Source: an uncultured Pelagibacteraceae bacterium (GTDB lineage: Bacteria; Pseudomonadota; Alphaproteobacteria; Pelagibacterales; Pelagibacteraceae). Taken from it: a stretch of 64,000 nucleotides of DNA. The DNA lies in contig CACMQA010000003.1 of NCBI GenBank assembly GCA_902615715.1, forward strand, positions 82,001 to 146,000, written 5' to 3'. Under the pieces are notes generated by a model, which was given only the letters and a program-made list of their open reading frames with translations, did no database searches and was not told where the DNA came from. This document shows, piece by piece, positions 1 through 64,000 of the stretch (positions are counted from its first letter, which is position 1; every line of letters begins with the position of its first letter). Position numbers and translations under genes: made by a program.

Positions 1-711
1 CAAAATTGCGTCATGTTTTTCTTTTAGTTCATACAAAGTTTTATCTTTTCCAACTTCAAAGTTTTGGACGAATTTTATGCCAGAGTCTTTGAGAAGCTTC
101 GTTCTTCTTTCAACAACAAATTTTTCTAATTTAAAATTTGGAATACCGTAAATTAAAAGTCCACCTGCCCTATCGTATCTGTCATAAATTGTTACTTGAT
201 ATCCTGATTTTCGAAGTTCTTCTGCACATGCCATTCCTGCAGGGCCAGCGCCTATGATTCCAACTGATTGTTTTAGTTCTTTACTAACTTTAAAAGGTTT
301 TACCCAACCTTTTTCCCAAGCTGTGTCTGTTATATATTTTTCTATAGACCCAATTGTTACCGTTCCGTGACCTGATTGTTCAATTACGCAATTTCCTTCA
401 CATAGCCTGTCTTGAGGACAAATTCTACCGCACACCTCCGGCATATTATTTGTACTTTGAGATACTTCATAAGCCTCTTTCAGACGGCCTTCAGCAGTTA
501 ATTTTAGCCAGTCAGGAATATTATTACTTAATGGACAATGAATTTGGCAAAAAGGTACTCCGCATTGAGAACACCTACTAGACTGCTCTGATGCTTTATC
601 GGTGATATAATCTTTATAAATTTCATTAAAGTCACCTTTTCTTTTAGTAGTGTTTCTTTTTTCAGGAGTCTCCTGTTTAAGATCCACAAACTTAAGCATT
701 TTTTTTGTCAT
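1..711 (-). CDS. gltD: Glutamate synthase small subunit (NADPH-GOGAT beta), partial at window edge
   Basis: Reverse-strand translation from ATG at 711-709 reads MTKKMLKFVDLKQETPEKR...CSQCGVPFCQIHCPLSNNIPDW...GIIGAGPAGMACAEELRKSGYQVTIYDRYDRAGGLL; Cys-rich N-terminus and FAD/NAD GxGxxG. Runs off the left edge, so absent from the ORF track. Confidence 0.93.
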   Translation of the reverse strand, partial: MTKKMLKFVDLKQETPEKRNTTKRKGDFNEIYKDYITDKASEQSSRCSQCGVPFCQIHCPLSNNIPDWLKLTAEGRLKEAYEVSQSTNNMPEVCGRICPQDRLCEGNCVIEQSGHGTVTIGSIEKYITDTAWEKGWVKPFKVSKELKQSVGIIGAGPAGMACAEELRKSGYQVTIYDRYDRAGGLLIYGIPNFKLEKFVVERRTKLLKDSGIKFVQNFEVGKDKTLYELKEKHDAIL

Positions 712-737
712 ACAGGTGTTAATTAAGTTAAGAATTT

Positions 738-750
738 GCTGTTTAACAGC
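738..750. promoter_or_regulatory. Perfect inverted repeat GCTGTT-T-AACAGC in gltD/uppP intergenic region (possible operator)
   Basis: Direct reading of sequence; 6-bp arms. Confidence 0.3.
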
Positions 751-811
751 TTTTTAAGGTCAATATTAGTTACCTATATATCAAAAATCCTAAAAAACTA
801 ATGCCTTTATT

Positions 812-828
812 TGCATACCTGATATGCA
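812..828. promoter_or_regulatory. 17-bp palindrome TGCATA-CCTGA-TATGCA, NtrC-like operator candidate
   Basis: Perfect 6-bp inverted repeat with TGCA-N9-TGCA layout, between divergent gltD and uppP. Confidence 0.4.
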
Positions 829-875
829 TTAAGAAATGCCAATAAAAAAACAACCTTTAATTTTATTAATTTTAC

Positions 876-1634
876 GTGATTGAAATTTTTATTCTATCTT
901 TGATACAAGGTATTACTGAATTTTTACCTATAAGTTCTTCTTCGCATCTTATCTTAATTTCAGAATATTTTAGTTTTGAAAATCAAAGTCTATCTATAGA
1001 TGTAAGTTTGCACATAGGTTCTTTTATTGCAGTAATATTTTACTTTAAAAAGGACATTTTGAACTTTGTTGAAAATAAAATTATTTTTATTAAAATTTTA
1101 ATATCTTCAATTCCAGTAATGGTAGTAGGTTTCTTTTTGGTAAAAACTGGGATCATCGAAAAAATTAGAAATATAAACGTAATAGCTTTTACGACTATTA
1201 TATTTGGTATTTTTTTATATATCAGTGATAAATTTAAATTAGAAAAAAATATTAATAATAATTTTACTTTAAAATCAGCACTGTTTATAGGATTTTTTCA
1301 AATCTTATCTTTAATACCTGGCGTAAGTAGATCTGGAATAGCTATCACCGCTGCTAGGTTATTAAATTATAAAAGAGTAGATGCAGGAAAAATTTCTTTT
1401 TTAATTTCAATACCAATTTTAGGTGCAGTTTCACTTTTTGGGATAAAAAACTTGTTAACCTCAGAGGATTTAAATTTTACTTATATAAATTTAGTTTCCA
1501 TAATCGTATCTTTTTTCTTTTCTCTAATAACAATTAAATATTTTTTAAAATACATTCAAAGGTTCAATTTAAATGTTTTTGTCTTTTACAGAATTATTTT
1601 GGGCTCATTACTTTTGATTTTAGCTTACTTATAA
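876..1634 (+). CDS. uppP: Undecaprenyl-diphosphatase (UppP/BacA)
   Basis: GTG start; QGITEFLPISSSSHLIL and PGVSRSGIAITAARLL motifs of the BacA/UppP family. Confidence 0.92.
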   Translation: MIEIFILSLIQGITEFLPISSSSHLILISEYFSFENQSLSIDVSLHIGSFIAVIFYFKKDILNFVENKIIFIKILISSIPVMVVGFFLVKTGIIEKIRNINVIAFTTIIFGIFLYISDKFKLEKNINNNFTLKSALFIGFFQILSLIPGVSRSGIAITAARLLNYKRVDAGKISFLISIPILGAVSLFGIKNLLTSEDLNFTYINLVSIIVSFFFSLITIKYFLKYIQRFNLNVFVFYRIILGSLLLILAYL

Positions 1635-1724
1635 AATTAAAGTAAAAAATAAAATTAAAATTAGAACAACTATAAAAAATAAAATTACTGCTTTATTTAA
1701 AGAAAGTTTTAATATTGTCTTCAT
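1629..1724 (-). CDS. Putative 31-aa single-TM small protein
   Basis: MKTILKLSLNKAVILFFIVVLILILFFTLIL; ATG 2 nt after the stop of the upstream glycosyltransferase ORF. Below the track length cutoff. Confidence 0.4.
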   Translation of the reverse strand: MKTILKLSLNKAVILFFIVVLILILFFTLIL

Positions 1725-1726
1725 AT

Positions 1727-2944
1727 TTACAAATTAGGTTTTATTTTTTTTAATAAGGTCAAACTTAATATAACTTGAATAATTAATAACGACAAACTAT
1801 ATCTCGGTAAAATGAAAAAGATTGAAAAGAGACCAATATTAGAAAAATAATATAAGCTAATATAATTCAAAGCAGAAATTTTAAATCTAAAAGATAAAAT
1901 AATTCCAATTATTGTTGTGATACCTAAAATTATCTTAGGAATAATATGCAAAGGTGAATAATAGTTTTTGTAATCGGCTTCTAAGTCTATCAATGCAAAT
2001 GAGATAACTTTTTTGAAATACAATTTAATATAATTATACGGATCTTCTTTTATGAATTTTATTGCTTGATTAAATAAAATTTTGTCTTGAATTAAATCAT
2101 AATTTTGTATTGGCCCCCTAGATACTAGTTCATTAAGTTCTGTTTTCACTTCTGGGATTACATTTTGAATACCCAAAAACATTGGTGTCCCCTCAACTTT
2201 TGCTCTAGGATTATTTCCTTTAAGCAAATTGTAACCACTAGATTTTGTAATAGTAATTACTCCAAAGATATTATAATTTCTGTAAATATAAGGTGAAATT
2301 GTTAATAAACAAATTAAACAAATTAAAATAATCTTTATAAAGTTTTTTTGTTTTAAATATAAATAAAAAATCGACAGTAATACAAAAATAAAAAATTCTC
2401 CTCTTAAAAGAATCAGTAGTCCAGCAGAAAAAGAAAATATTAATATATATTTATAGGTTAATTTTTTGAAAAGACTTAGATAAGAAAAAAGAAATAGATT
2501 TAATAATAATATCTGCAATGTAGATGATGATATCTGTGAAACAGCGAATACATTTAGTGGAAAAATTGTAAAAATCAGAGTTCCAATTAGCGAGATGTTG
2601 TTTGAAAAAAGTTTAGATAAAATTTTATAAGTCAAATAAACAGAAATAAGCGCAAATAATAATTGTATATATTGAATGACCCATAAAAATAAATCTATAT
2701 TTTGAAAGAAAAATTTCACACAATATAAAAAAATAGGGTATAGAGGCGGCATAAAAATATTTGGCACTGGAACACCTTGTACTGAATGAACACTTAACAT
2801 TCTATTTTTCTCCAAATTCTCAAGCAAAATCCCCCATTCATTCGCTACCTCTATGTCTCTAAAATAATAGAGAGCGAATAATCTTGTTATAACAGCAATA
2901 AAAAATATTAATGGTAATTGAAATTTACTTATTATTTTCATCAA
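1727..2944 (-). CDS. GT-C fold (GT39/ArnT-like) membrane glycosyltransferase
   Basis: Multi-TM protein; N-terminal RLFALYYFRD...EWGILLENLEKN...PPLYPIFLY typical of PMT/ArnT-type polyprenyl-P-sugar transferases. Confidence 0.75.
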   Translation of the reverse strand: MMKIISKFQLPLIFFIAVITRLFALYYFRDIEVANEWGILLENLEKNRMLSVHSVQGVPVPNIFMPPLYPIFLYCVKFFFQNIDLFLWVIQYIQLLFALISVYLTYKILSKLFSNNISLIGTLIFTIFPLNVFAVSQISSSTLQILLLNLFLFSYLSLFKKLTYKYILIFSFSAGLLILLRGEFFIFVLLSIFYLYLKQKNFIKIILICLICLLTISPYIYRNYNIFGVITITKSSGYNLLKGNNPRAKVEGTPMFLGIQNVIPEVKTELNELVSRGPIQNYDLIQDKILFNQAIKFIKEDPYNYIKLYFKKVISFALIDLEADYKNYYSPLHIIPKIILGITTIIGIILSFRFKISALNYISLYYFSNIGLFSIFFILPRYSLSLLIIQVILSLTLLKKIKPNL

Positions 2945-2945
2945 A

Positions 2946-3683
2946 TTACTTAAATTTAAGTTTTCTAAGTATTGAAAAGGGAATTATTTTCAAAATTAAA
3001 TTTACTACCATCCAATACATTGGATAATACGTTTTTTTAAATTTTACTTTTCTATTTTTAAAAACGATATTTGATAATTTTTTTACAGAAGCTTTTGGTA
3101 ATATGAGTTCTTTACCAAAAGATAAATTAGTTGCTAAATATCCTAAAGTATAAAACTGAATATTTGCTTTTTTTAAATCATCATCAAAAGCCATACTTTC
3201 AAAGAATGACTCTAATCCTCTTTTTGCACCCGCGTATGTAACATTAATATCTCTTCCTAAAAATCCTGAAACTGAGCCAAATCCTATTATACTTGTGTTT
3301 TCTTTTTTAATTAGGATTTTTTTTATTTTTTGAATTGTGTAAGCTATAGACACATAATTAGCATTAATTAACCTCGATATACTTTCTGTATTTAAGTTGG
3401 AGTTATCATCATCGAACATCATACCTATTGGGAACATAACACCTGCTAAGTTACTAAGTAAATTATTTTTAGAAAGTAGTTTGTCATTAATTTCATTAAT
3501 TGAAGAAAAATCTAGAGGCAAAACATCTATCTTTACCTTATGTTTAGTTTCTAAATCTGATTTAATTGCATTCAGGTCTCTTTCATCCCTTGAAACAATC
3601 ACTAAGTCGTTATTCTCTTCGGCGAATTTTTTTGCCAATTCTTTTCCTAAGCCAGATGAGGCACCAACAATTAAATATTTCAT
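2946..3683 (-). CDS. SDR family oxidoreductase, DprE2-like
   Basis: GASSGLGKELAKKF Rossmann motif, YAGAKRGLESF catalytic YxxxK; overlaps by 4 nt with a DprE1-like gene. Confidence 0.8.
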   Translation of the reverse strand: MKYLIVGASSGLGKELAKKFAEENNDLVIVSRDERDLNAIKSDLETKHKVKIDVLPLDFSSINEINDKLLSKNNLLSNLAGVMFPIGMMFDDDNSNLNTESISRLINANYVSIAYTIQKIKKILIKKENTSIIGFGSVSGFLGRDINVTYAGAKRGLESFFESMAFDDDLKKANIQFYTLGYLATNLSFGKELILPKASVKKLSNIVFKNRKVKFKKTYYPMYWMVVNLILKIIPFSILRKLKFK

Positions 3684-5008
3684 ATTTCTAATCTATTTGA
3701 TATTTCAGACTGGTATATTCTTTTTCCATCAAACTTACATAATTTTTCCTTAAAGCTAATTAATTCTTCATTGTAACTTTTTTTTATGGTTTCTTTACTT
3801 AATCTAGAGTCTTTAATTACAGAGGGTATAATGTCATATTTATCATAAAGGCTATCTATCTTTGACATAAACAACAAATTTTCCTTATTATTTACGTAAT
3901 CAAAAGTTATACAAATTTTATTATCTTCAAATCTCAAAAATTTTTGTTTTCCATTCATATTTTTCAATGAAAATAAAGTAATTGTTGGTTCAAATTGTTT
4001 AAATAAACTTTTAAACTCTTCAATAAAAGATTCAAATTTTTCCTCACTTATCAATAATTGGCTCTCTATAAAGCCTTTTTTACCAAAAAAATTAAAATAA
4101 TTTTCATTACCATAAAAAGGGAAAATTACATTCAGAAAGTTTTCATTTTTTTCTGACTTGGATAGTTTATTAAGTTTTGAGTATAAAAAATTTACAACAT
4201 TGATGGAAAACTTATTCCACATTGGAAAGATAAATGGTCTAAATTTCCTTTTTACTTCTTTAAATCCATGGAAATCAGATGGATTTTTATCTAAATAATT
4301 TTTGTAAACAAAACCTTTCCCAAAATTAATTAAATTATCAGCTCTATTCCACGTATATGTATATGATGCGTCTTTACTTTCGTCTAAAATAAATTTTTTA
4401 CTTTCTTCAATTGAGTTTACTTCTTTTTTTTCAGTAGTAAACTTTGAACTTTTAATCTCCATAAGTTCGAAGGTAACACTTACTATAGTTCCTGTAAGAC
4501 CAATACCACCAATTGTTAAATCAAAAATTTCCTCGTTTTCCTCTTTAGACAAATTTAACCAACCATGGGTTTTATGAAATAATAAAATACTTTTAATCGA
4601 TTTTCTTATGGTTCCATGTTTGCCACATGATTTTCCATGCACATTAGCTGCAACGGCTCCTCCAATAGTAATAGTAGGATATCCTGGTAATTGTGGGATC
4701 CATAAATTATGTTTCAAAGTAAAATTTAAAAATTCAATTAATGTTAAGCCTGCTTCCACTGTTATAGTTTTTTCTTTCTTATCAAAATGGAGTATTCTAT
4801 CAAAACTCCTTATATTTATTGATAAGCTTTCTTTAGAAAATCCTAAAGGGCTATAAGATAAATTAGATCCTATATTAATTAAATTATTTGAATTATAAGA
4901 AACTTTTTCTAGCAGCTTATACTTATCTGGTTGAGAAAAAATAACATTTGTTGAAAATGATTTGTCAAAAGAGAATAATCTTCTTTTTTCTGTCTGCTGT
5001 TTGCTCAT
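3680..5008 (-). CDS. FAD-linked oxidase, DprE1-like (decaprenylphosphoryl-ribose 2'-oxidase family)
   Basis: PGYPTITIGGAVAANVHGKSCGKHGTI FAD-binding PCMH signature; C-terminal KICITFDY and IKDSR segments resemble DprE1. Confidence 0.78.
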   Translation of the reverse strand: MSKQQTEKRRLFSFDKSFSTNVIFSQPDKYKLLEKVSYNSNNLINIGSNLSYSPLGFSKESLSINIRSFDRILHFDKKEKTITVEAGLTLIEFLNFTLKHNLWIPQLPGYPTITIGGAVAANVHGKSCGKHGTIRKSIKSILLFHKTHGWLNLSKEENEEIFDLTIGGIGLTGTIVSVTFELMEIKSSKFTTEKKEVNSIEESKKFILDESKDASYTYTWNRADNLINFGKGFVYKNYLDKNPSDFHGFKEVKRKFRPFIFPMWNKFSINVVNFLYSKLNKLSKSEKNENFLNVIFPFYGNENYFNFFGKKGFIESQLLISEEKFESFIEEFKSLFKQFEPTITLFSLKNMNGKQKFLRFEDNKICITFDYVNNKENLLFMSKIDSLYDKYDIIPSVIKDSRLSKETIKKSYNEELISFKEKLCKFDGKRIYQSEISNRLEI

Positions 5009-5707
5009 CTAAATTTTAATCTTTATAAATAATTTAAGCATTTCTTTGACCGTCAAAAATATATTTTTTATACTTACTGAAGATCCTGTGCCAAAAGTTC
5101 TTGGATACGTGTGTATACCAACCTCATTTACTTTAAAACCTTTATACTTAGTTTTAATTGCTAATTCAGCACCTAAAAAAGGGCTATCAGAAATTAAATT
5201 AATTTTTTTAAGCAATGTTTTTTTAATTAATCTCGAACCTGTAGATATATCCCGATACTGAGTGTGAAATAGTATTCTCAATAGCGCGTTGTAAATCCAA
5301 GATATTATTATTCTACTGGTTTTATATTTTTTTTTAAATCTATAAGTAATAACTAAATCTGACCTATCTGCTTTTTTTAAAAGTTTAATCAGATCATTTA
5401 CATCATATTCAGCATCTCCATCTGTTTGAAAAATCCATTCATATTTGCATTTCTTTAGACCTGTTTTTATTGCTGCTCCATATCCCATGTTTTTTTTATG
5501 AAAAATTACTTTTGTATTTTTCATTTTCTGTGACAATGATTTAGCGTAAACCCCAGATTTTTCTGGACACCCATCATCCACTATAATAATTTCACTTTTT
5601 TTTTTTAATTTCTTCAGCAATTTTTGACTTCTAAAAATCATCTTTTTTACAGTTCTTCTGTCTTTATAAAGAGGGAAAACAATACTTATCGATTTAATAC
5701 TTTTCAT
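5009..5707 (-). CDS. GT2 family glycosyltransferase, DPM1/polyprenyl-phosphate-sugar synthase-like
   Basis: SIVFPLYKDRRTVKKM...IIIVDDGCPEKSG...NMGYGAAIKTGLKKCKYEWIFQTDGDAEYD GT-A motifs. Confidence 0.85.
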   Translation of the reverse strand: MKSIKSISIVFPLYKDRRTVKKMIFRSQKLLKKLKKKSEIIIVDDGCPEKSGVYAKSLSQKMKNTKVIFHKKNMGYGAAIKTGLKKCKYEWIFQTDGDAEYDVNDLIKLLKKADRSDLVITYRFKKKYKTSRIIISWIYNALLRILFHTQYRDISTGSRLIKKTLLKKINLISDSPFLGAELAIKTKYKGFKVNEVGIHTYPRTFGTGSSVSIKNIFLTVKEMLKLFIKIKI

Positions 5708-5711
5708 AATG

Positions 5712-5788
5712 TGGTGCGCCTGCTAGGATTTGAACCCAGAACCTTCTGGTCCGTAGCCAAACGCTCTATCCAGTTGAGCTACAGGCGC
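5712..5788 (-). tRNA. tRNA-Arg(ACG)
   Basis: Cloverleaf GCGCCTGTAGCTCAACTGGATAGAGCGTTTGGCTACGGACCAGAAGGTTCTGGGTTCAAATCCTAGCAGGCGCACCA; anticodon loop CTACGGA; CCA encoded. Confidence 0.95.
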
Positions 5789-5859
5789 TTAGAAATTTAT
5801 TACATTAATTTTTTTTTTGTTTTTATGTTATAAATAATTAACATAGTTTCACTAAAAAA

Positions 5860-7191
5860 ATGCATTTTATTTCAAACCTTAATTTTATCAAAACACAGTA
5901 CTTCAGTGTTATTTTAAGTTTAATTCCGATCAGCTTTATTGCTGGAAATATGATCATTAATATAAATATTATATTATTAATACTTTCAGCTATTATTATT
6001 TTCAGAACAGCATTATTTAGAGTTGAATATTTTCTGCTAGATAAATTGATTTTGTTATTTTTTTTTCTAATTTTGTTTAATGGTGCATATAACGATTTAC
6101 AGCTTTATATCAATGATAGAAAGTTTTCAGATTGGAGAGGGGGGTTCGAGACTGTAAAAAAATCATTATTTTTTTTAAAATACTTGTTACTGTACCTAGT
6201 TTTAAGATTTTTAATTGAAAAGAAAATAATTAATTTGAAATTATTTTTTATAACTTGCTCAATTTCATCTTTATTTGTTTGTTTTGATATTTTTTATCAA
6301 TATAGGTTTGGTCAAGATATTTTTGGATATCAAACTTTAGGTTCAGGTAGAAAATTAGGAGGTCCATTTGGAGACGAGCTAATAGCTGGAGGTTTTATCC
6401 AAAGATTTTCTTTATTCTCTTTCTTTGTATTGCCTTTATTTTTCACTAATAAATCAAAATTTTTATCTAAGTATTTAATTCCAATTTTATTTATCATTTT
6501 TTTGGTTGGTTTAATATTATCAGGCAATAGAATGCCTTTGATACTTTTTGTATTTTCTATTTTCCTCATACTATTATTTAATAAACAAGTAAGAAAATAC
6601 TTTTTACCTTTTATAATTATTTTTACACTTCTTTTTTCAATTATTTTTAATTTTAACTTAGAGGTAAGAACAAATTTCCAAAACTTTTATAAACAAGTAT
6701 CAAAAATAACTCTGATTGTTCTTAATAAAGATTTGGGCAATCAAAGAGTTCCGCAATATTTCAAAGAGTTTAGTAGTTTTTATGATACATGGTTGCTGAA
6801 TAAATATATAGGTGGTGGAGTTAAAAATTTTAGATATTACTGTCATGTTAGACCAAACATTGACCGGAATTCTGATTTTATTTGTAATATGCACCCACAT
6901 AACTATTACTTGGAAATATTAACTGAAACAGGATTGATTGGTTTTTTAATTTGTGTGAGTATTTTTATTTTGGTTATATACATCTCGCTTATTAAAAAGT
7001 ATTTTATAAACTCACCGCTTAGTAAGAATAATATTATAGTCCCATTCGTATTTTTATTCTTAGTTGAAATTTTTCCTTTAAAAAGCACTGGTAGCTTTTT
7101 CACTACTGGAAATACAACATATATTTTTCTAATTATGGCTATTTTAGTTGGTATTGTTAGAAATGAAAATTCAATTGAAAAAAAATATTAA
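5860..7191 (+). CDS. O-antigen ligase/polymerase family (Wzy/WaaL-like) membrane protein
   Basis: Multi-TM, LILSGNRMPLILF and HPHNYYLEILTETGLIGFLI motif typical of Wzy_C/O-antigen ligase domain. Confidence 0.85.
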   Translation: MHFISNLNFIKTQYFSVILSLIPISFIAGNMIININIILLILSAIIIFRTALFRVEYFLLDKLILLFFFLILFNGAYNDLQLYINDRKFSDWRGGFETVKKSLFFLKYLLLYLVLRFLIEKKIINLKLFFITCSISSLFVCFDIFYQYRFGQDIFGYQTLGSGRKLGGPFGDELIAGGFIQRFSLFSFFVLPLFFTNKSKFLSKYLIPILFIIFLVGLILSGNRMPLILFVFSIFLILLFNKQVRKYFLPFIIIFTLLFSIIFNFNLEVRTNFQNFYKQVSKITLIVLNKDLGNQRVPQYFKEFSSFYDTWLLNKYIGGGVKNFRYYCHVRPNIDRNSDFICNMHPHNYYLEILTETGLIGFLICVSIFILVIYISLIKKYFINSPLSKNNIIVPFVFLFLVEIFPLKSTGSFFTTGNTTYIFLIMAILVGIVRNENSIEKKY

Positions 7192-7210
7192 TAATTATAG
7201 GCTTAAATAA

Positions 7211-8383
7211 ATGAAAGAAGTTTATATTACTTCTGCAACTAGAACAGCAGTGGGAGCTTTAGGAAAATCGTTAAAAAATATTAAAGCTGAAGATTTGGGA
7301 GCAGCAGTAATTTCGGAGTCTATTAATCGTTCGAATATTAAGCCAGCTGAGGTTGACGAGGTAATTTTCGGTCAAGTTTTGACTGGAGGCTCTGGACAAA
7401 ATCCAGCTAGGCAAGCCGCAATTAAAGCTGGTGTTCCAAAAGAGACTCCGTCCTATGTTGTTAATCAAGTTTGCGGTTCAGGAATAAGATCGGTGGCATC
7501 TGCTTTTCAGAGCATTAAGTCGGGTGACACAAAGGTTATAATAGCGGGTGGACAAGAAAACATGTCATTAGCTCCTCATGCAATTCATTTAAGAGATGGG
7601 AAAAAACTAGGTGACGCAGAATTAATAGATACAATGATAAAAGATGGCCTGTGGGATGCATTTCATGGATACCATATGGGTGTTACTGCAGAAAATGTTG
7701 CTGAAAAATTTCAAGTAACAAGAGAAGAGCAAGATAAATTTGCCTTAAAGTCGCAAGAAAAAGCTCTTAAAGCCCAAAAGCAAGATAGATTTAAAGAGGA
7801 AATAGTTAACTTTAAAATTAAATCACAGAAATCTAATGTAGATTTTAATAAAGATGAGCATCCAAGAGAAAGCATCAATATCGATGCTTTAACGAGGTTA
7901 CAACCAGTATTTAAAAAAGGTGGTACTGTTACTGCTGGAAATGCATCAGGTATAAATGATGGTGCAGCTGCTGTAACCTTAATGACTAGTGATGAAGCAG
8001 CAAAAAGAAGCTTGGAAAAACTTGTAAAAATTAAATCATGGGCTAGTTGTGGCGTTGAACCAGCTTTGATGGGCACAGGTCCTATTCCTTCTTCAAAAAA
8101 AGCTTTGGATTTAGCAGGATGGGATATCAAAGATGTAGATCTATTTGAAATTAATGAAGCTTTTGCTGCACAAAGTCTAGCTGTATTAAAAACATTATCA
8201 ATACCTGAAGAAAAAGTGAATGTAAATGGTGGAGCTATTTCATTAGGTCATCCTATAGGAGCATCTGGAACTAGAATACTAGTTACTCTCATACATGAAA
8301 TGATTAAGCGTGATGTAAAAAAAGGCTTGGCAACTCTTTGCATTGGCGGCGGTATGGGTATTGCAATGTGTGTTGAGAGATAA
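7211..8383 (+). CDS. Acetyl-CoA C-acetyltransferase (thiolase)
   Basis: NQVCGSGIRSV, GGQENMS, NVNGGAISLGHPIGASGTRI, CIGGGMGIA thiolase motifs. Confidence 0.95.
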   Translation: MKEVYITSATRTAVGALGKSLKNIKAEDLGAAVISESINRSNIKPAEVDEVIFGQVLTGGSGQNPARQAAIKAGVPKETPSYVVNQVCGSGIRSVASAFQSIKSGDTKVIIAGGQENMSLAPHAIHLRDGKKLGDAELIDTMIKDGLWDAFHGYHMGVTAENVAEKFQVTREEQDKFALKSQEKALKAQKQDRFKEEIVNFKIKSQKSNVDFNKDEHPRESINIDALTRLQPVFKKGGTVTAGNASGINDGAAAVTLMTSDEAAKRSLEKLVKIKSWASCGVEPALMGTGPIPSSKKALDLAGWDIKDVDLFEINEAFAAQSLAVLKTLSIPEEKVNVNGGAISLGHPIGASGTRILVTLIHEMIKRDVKKGLATLCIGGGMGIAMCVER

Positions 8384-8394
8384 ATTATTTTTCA

Positions 8395-9288
8395 ATGGAG
8401 CTTCCTGTTGTTAATCATCCTGACTATGTAGCTAAGATTAACGACGATAACAAATTTCCTATTCAGAAGTTTGGTGCTTTAGCAGAACATTTATTAAATT
8501 TTAGCGTGGTTAAAAAGTTTTATATTCCTCAAGAATGCTCTATAAAAACAATGAAAACATCACATTCATTGAAATATATAAATCATATAAAAAATAAAAC
8601 TTTAGATATTAAACTTCAAAAAAAAATTGGTTTTCCGATCAATGATAGCGTAGTAAGGAGATCTTTTGTTGCAACTGGTGGAACTGTTCTTGCTAGTAAA
8701 CTTGCTTTAGATTCAAAACTAGCATGTAATACAGCAGGCGGTAGTCACCATGCTACATTCGATTGTGGTGCTGGTTATTGTGTCTTTAATGATGTCGCTG
8801 TTGCAGCAAATTATCTAAAAAATAAGAATTACGCAAAAAAAATACTTATAATCGATTTAGATGTGCACCAAGGAAACGGAAATTCAGAAATATTTAAAAA
8901 TGATCCAAATATTCTAACATTTAGTATGCATTGTGCATCTAATTACCCAGCAAAGAAATCAAAGAGTGATATTGATGTTGAGCTAAAAGATAAAATGGAA
9001 GACAAGGAATATTTAAATATTCTACATAAAAATTTAAAAGAACTTAACAAAAATAAATACGATTTTGTATTTTATGTAGCTGGAGTTGACATTCATTTTG
9101 AAGATCGTTTAGGTAAACTAAAAATTTCTGATGATGGAATTAATAAAAGAGATCAAATAGTAATTGAAAATTTTTACTCGAAAAATACCCCTTTGTGCGG
9201 TGTTCTAGGTGGAGGCTATAATAAGAGTTTTGAAAAACTTATTGAGCTTCATTCAATGTTACATAAAAATTGTGCTAAAATTATTTAA
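8395..9288 (+). CDS. Histone deacetylase family protein
   Basis: AGGSHHATFDCGAGYCVFNDVA and IDLDVHQGNG motifs of the HDAC/AcuC superfamily. Confidence 0.9.
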   Translation: MELPVVNHPDYVAKINDDNKFPIQKFGALAEHLLNFSVVKKFYIPQECSIKTMKTSHSLKYINHIKNKTLDIKLQKKIGFPINDSVVRRSFVATGGTVLASKLALDSKLACNTAGGSHHATFDCGAGYCVFNDVAVAANYLKNKNYAKKILIIDLDVHQGNGNSEIFKNDPNILTFSMHCASNYPAKKSKSDIDVELKDKMEDKEYLNILHKNLKELNKNKYDFVFYVAGVDIHFEDRLGKLKISDDGINKRDQIVIENFYSKNTPLCGVLGGGYNKSFEKLIELHSMLHKNCAKII

Positions 9289-9289
9289 A

Positions 9290-9337
9290 CCCAGTCCCAA
9301 CTCCCTTTGTAGGAGTTCTAGGGTTTGGGACCGAGCT
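9290..9337. other. GC-rich structured intergenic element between convergent genes
   Basis: GTCCCAA (9294-9300)/TTGGGAC (9325-9331) and alternative AACTCC (9299-9304)/GGAGTT (9312-9317) pairings; no strong T-tract. Confidence 0.45.
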
Positions 9338-9390
9338 TAGTTGAAAATTAACCTAAATTTAGTTTGATATTAATACATGAAAATGACGCG

Positions 9391-11322
9391 CTACAATTTT
9401 AACTGCGGCAAATTTTTAAAAAACTTTAAACTCTCAGGATTGGCTATTGCCTCTTTATTATTGATTGTTTCACCGTGAATTACTTTTCTAACCGCCAACT
9501 CAACTATTTTACCACTTTTTGTCCTAGGGATTTCTGGCACCTTAATAACCACTGAAGGAACATGTTTCGGGGAGCAGTTTTTTCGAATTTTTGATTTAAT
9601 TGTTTTTATTTTTTCATCATCCAACTCCTCATTGTTTTTTGTAGTAATAAATAAAACAATTCTTACATCATCATTATAATCTTGCCCAACAACAAGCCCT
9701 TCAGTTATGAAATCAATATCTTCAACTTGTTGATAAATTTCTGATGTTCCTATCCTCACGCCTCCGGGATTTAACGTAGCATCAGATCGTCCTCTCATTA
9801 TAAAACCATTATTTATAGTTCGCTCAATAAAATCACCGTGATGCCAAATATTTTCAAATCTATTGAAATAAGCCTTGTGATATTTTTGTCCGTCATCATC
9901 ACCCCAAAACTTTACAGGCATGGATGGAAAAGGTTTTTTAACTACAAGCTCCCCCTTCTCTCCATCTTTTACACTTTTTCCCTCATCAGTAAAAACATCC
10001 ACATCAATACCTAAGCTTTGACCTTGAATTTCTCCCATGTATACATTTGAATAAAGATTTCCTAAAACTAAACAGCCAACTAAATCTGTTCCTCCTGCAA
10101 TAGAAGCAAGATGTACATCTTTCTTTAAATTATCATATACATACTTAAAGCTTTCCTCGGCTAAGGGAGAGCCTGTTGAAGTTATTATTTTTATTGAACT
10201 CAGATCTAGATTTTTACTATTATATTTTTCATTCTTTAAATGATCGATGTATTTAGCGCTAACTCCAAATAGATTTATTTTCTTGTTTTGACAATACTCT
10301 AAGAGAACATCTATTTTTGGATAAACAGGTGCTCCATCGAATAAAAATATAGATGAGCCAGTTGCTAATCCTCCAACCAACCAATTCCACATCATCCAGC
10401 CCGTAGTAGTATAATAAAATAATTTTTCATTATCCCTGATATCGCAATGAAGCATGAATTCTTTATTATGTTCAATTAAAACGTTTCCAGTTCCATGTGT
10501 TATACATTTTGGTTTTCCAGTAGTACCACTTGAATAGAGAATATAAATAGGATGATTAAATTCAAATCTTTCAAAAGTTTCATCCATTTTTTCTTTTTCT
10601 AAAACCTCATCAAAGTTTATATAATTTTGAAGATTAATCTTTTCTTTCTTATTATATGCAAACACTAAAGTTTTTTTTATCGATGGAATTTGCTTTAAAA
10701 TATTTTCAATTTTTTCAAGAATGTTAATTTTTTTACCATTATAAAAATAGTGATCACTAGTAATTAAAATACTAGGTTCAATTTGTTTAAATCTATCTAC
10801 AACTCCTTGGGTTCCAAAGTCTGGGGAACATGACGACCAAATAATTCCGTTTTTTGCACAAGATAAGAATCCTATTATAGACTCAATTTTATTTGGGACA
10901 TAAGCAGCAACTCGATCCCCTTTTTTTAAACCTATAGATTTTAAATAATTAGAAAATTTACAAACTTTACTATAAAGTTGTTTCCAAGAAATCTCTTCTT
11001 CAAACCCTTTCTCGGATAAAAAACTTATTGCTATTTCTGATGACTTTTTCTTAAGAATATTCTCAGAATAATTTAATTTAGAATCTGGAAAGAAATTAGT
11101 TTTATTAAATATCTTATTATGTTTAATTATTTCTTTTCCTTTATCTCCAATAATCTTTGAATAGTCCCAAAACTTTGACCAAAATTCATCGGGATGATCT
11201 ACTGACCATTTCCACAAATTTTTAAAATTGTAGTTCGATTTTATATTTATATATTTTGAAAAATCCTCAAGAAGAGATTCTTTTTTTCTTTTACCAGAGG
11301 GTTCCCACAGAAATTTTTCCAT
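9391..11322 (-). CDS. aacS: Acetoacetate--CoA ligase
   Basis: N-terminal ACAS domain; YILYSSGTTGKPKCITHGTGNVLIEHNKEFMLHCDI, TTTGWMMWNWLVGGL, RTKSGKIVELAVRKVIHG typical of acetoacetyl-CoA synthetases. Confidence 0.92.
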   Translation of the reverse strand: MEKFLWEPSGKRKKESLLEDFSKYINIKSNYNFKNLWKWSVDHPDEFWSKFWDYSKIIGDKGKEIIKHNKIFNKTNFFPDSKLNYSENILKKKSSEIAISFLSEKGFEEEISWKQLYSKVCKFSNYLKSIGLKKGDRVAAYVPNKIESIIGFLSCAKNGIIWSSCSPDFGTQGVVDRFKQIEPSILITSDHYFYNGKKINILEKIENILKQIPSIKKTLVFAYNKKEKINLQNYINFDEVLEKEKMDETFERFEFNHPIYILYSSGTTGKPKCITHGTGNVLIEHNKEFMLHCDIRDNEKLFYYTTTGWMMWNWLVGGLATGSSIFLFDGAPVYPKIDVLLEYCQNKKINLFGVSAKYIDHLKNEKYNSKNLDLSSIKIITSTGSPLAEESFKYVYDNLKKDVHLASIAGGTDLVGCLVLGNLYSNVYMGEIQGQSLGIDVDVFTDEGKSVKDGEKGELVVKKPFPSMPVKFWGDDDGQKYHKAYFNRFENIWHHGDFIERTINNGFIMRGRSDATLNPGGVRIGTSEIYQQVEDIDFITEGLVVGQDYNDDVRIVLFITTKNNEELDDEKIKTIKSKIRKNCSPKHVPSVVIKVPEIPRTKSGKIVELAVRKVIHGETINNKEAIANPESLKFFKNLPQLKL

Positions 11323-11449
11323 AAAAGCTAGCTTAGCTTTTATTTTTTTATCTTAATAGATATTTTTTAAGAATAATTTTCTGAACTAAAACTGCTCTAT
11401 TTGTTTTAATATCTCTTTTTTTAAATAAAAAATTTATTAACCAACGCAT

Positions 11450-11497
11450 GTCACATATGAATAAAACTAATTGACGAAAAAAAGCAGAAAATGTGAC
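11450..11497. promoter_or_regulatory. Inverted GTCACAT / ATGTGAC half-sites upstream of the pyruvate dehydrogenase operon
   Basis: GTCACAT at 11450-11456 and ATGTGAC at 11491-11497. Confidence 0.25.
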
Positions 11498-11577
11498 AAA
11501 AATTGATCTTATCCGACTATTTGCCCTATTCTTTAATGTTTATTAATTATTTATTTTTTAATATGTTGCACCCAGTT

Positions 11578-11583
11578 TATAAT
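11578..11583 (+). promoter_or_regulatory. Candidate -10 box TATAAT, 8 nt before the E1 start codon
   Basis: TATAATagctaattATG; -35 region not convincing. Confidence 0.35.
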
Positions 11584-11591
11584 AGCTAATT

Positions 11592-14500
11592 ATGGCTCAG
11601 AATATTTCAGTTCCAGATATAGGTGATTTTAAAGACGTAGAGGTCATAGAAGTTTTAGTTAAACCTGGAGACCAAATAAACAAGAATGATCCTATTGTTA
11701 CAATTGAAAGTGACAAGTCCAGTGTGGAAATACCTTCACCTGCTGCTGGAGAAATTAAAGATTTAAAAGTTAAAATTGGAGATAAAGTTTCAGAGGGAAG
11801 CGTATTAGCAACTATAGAAAATGGTCAAGCTGCATCAGCTCCAAAAGAGAAAAAAATTGAAAAAGAAGTTCAAACTCAAGAAAAACCAAAAACTAATGGC
11901 GAGGTAAATCAGGTAAGACAAGTTAAGAAAGTCTTTGCTGAACCAGCTTCTAAAGATGACATTGATCCTATTGAGACTAATGAGTGGATAGACTCTCTAA
12001 ATTCAGTTATTGAAAACGATGGTTCTTCAAGAGCAAGTTACTTATTAAACAAAGTTATCGATCAAGCTTATAAATCTGGCTTAGTTCTTCCAGATACAAG
12101 AACAACTCCTTATATAAATACTATTCCGCCAGAAGCTGAAGCAAAATCACCTGGCGATCAAAATATTGAAAAAAAAATACGGGCATATGTAAGGTGGAAT
12201 GCGGCAGCTATGGTTGTTAAGGCTAATAAAAAAAGTCCTGAACTAGGTGGCCATATCGGTACTTTTGCATCTGCAGCCACACTTTATGATGTGGGAATGA
12301 ATCATTTTTGGAGAGCAAAGAATAATAAATTTGGTGGAGATTTAATTTATTTTCAAGGGCACTCCGCTCCAGGAATGTACGCTCGAGCTTTCTTAGAGGG
12401 AAGACTTACTTCAAAACAACTTGATGGTTTTAGGCAAGAAGTAAATAAAGGAGGTTTGTCATCATATCCCCACCCTTGGTTGATGCCAAAGTTCTGGCAG
12501 TTTCCAACGGTCTCTATGGGTCTAGGACCCATCATGGCTATATATCAAGCCAGATTTTTAAAATATTTAATTAATAGAGGGTTGGTTAAAGATGAAGGAA
12601 GAAAAATTTGGGTATTTCTTGGTGATGGTGAAATGGATGAACCTGAGTCACTTGGTGCAATTGGATTAGCTGCTCGTGAAAAATTAGATAATTTAATTTT
12701 TGTTGTAAATTGTAATTTGCAAAGACTGGACGGTCCCGTTCGAGGAAATAGTAAAATTATTCAGGAACTAGAGGGTAGCTTTAGAGGTTCGGGTTGGAAT
12801 GTAATAAAAGTTATTTGGGGATCATACTGGGATCAATTATTAGCCAAAGATAAAACGGGCCTTCTTATAAAGAGAATGAATGAATGCGTAGATGGAGAAT
12901 ACCAAGCGTTTAAGGCTAAAGGTGGTTCATATGTTAGAGAAAAGTTTTTTGGAAAATATCCTGAGCTTACTGAACTTGTTTCTTCATTATCAGATAAAGA
13001 TATTTGGAGATTAAATAGAGGTGGCCATGATCCTCACAAAGTTTATGCAGCATACGCAGCAGCAATACAACATGCTGGATCACCTACGGTTATCTTAGCA
13101 AAAACTATTAAAGGATATGGAATGGGTAAAACAGGTGAAAGTGTAAACACAACCCACCAACAAAAAAAATTAGATGAGGAAGATCTACTTTACTATAGAG
13201 ACAGATTTAATGTCCCGCTTACAGATAAACAAGTTAAAGATATAGAGTATTACAAACCAAGCGAGAGTTCTGAAGAGATTAAATATTTAAAAGATAAGAG
13301 AATAAAACTAGGTGGTTTTATTCCAGAACGATCATCTTTTGCAAAACAAATTAAAGCTCCACCAAAAGACATCTTTGATGCATTCATGAAATCAACCGGG
13401 GAAAAAGAAATGTCTACGACAATGGCTTTAGTGAGAATGATGACTGCACTCCTTAGAGATAAAAATGTTGCACCAAGGTTAGTACCAATTATCCCTGACG
13501 AAGCGAGAACTTTTGGAATGGAGGGTTTCTTTCAAAAAATTGGTATTTATGCCCACGAGGGACAAAAATATGAGCCAGTGGACTCTGAACAGCTAAGTTC
13601 ATATCGAGAAGATAAAAGTGGACAAGTTTTAGAAGAAGGTATCAATGAGTCTGGGGCAATGTCATCCTGGATTGCAGCAGGAACCGCTTATACTAATCAT
13701 GATATCGAAATGATACCAGTTTATATTTTCTATTCTATGTTCGGATTTCAAAGAGTTGGGGATTTAGCATGGGCAGCTGGTGACTCTCAAGCAAGAGGTT
13801 TTTTAATTGGAGCAACAGCAGGAAGAACCACATTAGCTGGAGAAGGATTACAACACCAAGACGGACATAGTCAGTTGTTAGCATCAAACATCCCAAACTG
13901 CATTAGTTATGACCCAACGTTTGCTTACGAGATGGCAACAATATTTAGAGAAGGCTTAAGAAGAATGCATGAAAAGAAAGAGAATGTCTTCTACTACATC
14001 ACTGCAATGAATGAAAACTACTCTCATCCAGAAAAACCTAAAGGTTGTAAAGATGGTATTTTAAAAGGAATGTACTTATTCAAAGAAGGAAAAAATAAAG
14101 GAAAAACTAAAGTTCAATTATTAGGTTCAGGAACAATTTTAAGAGAAATCATATCCGCTTCTGAAATCTTGTCAAAAGAATATAATATAGATGCAGACAT
14201 ATGGAGCGTGACAAGTTTTAATGAATTAAGAAGAGATGGAATGGAAACTGAAAGATTGAATCTTTTAAATCCAAATAAAAAACCAAAAAAATCTTACGTT
14301 CAAGAATGTTTATCAAAAAGAGATGGACCAGTCATAGCAGCTTCAGATTATACAAGAGCATTCACTGATCAAATAAGACCTTACACAGACAAAAAGTTTT
14401 ATTCATTTGGAACAGATGGTTACGGAAGAAGTGACACGAGGAAAAATCTTAGAAAATTTTTTGAGGTAGATAAAGAGCATATTGTAGCCTTTACCTTAAG

Positions 14501-14600
14501 CGCATTAGCAAAAGAACAACTTGTTGGCTCTGAAGAAGCAGAAAAAGCAATTAAAAAATATAAGATAGACAAAGAGAAGGATTTCCCAGCGAACTTATAA
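11592..14600 (+). CDS. aceE: Pyruvate dehydrogenase E1 (homodimeric type) with fused N-terminal lipoyl domain
   Basis: Residues ~1-80 are a lipoyl domain (SVPDIGDFKDVEVIEVLVKPGD...TIESDKSSVEIPSP), followed by full-length AceE (GHIGTFASAATLYDVGMNHFW, LGDGEMDEPESLGAI, GMGKTGE). Confidence 0.95.
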   Translation: MAQNISVPDIGDFKDVEVIEVLVKPGDQINKNDPIVTIESDKSSVEIPSPAAGEIKDLKVKIGDKVSEGSVLATIENGQAASAPKEKKIEKEVQTQEKPKTNGEVNQVRQVKKVFAEPASKDDIDPIETNEWIDSLNSVIENDGSSRASYLLNKVIDQAYKSGLVLPDTRTTPYINTIPPEAEAKSPGDQNIEKKIRAYVRWNAAAMVVKANKKSPELGGHIGTFASAATLYDVGMNHFWRAKNNKFGGDLIYFQGHSAPGMYARAFLEGRLTSKQLDGFRQEVNKGGLSSYPHPWLMPKFWQFPTVSMGLGPIMAIYQARFLKYLINRGLVKDEGRKIWVFLGDGEMDEPESLGAIGLAAREKLDNLIFVVNCNLQRLDGPVRGNSKIIQELEGSFRGSGWNVIKVIWGSYWDQLLAKDKTGLLIKRMNECVDGEYQAFKAKGGSYVREKFFGKYPELTELVSSLSDKDIWRLNRGGHDPHKVYAAYAAAIQHAGSPTVILAKTIKGYGMGKTGESVNTTHQQKKLDEEDLLYYRDRFNVPLTDKQVKDIEYYKPSESSEEIKYLKDKRIKLGGFIPERSSFAKQIKAPPKDIFDAFMKSTGEKEMSTTMALVRMMTALLRDKNVAPRLVPIIPDEARTFGMEGFFQKIGIYAHEGQKYEPVDSEQLSSYREDKSGQVLEEGINESGAMSSWIAAGTAYTNHDIEMIPVYIFYSMFGFQRVGDLAWAAGDSQARGFLIGATAGRTTLAGEGLQHQDGHSQLLASNIPNCISYDPTFAYEMATIFREGLRRMHEKKENVFYYITAMNENYSHPEKPKGCKDGILKGMYLFKEGKNKGKTKVQLLGSGTILREIISASEILSKEYNIDADIWSVTSFNELRRDGMETERLNLLNPNKKPKKSYVQECLSKRDGPVIAASDYTRAFTDQIRPYTDKKFYSFGTDGYGRSDTRKNLRKFFEVDKEHIVAFTLSALAKEQLVGSEEAEKAIKKYKIDKEKDFPANL

Positions 14601-14601
14601 A

Positions 14602-15864
14602 ATGACAATTCAAAAAATTTTAGTTCCAGATATGGGTGACTTTAAAGATGTAGAAGTCATCGAGGTTCTTGTAAAAAAAGGTCAAGTTATTAAAAAAAAT
14701 GACTCTTTAATAACTTTAGAAAGCGACAAATCAAGTGTTGAGGTGCCATCTACTCACGAAGGCAAGGTAGAAAAAATTAATGTTTCTGTAGGTGATAAAA
14801 TTAATAAAGGAGATTTAATTCTTACTTTAGAGTCAAAACAAGAAACAAATGAACCTATAAAAGAAAAATCTAAAAAAGAACCAGTAAAACAAAAAATACA
14901 AAATGAAGTAGTTCAGGTACAACAGCAACAACCTGCACCTAGTGTTCCTGCTTCAGGAAAAAGTTCTGCAAGTCCAAAAATAAGAAAATTTGCAAGAGAG
15001 CTGGGAGCGGATATTTCTAAGATTTCTGGCACGCAACGAGCTGGAAGAGTATCAGAAGAAGATGTAAAAAATTTTATAAGATCTCAAGTTACAGTTTCTC
15101 AAGGTGAAGTGCAAAAAAAAGAAGTTGCAAAATATGTAGAAGAATATTCTCACGAAGAATTTGGAGAAATAGCAACACAAGGTCTACCACGTGTTAAGAA
15201 ACTTTCGGGACCACATTTAGTCAGATCGTGGACAGAAATTCCACACGTTACTCAACATGATGAAATAGATGTTACTGACATGGAACAGTTTAGAAATTCT
15301 TTATATGATTATTATACTGGTGAAAAAATAAAAGTAACTCCTCTTGCTTTTATTGCAAAAGCCTTGGTGAGTGCTCTAAAAGAATTTCCAAATTTTAACG
15401 CGTCATTAAACCTTGAGAGTAATAAAATTATTTATAAAAAATATTTTCATATCGGTTTTGCCGTTGATACTCCGCATGGCCTAATGGTTCCTAAATTAAG
15501 AAACGTTGATCAAATGAGTATTCAAAAAATTGGGGAAGAGCTTAAAAATACAAGTCAACTATGCAGAGAACTAAAGATTGATAAAAAAGAATTTTTTGGT
15601 GGATCGATGACTATTTCAAGTTTAGGAGGAATTGGCGGAACACATTTTACACCTATCATTAATCCACCAGAGGTAGCCATTTTAGGAGTTGGAAGAACTT
15701 TCGATCGACTTGTTAAAGAAAAAAATCAAATAGTTTCTAAAAAGATACTTCCGATATCACTTTCTTATGATCACAGATTAATAGATGGCGCGGAAGGTGC
15801 TAGATTTTGTGTTTATCTTGGAAAATGTCTTGGAAAAGATTTTGCCTTTAAGCTTGCTGTTTAG
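14602..15864 (+). CDS. aceF: Dihydrolipoamide acetyltransferase E2 of pyruvate dehydrogenase
   Basis: Lipoyl domain (ESDKSSVEVPS), E3-binding domain (ASPKIRKFARELGADISKI), catalytic SYDHRLIDGAEG. Confidence 0.95.
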   Translation: MTIQKILVPDMGDFKDVEVIEVLVKKGQVIKKNDSLITLESDKSSVEVPSTHEGKVEKINVSVGDKINKGDLILTLESKQETNEPIKEKSKKEPVKQKIQNEVVQVQQQQPAPSVPASGKSSASPKIRKFARELGADISKISGTQRAGRVSEEDVKNFIRSQVTVSQGEVQKKEVAKYVEEYSHEEFGEIATQGLPRVKKLSGPHLVRSWTEIPHVTQHDEIDVTDMEQFRNSLYDYYTGEKIKVTPLAFIAKALVSALKEFPNFNASLNLESNKIIYKKYFHIGFAVDTPHGLMVPKLRNVDQMSIQKIGEELKNTSQLCRELKIDKKEFFGGSMTISSLGGIGGTHFTPIINPPEVAILGVGRTFDRLVKEKNQIVSKKILPISLSYDHRLIDGAEGARFCVYLGKCLGKDFAFKLAV

Positions 15865-15888
15865 ATCTTCTTAAACTATTAACCCCTG

Positions 15889-16791
15889 ATGGATAAAAAA
15901 TCGTTCTCACTGATTTGTGCTATTGTTACGTCCGTTCTTTGGGGCTCAGCTTTTGTGGCGCAAGACATGGGTATGGATTTTATTGGACCTCATACTTTTA
16001 ATGTAGGAAGATTTTTAATAGGATTTTTAACTTTAGTTCCTTTCTTTTTTATTTTTGAATTTAAAAATATAAATTTCAAACAACTTGATAAAAGGAAAAT
16101 AGCTTATTTTTTATTTTATTTGGGATTTGTTTTAGCCATAGGTCAAGAGCTACAACAGATTTCTTTAATTTATACCGATGTAGCAAACACCGGAGTTTTT
16201 ACAGTATTCTATGTTTTAGTTGTTCCTGTAATTTCTTACTTTGTATTTTCAAAAAAAATGCACTGGTCTATTTGGCCATCGGTTTTTATCTGTATACTTG
16301 GCGGCTTACTTCTAAGCGAACTTAATAATTATTCGGTAAGATTGGGTGATACTTTAGGTATCTTAAGTGCCTTTTGTTGGGGAGTTCATATTTTGCTTAT
16401 TAAAAAAACGGTTGAAATGTTTAACTTTCCTATAACTATAGCAATGTCTCAATGTTTTGTGGCATGCCTAGTTTTGATTGGTCCAATGTTTTATTTTGAA
16501 GACCCTACGTTTAGTAATTTTTTAAAAGACTCATACGAAGTTTTATATGTGGGAATTCTATCAAGTGGCCTTGCTTTTTTATTACAAACATACAGTTTAC
16601 AAAATATATCTCCGGCTCCTGCTGCAATAGTTTTCTCGTTGGAAGGTGTTTTCGCAGCAATTTTAGCATGGTTAATATTAGACCAATTCTTAAATGAAAT
16701 TAAAGTTTTAGGAATATTTTTAATATTAGCTGCTGTAATTTTCTCACAACTAATGCCAATATATGATAAGAAAAATTATGGACGAAACTAA
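15889..16791 (+). CDS. EamA/DMT family transporter
   Basis: Ten-TM-like hydrophobic profile; ILWGSAFVAQD-type and SLEGVFAAILAWLILDQ EamA motifs. Confidence 0.88.
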   Translation: MDKKSFSLICAIVTSVLWGSAFVAQDMGMDFIGPHTFNVGRFLIGFLTLVPFFFIFEFKNINFKQLDKRKIAYFLFYLGFVLAIGQELQQISLIYTDVANTGVFTVFYVLVVPVISYFVFSKKMHWSIWPSVFICILGGLLLSELNNYSVRLGDTLGILSAFCWGVHILLIKKTVEMFNFPITIAMSQCFVACLVLIGPMFYFEDPTFSNFLKDSYEVLYVGILSSGLAFLLQTYSLQNISPAPAAIVFSLEGVFAAILAWLILDQFLNEIKVLGIFLILAAVIFSQLMPIYDKKNYGRN

Positions 16792-17155
16792 TAAAGGTTA
16801 TATGAAGCATTTAGGTGGTCTGGAATTAAAACAGATCAGCGAAACACAATACGAATTTATTGTTGAAGTAAAAGAAATACACTTAAACACTGGAAAAATT
16901 GCTCACGGTGGTTTCCTTGCATCCATTGCAGACACAGGAATGGGCACAGCTGCTCATAGAGTAGCAGGAGATAAAAGATGTGTAACAATTAATTTAGATA
17001 TGAAATTTATATCTGCAGGCTTGTTAGGCGATAAATTGAAAGGAAAGGTTAAGATACTGAAAAAAACAAATACTCTTATCTTTATCTCTTGTGAAATTTC
17101 AAATTCTAGCGACATAGTTTCCTCTGCAAGTGGTACTTGGAAAATACTAAAATAG
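16763..17155 (+). CDS. PaaI family (hotdog-fold) thioesterase
   Basis: HGGFLASIADTGMGTAAHR and TINLDMKFISAG motifs; alternative start at 16778 would reduce overlap with the upstream gene. Confidence 0.85.
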   Translation: MIRKIMDETNKGYMKHLGGLELKQISETQYEFIVEVKEIHLNTGKIAHGGFLASIADTGMGTAAHRVAGDKRCVTINLDMKFISAGLLGDKLKGKVKILKKTNTLIFISCEISNSSDIVSSASGTWKILK

Positions 17156-17161
17156 TTAATA

Positions 17162-18613
17162 ATGCATACAAAATCTGTTTTAGTTTCTGCTTTACTCTCT
17201 CTATTTATATTTAATAACGCGTCAGCAAATTTTTTTAAGAATATTACTAACTTAATTGAGGGAAATTACGAAAGCCTTAGATACGGAATATCAGTTGCTG
17301 ATGTAGACAACAATGGAACGTATGAATTTATAGTTGCGGGTTTTGGAAGTGAAAATTTAGCTCTTTCGTATAAAAATGATAAATTAAAAAATATTATTGA
17401 TGATAAAAAATTTACCGATAAAAAAAGTTTTACTATTGGAGTTGCTGCATGTGATATTGACTCTGATGGGTATGAAGAAATTTATTTTCTTAACACAGAC
17501 ACATATAGTGGTGAAAAAATATATTCTGATAGACTAATAGATCTAAAAAACAAAAAATTTTTTGATATTTTTGAACAGAAGAAAAATCAATCAGATTTAA
17601 ACCTTACAGCTGGTCGTTCAGTAGTCTGTGTAGATAGAAAAGGAAATGGAAAATTTGGAATTTATGTTGCTAATTATGGTGGCCCCACAAGATTCTATGA
17701 AAAATTTAAAGGAAGAATTGCTGACAGAGCAACAGAGTTTGGGTTAGACAAAATTACTGGAGGACGAGCAGTTGTCGCGGGCCACATTCTATCCGACAAT
17801 ATTGATATTTTCGCTGCAAACGAAAGAGGAGTTAATTTTTTGTATAAAAATGTTGATGGTACTTTCTATGATGTTGCCTCAAGCTACAAAGTTTTAGACC
17901 CCTATGAAAATGGAAGAGGAACAACCTTAAGTGATGTCTTGTACAGAGGGCAATTAGATATAGTGAGTGGTAATTGGGACGGAGAACATCGAATTTTTGT
18001 AAAAAAAGAAAATACATTTGAAGACATTGCTGAAGGTCAATTTAAGATACCGTCTAAAATAAGAACAGTAATATCTGCAGATTTTGACAATGATGGTTAC
18101 GATGAAATCTTTTTAAATAATATTGGAGAGCCAAATAAATTATTTAAAATTAAAGAAAATGGAGAGCTTAAGGAAATTGATTTAGCAATTAATTCTGAAC
18201 CTAATGGACTTGGCACTGGCGCAGCTGTAGCAGATATCGATAAAGATGGTATTTTAGAACTATTAATCTCACACGGAGAAACGGGGAGTCAAATACTTAC
18301 TCTTTATAAAGCTGACATAAAAAAAAGTAAAAATTTTTTAAGGATAAAGCCTTTAAATAAAAATGGAGCACCGGCAAGAGGTGCTACGGTAACGCTTACC
18401 TCAAATTTACGAGAGCACTCAAAAACAATCGATGCAGGATCAGGATATTTATGTCAAATGGAGCCTGTTGCTCATTATGGAATTCGGAAAGGCGAAAAAG
18501 ATTTTAAAGTTTCAATTAAATGGACAAACGGAAAGATTAATAATTACAAAATTACAAAAACTGGAAAAACATATATTTTTAAACAAAGTAATATGACTAT
18601 CTCGCCATCTTAA
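17162..18613 (+). CDS. Secreted FG-GAP/VCBS repeat protein with C-terminal ASPIC/UnbV (CRTAC1-like) domain
   Basis: Signal peptide; repeated VADVDNNGTYEFIV/ACDIDSDGYEEIYF/SADFDNDGYDEIFL blocks; C-terminal RGATVTL...GSGYLCQMEPVAHYGI. Confidence 0.85.
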   Translation: MHTKSVLVSALLSLFIFNNASANFFKNITNLIEGNYESLRYGISVADVDNNGTYEFIVAGFGSENLALSYKNDKLKNIIDDKKFTDKKSFTIGVAACDIDSDGYEEIYFLNTDTYSGEKIYSDRLIDLKNKKFFDIFEQKKNQSDLNLTAGRSVVCVDRKGNGKFGIYVANYGGPTRFYEKFKGRIADRATEFGLDKITGGRAVVAGHILSDNIDIFAANERGVNFLYKNVDGTFYDVASSYKVLDPYENGRGTTLSDVLYRGQLDIVSGNWDGEHRIFVKKENTFEDIAEGQFKIPSKIRTVISADFDNDGYDEIFLNNIGEPNKLFKIKENGELKEIDLAINSEPNGLGTGAAVADIDKDGILELLISHGETGSQILTLYKADIKKSKNFLRIKPLNKNGAPARGATVTLTSNLREHSKTIDAGSGYLCQMEPVAHYGIRKGEKDFKVSIKWTNGKINNYKITKTGKTYIFKQSNMTISPS

Positions 18614-19295
18614 TAAATATATCACCCATACCGATATTCATTTTTTCTAAAGGAATATCATTTTTGAAAGCACAAAATTTTCCTGTAATTTCGTTAGACT
18701 CTATTTTTTTAATATCTGTTTTTTGACATTTTTTTGCTTCGTATAAAATTCCTATTACTAATTTACTATCAACTACATGAACCTCTTCTTTATTTAATTT
18801 TTGACCATTGCAGAAATAATTTCTATTTACTTCCTTTGGAAAATCTTTTTTTGTACATGGATTATCTATTAAAAGAACATCAATAGATCTTGGGCCATCT
18901 TTAAATTTATGTTTGATTTTTTTCACCTTAGTGTAATTCATTAGATCACAAGAACATGGCCAACAACATCTGTAAAGTTCGCCACAAATATTTTTTTGTG
19001 TTCTTAATTCTTTAACAAAAATAAAATCTGGTTTTTCTCCAGGGTTAATCAATGAACCTGATACGGGGCAATATAATTTATTATACTCAATAAATTCTTC
19101 ATATGTTAGATTTTGATCTATTAAATATTTGAAAAATCTCGGGCCAGCAGCATTTCTATTACTATCAGGAAATATTTTGGTCCAATTTTTTACAAGATTT
19201 TCATAATAGAATTTTTTTTGCTGAAAGTTAATTTCAGAAAAACCTAATGAAATTAAAAAAAAATAAATTATAATAATTTTAAAAATTAATTTCAT
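18597..19295 (-). CDS. Exported Cys-rich protein of unknown function
   Basis: N-terminal signal-like MKLIFKIIIIYFFLISLGFS; motif CGELYRCCWPCSCDLM; 3' end overlaps convergent FG-GAP gene by 17 nt. Confidence 0.7.
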   Translation of the reverse strand: MKLIFKIIIIYFFLISLGFSEINFQQKKFYYENLVKNWTKIFPDSNRNAAGPRFFKYLIDQNLTYEEFIEYNKLYCPVSGSLINPGEKPDFIFVKELRTQKNICGELYRCCWPCSCDLMNYTKVKKIKHKFKDGPRSIDVLLIDNPCTKKDFPKEVNRNYFCNGQKLNKEEVHVVDSKLVIGILYEAKKCQKTDIKKIESNEITGKFCAFKNDIPLEKMNIGMGDIFIKMAR

Positions 19296-19303
19296 TTTAT
19301 TAT

Positions 19304-20659
19304 TTAATTTAAATTTTTAATAACTGCAATTGAAGGTGTGTATGAAAAAATTGCAAAAAACAAATCTAATTCTTCATCATATTTTAAGTCTCTAATCCTC
19401 TGTTCTTTAAAAAATAATCTTTCTTCACGTAAAATTTTTTTTAAATTTTCACTCATTTCCAAAATATAAATTGAACCAGCTCTCAGGGAAGCGACGTAAA
19501 GATTAATTTTATTTTCTTTTCTTAAAGAAACAACTTCACTTATTCCTATTGCTGGAGAATACGATTTTAAAGGCTCTACAAAACCTTGCTCCTTATGAGT
19601 TTTTGTTAACCAGTTGTTTTTTTCAAATATTTTTTTTTCATTTGGGTAGGGTTTGCCTGTGCTTGAAATTGGCCAGCCATAATTTTTATCCTGGAAATTG
19701 TCATATAAAAAATTCAGATTTATTTCATCGCCACCGAAAGGCCCATGCTCAGTATTAATTATAACATCCTTTTCTTTTAAATAAGATAGTCCTTGGGGAT
19801 TTCTATGGCCGTATGACTCTATTTGAAAATCTTTTGTCAACTTATCGATAGAAATGATTTTTCCTAATAAAGAATTTTTATCTTGAGGCGCCTCATAGTT
19901 TTTTGCAAAACCTACACTAAACAGTATTTTATTTTTATCAAATAACTCTAATCTACCTCCAGAAAAAACATTATACTTATCCCAATATTCATTGATTGAA
20001 AAAAAAGGTTTAAAAGTTAAACGTTTTAAATTGTACTCAGATCGATAAATATTAATAGTATAACCATTTGAATCTTTATGTTGTAAAGATATGTACACAT
20101 ATCCATCATCATAAAATAAATCTCTTATACCAATCAACTCAAAATTTTGTGAAACTAAAAATTCATCTATGTTATTAGAAATTTCTTTTTGGCCTAATTT
20201 TTCTAAATTTATATTTTTTTTATCAAAATATATTGTTTGACCAAGGCCCGAAATTACTAGAACCTTGTCATTAATAATCTCAAGATAATGCGCTCGCTTT
20301 GAGTTTTCTGTAGCTGCCCATCCTAATCTTAAATCCAATCTTGGAAATGGTAAAAAAAATTCTTTTACTTCAAATTTTCTATCTAAATTTGACTTAAGGA
20401 TTTTCTTCTCAAATAATTCGCCGTTCAGGCCTTGTTCAAATTTTTTTACTTGAAGCTCTAAAACTCTATTTTTTTCTTTTAAGTCTGGTATAAAAAATAT
20501 CGTTTTTTTTATATCTCTAAGAAGATGAGAGGGTAAAATTTTTTTGATAAAAAGAATTACTTGATTTTGTCTATCATAACCTTGGCTTACTATATTCCAA
20601 AAAGTTCCAAATAGCACAAAACAGATTACAAGTGTAATTATAATTGCAATTTTTTTCAT
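19304..20659 (-). CDS. PQQ-dependent sugar dehydrogenase-like beta-propeller protein
   Basis: GHRNPQGL...NTEHGPFGGDEINL...NYGWP motifs of the soluble glucose/sorbosone dehydrogenase family; N-terminal TM anchor. Confidence 0.8.
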   Translation of the reverse strand: MKKIAIIITLVICFVLFGTFWNIVSQGYDRQNQVILFIKKILPSHLLRDIKKTIFFIPDLKEKNRVLELQVKKFEQGLNGELFEKKILKSNLDRKFEVKEFFLPFPRLDLRLGWAATENSKRAHYLEIINDKVLVISGLGQTIYFDKKNINLEKLGQKEISNNIDEFLVSQNFELIGIRDLFYDDGYVYISLQHKDSNGYTINIYRSEYNLKRLTFKPFFSINEYWDKYNVFSGGRLELFDKNKILFSVGFAKNYEAPQDKNSLLGKIISIDKLTKDFQIESYGHRNPQGLSYLKEKDVIINTEHGPFGGDEINLNFLYDNFQDKNYGWPISSTGKPYPNEKKIFEKNNWLTKTHKEQGFVEPLKSYSPAIGISEVVSLRKENKINLYVASLRAGSIYILEMSENLKKILREERLFFKEQRIRDLKYDEELDLFFAIFSYTPSIAVIKNLN

Positions 20660-22983
20660 TTAAGTTTTCTGCTATAATTTAAATATCCAAAAAATAATAA
20701 AAGTAAAAAAGCAAAAGGATATACTATAGCTTTGTTGGGTCTTTCTGGGTTTTCAATTTTAAAATTACTAATAATATCTCCCATTTGGATACCAGATTTT
20801 TTTGCCTCTCCTTTCCAATTTAATTTATCAACAATTAGTTGGTTGTTCTGATTTATTAATGTCACACCATATTCCTTTAAATCATATTTGTTCTTAAATT
20901 TTCCTTCATCAATTACAAAAAGTTTATATCTTTCCCCATACTCCGTAACGCGTGTGACCTTTATATGAACCTCTTTTGAGGGGTCGAAAGATAAATTTTG
21001 AATACTTTTTGCTGAAAGTTTTTGTTCATTAAATTTTGGGTAGAATTTACCTAATACATAGTCTGGAGCTAAAAAAGATAAAGAAATAATTAAAAATGCT
21101 ATAATTTCATACCATCTTAATCTATTTATAAACCATTGCTGTGTAGCTGCTGTAAAAACTAAAATACCAATTAAAGAAGTTGCTATTACTAATAAACCTT
21201 GCCAGATACTATCAACACCAATTAATAAAAGTTCATGATTAAATAAAAAAACTATAGGTAAAATTCCAGTTCTTAAACTATACCAAATAGCTTGGAGACC
21301 TGTTCTTAAAGGATCGCCACCAGAAATTGCTGCTGCAGCATATGATGCCAAACCAACGGGGGGTGTTACATCGGCCATTAATCCAAAATAAAATACAAAT
21401 AAGTGAACAGCAATTAGAGGGAAAATAAAGCCCGAAGCATTTCCAACATCAACTAAAACTGTAGCCATTAGTGATGCCACTACAACATAGTTTGCAGTAG
21501 TAGGAAGACCCATGCCGAGTAGTAAACAAAGAATAATAGTTAATAAAATTAATATAATTACATTATCTCTAGCAATTGTTTCGATAACTATTATCAAATT
21601 AGTGCTAAGCCCTGTAGACCCTACCGCTCCTACAATTATACCTGCGGTGGCAATTGCTATTCCAACTCCAACCATGTTAATTGCACCTTTCTGAAGTCCT
21701 ACAATAGTTTGGTTCCACCACTCAATTAAGCCAATTTTAAAATCTGAGTTTTTGATAATACGATTAATCAAATTCACTAAGATTAAAGAAATTGTTGCAT
21801 AAAAAATTGAAAAACCTGCTGTGTATCTCATGTAAACAAGAAGAAAAATTAAAACAAAAATTGGTATTAGAAAATGTAGTCCGGATAAAAAGGTTCTCTT
21901 TAGATGAGGAACATCGGCATCATCCATTCCTTTTAGCCCAAGTTTAAGAGCCTCTAGATGAGATATGTAAAATAGCGCAATGTAAGAAATGATGGCTGGT
22001 AAAAAAGCATGTTTGACAACTTCAAAATAAGTAACACCAATAAAACTTGCCATAACAAAAGCTGCAGCTCCCATAACTGGTGGCATTATTTGACCGTTAA
22101 CAGATGATGAAACTTCTATGGCTCCCGCTTTCTCTTGAGAGAATCCAGTTTTTTTCATAATCGGAATTGTAAAAGTTCCAGTTGTAACAGTATTTGCAAT
22201 TGAAGAACCTGATATCATCCCTGTCATTCCTGATCCTAAAATTGCTGCTTTAGCAGGTCCTCCCCGCATCTTACCCACCATTGCGAAAGCTAAATCTAAA
22301 AAATATTTTCCTCCACCTGCTGTTTCTAACAAAGCTCCAAATAGAACAAATAAAAATATAAAATCTACCGATACGCCTATTGGTATTCCAAAAATAGCTT
22401 CTTGATCGAACCATTGAAATCCAACTAATCTTTTTACAGAGAGACCCCCGTGAGAAATGATATCTGGAGCGTATTTTCCAAAGTATGAAAATAATAAAAA
22501 ACAAATTGCAATAATTACTAATGGCAATCCGATTGCTCTCCTTGTGGCCTCTAGAAGAATTAAAATACCTGTTGCCCCAATAATAAGCTCTACAGGAACT
22601 TTAAATCCAAATATCTCTTTAACTAAGAGAATGCCACCCCTATTAACAAGATCATCATAAAAAAAATAAATATAAAGACAACAAAATGCAGCAACAATAC
22701 TTATTAGTATATCAAAAACTGAAATTCGTTTTCCTCTTACTATTGGAAAAATCAAAAATGTTAATGTTAAAGCAAAACCTAAATGTATTGCTCTAGCAGG
22801 TAAACCTTTGAACATTCCAAAGTTAAACCAAAAAGGAAAAGGAGAAGCATACCAAAGCTGAAACAATGTCCATAGAATAGCTATCCCAAAAACTATTTTT
22901 AAATGAGCGCCTGATAAATTACGAGTAGGAGAAATATCTTCTTGAATTTTATCTTTAATCTTACTTTGAATAGATTGATTCAT
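20656..22983 (-). CDS. TRAP transporter permease, fused 4TM/12TM (TAXI type)
   Basis: 775 aa; GMISGSSIANTVTTGTFTIPIMKKTGF and MGLPTTANYVVVASL motifs of TRAP fused permeases. Confidence 0.94.
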   Translation of the reverse strand: MNQSIQSKIKDKIQEDISPTRNLSGAHLKIVFGIAILWTLFQLWYASPFPFWFNFGMFKGLPARAIHLGFALTLTFLIFPIVRGKRISVFDILISIVAAFCCLYIYFFYDDLVNRGGILLVKEIFGFKVPVELIIGATGILILLEATRRAIGLPLVIIAICFLLFSYFGKYAPDIISHGGLSVKRLVGFQWFDQEAIFGIPIGVSVDFIFLFVLFGALLETAGGGKYFLDLAFAMVGKMRGGPAKAAILGSGMTGMISGSSIANTVTTGTFTIPIMKKTGFSQEKAGAIEVSSSVNGQIMPPVMGAAAFVMASFIGVTYFEVVKHAFLPAIISYIALFYISHLEALKLGLKGMDDADVPHLKRTFLSGLHFLIPIFVLIFLLVYMRYTAGFSIFYATISLILVNLINRIIKNSDFKIGLIEWWNQTIVGLQKGAINMVGVGIAIATAGIIVGAVGSTGLSTNLIIVIETIARDNVIILILLTIILCLLLGMGLPTTANYVVVASLMATVLVDVGNASGFIFPLIAVHLFVFYFGLMADVTPPVGLASYAAAAISGGDPLRTGLQAIWYSLRTGILPIVFLFNHELLLIGVDSIWQGLLVIATSLIGILVFTAATQQWFINRLRWYEIIAFLIISLSFLAPDYVLGKFYPKFNEQKLSAKSIQNLSFDPSKEVHIKVTRVTEYGERYKLFVIDEGKFKNKYDLKEYGVTLINQNNQLIVDKLNWKGEAKKSGIQMGDIISNFKIENPERPNKAIVYPFAFLLLLFFGYLNYSRKLK

Positions 22984-23013
22984 TTAACTTAAGATACATC
23001 ATTCTAAAAAAAA

Positions 23014-23041
23014 AGGCCCAAAAAATATTGGGCCTTTTTTA
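23014..23041. terminator. GGCCCA-AAAAATAT-TGGGCC hairpin with T-tract on both strands, between SBP and permease genes
   Basis: aaaaaaaaaGGCCCAAAAAATATTGGGCCtttttt in the 77-nt gap between TAXI SBP and permease. Confidence 0.8.
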
Positions 23042-23060
23042 ATTAAACTAAAAAGTTGAA

Positions 23061-24071
23061 TTACATTAATCCAGCTTCTTTGTAGTACTTAATTGCACCT
23101 GGATGTAATGGAGCCGATAAACCATCAGCTATCATATTTTTCTTTTCCAGAGGTCCAAAAGCAGGGTGTTGAGCTCTGAAGTCATCAAAGTTTTCCATTA
23201 CCGCTTTTGTTACCAAGTATACAAGTTCCTCAGAAACATCTGCGCTTGTAACAACTGTAGCTTTAACACCAAACGTTGTAGCGTCTTTTTTCTGATTAGA
23301 ATAAGTTCCTTTTGGAATTACAGCCTTTGCATAATAGTCAGCTCCATCAATTAAACCTTGAACTGGCGCACCAGTTAAGTTGATCGGGCTAGCTTTTGCT
23401 TTACAAGTTGCTGCTTGTTCCATGGCACCATTTGGAAATCCTACTGAATATCCAAATGCATCTATTTTACCATCACAAAGAGCCTTTACCTGTTCAGAAG
23501 AAGTAAGTTCAGTTGTTGCTTTGAACATACTCATGTCTGCTCCCATAGCTTTCATTAGTTCTTCCATAGTTCCTCTTTGACCAGAACCAGGGTTACCAAT
23601 GTTTACAGTTTTTCCTTTTAGGCCTTTGAAATTTTTAATTCCAGATTTTTTACTTGCCCAAATTTGGAAAGGTTCATTGTGAACAGAAAATACAGCTCTT
23701 AGATTGCTAAACTGTTTTCCTTCCCATTTGCTTGAACCATTGTAAGCATGATACTGCCAGTCTGACTGAGCAACACCAAATTGAAACTCACCATCTTTGA
23801 TTTGTCCAATATTGTAGTTAGAACCACCCGTTGAAGGTGCAGTACATCTGTAAGCTTTAGCTGTACCTTTTTTTCTACCATGATCAGCACTTATTGCTGA
23901 CTTGTGTAACATTTTACAGATAGCGTTACCTGTTTGGAAATATACTCCTGTAGGTCCACCTGTTCCTATTGTAAAGAACTCTGCTGATTTTGCGATCGAA
24001 GTAATAGGGCTTGCAAAAGCAAACATTACTAGTACCGCTGAAATCAATGACGTCATTTTTTTCATGTGCAC
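23061..24071 (-). CDS. TAXI family TRAP transporter solute-binding subunit
   Basis: Signal peptide; FFTIGTGGPTGVYFQTGNAICKML and VNIGNPGSGQRGTMEELM motifs. Confidence 0.95.
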   Translation of the reverse strand: MHMKKMTSLISAVLVMFAFASPITSIAKSAEFFTIGTGGPTGVYFQTGNAICKMLHKSAISADHGRKKGTAKAYRCTAPSTGGSNYNIGQIKDGEFQFGVAQSDWQYHAYNGSSKWEGKQFSNLRAVFSVHNEPFQIWASKKSGIKNFKGLKGKTVNIGNPGSGQRGTMEELMKAMGADMSMFKATTELTSSEQVKALCDGKIDAFGYSVGFPNGAMEQAATCKAKASPINLTGAPVQGLIDGADYYAKAVIPKGTYSNQKKDATTFGVKATVVTSADVSEELVYLVTKAVMENFDDFRAQHPAFGPLEKKNMIADGLSAPLHPGAIKYYKEAGLM

Positions 24072-24128
24072 TCCTCTTGTTATAATAATTAATTTAACTA
24101 TGTTATTGAATGTAGGTCAAAGAGAATC

Positions 24129-25367
24129 TTATAAATTTTTGGCCCAATTTGATAATTTATTTACGCCTTCAACTACATTTGGGGCATACTTTTTAATCAT
24201 CTCATCATCTATCATCTTACAATTTGTTACGTTTCTAAAAAATTCTATTCCATCAAAATCAGTATAACTTAATCTTGTTAACATTTTTTTTGGTTTAAAA
24301 CCAAAGTCAGATCCTGGCAACATTGCTACTCCAGTATCATTTAAAATAACCTTACATAGTTCTGACGATGTTTTATATTTTTTATTTATGAATTCTGGCA
24401 TCAAATAAAATGCTCCTTGGGGAGGGGCAATCAATATCTTATTTGATTTTAGATTATTATAAACATAATTTCCAACAGCTTTTAATATCGCTCTAACTTT
24501 AAGTTTGTATAAATCATGTTCATTGGCGTAAGCTTCTACGGATGCATATTGTGTGGGTGTATTTACTGTCGAGTATGACTCACTAGCAAGAGACTTTAGA
24601 CTTTTTAAAAATTCAGATAACTTTTTTGGAACAGCAAGAAATCCCAATCTCCAACCACCAGCTCCACACCATTTACTCAGTCCTCCAGTTATGAAAGTAA
24701 GTTCAGGATAAAACCTTGATATAGAATTATATTCATTCGAAAACGTAAGATCAGTATAAATTTCATCCGATAAAACCATAATCTTATATTTTCTTGCAAT
24801 TTTTGCTAGCTCTTCTAATTTTCCGCAAACCGCTCCTGACGGATTGTTTGGGGAATTAAGAATTAAAATCAAATTTTTATTTTTTCCCACTTGTTTAATT
24901 TTCTTTTCTAGTTCTTTCCCAGTTGGAAACCAATTATTTGCTCTTGAGGTTTCTAACCAATGAACTTTATTTGAACCTATTTCTGCTTGAGGTTCATAAG
25001 AAACCCAACCCGGTGCTGGAATTATGATTTCTCCGTTAAAAGCAATATGTATTAATAACATTGCTTCTTTTGATCCTGGTGTAATTAATATATTTTCCTT
25101 TGGGTAATCATTTCCTGTTCTCTTAGTTAAATATCTTGAAATATTTTCTCTTAACTCAGGTAATCCTTGAATAGGCAAATACTCTTTTCTATGAGCATTA
25201 TTTTTTAAAGCTTCTACAATTTTTTCTGGAACTGGAAATGGTGATTGACCAAATCCAAATTGATAAACTTTTTTTCCCTTAGAAATAAGTTCTTTAGACT
25301 TTTCGTTGATTACAAGTGTAGAAGATTCTTTTAGCCTAAGAATTTTCTTTTTAACTTTAGAAGACAT
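24129..25367 (-). CDS. Pyridoxal-phosphate aminotransferase class I/II
   Basis: NSPNNPSGAVC, SDEIYTDL, GGLSKWCGAGGWRLG motifs. Confidence 0.9.
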   Translation of the reverse strand: MSSKVKKKILRLKESSTLVINEKSKELISKGKKVYQFGFGQSPFPVPEKIVEALKNNAHRKEYLPIQGLPELRENISRYLTKRTGNDYPKENILITPGSKEAMLLIHIAFNGEIIIPAPGWVSYEPQAEIGSNKVHWLETSRANNWFPTGKELEKKIKQVGKNKNLILILNSPNNPSGAVCGKLEELAKIARKYKIMVLSDEIYTDLTFSNEYNSISRFYPELTFITGGLSKWCGAGGWRLGFLAVPKKLSEFLKSLKSLASESYSTVNTPTQYASVEAYANEHDLYKLKVRAILKAVGNYVYNNLKSNKILIAPPQGAFYLMPEFINKKYKTSSELCKVILNDTGVAMLPGSDFGFKPKKMLTRLSYTDFDGIEFFRNVTNCKMIDDEMIKKYAPNVVEGVNKLSNWAKNL

Positions 25368-25435
25368 TTTAACTATAAATTACCTATACGGGGACTGCCC
25401 ATTAGAAGTCAAATCAATTATTAAAATTGGAACAT

Positions 25436-25464
25436 TTGACAAAACGATTCGGTCATGTTTTAAT
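25436..25464 (+). promoter_or_regulatory. Candidate sigma70 promoter for the SUV3-like helicase operon
   Basis: TTGACA (25436-25441), 17-nt spacer, TTTAAT (25459-25464). Confidence 0.5.
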
Positions 25465-25523
25465 CTTATTTTGTTCTCAACTTTGATCTACATATAGTAT
25501 AAAAAAAAATATCAAACACAATT

Positions 25524-27989
25524 ATGAATAATTACTCTCAAAAGATTGTTGCACTTTTAGGTCCCACAAATACTGGGAAAACTCATGTTGCTATCGAAAA
25601 AATGTTAGAATTTGAAACAGGCATATTTGGTCTACCTTTAAGACTTCTTGCTCGGGAAGTTTATGATAAATGCGTAGATAAAGTTGGTATAGATAAAGTT
25701 GCACTAATTACTGGAGAAGAAAAAATAATTCCTAGCACTGCAAACTACTTCGTCTGCACTGTTGAGTCTATGCCTAAAGACAAAGAAGTTGATTTTATTG
25801 CTATTGATGAAATACAAATGTGTGCAGATAGAGAAAGAGGTCACATTTTTACAGAGCGATTGCTAGAGTCCCGCGGCACAAAATTGACCATGTTTTTAGG
25901 TTCTCAGGTCATGTCTAAAATTATTAAACAGTTAGTAACTAATGTAGAATTTGAAAAAAAAGAAAGATATTCAAAATTAAGTTACTCGGGAATTAAAAAA
26001 ATCTCCAGATTAGATAGGAAAGTTGCAATAATAGCTTTTTCGATTGAAGAAGTTTATGCAATAGCGGAGTTAGTAAGAAGACAAAAAGGTGGCGCGGCTG
26101 TTATCATGGGGTCTTTAAGCCCTAAAACTAGAAACTCTCAAGTTGGCTTGTATCAATCTGGTGATGTAGATTATTTAATTGCCACAGATGCAATTGGAAT
26201 GGGTTTGAATATGGATATTAATGAAATTTTTTTTTCAAACTTAAAAAAATTTGATGGGAAAAAAACTCGAAGATTAAATCTGATTGAAATGTCTCAAATA
26301 GCTGGACGGGCTGGTAGGTATAAAAATGATGGAGGATTTGGAACTACTGGAGACTGTGAAAATCTTAATTCAGATGAAATAGAAAAAATCGAAAAACATG
26401 ATTTACCTGAGACAAAAACTATTTATTGGAGAAATTCGCAATTAGACTTTAAAAGTCCAGAAAAATTAGTAAATTCACTTGAATTAAAGCCTTCTCAAAA
26501 AAATCTTTTAAGAACAAATGACTCTCTTGATGAAAGCGTATTAAGATTTTTTCTTAAAAAAGGAGCCAATAACATTATTTACCACAAAAATTTAGAATTA
26601 TTGTGGGAGTGTTGTCAAATACCTGATTTTGAAAAGAAAGCCTACGGACAACATGTAAATATAATTGATAAGGTTTTTCAATTTCTATCTACAAGAAAAA
26701 ATCGAATACCAAGCACTTTTATGAAAGAACAGCTTAAAGGCTTAGAAAGAGATCATGGAAATGTTGATTTATTATCACACAGGTTATCAAATGTGCGCAC
26801 TTGGTCTTACGTGGCAAATAAAAAAAATTGGGTAGAAAATTCAGATTATTGGGTTCAACTTACTAAAAGCATAGAAGATAAATTATCTGACAAGTTACAT
26901 GACGAACTAACTAAAAGCTTTATTGATAAAAAAATCAGTATTCTCTCTAGAAGTTTAAAGCAAGATCTTGTTTTAAATACAGAAATAAATGAAAAAAATA
27001 AAATATATATTGATGGCCAATTAGTTGGCGAACTTAAAGGTTTGAAATTTTTAATCGAAGTTACATCCAAAACACTAGATACAGATATAAAATCTATAAA
27101 AAAAGCAGCACGAAAAGGAGTTGAAAAAGAACTTATCAAAAGAGTCGATGAAATTTTAAAAACATCTGAAATCGAAATAAAAGATGAAAATAACATTGTC
27201 TGGAAGGGCAATCCAATAGCACGATTGAAGAAAGGAAATGACTATTTAAACCCAGATATTGACATAATTGCTGATGACGCATTGAATAGTGAATCAAAGC
27301 TAAAACTAATTTTATTTTTACGAAAGTGGTTAACGAACTACATTAATGAAGTACTAGGAGACTTGATTAAATTGACAAAACATAAAATTAACAATCAATA
27401 TCTTAGAGGTTTAGTATTTCAACTTTATGAGAATAATGGAGTGGTTAAAAGAAGTGATGTAGACAAAATTGTTAAATCTATTCCATTGGAAGAGAGAAAA
27501 AAATTTTGGGGAATGGGTGTTAAAATTGGTAGATATCATATTTATTTACCAAAAATGCTGAAGCCAAAAGCAGTAGAGTTTCGTATAAGTTTGTGGAAAA
27601 TATTTCATAATCTTTCAGATAAAAATAAAATACCAAAATCAGGGCTAAATTTCCTCACTGGCACTAATCTAGAAAAAAATTTTCTTTTACTATGTGGATT
27701 TGAGAAATTTAGAGATTTTTTTATAAGAATAGACATTCTTGAAAAACTGTTTTTAAAGATTTTGGAAAATACAAAAGATAAAAAGTTTAAAATTAACTCT
27801 GAAATGATGAATTTATTAGGATGTTCAAAAGAAAATTTTTACAAATTAATGAATTATATGAATTATAAAAAAGATAAAGCCGCAGATACTTACATTTTTA
27901 AAGGTGAAAAAAAGAAAAAAAAGAAAATAATACGATTTGACAAAAAAGAAAATCCATTTAATAAGCTTCTTTCTTTAAATATAAAATAA
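25524..27989 (+). CDS. SUV3-like RNA helicase (helicase-related protein)
   Basis: ALLGPTNTGKTHVAIEKML Walker A, FIAIDEIQMCADRERGHIFTERLL, TDAIGMGLNMDI, QIAGRAGRY motifs as in mitochondrial SUPV3L1. Confidence 0.9.
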   Translation: MNNYSQKIVALLGPTNTGKTHVAIEKMLEFETGIFGLPLRLLAREVYDKCVDKVGIDKVALITGEEKIIPSTANYFVCTVESMPKDKEVDFIAIDEIQMCADRERGHIFTERLLESRGTKLTMFLGSQVMSKIIKQLVTNVEFEKKERYSKLSYSGIKKISRLDRKVAIIAFSIEEVYAIAELVRRQKGGAAVIMGSLSPKTRNSQVGLYQSGDVDYLIATDAIGMGLNMDINEIFFSNLKKFDGKKTRRLNLIEMSQIAGRAGRYKNDGGFGTTGDCENLNSDEIEKIEKHDLPETKTIYWRNSQLDFKSPEKLVNSLELKPSQKNLLRTNDSLDESVLRFFLKKGANNIIYHKNLELLWECCQIPDFEKKAYGQHVNIIDKVFQFLSTRKNRIPSTFMKEQLKGLERDHGNVDLLSHRLSNVRTWSYVANKKNWVENSDYWVQLTKSIEDKLSDKLHDELTKSFIDKKISILSRSLKQDLVLNTEINEKNKIYIDGQLVGELKGLKFLIEVTSKTLDTDIKSIKKAARKGVEKELIKRVDEILKTSEIEIKDENNIVWKGNPIARLKKGNDYLNPDIDIIADDALNSESKLKLILFLRKWLTNYINEVLGDLIKLTKHKINNQYLRGLVFQLYENNGVVKRSDVDKIVKSIPLEERKKFWGMGVKIGRYHIYLPKMLKPKAVEFRISLWKIFHNLSDKNKIPKSGLNFLTGTNLEKNFLLLCGFEKFRDFFIRIDILEKLFLKILENTKDKKFKINSEMMNLLGCSKENFYKLMNYMNYKKDKAADTYIFKGEKKKKKKIIRFDKKENPFNKLLSLNIK

Positions 27990-28379
27990 ATGAGTAAATT
28001 AGACAAAAAAAGTGTAATAGGAATTTCTGCATTGCTCGTACACGCAGCTAAAATTGATGAAATGTATTCAGAGAATGAAAAGATATTAGTTAAAAATTTT
28101 ATCAAATCTTATTTAGAAGACGAAGATGAAAATGAAATCTTAAAAAAAGCTGAAGAAATAGAAAACGATTCAAATCAACTTCTTAATTATACAAATATTA
28201 TTAAGGAAAATTCAAACGATATCAAAAAGGATGTGATTGAACATCTCTGGAAGGTGGTTATCTCAGATAAGACTGTAGATCAGTACGAGTCTAATTTAAT
28301 GAGGAGAATTTGTGGTTTAATATATTTTCCTGATAAAGAATCTGCAGAAATAAAATTAAAACTTTTAAATAATCAATGA
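27990..28379 (+). CDS. TerB family (tellurite resistance-like) protein
   Basis: [25 protein letters not shown] and [28 protein letters not shown]; TerB-like helical protein. Confidence 0.75.
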
Positions 28380-28717
28380 CCTATATTGTAAAAGATGAAT
28401 GTATAAAATGTAAGCTGACAGACTGTGTAGAAGTTTGTCCGGTTGATTGCTTTTACGAAGGTGAAAATTTTTTAGCAATTAATCCAGATGAATGTATAGA
28501 TTGTGGAGTTTGTGAACCTGAATGTCCTATAGACGCAATCAAAGCTGATACAGATGAAAGTGTAAAGGACATGGAAAAATGGTTATTGATAAATAAAAAG
28601 TATTCTGCAATATGGCCTAATATATCAAAAAAGCAGGATCCAATGAAAGATCATGAAAAATTTAGAGAAATTAAAAATAAATATGATAAACACTTTTCTG
28701 AAAAACCAGGGAAATAG
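28376..28717 (+). CDS. fdxA: Ferredoxin, FdxA type (7Fe)
   Basis: [47 protein letters not shown]. Confidence 0.95.
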
Positions 28718-28719
28718 AT

Positions 28720-29385
28720 ATGCCAAAAAAGAAAAAAGCTAAAAAAGTTAAAAAAATAAAAAAAACAAACTCATTAAGAAAAACAAAAATAACTTCAAAA
28801 CCGACTCCAAAAAAAAGCAATATTCCTGGGCCTGACGAAAAACCAGAAATTAAAAAAATTAAAAAACAACCAACGGAAAAAAGAATTTATAACTTAAAAG
28901 ATTTTGTTGTTTATCCAAAACATGGAGTAGGAAAAATAACTGCTATTGAGAAAGCCAAAATTGGTGAAATTGATATTCAATTTTATAAAATATTAGTTGA
29001 AAAAGAAAAACTAACATTAACTGTTCCAATAAATCAACAATCTAAACTAAGACCTATTTCGTCTTTAAATCAAATAAACAAATGTATCTCAATTTTGAAA
29101 ACAAAACCTAAAATAAAAAGAACTATGTGGAGTAGAAGAGCTCAGGAATATGATCAGAAAATTAACTCAGGTAAAATTTATGAGTTAGCTGAGGTTGTGA
29201 AAGATCTTAATAAAAATACTGATATAATCGCTGATCAATCATACTCTGAAAGACAATTATTTGAAAAAGCATATGAAAGATTAAAATCAGAATTTGAGGC
29301 TGTGCTCAAAACTAGTCCAGAAGAAGTACAAAAAAAGATGGATAAAGCTTTAGGTAGGACAAATATTTCAGATAACGCGGAATAA
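28720..29385 (+). CDS. carD: CarD family transcriptional regulator
   Basis: Lys-rich N-terminus then FVVYPKHGVGKITAIEKAKIG...LTVPINQQSKLRPIS, MWSRRAQEYDQKINSG typical of CarD. Confidence 0.92.
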   Translation: MPKKKKAKKVKKIKKTNSLRKTKITSKPTPKKSNIPGPDEKPEIKKIKKQPTEKRIYNLKDFVVYPKHGVGKITAIEKAKIGEIDIQFYKILVEKEKLTLTVPINQQSKLRPISSLNQINKCISILKTKPKIKRTMWSRRAQEYDQKINSGKIYELAEVVKDLNKNTDIIADQSYSERQLFEKAYERLKSEFEAVLKTSPEEVQKKMDKALGRTNISDNAE

Positions 29386-29424
29386 AAAACGCCCTCTTTA
29401 AAAATTATTTTAAAAAGGGCGTTT
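29384..29424 (-). terminator. Intrinsic terminator for the 22-aa gene (shared with convergent carD)
   Basis: On minus strand AAACGCCCTTTTTAAAA-TAAT-TTTTAAAGAGGGCGTTTTTTATT. Confidence 0.85.
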
Positions 29425-29438
29425 AGTAAAAGAGAAAA

Positions 29439-29507
29439 CTATCTTCTTTTTCTTCTTCTCTTTTTAGCTTTTTTCTTTTTCTTAGCTTTTTTTCTTCTTT
29501 TAGCCAT
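29439..29507 (-). CDS. 22-aa hyperbasic peptide (Lys/Arg/Ala only)
   Basis: ATG GCT AAA AGA AGA ... AGA AGA TAG = MAKRRKKAKKKKKAKKRRRKRR; SD GGGAG 5 nt upstream; own promoter-like sequence and terminator. Confidence 0.8.
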   Translation of the reverse strand: MAKRRKKAKKKKKAKKRRRKRR

Positions 29508-29520
29508 CTTTTCTCCCTGG

Positions 29521-29553
29521 TTAATAAACAAATCTTAATGATTCGTTTGTTAA
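29521..29553 (-). promoter_or_regulatory. 5' leader hairpin of the 22-aa gene
   Basis: Minus-strand TTAACAAACGAATC-ATTAA-GATTTGTTTATTAA: 14-bp stem with one mismatch and one G-U, ending directly upstream of the SD. Confidence 0.6.
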
Positions 29554-29557
29554 TTAA

Positions 29558-29585
29558 ACATTAGTTATTAAAAGATTCATGTCAA
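29558..29585 (-). promoter_or_regulatory. Sigma70-like promoter of the 22-aa gene
   Basis: Minus-strand TTGACA (29585-29580), 16-nt spacer, TAATGT (29563-29558). Confidence 0.6.
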
Positions 29586-29715
29586 ACATAAATTAATTTA
29601 CAAAATTGATTCAAAATTTAAATTTTTAATTATTTTTTTAAATTTTTATTAATTTTTAAAAAAGTTAGTATTATCAATGTTTTTTTAAGCAAAAAATTAA
29701 CTTTAAATTGTAAAT

Positions 29716-31392
29716 TTAATAAAGATTTTCTAATTGTTGTTTATAATTTTTAATTATTTCTTTTCTTTTTAACTTTAAAGTTGGTGTTAACATTCCGTTT
29801 TCAATTGTAAATTCTTTATGAATTAAAACAAATTTTTTTATTTTTTCTATTAAAGTTAAACTTTTATTTATATTTTCAATTGTAAGTTTAATTTTTTCTT
29901 TATTAATTTCTTTTTCTGTAACTAATATTGCAACTAAATAATTTTTTTTATCTCCATAAACCAAAGATTGTTTAATATTTTCATCTAAACATAAAATATT
30001 TTCAATTTTACTTGGTGAAATGTTGTCACCTCCTAAATTGACTATAATATCTTTTTTTCTGTCTGTTATTTTTAGATAATTATTTTGATCTAACTCACCA
30101 ATATCTCCGGTATATAACCATCCATCTTTAATTACTTTTTCAGTTTCTTCTTTAAGATTCCAATAACCCAACATCACATTTTCACCCTTTATTAAGATTT
30201 CACCATCCCCTGCTATTTTAACTTTATTAGTTCTAAATGGAGGACCGACTGATTCGACTTTGACTAAATCTGGCAAATTACAGCTTACGACAGGAGAAGC
30301 CTCTGTAAGACCGTAACCTTGCAAAGTAGGTAATCCTATAGCATTTAAAAATTCACCAATATTTTGATCTAAAGCTCCACCCCCAGAAACGAAGGCTTGC
30401 AGATTTCCGCCAAATTGATTTCTGATTTTTTTTCGCACTAATTTTTCACATAAAAAATTTACTATTTTTTCACTAAGACTTAATTGCTCTTTTTTAAGTA
30501 TTTTTTTTCCTAATTCTAAAGTTCGATTAATTAATTTTTTTTTAAGACCTATTTGTTTGTCAAAATTCATATTTATTTTAGTAAAAAGGTTTTGATAAAA
30601 CCTTGGAACAGCTGTCATGATGGTGGGTTTAGCGACTCCCATATTTGAAATTAATTTTTCTAAACTTTCAGCGTAGAAAACTTTTGCACCTACAATTATT
30701 TGTATAAATTGAACTGTGTGTTCATATGAATGTGATAGAGGTAACCAAGTTAAAAACACAGGTTCTTTTTTTTTAGTTAAAGTTTCAAGCAATTCTACTG
30801 CTCCTTCGCAGTTCGATAAAATACCACCATGACTTAAAATAACACCTTTAGGATTTCCTGAAGTTCCCGATGTGTAAATTATACATGCAGGCATATTTCT
30901 CTTTAATTTGTTATTAATCTCTTTTTTATAATTTTCTTCTTCTATAATTTTTTTAATTAATAAGCTGTCAGTATCTATCTCTTCAAAAGAGATTATTTTT
31001 TGCTCATTTGTGTTTATGTGATTTTTAATCTTTTTAAATTGATCATTATTTGAAACTAAAATTAATGATGGCTTACAATCATTTAAAATATACTCATAAT
31101 CATTTGATGAATATGTTGTAAAAATAGGAACCGATATTCCTCCTGCATTCATTACAGCAATATCTGCCATTAACCAATAAGGTCTATTTTCTGATAATAT
31201 TAAACAACGATCTCCTTCTTTAATTAAAGATTTTATTTTTGATGAAAGTTTAAAAATTCTCTCTTTAATATCGCCCCAGCTGTAAGTTGGTTTTCCTGGT
31301 TTTAACCATTTTAAAAAAGGTCTGTTGGGATCAACCTCTTCGCACTTTTTAAAGTATAATTCTACAAGACTATTAAGTTTATCTATTTCCAT
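29716..31392 (-). CDS. AMP-dependent long-chain acyl-CoA synthetase
   Basis: IIYTSGTSGNPKGVILSHGGIL, QGYGLTEASPVVS, YTGDIGELDQNNYLKITDRKKDIIVNLGGDNISPSKIE. Confidence 0.93.
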   Translation of the reverse strand: MEIDKLNSLVELYFKKCEEVDPNRPFLKWLKPGKPTYSWGDIKERIFKLSSKIKSLIKEGDRCLILSENRPYWLMADIAVMNAGGISVPIFTTYSSNDYEYILNDCKPSLILVSNNDQFKKIKNHINTNEQKIISFEEIDTDSLLIKKIIEEENYKKEINNKLKRNMPACIIYTSGTSGNPKGVILSHGGILSNCEGAVELLETLTKKKEPVFLTWLPLSHSYEHTVQFIQIIVGAKVFYAESLEKLISNMGVAKPTIMTAVPRFYQNLFTKINMNFDKQIGLKKKLINRTLELGKKILKKEQLSLSEKIVNFLCEKLVRKKIRNQFGGNLQAFVSGGGALDQNIGEFLNAIGLPTLQGYGLTEASPVVSCNLPDLVKVESVGPPFRTNKVKIAGDGEILIKGENVMLGYWNLKEETEKVIKDGWLYTGDIGELDQNNYLKITDRKKDIIVNLGGDNISPSKIENILCLDENIKQSLVYGDKKNYLVAILVTEKEINKEKIKLTIENINKSLTLIEKIKKFVLIHKEFTIENGMLTPTLKLKRKEIIKNYKQQLENLY

Positions 31393-31396
31393 AACT

Positions 31397-31483
31397 TGGT
31401 GGGCGAAGAGAGACTCGAACTCTCAAGGTATTGCTACCACCGGATTTTGAGTCCGGCGCGTCTACCAGTTCCACCATTCGCCC
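31397..31483 (-). tRNA. tRNA-Leu(CAA)
   Basis: GGGCGAATGGTGGAACTGGTAGACGCGCCGGACTCAAAATCCGGTGGTAGCAATACCTTGAGAGTTCGAGTCTCTCTTCGCCCACCA; class II tRNA, anticodon loop CTCAAAA. Confidence 0.95.
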
Positions 31484-31497
31484 ATTTTTGAAATAAT

Positions 31498-32343
31498 CTA
31501 ATTTATTTTTCTAACTATGAGAACAAAAATAATTGAGGTAACGAACATAATCAGTGCATATGCTGCTGTGGGCACCATATACACAATATCATCCCACAAT
31601 TGAGTGGCTACGAAAACAGCTAAAGTTCCATTTTGTAAACCGCATTCAAGTGAAATACATTTTCTTTGTTCTGACCCTGAGGCTAAAAATTTAGCCATGT
31701 AGTAACCTATAAAAATCATTGTGATGTTTAAAATAAAAGCTACTAAACCTGCTCTAGTTATAAAACTTATAATTCTATCCCACTCTTCAACCCAAATAGA
31801 AATAAAGACAATTAGAAACAATATTACTGACAATCTTTGAACTAAAAGAGTTTTGGACACGATGAAATCTGTCATTAAACTTCTTACAATCATGCCAAGA
31901 ATAACAGGAACAGTTACTACAAAAAACATTTTAGCAGCAATATTAATCATGGATATTTCTTTAGTTATTTCAAAACCAAGAAAGCTTGCTGAATTGTAGA
32001 CAATTAAAGGAACTGTAATCACAGATATTAAACTCACAACTGCAGTTAACGTTACAGAAAGTGCTACATCTCCATTAGCAAATTTAGTTAATATATTTGA
32101 TGTAACTCCACCTGGAGCTGCTGCAATTACCATTACACCAAGAGCTATTTCCGGTGACATTGAAATAAGATGAATTAAGATAAAAGCGATAATTGGAAGT
32201 ATTATGACTTGACCAAAAAAACCTACTATAAAATCTCTAGGGATGGTAATTACTCTTTTAAAGTCGGCTACTGTTAAGCCAAGACCTAATCCGAACATTA
32301 TTATGGCTAAACACACCGGTGCTATTGTTTTTGCTATTTCCAT
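31498..32343 (-). CDS. Bile acid:sodium symporter family (BASS) transporter
   Basis: GLGLTVADFKRVI, AAAPGGVTSNILTKFANGDVALSVTLTA, LECGLQNGTLAV motifs. Confidence 0.92.
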   Translation of the reverse strand: MEIAKTIAPVCLAIIMFGLGLGLTVADFKRVITIPRDFIVGFFGQVIILPIIAFILIHLISMSPEIALGVMVIAAAPGGVTSNILTKFANGDVALSVTLTAVVSLISVITVPLIVYNSASFLGFEITKEISMINIAAKMFFVVTVPVILGMIVRSLMTDFIVSKTLLVQRLSVILFLIVFISIWVEEWDRIISFITRAGLVAFILNITMIFIGYYMAKFLASGSEQRKCISLECGLQNGTLAVFVATQLWDDIVYMVPTAAYALIMFVTSIIFVLIVRKIN

Positions 32344-32397
32344 AATTTTATAAAAAACCCTAAAGACTTAATTTAACATTTTTTTGTTACGAAATTA

Positions 32398-33420
32398 TTA
32401 AATACTAAATTTTGAAAATTTCATCAAGTTGAACATTGTTGTGCAATATTCACTAAATGATCTTTGAATAGTTATGTAGTTTTCCTCTATTTTTTTCATA
32501 TGTTCTCGATTATTTCCAATTGAATATTCTAGTTTTTTATTTCTAATTATATGTTTCTTTTTCTCCAAAGACTTAAGTTTTCGAATTACTGTGGCTCTTG
32601 GTATGGCTGATATATCTGAAATTGAAGAAGCATTAATCCCTCGTTTGGACTTATGTTTTAGAGTAGCTAAAAAGAAATCCCTATATGTTTCAGGTTTTCT
32701 TGTTACATCATTTTCAATAGATTCTATTAAATCTCTAATTTGAACTAAGCCAATTGACCCCCACACGTTCCAAGACTCTAAATCTCCAAAATGAGTTCTA
32801 TGTCTCACTAAATAAGGTATTTGAAATCTATACCAATACTCCCAACTTACAGTAAAGTGCTCTATAATAAATTTTTTTATATCCTCTTTTTCTAATTGTT
32901 GACCAAACCAGACTTCGGCGGATAAGTGCATTGAAAGTTTGGATAATAATCCGGACAGATTTTCAATTGTGCTCATAGGTTTTTGAATTTCCAATCCTTT
33001 GGAATGTAAAAAGATTGATTTTCCAGATCTTATAATAATGTCATTAGCTTGAAGATAATTAACTTTTCGTCTAACAGTTTCTTTTGGTATATTAAGATCT
33101 TTCGATATCTCAATTAAATTTAGTTTATCGATACCTACTTTGTCTTGACTATAAAAGGCATCCATTGACATATAGTGAAATCGATCTGAATAATTAATGT
33201 AAACCTTGTTCATTAAATACATTAAAATTAAATATGTATCGAAATCATTAAAATTCTTATAAGCACGGTTTACCCAGTCTTGTTGTAATCGATAAAATGA
33301 CTTCAATTTTTCATTGATGTTTCGCTGAAAGACTTCATGAACTTTATCTTTGTCTATGCTCTTACCTGTATCCTCACTTTTGTTTATACGCGCAATTTTT
33401 ATATCTACGGGATTGCTCAT
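32398..33420 (-). CDS. Putative regulator with two helix-turn-helix segments
   Basis: ISKDLNIPKETVRRKVNYLQANDIIIRSGK and ISDISAIPRATVIRKLKSLEKKKHIIRNKK are two wHTH-like segments in one protein. Confidence 0.65.
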   Translation of the reverse strand: MSNPVDIKIARINKSEDTGKSIDKDKVHEVFQRNINEKLKSFYRLQQDWVNRAYKNFNDFDTYLILMYLMNKVYINYSDRFHYMSMDAFYSQDKVGIDKLNLIEISKDLNIPKETVRRKVNYLQANDIIIRSGKSIFLHSKGLEIQKPMSTIENLSGLLSKLSMHLSAEVWFGQQLEKEDIKKFIIEHFTVSWEYWYRFQIPYLVRHRTHFGDLESWNVWGSIGLVQIRDLIESIENDVTRKPETYRDFFLATLKHKSKRGINASSISDISAIPRATVIRKLKSLEKKKHIIRNKKLEYSIGNNREHMKKIEENYITIQRSFSEYCTTMFNLMKFSKFSI

Positions 33421-33425
33421 TAAAA

Positions 33426-33611
33426 TTATTTATTCCAAGTAACGCTTTGATTGATAAGAATGGCCATTAAAATCCAAATGATAAACGTATCACCTGGAGA
33501 AAAACCATAATCTGCACCAAACATTCCCGCAACTATTACGATAGCGTAGATCACAACTGTCGATAAAATTAAACTTGCGAGGTATCTAAGAATTGTGCAT
33601 TTTAAATTCAT
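33426..33611 (-). CDS. Small membrane protein (~61 aa, two TM-like segments); start revised from track (33692)
   Basis: MNLKCTILRYLASLILSTVVIYAIVIVAGMFGADYGFSPGDTFIIWILMAILINQSVTWNK; start at 33692 would run deeply into yqaA-like gene. Confidence 0.6.
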   Translation of the reverse strand: MNLKCTILRYLASLILSTVVIYAIVIVAGMFGADYGFSPGDTFIIWILMAILINQSVTWNK

Positions 33612-34209
33612 GTTAAAAAAATTATACGACAGATGTGTAGAACTTGCTAGGCATAAATTTTCTAAGCCTTTACTTGGCTTTGTAGCTTTCATTGAAAGTT
33701 TCTTTTTCCCAGTTCCACCAGATTTAATGATCGTGCCTATGGTCGTAGCTAAAAGAGAGGATTATTTAAAAATATTTCTAATAGCTACTGTAGGTTCAGT
33801 TTTAGGTGGATTGTTTGGTTACATGTTGGGTGTTTTTTTCTTAGATGCCTCAATGGTTATTATCGAGTTTTACGGATATGAGGAAAAAGTTTTTCAAATT
33901 CAAGATAAGATGTCTACCAGAGGTGGTTTTTTAGCTTGGCTTGGGATTATGTTTTTAGCTGGTTTCACTCCTCTTCCTTTTAAAGTATTTACGATTACAA
34001 GTGGAGTGATTGGTTTTAATCTCACTGTTTTCTTTTTTATATGTCTTTTTACAAGGGGTCTAAGATTTTTATTAGTTTCTTATTTAACTTTTCTTTTTGG
34101 TAAAAAATTTGGTGAATTTATTGAAAAAAAAGGTGCGGTATGGTTTACGCTTGCTGGAATATTTATTGTAATTTTAGCAGCTGTCTTATACATAATCTTC
34201 GTTAAATGA
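33610..34209 (+). CDS. YqaA/DedA (SNARE-associated) family membrane protein; start 33610 or 33595
   Basis: FFFPVPPDLMIVPMVVAKREDYLKI, GFTPLPFKVFTITSGVIGFNL. Confidence 0.85.
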   Translation: MLKKLYDRCVELARHKFSKPLLGFVAFIESFFFPVPPDLMIVPMVVAKREDYLKIFLIATVGSVLGGLFGYMLGVFFLDASMVIIEFYGYEEKVFQIQDKMSTRGGFLAWLGIMFLAGFTPLPFKVFTITSGVIGFNLTVFFFICLFTRGLRFLLVSYLTFLFGKKFGEFIEKKGAVWFTLAGIFIVILAAVLYIIFVK

Positions 34210-34685
34210 TTTTAAATAACAAGCTATTACTCAATGGTATTTTAGCCTTTAGTATACTCTCGCTTTCAATAGCTTACTTCATACAATACGTGCTTGGTCA
34301 TAAACCATGTAATTTGTGTATAATTGAGAGAATTCCCTATATTGCAGCGATAATTCTTATTTCACTTGTCTTTATTTTGAATAAATATCAAAAAATAATT
34401 TCTAGCCTCATTTTAATATTCTTTATTTTTGGTGCTGTGGTTTCTTTTTATCATTTTGGTATAGAGCAAGGTTTTTTTAGTGAGTCTTTAGTTTGCGATT
34501 TAGGCAATAGCCGGCTCTTAAATAAAGAAGATCTTCTAAATCAGCTTAAAGACACAGAGATAGTAAGCTGTAAAGATGTAACTTTTAGATTTTTAGGGCT
34601 TTCACTTGCTACAATAAATACAGTTATCTCATTAATACTTAGTGGTATTATAATAAAAGTTATTAAAAATTATGGAAAAAACTAA
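34206..34685 (+). CDS. dsbB: Disulfide bond formation protein B
   Basis: HKPCNLCIIERIPYI CxxC plus second Cys pair; four TM segments. Confidence 0.88.
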   Translation: MILNNKLLLNGILAFSILSLSIAYFIQYVLGHKPCNLCIIERIPYIAAIILISLVFILNKYQKIISSLILIFFIFGAVVSFYHFGIEQGFFSESLVCDLGNSRLLNKEDLLNQLKDTEIVSCKDVTFRFLGLSLATINTVISLILSGIIIKVIKNYGKN

Positions 34686-35205
34686 TAAAAAAACTTTAGA
34701 AGAAATTATAAGAGTTGACCATGCTGGTGAACGTGGTGCAATCAAGATATATGAAGGTCAACTTCTAGCTTTAAAAACATTTAAACAAGATGAGTTTTTA
34801 AAAAAGAAAATAGAAGAGATGAAAGAACATGAGAAAGAGCATTACGAATACTTTGACAACGAAATAAAAAAAAGAAATATTAAACCTACTAAACTATTAC
34901 CTCTTTGGGATCTGATGGGTGTAACTCTTGGTTTTGGAACGGCCATGTTAGGAGAAAAAGCAGCCATGCTTTGTACCGCATCTGTTGAAGAGGTAATTGA
35001 TGGTCACTATAAAGATCAAACCTATAAACTTGGAAAAGATGAAGAAGAGTTAAAAAAGAAAATTATGAAATTTAGACAAGACGAATTAGATCATAAAGAC
35101 ATCGCTTATGATAATGGAGCAACAAAAAAAGGATTATATGGAGTCTTAGATAAAATTATTAAAACTTCTTCAAGAATAGCTATTACGATTTCAGAAAAAG
35201 TCTGA
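34672..35205 (+). CDS. coq7: Demethoxyubiquinone hydroxylase
   Basis: LEEIIRVDHAGERGAIKIYEGQL...HEKEHYEYFD...ASVEEVIDGHY...DELDHKDIAYDNGA diiron motifs. Confidence 0.95.
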   Translation: MEKTNKKTLEEIIRVDHAGERGAIKIYEGQLLALKTFKQDEFLKKKIEEMKEHEKEHYEYFDNEIKKRNIKPTKLLPLWDLMGVTLGFGTAMLGEKAAMLCTASVEEVIDGHYKDQTYKLGKDEEELKKKIMKFRQDELDHKDIAYDNGATKKGLYGVLDKIIKTSSRIAITISEKV

Positions 35206-35775
35206 TTAAGGTTCTAATTCGATATCCCAATATAGATAATCCATCCAACTTTCATGAAGAAAGTTTGGTGGAAAATGTCTACCGTTGCGATGTAAATCTT
35301 CGACTGTCGGTGCGTAAGGTTTATTAGCCAATTTTAGATCACAGTCTCTGTAAAGCTTTCCGCCTTTTTTAACATTACAACTAGAACAGGCTGTTACAAC
35401 ATTGTTCCAATCTGTTAATCCTCCTCTTGACTTTGGCAACAAATGATCAAAAGTTAAATCTTTTTTATCTCCACAATATTGACAAGCAAACTTATCTCTT
35501 AAAAAAACATTAAATCTTGTAAAGTTTGGATTTTTTGAAGGTTGAATAAAATTTTTAAGCGCAATCACACTTGGTAAATTCATTTCAAATGAAGGACTTC
35601 TTATTTTTCTTTTATAGTTTGAGACAATACTCACTCTGTCCAAGAAAACTGATTTAACTGCATCTTGCCAACACCAAATTGAAAGCGGGTAATAACTTAG
35701 CGGTCTAAAGTCAGCGTTTAGCACTAACGCCGGACATTTTTCAAGAGGTACTTTATCGACAGAAGAAATAATCAT
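35206..35775 (-). CDS. HNH endonuclease family protein
   Basis: ALVLNADFRPLSYYPLS..., FACQYCGDKKDLTFDHLLPKSRGGLTDWNNVVTACSSCN. Confidence 0.92.
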   Translation of the reverse strand: MIISSVDKVPLEKCPALVLNADFRPLSYYPLSIWCWQDAVKSVFLDRVSIVSNYKRKIRSPSFEMNLPSVIALKNFIQPSKNPNFTRFNVFLRDKFACQYCGDKKDLTFDHLLPKSRGGLTDWNNVVTACSSCNVKKGGKLYRDCDLKLANKPYAPTVEDLHRNGRHFPPNFLHESWMDYLYWDIELEP

Positions 35776-35836
35776 ATATCAAAGCTAACTGATACAAAAA
35801 ATTATATCAAGTTATAATTATGTAACACTCAAAAAA

Positions 35837-36493
35837 TTAAGTATTAAATTGTTTTTTTATAAATTGAAGGCCCAAACTTGACCCTTCTGTTGGTATACGA
35901 TGTTCACAGTTTTTAAAAATTTTTGTTTCTATTTCATAATTATTTTTATTAAAAAAGTCTTTAGCCTCTAATAATGAGTCGATAGAAACAACTTGATCTA
36001 TGTCCCCATGCATTAAAATTATCTTTGGTCTAGAATTAATATTTTTTGAAAGATGTTCAGTGTCAATAATTCTACCTGAATAGCCAATTACAGAATTCAC
36101 TGAATCTTTTCTTTTCAAACCGGCTTGTAAAGTAATCATGCATCCTTGGCTAAATCCTCCAATGATAATTTCGTTAGCTTTTAAATTATAATTTTTTTTT
36201 ACCTCATCAATAAGTTTATTTAATTTGTTTTCTGCGACCAGCGATTTAGCTAAAATTTGCTCTGGTGTTTGATCCATTAAATCAAACCATTGAAAACCGG
36301 ATGGGCTTGCTGCACATTTCTCAGGAGCATCAGGACAAATGAAAATCGTATCAGGTAAATGAGCTCTCCAGTAATTTGCAAGAATTGAGATGTCGTTACC
36401 ATCTCCTCCATAACCGTGGCAAAGTATTACGGCGTTTTTGGGTTTATTTTTAGAAAGTGGTTCTAAAACAATTGTATTTAATGAATAGGTCAT
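35837..36493 (-). CDS. Phospholipase/carboxylesterase family alpha/beta hydrolase
   Basis: CHGYGGDGNDI, GGFSQGCMITLQ, HGDIDQVV motifs. Confidence 0.9.
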   Translation of the reverse strand: MTYSLNTIVLEPLSKNKPKNAVILCHGYGGDGNDISILANYWRAHLPDTIFICPDAPEKCAASPSGFQWFDLMDQTPEQILAKSLVAENKLNKLIDEVKKNYNLKANEIIIGGFSQGCMITLQAGLKRKDSVNSVIGYSGRIIDTEHLSKNINSRPKIILMHGDIDQVVSIDSLLEAKDFFNKNNYEIETKIFKNCEHRIPTEGSSLGLQFIKKQFNT

Positions 36494-36509
36494 GATAGTA
36501 GAATATTAA

Positions 36510-36710
36510 ATGTCAGAATTTTTTTTTAATTTTATAGGTTTTACTTTATTAGGTGCTGTAGCCATAGTTTTAATAATGGGTATATATACTTTATTTAAGG
36601 GTGGAAGTACTAGTAAAAAATATTCAAACAAATTAATGCAATTGCGTGTTCTACTTCAGTTTATCGCGATTATAGTTTTGGTTTTAATGGCTTATTTTTT
36701 TAAAAATTAA
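36510..36710 (+). CDS. HIG1-like twin-transmembrane protein
   Basis: 66 aa, two TMs, NKLMQLRVLLQFIAIIVLVLMAYFF resembling the HIG1 domain. Confidence 0.75.
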   Translation: MSEFFFNFIGFTLLGAVAIVLIMGIYTLFKGGSTSKKYSNKLMQLRVLLQFIAIIVLVLMAYFFKN

Positions 36711-37234
36711 ATATATTTTTTTATTAAGCTGATAAAATCATCACTTACGAAATCGACTTCACCGATAACTCTGCCAAATTCATTGCCATTTTTATCGATT
36801 AAAATACTTGTGGGAAGTCCTCGCATTTTGAATTGCTTTACTAATTTCAACTTTGGATCGTAATAAGTATCTAAACTAGCAACACCAATGCTTCTGAAAA
36901 AGTCTCTAACTTTTAGCTTATTAGGTTGTTCCATGTTAATAGCGTAAACTTTAACTTGTGGAAATTGATTTGTTAGTTTTTCAAGCGAAGGCATCTCTCT
37001 TTTACAAGGAGCACACCAGGTTGCCCAGAAATTCAAGATCATGATGTTGCCTTTTTTGTTAGTTAAATCGACATCATTAAGATCTGAATCTTTGAATTTT
37101 AATTCTTTAATTTGAGTCGGTTTTTCGTGGATTATTATATTTATTGAAAAATCTTCTGCCCCGTTAAGATTGTGGCTAATTAGATATAGAAGGATTATGT
37201 GAATATAGATTTTAAAAGATTTACTAATTTTCAT
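36707..37234 (-). CDS. TlpA-like thiol:disulfide oxidoreductase
   Basis: Signal peptide; ILNFWATWCAPCKREMPSLEKL, GLPTSILIDKNG. Confidence 0.93.
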   Translation of the reverse strand: MKISKSFKIYIHIILLYLISHNLNGAEDFSINIIIHEKPTQIKELKFKDSDLNDVDLTNKKGNIMILNFWATWCAPCKREMPSLEKLTNQFPQVKVYAINMEQPNKLKVRDFFRSIGVASLDTYYDPKLKLVKQFKMRGLPTSILIDKNGNEFGRVIGEVDFVSDDFISLIKKYI

Positions 37235-37264
37235 ATTAATTTAAATTAGAAATAACACAGTAAA

Positions 37265-38644
37265 ATGAAAAATAAAACAATTTGGTCTAATAGATTTAAA
37301 AACAAAACGTCTCAATCTTTTCAAAAGATTGGGTCTTCAATTCATATTGATAAAAGACTTTATGAACAAGATATCGCTGCATCTATTGTACACACGCAAA
37401 TGCTAGTGAAACAAAAGATTATTAAAAGTGAAGATGGTTACAAAATTATCAATGGACTTAAAAAAATTAAAGTTCAGATAGATAAGGGAAATTTTGAGTT
37501 TAAAGAAAAGTTCGAGGATATACACCTAAATATAGAAAAAGCATTATTTGAGATCATTGGTCCATCAGCTGGATTTCTGCATACCGCTAGATCGAGAAAT
37601 GATCAGGTCGTGACTGATTTTAAATTGTGGATTAAAAAAGCATCGAACGAAATTATAAAAGATATTTCGGTTGTCATGGGAAATCTTATAAAAAAAGCTG
37701 AAAAAAATACAGATACGGTTATGCCTGGATTAACGCATTTAAAAAATGCACAGCCTATTTCATTCGCACATTATTTGTTGTCATACTATGAGATGTTAAA
37801 AAGAGATAAAAAAAGATTTGAAAATAATCTTGAGCTGTTAAATGAGTGTCCGCTTGGATCTGCGGCACTTTCAGGAACATCTTATAAAATAGACAGAACC
37901 TATACTGCAAAAAAACTTGGTTTTAAAAAACCTACGGATAACTCTTTGGACTCTGTATCGGATAGAGATTTTGCAATTGATTTTTTATATGCTTCTGCTG
38001 TTTGTGCAATGCACCTATCTAGATTGGCAGAAGACTTTATTATTTATAATTCCGATGCTTTCAATTTAATTTCATTCAAAGATAGCATGCTTACAGGATC
38101 ATCAATTATGCCACAAAAAAAGAATCCTGATCCTGCAGAACTAATAAGAGGAAAAGTTGGAATGAATTATGGAAAGTTAAATGCGATGCTAACAATAATG
38201 AAAGGTCTTCCCATGTCATATTTTAAAGATATGCAAGATGACAAGGAGTTAGTTTTTGGTGGCTATGATACTTTGAAAGATACTCTAACTATGAGCGCCG
38301 AACTAATAAATTCTGTAAATGCTAATAAAGCAAATATGCTTTTTATGGCTAACCAAGGATATACAACAGCTACTGATTTTGCAGACTATCTTGTTAAAAA
38401 TAAAAATTTATCATTTAGAGAGTCTTACGCTATTTCAGCAAAAGTTGTGAATTATGCAGAAAAAAATAAAAAGATGTTATCTGAATTAAATTTGGATGAA
38501 ATTAAAAAATTTTATAAAGATTTAGATAAAAGTGTTTTAAAAGTGTTTGACGTTAAAAACTCTATGAATGCAAAAAAATCTCATGGAGGAACATCTATAA
38601 TTAATGTTAAATCAATGATAAAAAAATATAAAAGGGAAATTTAA
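37265..38644 (+). CDS. argH: Argininosuccinate lyase
   Basis: TARSRNDQVVTDFKLW, GSSIMPQKKNPDPAELIRGK. Confidence 0.97.
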   Translation: MKNKTIWSNRFKNKTSQSFQKIGSSIHIDKRLYEQDIAASIVHTQMLVKQKIIKSEDGYKIINGLKKIKVQIDKGNFEFKEKFEDIHLNIEKALFEIIGPSAGFLHTARSRNDQVVTDFKLWIKKASNEIIKDISVVMGNLIKKAEKNTDTVMPGLTHLKNAQPISFAHYLLSYYEMLKRDKKRFENNLELLNECPLGSAALSGTSYKIDRTYTAKKLGFKKPTDNSLDSVSDRDFAIDFLYASAVCAMHLSRLAEDFIIYNSDAFNLISFKDSMLTGSSIMPQKKNPDPAELIRGKVGMNYGKLNAMLTIMKGLPMSYFKDMQDDKELVFGGYDTLKDTLTMSAELINSVNANKANMLFMANQGYTTATDFADYLVKNKNLSFRESYAISAKVVNYAEKNKKMLSELNLDEIKKFYKDLDKSVLKVFDVKNSMNAKKSHGGTSIINVKSMIKKYKREI

Positions 38645-38754
38645 TGAAAATAATAACTGCTTTTTTCCTGATGATTTTTATTTTAACTAGTTGCGGAAAA
38701 AAATCTGAACCTAAATACCAAGGTCAAATAGATCAGGTCAATAAAATTTCATAA
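38644..38754 (+). CDS. 36-aa small lipoprotein (LptM/YifL-like position)
   Basis: MKIITAFFLMIFILTSCGKKSEPKYQGQIDQVNKIS; lipobox LTSC; TAATG overlap with argH; located between argH and lysA. Not in the ORF track. Confidence 0.8.
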   Translation: MKIITAFFLMIFILTSCGKKSEPKYQGQIDQVNKIS

Positions 38755-38758
38755 TCTT

Positions 38759-39988
38759 ATGCAAAATCTAAGATATGTAGGAAATAATTTATTTGTTGAA
38801 AAACTATCAGTTAAGAATATTTTAAAAAAAAATAAAACACCTTTTTATATTTATTCGGAGAGTCAAATTGCTTTCAATTTTTTAAAGTTTGCCAATACGT
38901 TTAAAAAAACTGATCCTTTAATTTGCTTTGCAGCGAAATCTAATAGTAATTTAAATATACTAAGAGTTCTTGGTAAATTAGGTGCTGGAGCCGATGTAGT
39001 TTCAGGAGGGGAATTGTTAAAAGCCTTAAAAGCAGGTATTAGACCTAGTAAAATTGTTTTTTCTGGGGTGGGTAAAACTGAAGAGGAACTTAAAATTGCA
39101 ATTAACAAAAAAATATTATTAATCAATTGCGAGTCTGAAAGCGAAGCCAAATTAGTAAATAATTTATCAAAAAAATTAAGAAAGAAAGTTTCAATAGGAT
39201 TTAGATTAAATCCAAATGTTGATGCCAAAACACATAAAAATATATCAACTGGTAAAGCTGAAAATAAATTCGGCTTATCGATTAAAAATTTTAAGATTTT
39301 TCTAAAAACGGTAAAAACTTTTAAAAACATAAAATTAGAAGCTTTAAGTGTGCATATCGGTAGTCAAATATTGAACGATACACCTTTTAGAAAAACTCTA
39401 AATGTAATGAGTAAATTAATAAAAGAGTTAAAACTGAATTTGAAATATGTCGATTTAGGTGGTGGTTTTGGTATTAATTATACTGATAAAGAAAAACCAA
39501 TTAATCTAAGTAAATATTCTAAACTAGTACATAATTTTTCTAAAAAGTTAAATTGTAAAATAATCTTTGAACCTGGAAGATCTATTATTGGTAATACTGG
39601 TCTTCTAATAAGTAAAATACAATTTATTAAAAAAGGTGCTAATAAAAACTTTATTATACTCGATGCTGGTATGAATGATTTTATGCGCCCTGCATTGTAT
39701 GAAGCTTTTCATAAAATTATTCCTATTTCTAAAAAATCATCGAGAATGAAAGGTAAAATAGAATTTGTTGGACCTATATGTGAAACCACTTGCAAATTCG
39801 GAGTTTATAAAAACTATCCTAAAATAAATGAAAATGAATTTGTGGCTATAACTAATGTTGGAGCTTATGGTTCTTCTTTGTCCTCAAATTATAATACAAG
39901 GCCCCTTGTTGCTGAAATTTTAATCAATAAAAATAAACTTAGATATATAAGAAAGAAACAAAATTTACTTAAATTGATTAATTCTTAA
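38759..39988 (+). CDS. lysA: Diaminopimelate decarboxylase
   Basis: CFAAKSNSNLNILRVLGKLGAGADVVSGGEL, SVHIGSQI, DLGGGFGINY, EPGRSIIGNTG. Confidence 0.96.
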   Translation: MQNLRYVGNNLFVEKLSVKNILKKNKTPFYIYSESQIAFNFLKFANTFKKTDPLICFAAKSNSNLNILRVLGKLGAGADVVSGGELLKALKAGIRPSKIVFSGVGKTEEELKIAINKKILLINCESESEAKLVNNLSKKLRKKVSIGFRLNPNVDAKTHKNISTGKAENKFGLSIKNFKIFLKTVKTFKNIKLEALSVHIGSQILNDTPFRKTLNVMSKLIKELKLNLKYVDLGGGFGINYTDKEKPINLSKYSKLVHNFSKKLNCKIIFEPGRSIIGNTGLLISKIQFIKKGANKNFIILDAGMNDFMRPALYEAFHKIIPISKKSSRMKGKIEFVGPICETTCKFGVYKNYPKINENEFVAITNVGAYGSSLSSNYNTRPLVAEILINKNKLRYIRKKQNLLKLINS

Positions 39989-40695
39989 TGCAATTAATTA
40001 GATCACTAATTTTTAATATTTTTTTATACGTTGGCCTAATAACAATTTTTATTTTAGCTATACCAACGTTGGTTTTACCCAGTAAATTCACAATATTTTT
40101 TGGTAGATTATCTGCAAAATATATAGTGCTAATTTTAAGAATAATCTTAAATACAAAAGTAATCTTTCATGGAACAGAAAATCTTAAGAAAGTAGATAGT
40201 TATTTTGTTGCTTCAGCTCATCAATCAATGTTTGAAACTTTTGCTCTTCAAATACCCTTAGATGGCCCAATTTTTATTTTAAAAAAAGAGCTACTTAATA
40301 TTCCATTATTTGGATGGTATTTGAGAAAAATAGGTTCAATAGCAATTGTCAGAGAAACAACAACAAAAGAAAATTTGAACTTTTTTGATAAAGTGAAAGA
40401 AGAAGTTGAAAAAAGTAAAAGACCTCTATTAATATTCCCCCAGGGAACAAGAGTAAAACTAGAAGATCAACCGCCCTTTAAAAAAGGGGTTGGCAGAATT
40501 TATAAAACTTTAAATTTACCTTGTGTTCCTGTAGCTCATAATACTGGTAAAGTTTGGCCAAAAAATAGTTTTATGAAATATCCGGGTAATATTCATATTT
40601 CATTTTTAGAGCCAATCTTATCTGGTAAAGATAATGAAGAATTTGTTAAAGATATAGAAAATAAAATTTACACTGAAATAAGAAAGTTCTCTTAA
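39988..40695 (+). CDS. 1-acyl-sn-glycerol-3-phosphate acyltransferase (PlsC-like)
   Basis: ASAHQSMFETFALQI (HxxxxE variant HQSMFE), FPQGTRVKLEDQPPFKKGVG. Confidence 0.88.
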   Translation: MQLIRSLIFNIFLYVGLITIFILAIPTLVLPSKFTIFFGRLSAKYIVLILRIILNTKVIFHGTENLKKVDSYFVASAHQSMFETFALQIPLDGPIFILKKELLNIPLFGWYLRKIGSIAIVRETTTKENLNFFDKVKEEVEKSKRPLLIFPQGTRVKLEDQPPFKKGVGRIYKTLNLPCVPVAHNTGKVWPKNSFMKYPGNIHISFLEPILSGKDNEEFVKDIENKIYTEIRKFS

Positions 40696-41592
40696 TTATT
40701 TTCTTCCAAAACCTGGCTTGTCTGTATCTTGACCTGCTTCGATAATTTCTTTTCTCACTTTTTTAGTTGATGAAAAAATTTCAAAAAGTTTTTTACTATC
40801 CTTATTTTTTATAGCATCTTTAATTTCATTTAGATTCTTTGAGTAATTGTCCAGAACTTTTAAGATGTTTTCACTATTATCTATAAATATATCTTTCCAC
40901 ATTAAAGGATCTGATGCTGCAATTCTTGTAAAATCTCTTAATCCACCTGCACTATATTGAATGACTTCGTCCTTAAATTTGTCTTCTTTGTTAATTGCTG
41001 TTTTTACAATACTGTAAGCTACAGCATGTGGTAAATGGCTGGTTAATGATAAAACATAATCATGGTCTTCAAATGTCATGAGTTTAGTCTTGCTTCCAAG
41101 CTTTGACCAAAAATTTTCTAAAGATTTTATCTTATCTTCGGATACCTTTTTATCAGCAGATATTATGCACCATCTATTTTTAAATAAACTTGCAAAACCT
41201 GCCTCTGGACCACTGTATTCTGTTCCAGCTATAGGATGTGAAGCAATCCAATTTACATTTTTAAGATTTAAATTGCTGATAATTTTATTTACTTCTTTTT
41301 TTGCGGAACCTGTATCGGTTAAAATTACATTTTCTTTCAAACTAGTATGAATAGATAAAAGTATTTCTTTATAGCTACTTAAAGGAGAAGCAATCACTAC
41401 TAAATCGGAATCCTTAACAACATCTGAAATGTTACTGCAAATATCAACTGAAAAATTCTTTTTCAAATAATCAATAACTTTCGATGATTTATCGTAAGCA
41501 CTTATTTTAGTTGCTAATTTTTTTTCTTCTACTGCTCTCAAAATAGAAGAGCCAATTAAACCACATCCAATTATACTTATTTTATTAAACAT
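40696..41592 (-). CDS. tyrC: Prephenate/arogenate dehydrogenase
   Basis: SIIGCGLIGSSILRAV, TDTGSAKKEV, ASHPIAGTEYSGPEAG, LTSHLPHAVAYSIV. Confidence 0.93.
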   Translation of the reverse strand: MFNKISIIGCGLIGSSILRAVEEKKLATKISAYDKSSKVIDYLKKNFSVDICSNISDVVKDSDLVVIASPLSSYKEILLSIHTSLKENVILTDTGSAKKEVNKIISNLNLKNVNWIASHPIAGTEYSGPEAGFASLFKNRWCIISADKKVSEDKIKSLENFWSKLGSKTKLMTFEDHDYVLSLTSHLPHAVAYSIVKTAINKEDKFKDEVIQYSAGGLRDFTRIAASDPLMWKDIFIDNSENILKVLDNYSKNLNEIKDAIKNKDSKKLFEIFSSTKKVRKEIIEAGQDTDKPGFGRK

Positions 41593-42667
41593 TTAATATT
41601 CTTTTCATTTTGGAAATTAATTTTCTATTTTCTTCACTTTTCCCAATCGTAATTCTTAATGAATTCTTAATACCATAAACATCCATTTTACGAACTAAAA
41701 TTCCTACTTTCGCTAATAATTTAAAAACTCTTGATGAATTAATTTTTACTTTATTAAAATTTACTAATAAAAAATTGCTATAGCTTCTATTAGTTTCAAT
41801 TTTCATTTTTTTAAATTCATTAAACATTTTTTTATTCCAATTATTAACGTGTTTAATTTCTTTATTTAACCAAGCACTATCTTTTACTGCGGCAGATGCG
41901 GCAAACAAAGCTGCTTTGTTTACATTAAAAGGTGGCTTAATTTTATTTAACGTATCAATAATTTCTTTTGATCCATATCCCCACCCCACTCTCAATCCTG
42001 CTAGGCCATAAATTTTTGAAAATGTTCTTGTCATTACCACATTTTTAAAGTTAGAAAATAATTTTAAAGCTGAAGAATAATTTTTTTGTTTTACATATTC
42101 AAAATAAGCATCATCAACTACTAACAAAATATTGCTTCGTAGTTTTTTTCGTAAAAACAACAAATCTTTTTTTGCAACATAGGTCCCAGTTGGATTATTA
42201 GGATTAGCCAAAAATATAATTTTTGTCTTGGTAGTTACTTTTTTTAAAATATCTTTTACTGAAACTGTTAAGTTATTTTCTTTTGAATAAATAACTTTTG
42301 CTCCATTCATTTTGCTATAAATTCTATAAATAATAAAACTATACTTAGGCACAATTACCTCGTCACCTTTTTTTAGGTATGCTTTACAAATTAATTCAAA
42401 AATTTGATCTGAACCTGATCCCAAAATAATTCTATTTTTATCTAGTTTAAATTTTTTTGATAAAGTTTCTCTTAAGAAAGTACCATTAGTATCGGGATAT
42501 CTTGCAAAACTTTTTGATACTTTTATATATTCTTTTTTTGCTTTTGGACTAGGTCCAAGCGCAGACTCATTAGCTGATAATTTTATCTTAGCTATTCTAT
42601 TTTTAAATACGCTCATTCCTACCACGTATTTTTCAGTTATTATGTTATTTGGTTTAGGTAATCTCAT
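41585..42667 (-). CDS. hisC: Histidinol-phosphate aminotransferase
   Basis: KLSANESALGPSPKA, FLANPNNPTGTYV, TRTFSKIYGLAGLRVGWG; overlaps tyrC. Confidence 0.93.
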   Translation of the reverse strand: MRLPKPNNIITEKYVVGMSVFKNRIAKIKLSANESALGPSPKAKKEYIKVSKSFARYPDTNGTFLRETLSKKFKLDKNRIILGSGSDQIFELICKAYLKKGDEVIVPKYSFIIYRIYSKMNGAKVIYSKENNLTVSVKDILKKVTTKTKIIFLANPNNPTGTYVAKKDLLFLRKKLRSNILLVVDDAYFEYVKQKNYSSALKLFSNFKNVVMTRTFSKIYGLAGLRVGWGYGSKEIIDTLNKIKPPFNVNKAALFAASAAVKDSAWLNKEIKHVNNWNKKMFNEFKKMKIETNRSYSNFLLVNFNKVKINSSRVFKLLAKVGILVRKMDVYGIKNSLRITIGKSEENRKLISKMKRILNV

Positions 42668-42726
42668 TAATTAATGTAATATCCAAATTGTTCGAGTTTT
42701 TCTAGAAGTCTTTATCTTATATAAAA

Positions 42727-42755
42727 TTGACAAGTTTGTGATGATCTAGTAAATA
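42727..42755 (+). promoter_or_regulatory. Promoter for metX transcript
   Basis: TTGACA (42727-42732), 17-nt spacer, TAAATA (42750-42755); predicted +1 about 42762, at the base of riboswitch P1. Confidence 0.7.
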
Positions 42756-42758
42756 GAT

Positions 42759-42810
42759 ATCGCGCTGATTTAACCATATTGCAAGCGCATAATAAATTTA
42801 GCTAAAAAGG
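42759..42810 (+). ncRNA. SAM-II riboswitch aptamer
   Basis: TATCGCGCTGATTTAACCATATTGCAAGCGCATAATAAATTTAGCTAAAAAGG matches the recalled SAM-II (metX) consensus; P1 GCGCT (42762-42766)/AGCGC (42784-42788); upstream of metX. Confidence 0.92.
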
Positions 42811-42815
42811 GAGAT

Positions 42816-42841
42816 GCCCAGTTTAGCTGGGCTTTTTTTTT
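42816..42841 (+). terminator. Intrinsic terminator (SAM-II expression platform)
   Basis: GCCCAG-TTTAG-CTGGGC followed by nine T. Confidence 0.9.
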
Positions 42842-42843
42842 GG

Positions 42844-43983
42844 ATGAATAGAAAAATTGAGAATATAAATAAGATTACTATTACTAAACCACTCAAGCTT
42901 GATTGTGGAAAAACCATTAAGAATTTTCCTCTAGCCTATGAAACCTATGGAAAACTTAATGAGAATAAAGATAACGCTATTTTAGTATTCCACGCTTTAA
43001 CGGGTGATCAATTTGTAACTGGCACAAACCCTGTAACAAATAAAGAAGGCTGGTGGGTCACGGCTGTTGGTCCTGGCAAGGCTATTGATACAGATAAATA
43101 TTTTGTGATTTGCGCAAATGTAATTGGTGGATGTATGGGATCTCTTGGACCAAAAGATACAAATCCTGAAAACAACCAGCCCTACGGTTTAGATTTTCCA
43201 GTTATCACCATCAAAGATATGGTAAAAGCACAAGAGTCTTTACTGGAACACCTTGGTATAAAAAAACTTTTATGTGCTACTGGCGGATCAATGGGCGGAA
43301 TGCAGTTATTACAATTTTGCGCAACATTTCCTGATAAAGCTTTTTCAGCTGTTCCGATAGCTTGTAGTTCAAGTCATAGTGCACAAAATATTGCACTTAA
43401 CGAACTAGCACGCCAAGCTATAATGGCTGACCCTGTATGGGATAATGGAAAATATGTATCAAAAAATGTACAGCCTAAAAATGGCTTAGCAGTTGCAAGA
43501 ATGGTTGGGCATATAAGTTATTTATCTGAAAAAGGTATGCAGGAAAAATTTGGAAGAAAATTACAAGAAAAAGCTGATTATGAGTTTAGTTTTAACGCAG
43601 ATTTTCAGGTAGAGAGTTATTTAAGACACCAAGGTTACGCTTTTGTGGAAAGATTTGATGCAAATTCAATTCTTTATATAACTAGAGCAATGGATTATTT
43701 TGATCTTTCTAAACAATATAAAGGTGGGTTAGTTGAAGCTTTTAAAAATCAAGATACGAAATTTCTAGTAATATCATTTTCTTCAGACTGGCTTTATACA
43801 ACAAAAGAAAATAAGGATATAGTAATTGCATTAAATGCATCTGGTGCTGATGTTTCCTATTCAGAAATAATAACAGACAAGGGACATGACTCCTTCTTAC
43901 TAAATGAACCAGAATTTTTAAAAATTCTTAAAGGTTTTATAGATTCAATGTATGAAAAGTTTAAAAATGAAAAAAGAATTTAA
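42844..43983 (+). CDS. metX: Homoserine O-acetyltransferase (start revised from track 42814)
   Basis: [45 protein letters not shown]; first 10 codons of the track ORF are encoded by the terminator. Confidence 0.93.
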
Positions 43984-44560
43984 AGTAATAGCTGAATTAT
44001 TACCTAACAACACAAGAGTCTTGGATGTCGGTTGTGGAGATGGATCTCTAATGAATTTCCTAAAAGAGGAAAAAAATATAGAGGTTCGTGGATTAGAACT
44101 TAATCAAGAAAATGTGCAACAATGCATACACAAAGGTTTACCAGTTATACAGGGTAACGCTGAAACTGAACTTCATCAATTTCCTGATCAATCTTTTGAC
44201 TATGTTGTGCTTAGCCAGACGTTACAAGCTTTTTATAACCCAGAAGAAGTTTTAAAAAATCTTTTGAGAATAGGAAAAGCAGTAGTTGTTTCAATTCCAA
44301 ATTTTGGATATTGGAAAGTAAGAATGAAACTTTTATTTTTTGGTGAAATGCCGGTTACAAAAACATTGCCAAATACTTGGTATAATACTCCTAACTTACA
44401 TATGTGCACTATTAAAGATCTATTTAAGTTTTGTTATGAGAAAAATATAAATATCAAACAAGTAGTTGGGGTTAATGAAGATAAGACTTCGTTAATAAAA
44501 AAAAATAATTTAGAAATAAAAAATCTCTTTTCAAAATTAGGGATTTTTTTAATAGGATAA
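43952..44560 (+). CDS. metW: Methionine biosynthesis protein MetW
   Basis: [34 protein letters not shown]...[13 protein letters not shown]; overlaps metX. Confidence 0.93.
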
Positions 44561-45319
44561 ATGAATGTAGAAATTATTCCATGCTTAAGTGACAATTACA
44601 GTTATTTAATTCATGAAAAAGAAACAGGTACTGTCTCAATAGTAGATCCTTCAGAATTTAACGCCTGTGATAAAATAATAAATAAATATAAAAAGTTAGA
44701 TTTTATTTTAAATACTCATCATCATGCTGATCATGTTGGCGCTAACCTTGAATTTAAAAAAAAATATAATTCAAAAATTTTAGGCTCACACGCTGATAAA
44801 AATCGTATTCCAGGAATAGATATATTGCTTGAAGAAAATCAAAAACACAAAATTGGCAATTTAGAATTTAAAGTAATTTTTATTCCAGGTCACACAAAGG
44901 GTCATATTGCTTTTTTCTTTAAAAAAGAAAAAATTGCTTTTACTGGAGACACATTATTTTCTTTAGGATGTGGCAGGGTATTTGAAGGCACTCATGAGGA
45001 AATGTTTAATTCTTTAAATAAAATAAAAAATCTTCCTCTTGATACAAAAATCTATTGTGGACATGAGTACACAAATTCAAATTTAAATTTTTGTTTAAAG
45101 TATGATCCAAAAAACACCAATTTAAAAGATAAAAAAGTTTATATCGAAGAAAAATTAAATTCAAACCAGCCAACTATTCCGTCTACTATAGCTGATGAAA
45201 TTAAAACAAATATTTTCCTAAGGTGTAATGACCCTGAAATCAAGCAAGGCTTAGGCTTAAAAGATTCATCAGATGTTGAAGTTTTTTCAAAATTACGAGA
45301 TTTAAAGGACTCTTTTTAG
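44561..45319 (+). CDS. gloB: Hydroxyacylglutathione hydrolase (glyoxalase II)
   Basis: NTHHHADHVGAN, PGHTKGHIAF, FTGDTLFSLGCGRVFEG, YCGHEYTNSN. Confidence 0.95.
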   Translation: MNVEIIPCLSDNYSYLIHEKETGTVSIVDPSEFNACDKIINKYKKLDFILNTHHHADHVGANLEFKKKYNSKILGSHADKNRIPGIDILLEENQKHKIGNLEFKVIFIPGHTKGHIAFFFKKEKIAFTGDTLFSLGCGRVFEGTHEEMFNSLNKIKNLPLDTKIYCGHEYTNSNLNFCLKYDPKNTNLKDKKVYIEEKLNSNQPTIPSTIADEIKTNIFLRCNDPEIKQGLGLKDSSDVEVFSKLRDLKDSF

Positions 45320-45330
45320 CTTCAATAATC

Positions 45331-45358
45331 TTGACTTGCTAGCGCTGAGGGCTATATT
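45331..45358 (+). promoter_or_regulatory. Promoter of rplU-rpmA operon
   Basis: TTGACT (45331-45336), 16-nt spacer, TATATT (45353-45358). Confidence 0.6.
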
Positions 45359-45384
45359 GCGTGGAAATTAAAAAAAGAAAATTT

Positions 45385-45792
45385 ATGTCATTTGCTATAA
45401 TTGAAACAGGTGGAAAACAATACAAAGTATCCGCAAGTAAAATATTAGAAATCGAAAAACTTAAAGCTAAAGTTGGTGAAACTATTAAATTTGATAATGT
45501 TTTGCTTTTAAATGATGACAAGAATACAGAAGTTGGAAGCCCTAAAGTTGAAGGAGCTACAGTAGAAGCTAAACTTTTGGACAACGTTAAAGATAGAACT
45601 GTGTTGATTTTTCATAAAAGAAGAAGAAAACATTCAAGAAAAAAAAATGGTCACAGACAACGTCATTCTAAAATACAAATAACAAAAATTTTAGCTAAAG
45701 GTGGAAAAGTAATAGGTGAAGCTAAAATAGTTGAAAAAAAGAAACTTGTTAAACAAGAGAAAAAAGTTATAAAAAAGGAAGCAAAAAAATAG
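45385..45792 (+). CDS. rplU: 50S ribosomal protein L21 (start revised from track 45361)
   Basis: MSFAIIETGGKQYKVSASKILEIEKL...VLIFHKRRRKHSRKKNGHRQRHSKIQITKI. Confidence 0.95.
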   Translation: MSFAIIETGGKQYKVSASKILEIEKLKAKVGETIKFDNVLLLNDDKNTEVGSPKVEGATVEAKLLDNVKDRTVLIFHKRRRKHSRKKNGHRQRHSKIQITKILAKGGKVIGEAKIVEKKKLVKQEKKVIKKEAKK

Positions 45793-45800
45793 GAAAATAA

Positions 45801-46055
45801 ATGGCAACTAAAAAAGCAGGTGGATCATCGAAAAACGGCCGAGATAGTAAAGGTAGACGTCTTGGAGTAAAAAAATATGGTGATCAAGCTGTAATACCTG
45901 GAAATATTATCGTAAGACAAAGAGGAACAAAAATTCATCCTGGTGATAACGTTGGTATGGGCAAAGACCATTCAATTTTTTCTTTGATCAAAGGAAAAGT
46001 AAAATTTAAAAAATCTAAATTAAACAGAACTTTTGTTTCTGTAATCCCCAATTAA
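45801..46055 (+). CDS. rpmA: 50S ribosomal protein L27
   Basis: [48 protein letters not shown]. Confidence 0.98.
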
Positions 46056-46059
46056 ATCT

Positions 46060-46085
46060 ATATAAATAACCTAAGTTATTTATAT
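46060..46085 (+). repeat. Perfect 11-bp AT-rich hairpin between rpmA and obgE
   Basis: ATATAAATAAC-CTAA-GTTATTTATAT. Confidence 0.7.
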
Positions 46086-46095
46086 TATAATAAAA

Positions 46096-47079
46096 ATGAA
46101 ATTTTTAGATCAAGCTAAGATTTATATTAAAGCAGGAAACGGCGGCTCAGGTTCTGCTAGCTTTAGAAGAGAAAAGTTTGTAGAATATGGCGGTCCAGAT
46201 GGCGGTGACGGTGGAGACGGTGGGTCGATAATTGTTCAATCGGACAGAAACCTTAATACATTAATTGATTTCAGATATGCACAACATTTTAAAGCTCAAC
46301 ATGGAAAACCTGGGAGTAAAAGAAATAAAACTGGAGCTAATGGAGAAGATTTGATTTTAAAAGTCCCATTAGGCACGCAATTATTTGAAGAAGATAATAA
46401 TACTTTAATTTACGACTTTACAAAGAATAAAGAAAAATATCTTGTGGCCTCGGGCGGTAAGGGTGGACTGGGTAATGTAAGATTTAAAAGTTCGACAAAT
46501 AGAGCGCCGAGAAAAAAAACTAATGGAAAATTAGGTGAGGAATTTTGGATATGGCTTCAATTAAAAGTAATAGCTGATATTGGAATTATTGGTAGGCCAA
46601 ATGCTGGTAAATCAAGTTTGCTTGCAGCGCTGACAAGAGCTAAGCCAAAAATAGCAAACTATCCTTTTACGACAATAAATCCAAATTTAGGAGTTTCTTA
46701 CTACGCAGGAAAAGAAATTACTTTAGCCGATATTCCTGGTTTAGTGGAAGGCGCACATAAAGGTGTTGGCCTTGGAGATAAATTTTTGAGACATATAGAA
46801 AGGTGTAAAATTTTACTTCACTTAATAGATCTATCTGAAGACGATTTATTAAATTCTTATAAAAAAATTAAATCAGAATTATCTAACTATGATAAAGATT
46901 TAATAAAAAAAAAAGAAATCATTTTTTTTAATAAATCAGATTTATTAGATGATAACGAGATAAATGAAAAATTAAAAGAATTTAAAAAAAGAGTTAAAAT
47001 TAAATATGAAATTTTGTCTGTTCATTCTAATAAAGACATTCAAAAAATAAAAAAATTATTGATTAAATATGCTAATTGA
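46096..47079 (+). CDS. obgE: Obg family GTPase
   Basis: KIYIKAGNGGSGSASFRREKFVEYGGPDGGDGGDGG, GRPNAGKSSLLAALT, DIPGLVEGAHKGVGLG. Confidence 0.98.
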   Translation: MKFLDQAKIYIKAGNGGSGSASFRREKFVEYGGPDGGDGGDGGSIIVQSDRNLNTLIDFRYAQHFKAQHGKPGSKRNKTGANGEDLILKVPLGTQLFEEDNNTLIYDFTKNKEKYLVASGGKGGLGNVRFKSSTNRAPRKKTNGKLGEEFWIWLQLKVIADIGIIGRPNAGKSSLLAALTRAKPKIANYPFTTINPNLGVSYYAGKEITLADIPGLVEGAHKGVGLGDKFLRHIERCKILLHLIDLSEDDLLNSYKKIKSELSNYDKDLIKKKEIIFFNKSDLLDDNEINEKLKEFKKRVKIKYEILSVHSNKDIQKIKKLLIKYAN

Positions 47080-48160
47080 AAACGCAAATAAAATAGTTTT
47101 AAAACTTGGATCTGCGACTGTAATTGACAGTAAAGGTACTTTTAAAAAAAAATGGGTAACTTCTCTTATTAAAGATATAAAAAAATATGGAAAAGGAAAA
47201 AACTTTGTAATTGTATCATCAGGCGCAATTGCTCTTGGCCAAAAATATCTAAAGATTAAAAAAGGAAAAATTAAATTAGAAATGAGCCAAGCTATTGCAG
47301 CAGTTGGCCAAATTCATCTAGCAGGAGAATTTCAAAAACTATTTGATAAATATAAGATCAAGACTGGTCAAATTTTAATTAGCCCAGATGACACCGAGCA
47401 AAGAAGAAGAGCTATTAATGTAAGAAGAACATTTGATAATTTGTTTAAACTCAAAGCTATTCCTGTGGTTAATGAAAATGATTCAACAGCAACTAGTGAA
47501 ATAAAATATGGAGATAATGATAGATTGGCAGCAAGAGTAGCGCAAATTATTGGGGCAGATATGCTGATTTTATTTTCTGATGTTGATGGACTATACGATA
47601 AGTCTAGAGATAAAAAAATTGTAAGAGAAGTTACTTCAATCGATGAAAAAATAGTGTCTTTGATTGATGGCAAAAAAAACAAATTTGGTTCAGGAGGTAT
47701 TGCTACAAAGTTAGATGCTGCTAAGATTTGTATGAATTCAGGTAGTCATATGTTTATTGCTAATGGCAAAGTAAATAATCCAATTTCAAATATGATTAAT
47801 AATAAAAAATATACTCATTTCTTTCCAAAAATTTCTACCTTGGACGCTAAAAAAAAATGGATTATCGGTTCCCTTAATTACAATGGAACTATTTATATTG
47901 ATAGTGGAGCAGCTAGAGCTTTATCAAATGGTAAAAGCTTACTCGCAGCTGGAATTACTAAGATTAATGGAAATTTTAAAAAAGGAGAAAATGTAATAAT
48001 CCTAGATCAAAATAATAATCAGCTAGCTCGGGGGCTATCATCATTTAGCTCTGTGGAAATCGATAAAATTAAAGGTAAACAAAGTAAAGAGATAGAAACA
48101 ATTCTTGGTTATCTAAGTAAAACTGAGGTCATTCATAAAGATGATATGGTATTATTATAA
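47069..48160 (+). CDS. proB: Glutamate 5-kinase
   Basis: VLKLGSATVID, VSSGAIALG, VNENDSTATSEIKYGDNDRLAARVAQIIGAD, FGSGGIATKLDAAK. Confidence 0.96.
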   Translation: MLIENANKIVLKLGSATVIDSKGTFKKKWVTSLIKDIKKYGKGKNFVIVSSGAIALGQKYLKIKKGKIKLEMSQAIAAVGQIHLAGEFQKLFDKYKIKTGQILISPDDTEQRRRAINVRRTFDNLFKLKAIPVVNENDSTATSEIKYGDNDRLAARVAQIIGADMLILFSDVDGLYDKSRDKKIVREVTSIDEKIVSLIDGKKNKFGSGGIATKLDAAKICMNSGSHMFIANGKVNNPISNMINNKKYTHFFPKISTLDAKKKWIIGSLNYNGTIYIDSGAARALSNGKSLLAAGITKINGNFKKGENVIILDQNNNQLARGLSSFSSVEIDKIKGKQSKEIETILGYLSKTEVIHKDDMVLL

Positions 48161-49402
48161 ATGAATTATTTAAAAATAATTGGAAAAAATGCAAAAAAAG
48201 CCTTTGAGCATTTAAAGAACGTAAAGCATAAAAAAATAAAAAAAATTTTAGAAAATTATAATAAATCTCTTCAAAAAAATACAAACAGGATAATTAAAGA
48301 AAATTTAAAAGATGTAAAAAGTGTTAAAAGAAAACATTTAGTTGACAGACTTATTCTAAATAAAAAGAGGATAGAAGGTATTAGACACTCAATAAATGAA
48401 ATAGCAAAATTTAGAGATCCGGTTGGAAGAGTTTTAGAAACATGGCGCAGACCAAATAATTTAACTATTAAAAGAGTTACAACTCCAATTGGAGTCATAG
48501 GCGTAATATATGAAAGCAGACCTAATGTAACTGCTGATGTTGCAGCATTATGCTTAAAATCAGGAAATTGTTCTATTTTAAGAGGTGGATCTGAAGCTTT
48601 TAATTCTAATAGATTATTAGCTAATTTATTCAGAGATGAACTGCGAAAAAATAATATCAACCAAAACTGTGTTCAGTTTATTGAGAATAAAAATAGGAAA
48701 ATAGTTGATCAACTATTATCAAAAATGAGTTCATACATTGATGTGATTGTACCTAGAGGAGGTAAAGGACTCGTAGCTAAAGTTCAAAAATTTTCTAACG
48801 TACATGTAATTGGCCATCTTGAAGGATTGTGCCACATTTATGTTGAGAAAACTTCTAATATTAAAATAGCGAAAGATTTAGTTCTTAATGCAAAAATGAG
48901 AAGGACAAGTATTTGCGGTGCGGTTGAAACTCTTCTGATTGAGGAAAAAGCTTTAAACTCACATGCTAAAGAAATAATAAATGCTCTTTTAAATTCAGGC
49001 TGTGAAGTAAGGGCTGATAAAAAAATTAACAAACTTTTTGAGGGAAAATTAAAAAAAACCACTGAAAAAGATTGGAAAACAGAATACCTAGATGCAATTA
49101 TTTCTATAAAGGCAGTTAAAAATGTAAAAGATGCTGTCAAACATATTTTAAAATATGGCACAATGCACACCGATAGCATAATCACTAATAATAAAAAGAA
49201 TGCTGAAATTTTTTTAAATGGAGTTAATAGTTCGATAGCAATGCACAACGTCTCAACTCAATTTGCTGACGGTGGTGAATTCGGTTTTGGCGGTGAAATA
49301 GGTATCTCTACCAATAAACTTCCACCTAGAGGTCCTGTAGGAATAAACCAACTAACTTCATACAAATATCTTGTATCTGGAAAAGGGATTGTCAGACCAT
49401 AA
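48161..49402 (+). CDS. proA: Gamma-glutamyl phosphate reductase
   Basis: GVIGVIYESRPNVTADVAALCLKSGNCSILRGGSEA, MRRTSICGAVETLL. Confidence 0.97.
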   Translation: MNYLKIIGKNAKKAFEHLKNVKHKKIKKILENYNKSLQKNTNRIIKENLKDVKSVKRKHLVDRLILNKKRIEGIRHSINEIAKFRDPVGRVLETWRRPNNLTIKRVTTPIGVIGVIYESRPNVTADVAALCLKSGNCSILRGGSEAFNSNRLLANLFRDELRKNNINQNCVQFIENKNRKIVDQLLSKMSSYIDVIVPRGGKGLVAKVQKFSNVHVIGHLEGLCHIYVEKTSNIKIAKDLVLNAKMRRTSICGAVETLLIEEKALNSHAKEIINALLNSGCEVRADKKINKLFEGKLKKTTEKDWKTEYLDAIISIKAVKNVKDAVKHILKYGTMHTDSIITNNKKNAEIFLNGVNSSIAMHNVSTQFADGGEFGFGGEIGISTNKLPPRGPVGINQLTSYKYLVSGKGIVRP

Positions 49403-49405
49403 TTA

Positions 49406-49939
49406 ATGGTAAGTTTCCAAAAAAAATATATTGGATTATTAGGTGGTAGTTTTGATCCTCCCCATAAAGGGCACTTAGGTATATCAAAAATTGCTATTAA
49501 AAAACTAAAGTTAAAAAAAATTTATTGGGTTATAACCAAAAAAAATCCTTTCAAAAATAAAACTTATTATTCTTTAGATGAAAGGATCAATTATGCAAAT
49601 AAAATATCTAAATCGCAAAAAAAAATTTTAACAATATATCTAGAAAATATTGTCAAATCCTCTAGAGCTATTGATGTTATAAATTATTTTATAAAAAAAA
49701 AGAATATTAAGGATATCTATTTTATAATTGGGTCTGACAATTTAATCAGATTTCATAAGTGGAAAAGCTGGAAAAAAATAGTAAAATTAACAAAATTAGT
49801 TGTTTTTTCTAGGAGAGGATATGATAAAAAGAGTAGGAAATCAATAGTGGCTAAATATTTGAAAAATAAAATAATCTTTATTGAAAATAAGCATATAATA
49901 ATTTCTTCGACAAAGTTAAGAAAATTAATAAGAAATTAA
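49406..49939 (+). CDS. nadD: Nicotinate-nucleotide adenylyltransferase
   Basis: GLLGGSFDPPHKGHLGIS, FIIGSDNLIRFHKW, ISSTKLR. Confidence 0.95.
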   Translation: MVSFQKKYIGLLGGSFDPPHKGHLGISKIAIKKLKLKKIYWVITKKNPFKNKTYYSLDERINYANKISKSQKKILTIYLENIVKSSRAIDVINYFIKKKNIKDIYFIIGSDNLIRFHKWKSWKKIVKLTKLVVFSRRGYDKKSRKSIVAKYLKNKIIFIENKHIIISSTKLRKLIRN

Positions 49940-49942
49940 CTA

Positions 49943-50293
49943 TTGATGGAAATAACAAAAATTAAAAATAACATAGAAAAAATTCTTGATGATAACAAAG
50001 CCCAAAATATTACCTCAATTAATTTAAAGAATAAATCATATATTGCAGATTATATGATTATTGCTTCAGGGACTTCTTCTAGACATCTTCAATCACTTTC
50101 TGAAATTCTCATTACCGAATTAAAAAAAATTGGTATAAATAACTGTCGCATAGAAGGTCGTGATAGCAACGATTGGAAATTAGTTGATGCACATGATGTA
50201 ATAATTCATATATTCCATCCTGAAAAAAGAGAATTTTATGATCTAGAAAAAATGTGGTCTGAAGAAATTCCAAAAGAGAAAGCAATGATATGA
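49943..50293 (+). CDS. rsfS: Ribosome silencing factor RsfS
   Basis: DYMIIASGTSSRHLQSLSE, GRDSNDWKLVDAHDVIIHIFHPEKREFYDLEKMW. Confidence 0.95.
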   Translation: MMEITKIKNNIEKILDDNKAQNITSINLKNKSYIADYMIIASGTSSRHLQSLSEILITELKKIGINNCRIEGRDSNDWKLVDAHDVIIHIFHPEKREFYDLEKMWSEEIPKEKAMI

Positions 50294-51426
50294 AAAAAAT
50301 TTTAATTATATCAATATCAATTTTTTGCTTATTTAATTCAGCAAGTTTTGCAAAAAATGATCTTTACCAAAAAATTGACTTATTTGGAGAGGTGATTGAT
50401 AAAATAAAAAAAGATTACGTAGATGATGTTGATCAAGTTGAAATGATAGATTCAGCTATTAATGGAGTTTTACAATCACTTGATCCTTATTCTGCTTACA
50501 TGAGTCCTGAATTATTTAAAGAAATGCAAACAGATACTAAAGGAGAATTTGGAGGATTAGGAATAGAAATTGGTATGGAGTCTGGTGTGGTAAAAGTAAT
50601 TTCACCTATTGATGATACTCCAGCATATAAAGCTGGTATTAGAGCAGGAGACTATATCGTTAAGATTGGTAAGGAACAAGTGCAAGGTAAAACCTTAATG
50701 GAAGCAGTTAAATTAATGCGGGGACCTGTAGGGACATCCATTGATCTTACAATTAGAAGAAAAAACGTAAAAAAACCTTTAGAGTTTAAAATTATAAGGA
50801 AAATAATTGAAGTGAGATCTGTGAGTTCAAGAATAATCAGTAAAGAAAAAAATATAGGTTACGTAAGACTAAAATCATTTAATGAAAATAGTGATAGTCA
50901 ATTTTTAAAATCAATAAAAAAGTTTAAAAAAAATTCAAAAATTAAAGGCTATGTAATTGACTTAAGAAACAATCCAGGAGGTTTGCTAACACAAGCAATA
51001 AATATTACCGATTTTTTTTTAGATGAAGGTGAAATTGTATCTACAAAGGGTCGTAAGATTTCAGAAACAAGGAAATTTTTTGCAAGAAAAGGAGATGAAA
51101 TTGACGGTAAACCTATTGTAGTTTTGATTAATAATGGTTCTGCATCTGCTGCAGAAATTTTTGCTGGAGCTTTAAAAGACCATAAAAGAGCAATCATTCT
51201 AGGTGAGAATTCTTATGGAAAAGGTTCAGTTCAATCTATAATTCCGTTAAGAAATGGCGGTGGTATGAGATTAACTATTTCTAAATATTATTTGCCATCT
51301 GGAAAATCTATTTCAGAGGTAGGAGTAACACCTGATATACTCGTTGAAGAAATTGGTAATGACTTTAAGATTAATACAGAAAAAGATAATCAACTTAATT
51401 ACGCAATAAAACTATTTAATTCTTAA
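50290..51426 (+). CDS. ctpA: S41 family carboxy-terminal processing protease
   Basis: Signal peptide, PDZ (GGLGIEIG...), YVIDLRNNPGGLL, NNGSASAAEIFAGALKDHKRAIILGENSYGKGSVQ. Confidence 0.94.
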   Translation: MKKILIISISIFCLFNSASFAKNDLYQKIDLFGEVIDKIKKDYVDDVDQVEMIDSAINGVLQSLDPYSAYMSPELFKEMQTDTKGEFGGLGIEIGMESGVVKVISPIDDTPAYKAGIRAGDYIVKIGKEQVQGKTLMEAVKLMRGPVGTSIDLTIRRKNVKKPLEFKIIRKIIEVRSVSSRIISKEKNIGYVRLKSFNENSDSQFLKSIKKFKKNSKIKGYVIDLRNNPGGLLTQAINITDFFLDEGEIVSTKGRKISETRKFFARKGDEIDGKPIVVLINNGSASAAEIFAGALKDHKRAIILGENSYGKGSVQSIIPLRNGGGMRLTISKYYLPSGKSISEVGVTPDILVEEIGNDFKINTEKDNQLNYAIKLFNS

Positions 51427-51429
51427 TTT

Positions 51430-51900
51430 ATGAATAATCAAAAACTCCCCATGAGAATTGGAGTAGGGATAATTGTATTAAATGAAAAAAATCAAGTCTT
51501 TGTCGGTAAAAGAAAAGACAATCCAACTGATAACTGGCAGATGCCACAAGGTGGTGTTGATAAAGGTGAAAGTTATATCAATGCAATGAAAAGAGAACTG
51601 CTTGAAGAAACAAGCATTAAAAATATAAAGATTATTAAAGAAATAGATAGTATTTATGAATATGAACTTCCAGATAATTTAGTAGGAATTATATGGAAGG
51701 GTAAATTTAGAGGCCAAAAACAAAAATGGTTTATAACAAAATTTTTAGGTAACGATAGCGAAATAAATTTAAATACAAAACATCCAGAGTTTATTGATTG
51801 GAAATGGATTGAACCTAAATTGTTGCCTAAAGTAATAGTGAATTTTAAAAAAGATTTATATCTTAATCTTCTAACGGAAATAAATCTCGTTATTGACTAA
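51430..51900 (+). CDS. rppH: RNA pyrophosphohydrolase (Nudix)
   Basis: MRIGVGIIVLNEKNQVFVGKRKDNPTDNWQMPQGGVDKGESYINAMKRELLEETSI. Confidence 0.93.
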   Translation: MNNQKLPMRIGVGIIVLNEKNQVFVGKRKDNPTDNWQMPQGGVDKGESYINAMKRELLEETSIKNIKIIKEIDSIYEYELPDNLVGIIWKGKFRGQKQKWFITKFLGNDSEINLNTKHPEFIDWKWIEPKLLPKVIVNFKKDLYLNLLTEINLVID

Positions 51901-52278
51901 TTTCTCTTAAAGTTTCTATTTTGTAAGATATCTTATACCTGTCTTTATCTGTAAAATTTGTATTATTTAATTGTGACTCTGTTTTTTTAAGCAAATCATT
52001 CACTAAAGCTTTATCAAAATTAGCTAAATCTCTTGCCGTAGAGGTTAAAATCAAAAGATTGTTATTAGAAAACTCAACAGTTCCATCTTCAACATAAAAT
52101 TTTTTTTCAGCTTTAGCTTTAATTGTAATAATTCCAGGTCTTAAAAATGTTATTAAAGGAATATGATTATTTAAAATTCCCATTTGCCCCTCGTAAGAAG
52201 GAATTGTTACTTCGTCTACCTCTTGTTTTAAAATTGATTGATCTGGACTAATTATTTCGATTGTAAACATATCTGTCA

Positions 52279-52279
<1 letters not shown>
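51890..52279 (-). CDS. atpC: ATP synthase epsilon subunit
   Basis: FTIEIISPDQSILKQEVDEVTIPSYEGQMGILNNHIPLITFLRPG. Confidence 0.95.
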
Positions 52280-54570
<2,291 letters not shown>

Positions 54571-54578
<8 letters not shown>

Positions 54579-56100
54579 TATTTTTCTTATATTCCTCTAT
54601 AACTTGTTTTAACTGATTTTCTGTATCCTCATCTAATTTTCCTGATGATTGAATAGCTTCAATAATTTCTGGTTTATCATTTTTAATTTTTTCGATCACA
54701 TCTTTCTCAAATCCTTTAATTTTTCCTAAATCAACATCATCCAAGTATCCCTTTACTCCAGCAAATACTGAGATTACTTGTTCTGCAACAGTCATTGGAG
54801 AATATTGGTCTTGTTTTAATAATTCTGTTAATTTAGCTCCTCGATTTAATAATTGTTGAGTAGAGGCATCTAAGTCTGATCCAAATTGAGCAAAAGCTGC
54901 CATCTCTCTATATTGAGCAAGTTCTAATTTAATCGAGCCAGCTACCTTTTTCATTGCTTTAGTTTGTGCTGCAGATCCTACTCGCGATACTGATAAACCA
55001 ACGTTGACAGCAGGTCTAATTCCTTGGTTAAATAATTCAGTTTCTAAAAATATTTGTCCATCAGTTATAGAAATTACATTTGTAGGAATATAAGCAGAAA
55101 CGTCACCTGCTTGTGTTTCAATAATTGGCAATGCAGTTAGTGATCCACCTCCATTAGCGTCACTTAATTTTGCAGATCTTTCTAGGAGTCTACTGTGAAG
55201 ATAGAAAACATCACCTGGGTAAGCTTCTCTTCCTGGAGGTCGTCTAAGTAAAAGTGACATTTGTCTGTAAGCTACTGCTTGTTTTGACAAATCATCGTAA
55301 ACTATTAAAGCATGCATTCCATTGTCTCTAAAATATTCACCTATTGTGCAGCCAGTATAAGGAGCTAAAAACTGAAGTGGTGCAGAGTCTGATGCTGTTG
55401 CAGCGACTATAGTTGTGTATTTAAGTGCACCTGCTTCCTCTAAAGTTTTCGTTATTTGAGCTACAGTTGAACGTTTTTGTCCAATTGCCACATAAACACA
55501 ATAAAGTTTTTTCTTCTCATCAGATGACTCGTTTATTTTTTTTTGGTTTATAATTGCATCAATTGCAACTGCGGTTTTACCTGTTTGCCTGTCACCAATA
55601 ATTAATTCCCTTTGTCCTCTGCCTACAGGTATAAGAGAGTCGATAGATTTTAAACCTGTCTGCATTGGTTCACTAACAGATTGCCTTGGAATTATACCTG
55701 GGGCTTTTACTTCAACTCTTTTTCTTTCTTTAGAAGAGATAGCTCCTTTTCCATCTATTGGATTTCCTAAACCATCAACAACTCTTCCTAATAATTCTTT
55801 TCCAACTGGAACATCAACAATTGCATTGGTTCTTTTAATTGTATCGCCCTCTTTAATTTTTCTATCATCTCCAAAAATTACAACTCCAACATTGTCATTT
55901 TCTAAGTTTAATGCCATGCCTTTTGAGCCATCTTCAAACTCAACCATCTCCCCAGCCTGAACATTATCCAAACCGTAAACTCGTGCAATTCCATCACCAA
56001 CTGATAAAACTTTTCCAATTTCTGAAACTTCAGCTTTTTCACCAAAATTTTTAATTTGATCCTTAAGTAATTTAGTAATTTCTGAAGGGTTTATAGACAT
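54571..56100 (-). CDS. atpA: ATP synthase alpha subunit
   Basis: [27 protein letters not shown]...[29 protein letters not shown]. Confidence 0.99.
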
Positions 56101-56101
56101 A

Positions 56102-56659
56102 TTAACTTTCTAACATTGCTTGTTTGTATTTATTTAATTTATTTTTAATCGAGGTATCAATCATAAAACTTCCAAGTTGAAGTTTTAATCCTCCAATAAG
56201 TTCTTTATCAACCTTGTAGTTAAATTTTATTGTTGAGCTTGTGGAAGAAGATAATTCTTTACTTATATTCTCAAGTTCAGTTTCTGATAATTCTTTAGAA
56301 GATATTAAAGAGGCTTTAACTTCTCCTCTTTTTTGAGCACATAATTTTAAAAAACTATCAATAATTTTTTCCACAAAAAATATTCTTCTTTTTTCAATTA
56401 ATAAAAACATAAAGTTTTTTAAATTTTTTGAAAAGTTTAACTTTTCAGCTAATAGGTTTAATACGTTGTTTTGATTATCTTTACTTTGAGTTGGATTGTG
56501 TATAAAATTTTTTATTTCTAGGCTTTTGATCAATAGAGAGGCAAAGTTCTTAATATCATTTTCTATTTTCTCTAGTTCATTGGCTTCTTGCGCTACTTCA
56601 AAAAGTGCGCGAGAGTATCTTTCTGAAGTTTCTGATGAGAAAGATTTATTTGAGCTCAT
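56102..56659 (-). CDS. atpH: ATP synthase delta subunit
   Basis: [24 protein letters not shown]...[27 protein letters not shown]; atp operon context. Confidence 0.95.
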
Positions 56660-56737
56660 TTTTTATTGAAATTATTATGAAATAATGAGCGTGTCGTACC
56701 ATAAGAGTTTACCTTGTTCAAGTTTCCAAATAATCGA

Positions 56738-58687
56738 TTAACCAAAATTTACGGGATCGACATCAACCGTAAGTTTAATTTTGCTTGAGATTTTCAATGA
56801 ATTTAGAAGTTTAGAAACCATTTTTTGCTTTAAGCTTTTCTCATTAAACCTAATTAATAATCTTGATCTAAATTTTTTTTTTATCTTAAGGAAAGGCGAG
56901 TCTACAGGGCCCATGATTTCTAAACCATTAATCTGACTAAGACGTGTTTTAATTTCTCTAGCTCCTTCAATACTTAAAGATTGATTATTAGCTGATATGA
57001 TTATTGCGATAAGTCTACAAAAAGGAGGTAGGGAATTTTCTTTTCTCGAAATAAGCTCCTTTTTTAAAATTTCATCAGGATTATTTTTTATCAACTCATT
57101 TAAAGTAATGTTCTCAGGAGATAATGTTTGGTAAACAATTAAAGACTCAGAACTAAATCTACCAGCTCTTCCGCTTAATTGATTATACAATTGAATATTT
57201 TTTTCAGTAGTTCTTAAGTCGTAACCTCTTCCCGAAAAATCTGCATCAATTACAACTATACAATTTAATTTAGGAAAGTTGAAACCTTTTGAAATCATCT
57301 GAGTTCCAACTAAAATGTCTACCTGATTATTTCTGATTCTGTTAAATAAGGAATTTGTGTGATCCTTTTTTTTCATATAATCACTTGAAAAAATTTCTAT
57401 TTTGCAAGTTGGAAATAATTTACTTACTTCCTCATAAATTTTTTCAACACCTGGCCCATACATTATAAAATCACAATTTTTTTCATCTTTACATTTATTA
57501 AATATTTTTTTTTCAGAAGAACAATGATGACAGACAGCTTTGTTTTTACTTTTGTGGAATGTTAAATACATCGAACAATTATTACAGATTTGTTTATAAC
57601 CGCAATTTTTACAAATTAAATATGGAGCATAACCTCTTCTATTTAAAAAAAATAAAACTTGTTCCCCTTTCTCAAGAAATTTTTTAACAATTTCAATACT
57701 TTCATCAGAGACAAAGCTATGTTTTATTTTTTTTAGATTTAAATTGACAATTTTTGTTTTTGGTAAAGGATAATCGTCATATCTCTTCTTAATTTTAAAA
57801 TGTCTAAATTTTTTATTTTGAATATTATTAAAAGTTTCTAGAGATGGTATGGCGCTTACTAAATGGATTGGTATTTTTTCAAAAGAAGCTCTCGCTATTG
57901 CCATATCTCTTGCATGATATATTACACCTTCATCTTGCTTGTAGGAAGTGTCATGTTCTTCATCAACAATTATAATTCCAAGTTTTTTAAAGGGTAAAAG
58001 TAAAGAGGATCTCGCCCCAACGACTAATTTAATATTATTATTAATTATACCATTCCAAATAATTCTTTTATTTTTTGGCGTTATTTTCGAATGCCAAATT
58101 GCAGGTTCGAAACCAAAGAAATCATGGAACCTCGACTTAAATTCATTAGTTAAGAAAATTTCAGGAAGCAAAACTAAAGCTTGTTTATTTTCAGCAATAA
58201 TTTTTTTTATTCTCTCAAAATATACAAGTGTTTTACCTGAACCGGTTGTTCCTTGAAGGACAGAAACATCAAATCTATTATTTTTTGAATTTAAAAATTT
58301 TAAAGCATCATTTTGCTCATGATTTAATTTGAATTTTTTTGCTTTAATTGCTCTTAGATCAAAATTTTTATCATTTTTAATAAATAAATTTTTATTACCC
58401 CCAATAACCATTTTAAGAACAAGCCCTGCAGGTGTTACGTTGTACATCGCAAACCATTTAATAAAATTAATGAAATTTCTATTTAAAGAAATTTCCCCAA
58501 TTTTTTTATGAATATTTTTAATTTTTATATCTTTTGGCACAAAACTTTCACTTGGCCACACAACACCAATAGCCTTTTCTTTCCCAAAAGGAACTTCAAC
58601 GATATCGCCTGGTGTTAATTTTTCTTTTTTTGTTTTGTATGTAAATGAAAAATTAAATATTTTAGGCAGCAATACTTGCGCTTTCAT
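56738..58687 (-). CDS. priA: Primosomal protein N' (replication restart helicase)
   Basis: LQGTTGSGKTLVYFERI, VDEEHDTSYKQDEGVIYHARDMAIAR, Zn-binding CKNCGYKQICNNCSMYLTFH. Confidence 0.97.
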   Translation of the reverse strand: MKAQVLLPKIFNFSFTYKTKKEKLTPGDIVEVPFGKEKAIGVVWPSESFVPKDIKIKNIHKKIGEISLNRNFINFIKWFAMYNVTPAGLVLKMVIGGNKNLFIKNDKNFDLRAIKAKKFKLNHEQNDALKFLNSKNNRFDVSVLQGTTGSGKTLVYFERIKKIIAENKQALVLLPEIFLTNEFKSRFHDFFGFEPAIWHSKITPKNKRIIWNGIINNNIKLVVGARSSLLLPFKKLGIIIVDEEHDTSYKQDEGVIYHARDMAIARASFEKIPIHLVSAIPSLETFNNIQNKKFRHFKIKKRYDDYPLPKTKIVNLNLKKIKHSFVSDESIEIVKKFLEKGEQVLFFLNRRGYAPYLICKNCGYKQICNNCSMYLTFHKSKNKAVCHHCSSEKKIFNKCKDEKNCDFIMYGPGVEKIYEEVSKLFPTCKIEIFSSDYMKKKDHTNSLFNRIRNNQVDILVGTQMISKGFNFPKLNCIVVIDADFSGRGYDLRTTEKNIQLYNQLSGRAGRFSSESLIVYQTLSPENITLNELIKNNPDEILKKELISRKENSLPPFCRLIAIIISANNQSLSIEGAREIKTRLSQINGLEIMGPVDSPFLKIKKKFRSRLLIRFNEKSLKQKMVSKLLNSLKISSKIKLTVDVDPVNFG

Positions 58688-58715
58688 ATTTTAATAGTAG
58701 TTGAATTTTTTGTTT

Positions 58716-60125
58716 TTAAAAATGAATTGGTCTTTTATCAACAGCTAAAGCCGCTTCTTTAATGGCTTCCGTATGTGTTGGATGGGCATGGCAAGTTCTA
58801 GCAATGTCCTCTGCGCTAGCACCAAATTCCATTGCTAAAGCCATCTCTGCAATCATATCTCCACAATGTGGTCCAATTATATGTACACCCAAAACTTTAT
58901 CTGTTTTACTATCTGCCAGAATTTTAACAAATCCTTCAGTTTCATTGTTAACTTTTGCTCTTGAATTTGCAAGAAAAGGGAATTTTCCTGTTTTGTAAGA
59001 TTTATTTTCCTCTTTTAATTGTTCTTCTGTTTTGCCAACAGTAGCAACTTCTGGTGATGTGTAGATAACACCTGGTATCACATCGTAATTCACATGCCCT
59101 GCTTGGCCTGCTAGTATCTCAGCAACTGCAATACCTTCTTCCTCAGCTTTATGAGCTAGCATAGGTCCTTTGATAACATCACCTATAGCATAAATATTAC
59201 TTAATGAAGTTTGTAATTTATTATTTACTTCTATTCTTCCTTTACTGTCTTTTTTAATTCCTACCTTAGAAAGGTTTAGTCCCTCTGTATAAGGTTTTCT
59301 TCCAACAGATACTAAAACTTTATCAACTTCTAATACCTCTTTTTTTGAATTCTTTACGTTAGTATAAGAAATGAAAACAGACTTACCTTTATCTTCAATG
59401 GACTCAACTTTTGACCCCATTTTGAATTTAATTCCTTGCTTAGATAATATTTTTTGAAATTCATTTGAAATTTCTCTATCCATACCAGGTGTTATATAAT
59501 CTAAAAACTCTATAACAGTAACATCAGAACCAAGTCTAGACCAAACAGATCCCATCTCTAAACCAATATAGCCCCCACCAATGACTGCTAACTTATTTGG
59601 CACTTTATCAAAAGATAGAGCACCAGTAGAAGAAACAATATTTTTTTCATTGATTTTAATACCAGGTAATGAAGTTACAGTTGAACCAGTGGCTATGACA
59701 ATGTTTTTAGATTTTATATTACTTCTTTTGTTGTTATTTTCATAAACTACAATGTCATTTTTTGAAAAAAGAACTCCTTTGCCTTTAAAATAAGTAACTT
59801 TATTTTTTTTAAACAAAAATTCAACGCCCTTTGTTAAAACTTGTATAGACTTATTTTTATTAGACATCATTTTTTCGATATTCAGTTTGATGCCGTTAAA
59901 TTCGATTCCTTGTTGGTTAAAATCTTTTTTGGCTTTGTGATAATTTTCAGATAAGTTTAGTAGACTTTTTGATGGTATACATCCTACATTAAGGCACGTT
60001 CCACCTAGTGCGCCCCTAGACTCAACGCATGCTGTTTTTAAACCTAACTGAGCTGCTCTTATAGCACAAACATACCCACCAGGGCCGCCACCTATTACCA
60101 CTAAATCAAAATTATTTTCCATCAT
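58716..60125 (-). CDS. lpdA: Dihydrolipoyl dehydrogenase
   Basis: LVVIGGGPGGYVCAIRAAQLGLKTACVESRGALGGTCLNVGCIPSKSLL; C-terminal CHAHPTHTEAIKEAAL. Confidence 0.98.
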   Translation of the reverse strand: MMENNFDLVVIGGGPGGYVCAIRAAQLGLKTACVESRGALGGTCLNVGCIPSKSLLNLSENYHKAKKDFNQQGIEFNGIKLNIEKMMSNKNKSIQVLTKGVEFLFKKNKVTYFKGKGVLFSKNDIVVYENNNKRSNIKSKNIVIATGSTVTSLPGIKINEKNIVSSTGALSFDKVPNKLAVIGGGYIGLEMGSVWSRLGSDVTVIEFLDYITPGMDREISNEFQKILSKQGIKFKMGSKVESIEDKGKSVFISYTNVKNSKKEVLEVDKVLVSVGRKPYTEGLNLSKVGIKKDSKGRIEVNNKLQTSLSNIYAIGDVIKGPMLAHKAEEEGIAVAEILAGQAGHVNYDVIPGVIYTSPEVATVGKTEEQLKEENKSYKTGKFPFLANSRAKVNNETEGFVKILADSKTDKVLGVHIIGPHCGDMIAEMALAMEFGASAEDIARTCHAHPTHTEAIKEAALAVDKRPIHF

Positions 60126-61435
60126 TAAATGTTTAAAAAAAGTCTTTTTGGCTGTTCTAACGAATCTTTTACTATTTTTAAAAAGGAAACTGCCTCTTTA
60201 CCGTCAATTATCCTATGATCGTAAGACAAAGCTAAATACATTACTGGTCTTATTTCAACTTTACCATCAACTACAACAGGCCTCTGAATAATATTATGCA
60301 TGCCTAAAACTGCTGATTGAGGTGGATTCAATATTGGTGTGGATAGCATTGATCCATAAATTCCACCATTAGTAATGGTAAAAGTACCACCTTGAAGATC
60401 ATTAATTGTAATTTTTCCATCTCTGGCTTTTTGACCAAGTTCAACTATATTTTTTTCTATATCAGCAAAAGACATCTCATCTGTCTCTCTTAAAACTGGA
60501 ACAACTAATCCCCTATCCGTACCTACAGCTATGCTGATATTGTAATAATTTTTATAAACAATTTCCTCACCTTGAATTTCTGCATTGATGGAGGGATAAT
60601 TTTTTAAACCTATGACACAAGCTTTTACAAAAAAAGACATGAAACCAAGCTTTACTCCATATTTATTTAAAAACTCTTCTTTGTATTCACTTTTCATCGA
60701 CATTACCTCGCTCATATCAACTTCATTAAAAGTTGTTAGCATTGCAGCGTTCTCTTGAGCTTCTTTTAGTCTTTTTGCTATGGTCAATCTTAACCTTGTC
60801 ATTTTGACTCTTTCTTCTGGACCGTACTTAATTTTTCTTTCTGATGGAGATGGTTTTGAACCCATCATAGCCATTATATCTTCTTTTAAAACAACTCCAT
60901 TTTTTCCTGAACCCTCTATACGACTAATATCTATTCTAGCTTCGCTAGCCATTTTTCTGGCAGAAGGAGAAGCTTGTTTTTCAAATTTTTGAGATATTTT
61001 TTCCTCATGGAAATTATCTAATATTAATGGTTCTTCTTCTAATTTTTCTTCTTCTAATTTAAGTGGTAGTTCCTCAATTTTTTTTGTTTTTACTTTTTGT
61101 TCTTCAAAAATTTTCGGCTTATTTTCTTCTGGTATCTTTTTCTTTTTTGGAGGACTGTAATTATTTATCTCCTTAGCTTGAATCTCTTTACTTTTTTTTA
61201 AACCATCAATAGTTCCCAAAAGTGAACCTACGTTAACGGTTTCACCTTCTTTAACTATAATACTGCCAAGTATCCCATTAGTTGGAGATGGTACTTCAAC
61301 ATTAACTTTATCAGTTTCTAGTTCAACAATTGGTTCATCTGCTGAAACTTGTTCCCCTTGGGATTTAAGCCATTTCGATACTGTCGCTTCAGTAACGGAC
61401 TCACCTAAAGTTGGAACTGTGATTTTTTCTGCCAT
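60125..61435 (-). CDS. sucB: 2-oxoglutarate dehydrogenase E2 (dihydrolipoamide succinyltransferase)
   Basis: [24 protein letters not shown]...[14 protein letters not shown]...[19 protein letters not shown]. Confidence 0.97.
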
Positions 61436-64000
61436 TTAATCTTTAAATATCTTTTCTAATATTTCTTTTTGTTGTGCAAGATGTTTGTTTAAATTTCCAG
61501 TCGCAGTAGAAGAAGACGCATTTCTACCAACATATTTTACAGACTTATCACCAAAATTTATCATTTCTAAAGTTCTATCTATGTAATTTCTAACAGTATT
61601 CCACGCTCCCATATTTTTTGGTTCTTCTTGACACCAAACAAAATTAGCTTTTGTATATCTTCTCAATATGTTTGCTAAGGTTTTTGCAGGAAACGGATAG
61701 AGCTGCTCTATTCTAATAATTGTAACTGAATTATTTTTATAAATTTCTCTTGCCTCTATTAAATCAAAATAGATTTTTCCTGAGCACATAACCACTTTTT
61801 TAATTTTGTCATCTTTCCTTTTAAGCTCTAATAAATTGTTTGCTTTTGAGTAAGCATCATCTTCTAACACTCTATGAAATGTACTTTTTTTTGAAAACTC
61901 TGAAATATTTGAAACACATTTTTTATGTCTTAGTAATGACTTAGGTGTCATAATTATTAAAGGTTTTCTAAATTCTCTGTGCATTTGACGTCTCAAAACA
62001 TGGAAATAATTTGATGGAGTTGTGCAATTTACTACTTGAATATTTTCGCCTGCACACAATTGTAAAAATCTTTCTAATCTTGCTGAAGAATGTTCTGGTC
62101 CTTGACCTTCATATCCATGAGGCAATAGCATTACCAAGCCACTAGCTCTTCCCCATTTGGACTCTGCTGAAGAAATAAATTGATCAATAATAACCTGAGC
62201 TCCATTGGCGAAATCTCCAAATTGAGCTTCCCATAAAACTAATGTTTCAGGTTCAGATAAAGAATATCCAAACTCGAAACCTAAAACTGCTAATTCAGAT
62301 AAAAGGCTATCAATTATCTCAAAATTTTTTTGATTTTTAGAAATATTATTAAGAGGGATATATCTTTCATGATTTTCTTGATTTCTTAAAACTGCATGCC
62401 TTTGACTAAAGGTTCCTCTACCTGAGTCTTGGCCTGATAATCTGACTGAAAAACCCTCAGTGAGTAAAGTACCAAAAGCCAAGCTTTCAGCTGTAGACCA
62501 GTCAATTGCTTTCCCTGACTTTATTGCTTCTGCTCTTAGGTTTAAAACTTTTTTCAAAGTTTTATGAACTATAAAATTTTCTGGAATATTTGAAGCTTTT
62601 TTGCCTATCTCAATTAATTTATTTTTATCAACACCGCTTACCCCTCTTTTATCCTTACCAAGGCCAGGCTTAAATCTTGACCACGCTCCATCGAACCATT
62701 TAAGCTCTGATTTATAGTTTTTTGAAGATGCAAACTCATCCTCTAAAAAGTTTTTAAAATTTGTTTTTTCTTCTTTTAGTTTAACATCAGTAGTTAGTCC
62801 TTCCTCACTTAACTTTTTTCCATAAATAGTAAGAGTAGATGGGTGAGATTTTATTTTTTTGTACATTATGGGTTGTGTGAAAGAAGGTTCATCTCCCTCG
62901 TTATGACCAAATCTTCTGTAACAAACCATATCAATGACTACATCTCTATTAAACTTTTGCCTGTATTCTGTTGCAATTTTGGCGCAATGCACCACTGCTT
63001 CTGGATCATCTCCATTAACATGAAATATTGGAGCTTGAGCAATCTTTGCTACATCAGAAGGATATGGAGAAGATCTTGCAAATCTTGGCGCAGTTGTAAA
63101 GCCGATCTGGTTATTTACAATTATATGAATCGTTCCACCAATATTATGACCTGGAAGACCAGACATTGCAAAACATTCTGCGACTATACCTTGTCCTGCA
63201 AAGGCAGCATCTCCATGCATTAAAACTGGGATTACTTTTTTTCTCTCTTTATCTTGATGGAAAAATTGTTTAGCTCTTACTTGCCCTAACACTACTGGAT
63301 TAACTGCTTCTAAATGAGATGGATTGTCTGTGAGACTTATGTGAACAGAGTTTCCATCAAACTCTCTATTAGATGAAGCACCTAAGTGATATTTTACATC
63401 ACCTTCAAAATCTTTACTTGTTTTTACTGTTTTTCCAAAAAATTCACTAAATATTGCTTTGAATGGTTTACCCATAACGTTAGCTAACACATTAAGTCTT
63501 CCTCTATGAGGCATACCTATCTTAATTTCTTTTGCACCTAAATTTCCACCTCTTTTGATTATTTGTTCCAAGGCTGGTATTAAAGACTCACCTCCATCTA
63601 AACCAAATCTTTTTGTACCGACAAATTTTACATGCAAATATTTTTCAAAACCTTCTGCTTGTATAATCTTTTTTAAAATTGCCTTTTTTCCATTTTCAGT
63701 AAATATCACATCTTTCTCTGGTCCTTCAATTCTATTTCTAATCCAAGCTTTCTCATCAGGATCCCCCATATGCATAAACTCATAGCCAATATTAGAACAA
63801 TAAGTTTTTTTAAGAATGTTCAAAATTTGGTTAAGATCTGCATATTGAAGTCCAAGCACTCCGTCTAAAAATATTTGTCTACCATAATCACTTTTTTTGA
63901 ATCCATAACTTTCAGGTTTAAGTTCTAAATGCTCTTCTTTTTTTTGAATTGATAAAGGATCAAGATTTGCAATTAGATGTCCTCTGATTCTGTAAGCCCT
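61436..64000 (-). CDS. sucA: 2-oxoglutarate dehydrogenase E1, partial (N-terminus beyond right edge)
   Basis: Track start 63859 is internal: the frame continues open upstream as ...RIRGHLIANLDPLSIQKKEEHLELKPESYGFKKSDYGRQIFLDGVLGLQYADL. Core motifs GMPHRGRLNVLANVMGKP, HVNGDDPEAVVHC, GHNEGDEPSFTQP. Confidence 0.97.
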   Translation of the reverse strand, partial: RAYRIRGHLIANLDPLSIQKKEEHLELKPESYGFKKSDYGRQIFLDGVLGLQYADLNQILNILKKTYCSNIGYEFMHMGDPDEKAWIRNRIEGPEKDVIFTENGKKAILKKIIQAEGFEKYLHVKFVGTKRFGLDGGESLIPALEQIIKRGGNLGAKEIKIGMPHRGRLNVLANVMGKPFKAIFSEFFGKTVKTSKDFEGDVKYHLGASSNREFDGNSVHISLTDNPSHLEAVNPVVLGQVRAKQFFHQDKERKKVIPVLMHGDAAFAGQGIVAECFAMSGLPGHNIGGTIHIIVNNQIGFTTAPRFARSSPYPSDVAKIAQAPIFHVNGDDPEAVVHCAKIATEYRQKFNRDVVIDMVCYRRFGHNEGDEPSFTQPIMYKKIKSHPSTLTIYGKKLSEEGLTTDVKLKEEKTNFKNFLEDEFASSKNYKSELKWFDGAWSRFKPGLGKDKRGVSGVDKNKLIEIGKKASNIPENFIVHKTLKKVLNLRAEAIKSGKAIDWSTAESLAFGTLLTEGFSVRLSGQDSGRGTFSQRHAVLRNQENHERYIPLNNISKNQKNFEIIDSLLSELAVLGFEFGYSLSEPETLVLWEAQFGDFANGAQVIIDQFISSAESKWGRASGLVMLLPHGYEGQGPEHSSARLERFLQLCAGENIQVVNCTTPSNYFHVLRRQMHREFRKPLIIMTPKSLLRHKKCVSNISEFSKKSTFHRVLEDDAYSKANNLLELKRKDDKIKKVVMCSGKIYFDLIEAREIYKNNSVTIIRIEQLYPFPAKTLANILRRYTKANFVWCQEEPKNMGAWNTVRNYIDRTLEMINFGDKSVKYVGRNASSSTATGNLNKHLAQQKEILEKIFKD

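Follow-up and report, generated by a model that had tools for sequence, protein, structure and literature searches.

A GT2-linked oxidase/reductase pair as a candidate variant of lipid-linked sugar epimerisation in an uncultured Pelagibacteraceae bacterium

Analysis of a locus in an uncultured Pelagibacteraceae bacterium reveals three adjacent genes, encoding a glycosyltransferase (GT2), a DprE1-like FAD-dependent oxidase and a DprE2-like SDR reductase, and sequence comparisons partly support the view that this module may be a new form of epimerisation of lipid-linked sugars. It is reasonably likely that the three enzymes together make an epimerised polyprenyl-phosphate sugar, which would then be used by a GT-C enzyme. 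DprE1 and DprE2 form the route from PRPP-derived ribose to lipid-linked arabinose and are a tuberculosis drug target. As in the mycobacterial pair, an FAD oxidase and an SDR would act on a polyprenyl-phosphate sugar, and the oxidase fold and most pocket residues are shared. The difference is that the sugar is apparently loaded by the GT2, not by a UbiA-type phosphoribosyltransferase (PPPRS). An earlier note on this DNA had read four genes as one such epimerisation cassette; taken as a whole, that interpretation is partly supported.

Locus layout and extent of the module

The window (the whole stretch of DNA analysed, 64,000 nucleotides) belongs to a draft genome of 1.06 Mb in 14 contigs, 95% complete. 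The closest named relatives at the gene level are uncultured Pelagibacteraceae single cells, i.e. SAR11. An ORF check of the window places four genes end to end on the minus strand from 1727 to 5707, the contiguous and nearly gapless arrangement described in the earlier note, and all four fall into the Pfam families guessed there, with matches exceeding the curated cut-off. In order of transcription, these encode the GT2 (5009–5707, 232 aa; PF00535 Glycos_transf_2, 71 bits), the oxidase (3680–5008, 442 aa; FAD_binding_4), which belongs to the GT2-linked branch here termed clade I, the SDR of the GT2-linked branch (2946–3683, 245 aa; adh_short) and a GT-C-fold membrane glycosyltransferase (1727–2944, 405 aa; PMT_2), the ATG start of which is probably at 2941. 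Junctions between them are either a 4-base overlap or abut within 1–2 bases. A tRNA-Arg (ACG) gene, not mentioned in the earlier note, is situated immediately upstream of the GT2 gene (5712–5788, minus strand). Two conserved neighbours outside the module, both identified by Pfam, are uppP, encoding undecaprenyl-diphosphatase (BacA/UppP; 876–1634, plus strand), and a Wzy_C/O-antigen ligase-like gene (5860–7191, plus strand).

The window GT2 is a short form without transmembrane helices. Its best solved relatives are ArnC, which is the closest structure, an archaeal dolichol-P-mannose synthase and the GtrB-like sll0501. In sequence it lies nearest to the ArnC/DPM1-type polyprenyl-phosphate sugar synthases, passing no single equivalog cut-off, and its DGD and RDxSxGSR motifs are invariant across SAR11 orthologues. 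This suggests that it is likely to be a polyprenyl-phosphate sugar synthase. The SAR11 GT2 (at least 440 bits) is present in three of 297 sampled genomes, all of them carriers of the oxidase, and only there.

The product of the fourth gene matches PMT_2 at 27.6 bits (cut-off 26.1), and its predicted model (pLDDT 90) matches oligosaccharyltransferases (OST), ArnT and AftB in Foldseek, indicating a GT-C fold. A profile search for relatives amongst solved sequences returned none. The assignment of this neighbour as a GT-C transferase, made earlier from the sequence, is upheld by the PMT_2 score and the predicted fold, and the enzyme probably uses a lipid-linked sugar.

Comparison with other SAR11 genomes limits the module to the GT2, oxidase and SDR genes. 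Relatives that lack this trio carry a GT-C homologue (31–45% identical in alignment) within a few bases of tRNA-Arg, and many SAR11 genomes have the tRNA-Arg/GT-C/Wzy locus with no trio in it. Synteny with Wzy is kept without the trio at L183, L186–L190 and L192, and synteny with uppP at L188 and L192; these last two have the complete order uppP, GT-C, tRNA-Arg, Wzy, with the trio alone missing. In the window and in genome G399, the trio or a duo lies between tRNA-Arg and GT-C. At three of the five SAR11 loci checked, a homologous GT-C is absent beside the trio or duo, and at L028, L029 and L030 the trio has other surroundings, without a GT-C of the window type. The GT-C is thus a resident of the tRNA-Arg/Wzy locus, and the reading of the four genes as one cassette is not supported; nor is that of uppP and Wzy as functional flanks, since their synteny is identical in relatives without the trio. 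None of GT-C, uppP and Wzy is specific to the module.

The simplest reading is that a mobile trio was gained next to tRNA-Arg; alternatively, the trio may have been lost from other SAR11 genomes. The trio shows no shift in base composition and no phage match. Carriage on a plasmid was considered and dropped, as the plasmid matches are partial (at most 60% of the query covered), with approximately 27–32% identity.

Identity and phylogeny of the oxidase and SDR

DprE1 is the top NCBIfam model for the oxidase, at 147 bits; the cut-off of 500 is not passed, and is strict in that PPPRS-linked controls also fall below it. Lactone oxidase models score approximately 50. On the DprE1 model, PPPRS-linked proteobacterial control oxidases give 354–391 bits and clade I oxidases 147–222. 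Amongst solved relatives, mycobacterial DprE1 comes first (E 3e-25), with galactonolactone dehydrogenase behind. The DprE1 fold is present in the AlphaFold2 model (pLDDT 91), which matches DprE1 structures first (TM approximately 0.83–0.86) and lactone dehydrogenase later. NCBIfam scores, solved relatives and the fold match together rule out a sugar lactone oxidase or lactate dehydrogenase, the families named in the earlier note as the contrary outcome, and the DprE1-like identity stands in both sequence and fold.

Within the pocket, the equivalents of Mycobacterium tuberculosis Tyr60, His132, Gly133, Lys134, Trp230, Gln336, Lys367 and Lys418 are kept. Five changes are consistent: Thr118 to Tyr/His, Ser/Val228 to Tyr, Tyr/Phe314 to Ile/Leu, Gln334 to Glu and Tyr415 to Ser/Asn. 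The Gln334 position is occupied by Glu in 12 of 13 clade I sequences and by Gln in 55 of 56 sequences of the ribose-linked clade. The window residues at the Gln334, Thr118 and Tyr415 positions are Glu315, Tyr110 and Ser396, unlike those of the ribose-linked clade. Most of these pocket positions are included amongst the contact residues listed for DprE1 inhibitor complexes (PMC6128881). From this combination of conservation and change, we infer the same chemistry on a different sugar.

The window SDR passes neither of the relevant cut-offs, scoring 51 bits on DprE2 (cut-off 250) and 106 bits on PRK07102 (cut-off 267), its nearest NCBIfam SDR model. A PRK07102-type SDR with a UbiA-HAD protein (PRK08238) is the proteobacterial PPPRS-linked version of the system; control SDRs of this kind score 319–331 bits on PRK07102, and the window's branch only 106–111. 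All SAR11 orthologues keep Ser137, Tyr150 and Lys154. The SDR superfamily is promiscuous, which counts against the explanation preferred here.

Homologues were sampled from SAR11 and at class and phylum level, and their gene neighbours were read from the DNA. In an oxidase tree of 76 rows, the window does not group with the PPPRS-linked oxidases, and falls in an 18-row group without a PPPRS neighbour (split support 99/98). The other side holds 58 rows, M. smegmatis DprE1 included, and 42 of the 58 adjoin a PPPRS. A reduced set of 36 rows gives the same split at 100/100. An AU test on the reduced set does not reject placing M. smegmatis DprE1 on the same side as clade I (p 0.167), so that in this tree, which has no fixed root, only the PPPRS-linked proteobacterial oxidases stand firmly apart from clade I in sequence. 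A separately built SDR tree has a matching split (SH-aLRT 99). The module thus differs from PPPRS-linked DprE1/DprE2 pairs in its separate branch in both trees and in the five pocket substitutions. The SAR11 rows L036, L038 and L039 (long branch), in which a DegT-type aminotransferase gene adjoins the oxidase and the Lys134 equivalent is missing, and the very long-branched L073 were set aside from clade I counts.

Of the 14 clade I loci, 13 have the oxidase together with the SDR, so their expected co-occurrence in relatives is borne out; such pairing, together with congruent trees, would be expected of an oxidation–reduction pair. The single exception is G399, in which the GT2, oxidase and GT-C are kept and approximately 50 bases occupy the SDR position. 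No clade I-type SDR was found elsewhere in that genome, which is 83% complete (best match 79 bits, against approximately 430). In this strain the reductase may have been lost or replaced by another, or the product may be a keto sugar.

Gene neighbours and distribution of PPPRS

Clade I comprises 14 loci in Pseudomonadota: the window, L027–L030, L045, L104–L108 and L116–L118. PPPRS does not adjoin the oxidase at any of the 14. A GT2 gene is directly beside the oxidase at nine (the window, L027–L030, L045, L104, L116 and L107, where it is divergently transcribed) and approximately 1.8–3 kb away at three (L105, L106 and L117); none is in view at L108 or L118. These loci are not independent, L029, L030 and L045 being near copies, and likewise L105 and L106. 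Wherever checked, the neighbouring GT2s are of the polyprenyl-phosphate-sugar-synthase type, short and DPM1-like in SAR11 and G421, and ArnC/PgfS-like in G540 and G938 (145–164 bits on the ArnC model). Since the synthases differ, this suggests that one functional class of varied synthases pairs with the same redox enzymes. The GT2–oxidase pair is kept in five further SAR11 loci (L027–L030 and L045), in four of them with the SDR, and at least three of the five are at other genome positions. This conservation indicates that the association is not due to chance.

A genome-wide profile search gave PPPRS-strength matches (at least 365 bits) in five clade II (PPPRS-linked branch) genomes that have PPPRS beside the oxidase. 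Of the 12 clade I genomes searched, 11 had only UbiA/CtaB-level matches (at most 45 bits) or none, and in the other, G812, a 171-bit PPPRS match is distant from the oxidase/SDR pair. A hidden PPPRS elsewhere in the window's genome was also considered; in this draft the search gave no recognisable candidate, and the two UbiA-family genes lie away from the locus and score no more than 28 bits on the PPPRS profile. The coupling of a polyprenyl-phosphate-sugar-type GT2 to an oxidase/SDR pair without PPPRS, proposed from the window alone, is thus consistent with the genome as a whole. Some of the SAR11 genomes that carry a clade II oxidase (G032, G112, G261, G066 and G200) also lack a PPPRS match, and the missing PPPRS alone is therefore not diagnostic.

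Proposed pathway, alternatives and sugar

By analogy with related families, the GT2 would move a sugar onto polyprenyl phosphate, with a nucleotide-sugar as donor. Homology to DprE1/DprE2 and the conserved residues suggest that the FAD oxidase would then convert a ring hydroxyl, probably that at C2, to a keto intermediate, which the SDR would reduce, using NAD(P)H, so that the configuration is inverted. A carrier would flip the lipid-linked sugar, and a GT-C would then attach it to a glycan of the envelope. In the window's genome the adjacent GT-C (1727–2944) is, from its position, the likeliest user.

The locus could instead encode the conventional DprE1/DprE2 ribose-to-arabinose pathway, with PPPRS elsewhere or missing from the draft and the GT2 an unrelated neighbour. 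Membership of the same superfamily, the conserved catalytic-pocket residues, the incompleteness of the genome and the position at the base of the clade I side that the AU test allows M. smegmatis DprE1 are all compatible with this. Against these stand the genome-wide PPPRS searches, the higher DprE1-model scores of the PPPRS-linked clade II controls, the pocket substitutions and the repeated adjacency of GT2, and we consider the conventional pathway very improbable. Arabinose, the product in the mycobacterial system on which the earlier reading was modelled, is itself unlikely, because neither redox enzyme falls within the PPPRS-linked branch and the oxidase has a different pocket.

A different activity, in which the oxidase acts away from C2 or the keto product is final in some strains, would yield a keto or rare sugar and no C2 epimer. 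The retention of the oxidase without the SDR in G399 and the five consistent pocket differences could be explained in this way; the near-universal pairing of oxidase and SDR and the agreement of their trees are not, and this activity seems improbable. A further possibility concerns only the last step, and is compatible with the preferred explanation for the three enzymes: the trio may serve a pathway in which the adjacent GT-C has no part. The GT-C would then have kept its ancestral donor, and the adjacency would reflect insertion beside the tRNA. GT-C homologues without the trio at the same tRNA-Arg site, and trios elsewhere without such a GT-C, are as this would predict. However, in both the window and G399 the GT-C comes immediately downstream of the trio or duo, on the same strand, and a large multi-helix membrane protein is encoded near several other clade I loci, which makes an unrelated GT-C somewhat unlikely.

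The proposed epimerisation module resembles ArnC/ArnT and GtrB/Gtr-type systems in that a GT2 would load polyprenyl phosphate and a GT-C would use the product. To our knowledge, those systems have no oxidase/SDR pair remodelling the lipid-borne sugar. Gram-negative three-component pentofuranose systems consist of PPPRS, a flippase and a GT-C, with optional epimerases, and PPPRS-made Und-P-ribofuranose has been proposed as their common entry point (PMC11127046). A lipid-phosphate sugar, epimerisation on the lipid and GT-C transfer would be common to these systems and the window module, which differs in lacking PPPRS and an identified flippase. A literature search, with subscription journals largely outside its scope, found no publication on a GT2-linked DprE pair. 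If a second, GT2-tied branch does exist, epimerisation on the lipid would be a more widely used means of varying envelope sugars, marine and other Pseudomonadota could carry unrecognised sugars, and the enzymes would be natural variants for studying substrate choice in DprE1.

PRPP-derived ribose is probably not the sugar that the module handles, and a hexose is more likely. A specific, tentative proposal is a lipid-linked hexose 2-epimerase, in which a hexose-acting branch of the DprE1/DprE2 superfamily would convert polyprenyl-phosphate glucose or galactose to mannose or talose on the lipid. The window's genome encodes GalU-, RmlA/RmlB-, ManC-, Gmd-, CDP-glucose- and PseB-type nucleotide-sugar genes, a repertoire too broad to pick one donor. 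At L028, a GalE gene lies beside the trio, which hints weakly at galactose.

Long-branch oxidases in SAR11

Three SAR11 regions (L036, 7135-9652; L038, 9553-12073; L039, 416-2939) encode DprE1-like oxidases that fall on a long branch. In each, a DegT-type aminotransferase gene adjoins the oxidase gene, an SDR is absent from the adjacent genes, and the equivalent of Lys134, a pocket residue of Mycobacterium tuberculosis DprE1, is Ile. These oxidases represent a further variant of the DprE1-like type.

Gene neighbourhoods in clades I and II

A SAR11 oxidase of the ribose-linked clade II (L034, 6907-10393) has a radical SAM protein on one side and an SDR of another kind on the other, and its genome contains no match to the phosphoribosyl-lipid synthase PPPRS. 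The same clade includes an oxidase-SDR pair (L011, 8151-11791) adjoined by a GT-C-like gene; a match of PPPRS strength is absent from the genome concerned (G032), which is 84% complete. Within clade I, the branch of the window's own oxidase, the pair at L106 (4427-9724), and likewise that in its near copy L105, apparently belongs to one operon together with genes for GT2, methyltransferase and B12-binding radical SAM proteins.

Other features of the window

The window carries a tRNA-Arg(ACG) gene (5712-5788), and the envelope genes flanking this site vary between SAR11 genomes. The segment 11592-14600 encodes the pyruvate dehydrogenase E1 component (AceE), which bears an N-terminal domain of the lipoyl type, whereas the usual carrier is E2.

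Follow-up and report, generated by a model that had tools for sequence, protein, structure and literature searches.

The window analysed here is a stretch of 64,000 nucleotides from an uncultured bacterium of the family Pelagibacteraceae (contig CACMQA010000003.1, positions 82,001 to 146,000), a member of SAR11 whose genome (1.06 Mb in 14 contigs) has a GC content of ~30% and is rich in AAA and AGA. It contains, between two larger genes, a very short hyperbasic ORF on the minus strand (Table 1). One of these genes, located upstream of the ORF, is taken by us to be acyl-CoA synthetase-like (a name derived from its sequence and from the initial annotation) and serves as a place marker only. The other is carD, whose product carries a lysine-rich N-terminal tail. 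The encoded 22-aa peptide comprises 11 lysine, 7 arginine and 3 alanine residues (82% Lys plus Arg), ends with RRRKRR and has a predicted charge of ~ +17.5 at pH 7. The ORF is described as unannotated for the sole reason that it has no Pfam or NCBIfam family.

Table 1. Features of the carD-proximal locus (positions within the window)
Feature	Position	Strand	Remarks
carD (domains CarD_TRCF_RID and CarD_C; lysine-rich N-terminal tail)	28720..29385	+	Convergent neighbour, marks the conserved place
Intrinsic terminator AAACGCCCTTTTTAAAATAATTTTTAAAGAGGGCGTTTTTT	29384..29424	-	T-tract on the peptide strand; kept in relatives with other stem sequences
Hyperbasic ORF, 22 aa, MAKRRKKAKKKKKAKKRRRKRR, stop codon TAG	29439..29507	-	Conserved in all Pelagibacterales loci reaching this place; coding signature
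Shine-Dalgarno region (CA)GGGAG-AAAAG before ATG	29508..29518	-	AAGGGAGAAAAG nearly invariant in the genus
5'-leader hairpin AACAAACGAATC-ATTAA-GATTTGTTTATTAA	29521..29551	-	Inverted repeat, conserved in both families
Candidate promoter TTGACA-N16-TAATGT	29558..29585	-	Perfect TTGACA, weak -10
Acyl-CoA synthetase-like gene (presumed)	29716..31392	-	Upstream of the peptide ORF; place marker only

Organisation of the locus

Most elements of the initial annotation were borne out by our analysis, namely a peptide built only of Lys, Arg and Ala after the initial Met, with 18 of 22 residues basic, the GGGAG motif 5 nt before the ATG, a leader hairpin ending just before the Shine-Dalgarno (SD) sequence, an intrinsic terminator with a long T-tract on the peptide strand, and convergence with a carD gene encoding a Lys-rich N-terminus. 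Its promoter needs qualification: the TTGACA hexamer is perfect and is kept in relatives, but the proposed -10 hexamer TAATGT agrees with the consensus at only 3 of 6 bases, and a promoter scan did not list the candidate. The promoter call therefore relies on TTGACA and its conservation. This hexamer was present in all 108 upstream regions inspected, in a scan which tolerated the variant TTGACT found in g2 and one g4 genome.

The leader inverted repeat consists of 9 bp plus a further 4 bp across a C.A mismatch. The ACGAATCA hairpin is conserved 39-42 nt beyond the promoter (the distance from TTGAC to CGAATC in all upstream regions), and in 24 aligned leaders covering both families of the order in which it occurs the motif CGAATCA is invariant, its distance from TTGACA being fixed. 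A hairpin at the CGAATC site is folded by all 75 distinct leaders (mean z = -3.65; 74 below -2). For its 3' arm, g3 and the genus of the window have GATTYG, part of the sister family (f2) has GTGATTC, and g4 and g5 have a sequence of the TTTAAGTGA type; since the 5' arm stays fixed while the 3' arm differs, the two arms pair in different registers. The leaders of g2 and g5 contain a CUCC that is able to base-pair with the SD motif GGAG, an arrangement compatible with translational control, and in those of f2 CCUC or CCC precedes the G-rich SD (L087, L088, L118, L124 and L127-L135 for the three groups together). These leaders suggest a translational switch that may have been lost or simplified in the genus of the window.

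The terminator was the sole one detected in a 1.2-kb scan (0.2 expected), and its stems differ in other genera (e.g. CGCTTCTCAT...GTGTGAGAAGCG). The predicted transcript folds far more stably than its shuffled versions (z = -6.3), owing to the two terminal hairpins. An Rfam search of the unit gave sub-threshold matches only, most of them at the terminator, and a published screen for structured RNAs in Pelagibacter (PMC2704228) does not mention carD, nor does its table of intergenic regions include this gap. A regulon sharing the CGAATC hairpin was considered and rejected, as the motif is single-copy in the window's genome and in four of the five g3 genomes tested; in the fifth, G013, a second CGAATC-N3-GATTTG site occurs elsewhere than in the peptide leader (G013:C1:985958-985972).

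Ahead of the peptide ORF, a conserved run of plus-strand genes (25524-29385) encodes a large DEAD/SUV3-like helicase, a 129-aa TerB-like protein, a 113-aa 7Fe-type ferredoxin (these three names were assigned by eye) and CarD. The CarD protein is 221 aa long in the window and about 270-290 aa in the sister family, with open frames of up to 315 aa in g3; the length of its Lys-rich tail varies over the order, broadly in parallel with that of the neighbouring peptide (window and carD of L115-L135). The peptide is tied to CarD by adjacency, and a functional connection between the two is putative.

Distribution and coding capacity

A carD search of GTDB genomes revealed a hyperbasic ORF immediately downstream of carD, on the other strand, at 76 of 80 Pelagibacteraceae loci, and at the remaining four the contig ends before the place of the ORF. 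The peptides encoded at these 76 loci are 21-25 aa long and all start with MAKRR. In a second search, the ORF was found in 23/23 Pelagibacterales genomes in which carD could be found, representing 10 genera and two families. Four genomes of the same genus lacked the pattern; carD was not detected in them either, so the missing pattern is consistent with an assembly gap at this place. The exact pattern proved too strict for the longer g3 forms and missed many g3 genomes, which were recovered by the carD-anchored search.

The 209-nt gap upstream of the peptide start has a GC content of only 14.8%, and 21 of the 80 carD loci, nearly all from single-cell or MAG assemblies of SAR11, break off within the 200 nt preceding the peptide start codon or immediately ahead of the gene (L002, L004, L015, L021, L029, L033-L038, L040, L041, L047, L048, L053, L060, L063, L066, L070 and L074). 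The hairpin together with the extreme AT content of the gap probably breaks assemblies, which makes carD-based calls of absence unreliable. Contig CACNAY010000020.1 (11.5 kb) carries the same carD region at both ends in opposite orientation (L037, 1-4736; L038, 6784-11519), and this palindromic arrangement looks like a chimera, produced by single-cell amplification or by assembly, that ends at the peptide leader.

Outside the order, the peptide unit was not found in ~237 other Alphaproteobacteria, and no convergent hyperbasic gene was present beside carD at 22 other alphaproteobacterial loci. Exact-pattern scans of about 240-290 genomes of the class placed the unit in Pelagibacterales only, although diverged forms would escape such patterns; the exact-pattern matches to the promoter-leader outside Pelagibacterales had no hyperbasic ORF behind them. 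The N-terminal motif of the sister family was absent from 289 class genomes, a sample holding no genome of that family. A phage or mobile origin was rejected, as no match was obtained in phages or viral contigs. Our survey of the literature on SAR11 small ORFs, nucleoid proteins and TSS data yielded nothing on this gene.

The coding potential was examined using 65 distinct nucleotide versions encoding 47 distinct peptides of 21-50 aa, compared along a minimum-spanning tree; as g1 loci are related, locus counts are not independent, an effect which this comparison lowers but does not remove. Frame, start codon, SD and codon signature are kept in the relatives, with neither frameshifts nor stops within the ORF, and versions of different length differ by whole codons. 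Synonymous differences outnumbered non-synonymous ones (47 vs 37 codon differences; expected synonymous share ~24%; p about 4e-10), and 35 of the 37 replacements stayed within Lys, Arg, Ala and Thr (2/37 leaving this set vs about 67% expected; p about 3e-15). Single transitions from AAA (57 in total) led to AAG in 31 cases, to AGA in 26 and never to GAA (p about 1e-10), an absence which is independent of the transition rate. Over the 47 peptides the residues were K 615, R 303, A 200, T 31, P 11, S 4, G 3 and V 1. The codon-level test proposed with the initial annotation returned a clear coding signature, and promoter and terminator, whose conservation it had also suggested checking, are kept across two families, as are leader and SD. 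On this comparative evidence, the hyperbasic ORF represents a genuine gene, equipped with a predicted promoter, a leader hairpin and a terminator.

From 21 to 91 residues

The corresponding place in f2, the sister family, is occupied by genes for proteins of 76-91 aa with AAPKKK repeats, which resemble histone H1 tails (e.g. MEELKVIFAKARKKAKKKAAPKKK... and MEELKVIFAKARKKAKKKAAPKKKRKAAKRKPAKKK...). The f2 and Pelagibacteraceae units have in common the TTGACA hexamer, the ACGAATCA hairpin, a G-rich SD, the terminator and the place itself. The histone-tail comparison made in the initial annotation is strengthened by these orthologues, which share promoter and hairpin with the window unit. Within Pelagibacteraceae the peptides are 37-50 aa long in g5, 36-38 aa in g2, 31 aa in g4, mostly 21-35 aa in g3 and 21-25 aa in g1, g6 and g7; the genus of the window has 21-25 aa, and the other genera of the family have up to 50 aa. 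A g5 form of 50 aa with APAKKK motifs bridges the 22-aa and f2 forms. The ends of the peptide are conserved (N-terminal M(A/P)K(K/R)RKKA and a C-terminal basic cluster), while the middle drifts freely. Such retention of composition over a drift in length from 21 to 91 aa is expected of a disordered polycation and not of a folded or rRNA-fitted protein.

Judged by these shared features, the window 22-mer represents the shortest version of a gene which in f2 encodes a predicted H1-tail-like protein of 76-91 aa. The shorter forms appear to descend from an H1-like ancestor that was progressively shortened as part of these streamlined genomes. This direction is consistent with the data but not proven, because in the CarD tree, which places g2/g5 and g4 outside g1+g3+g7, several key forks fall below strong support and long branches meet. 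The broader proposition, that all SAR11 bacteria carry a stripped-down histone tail, i.e. a nucleoid protein shortened within the order from about 90 to 21 residues with its promoter, hairpin and terminator retained, is possible, although we hesitate to call it probable.

Possible role of the peptide and its relation to known proteins

The peptide is probably a tiny nucleic-acid-binding protein. Length and residue order drift but the composition does not, neither a hydrophobic core nor a partner gene is present, and the orthologues are H1-tail-like, all of which fits an unstructured polycation acting on nucleic acid. We consider it somewhat more probable than otherwise that this stand-alone, order-wide SAR11 gene specifies a disordered Lys/Arg polycation, similar to an H1 tail or a protamine, which compacts chromosomal DNA alongside HU. 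A transcript of ~170 nt, with one hairpin near its 5' start and the terminator hairpin at its 3' end, would be translated into a very short, almost pure Lys/Arg peptide. This unstructured polycation would act like a detached histone-H1 tail or protamine, binding nucleic acid without sequence preference through charge neutralisation, and would most likely neutralise and compact chromosomal DNA in the company of HU. We infer expression, disorder, nucleic-acid binding and DNA over RNA as the main partner; the nucleoid is the most likely site of action and RNA or the ribosome comes second, as the length freedom (21-91 aa) argues against a fixed rRNA pocket. Several facts count against this reading. 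Neither chlamydial Hc1/Hc2 nor any other family model was matched (see below), the window's genome already has three HU/IHF-family genes, so that the peptide would be an accessory factor, and conserved leader hairpins, here accompanied in some genera by the SD-pairing CUCC, are often found at ribosomal-protein genes.

It is also worth weighing whether the gene encodes a lineage-specific ribosome-associated microprotein like bTHX, bS22 or bL37, filling a negatively charged pocket of rRNA, which we regard as unlikely. Small size, a single copy, order-wide conservation, the conserved N-terminal motif and C-terminal basic cluster and a structured leader of its own would all agree with it; however, proteins of this kind keep their sequence to fit rRNA, whereas the SAR11 peptides show a more than fourfold range of length and a free middle, and match neither ribosomal-protein models nor solved-ribosome sequences. 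With cut-offs of E up to 10 for the 22-mer and up to 1 for the long forms, no Pfam or NCBIfam family was hit, models of chlamydial Hc1/Hc2 and other H1-like proteins included, and PDB sequences, with the chains of solved ribosomes among them, contained no relative (one match to L29 was at chance level, E = 0.52). The peptide can therefore be filed in no H1-like or ribosomal family, although these negative results are weak because family models and BLAST-type searches perform poorly on low-complexity sequences.

Less probable still is that the peptide serves as a general counter-ion, or as a partner of RNA or polyphosphate, and not mainly as a DNA compactor. Any polyanion would attract a pure polycation, and we list this role because AlgP, an H1-like protein with KPAA repeats, is a DNA binder that is also associated with polyphosphate granules (PMC9239181), but no finding of this study indicates polyphosphate or a particular RNA. 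A short structured sRNA with an incidental ORF, suggested by the two strong hairpins and the folding of transcript and leaders, is very improbable: an RNA-only function is largely refuted by the codon signature, and whole-codon indels, the synonymous excess, the conserved SD and start, and the far longer ORFs of the sister family also speak against it. Equally improbable is a secreted or antimicrobial cationic peptide, since this short and cationic product lacks hydrophobic and amphipathic residues as well as a signal peptide, has no export or immunity gene alongside, and is universal in the order. That the ORF is a by-product of purine- and AT-rich sequence between convergent genes, as a genome rich in AAA and AGA might allow, is refuted by its conservation across two families, its coding signature, the lack of a comparable ORF elsewhere in the window, and the fact that 30 order-3 Markov copies of the window contained no ORF with a length of ≥20 aa and a Lys plus Arg content of ≥75%.

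SAR11 bacteria are among the most abundant in the sea and their genomes are streamlined. All members checked nevertheless retain this small gene, rich in nitrogen and furnished with regulatory elements of its own, which indicates that it probably matters. If the nucleoid role is correct, few known nucleoid-associated proteins would be as small as the form of 21-25 aa, which would be a naturally minimal polycation for packing DNA. The orthologous polycations of 21 to 91 aa provide a natural length series with which to ask how small a protein may still compact or organise the chromosome of a bacterium. This case also shows that conserved genes of ~20 codons may be absent from the gene catalogues of the most abundant ocean bacteria; trypsin would cut this peptide at nearly every residue, making it hard to see in standard proteomics.

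Among known proteins, the ribosomal microproteins bTHX, bS22/SRA and bL37 (about 20-35 aa) are, like the SAR11 peptide, small, very basic, encoded by a single gene and easily missed by annotation, but the SAR11 family spans 21-91 aa and was matched by no family model or solved sequence. With protamines and protamine-like peptides the window 22-mer shares its very short length, overwhelmingly basic content and Arg clusters, a likeness of composition, whereas it occurs in free-living bacteria and is rich in Lys as well. The bacterial H1-tail-like proteins (chlamydial Hc1/Hc2 and the C-terminal tails of Pseudomonas AlgP and PhaF) are likewise low-complexity Lys/Ala/Pro-rich polycations of variable length, and in both Hc2 (PMC2848022) and AlgP (PMC9239181) the length varies with the number of repeats. 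The SAR11 peptides differ from them in lacking an N-terminal folded domain (the helical domain of AlgP/PhaF type is missing from the 21-50 aa forms, and f2 has just MEELKVIFA) and in having a promoter, leader and terminator of their own; the window form, at 22 aa, contains neither Pro nor repeats and matches no Pfam family. The Lys/Ala/Pro-rich repetitive tail is present partly in the 50-aa form and fully in the orthologues of 76-91 aa, and it is these f2 proteins that resemble the H1-tail-like group most.
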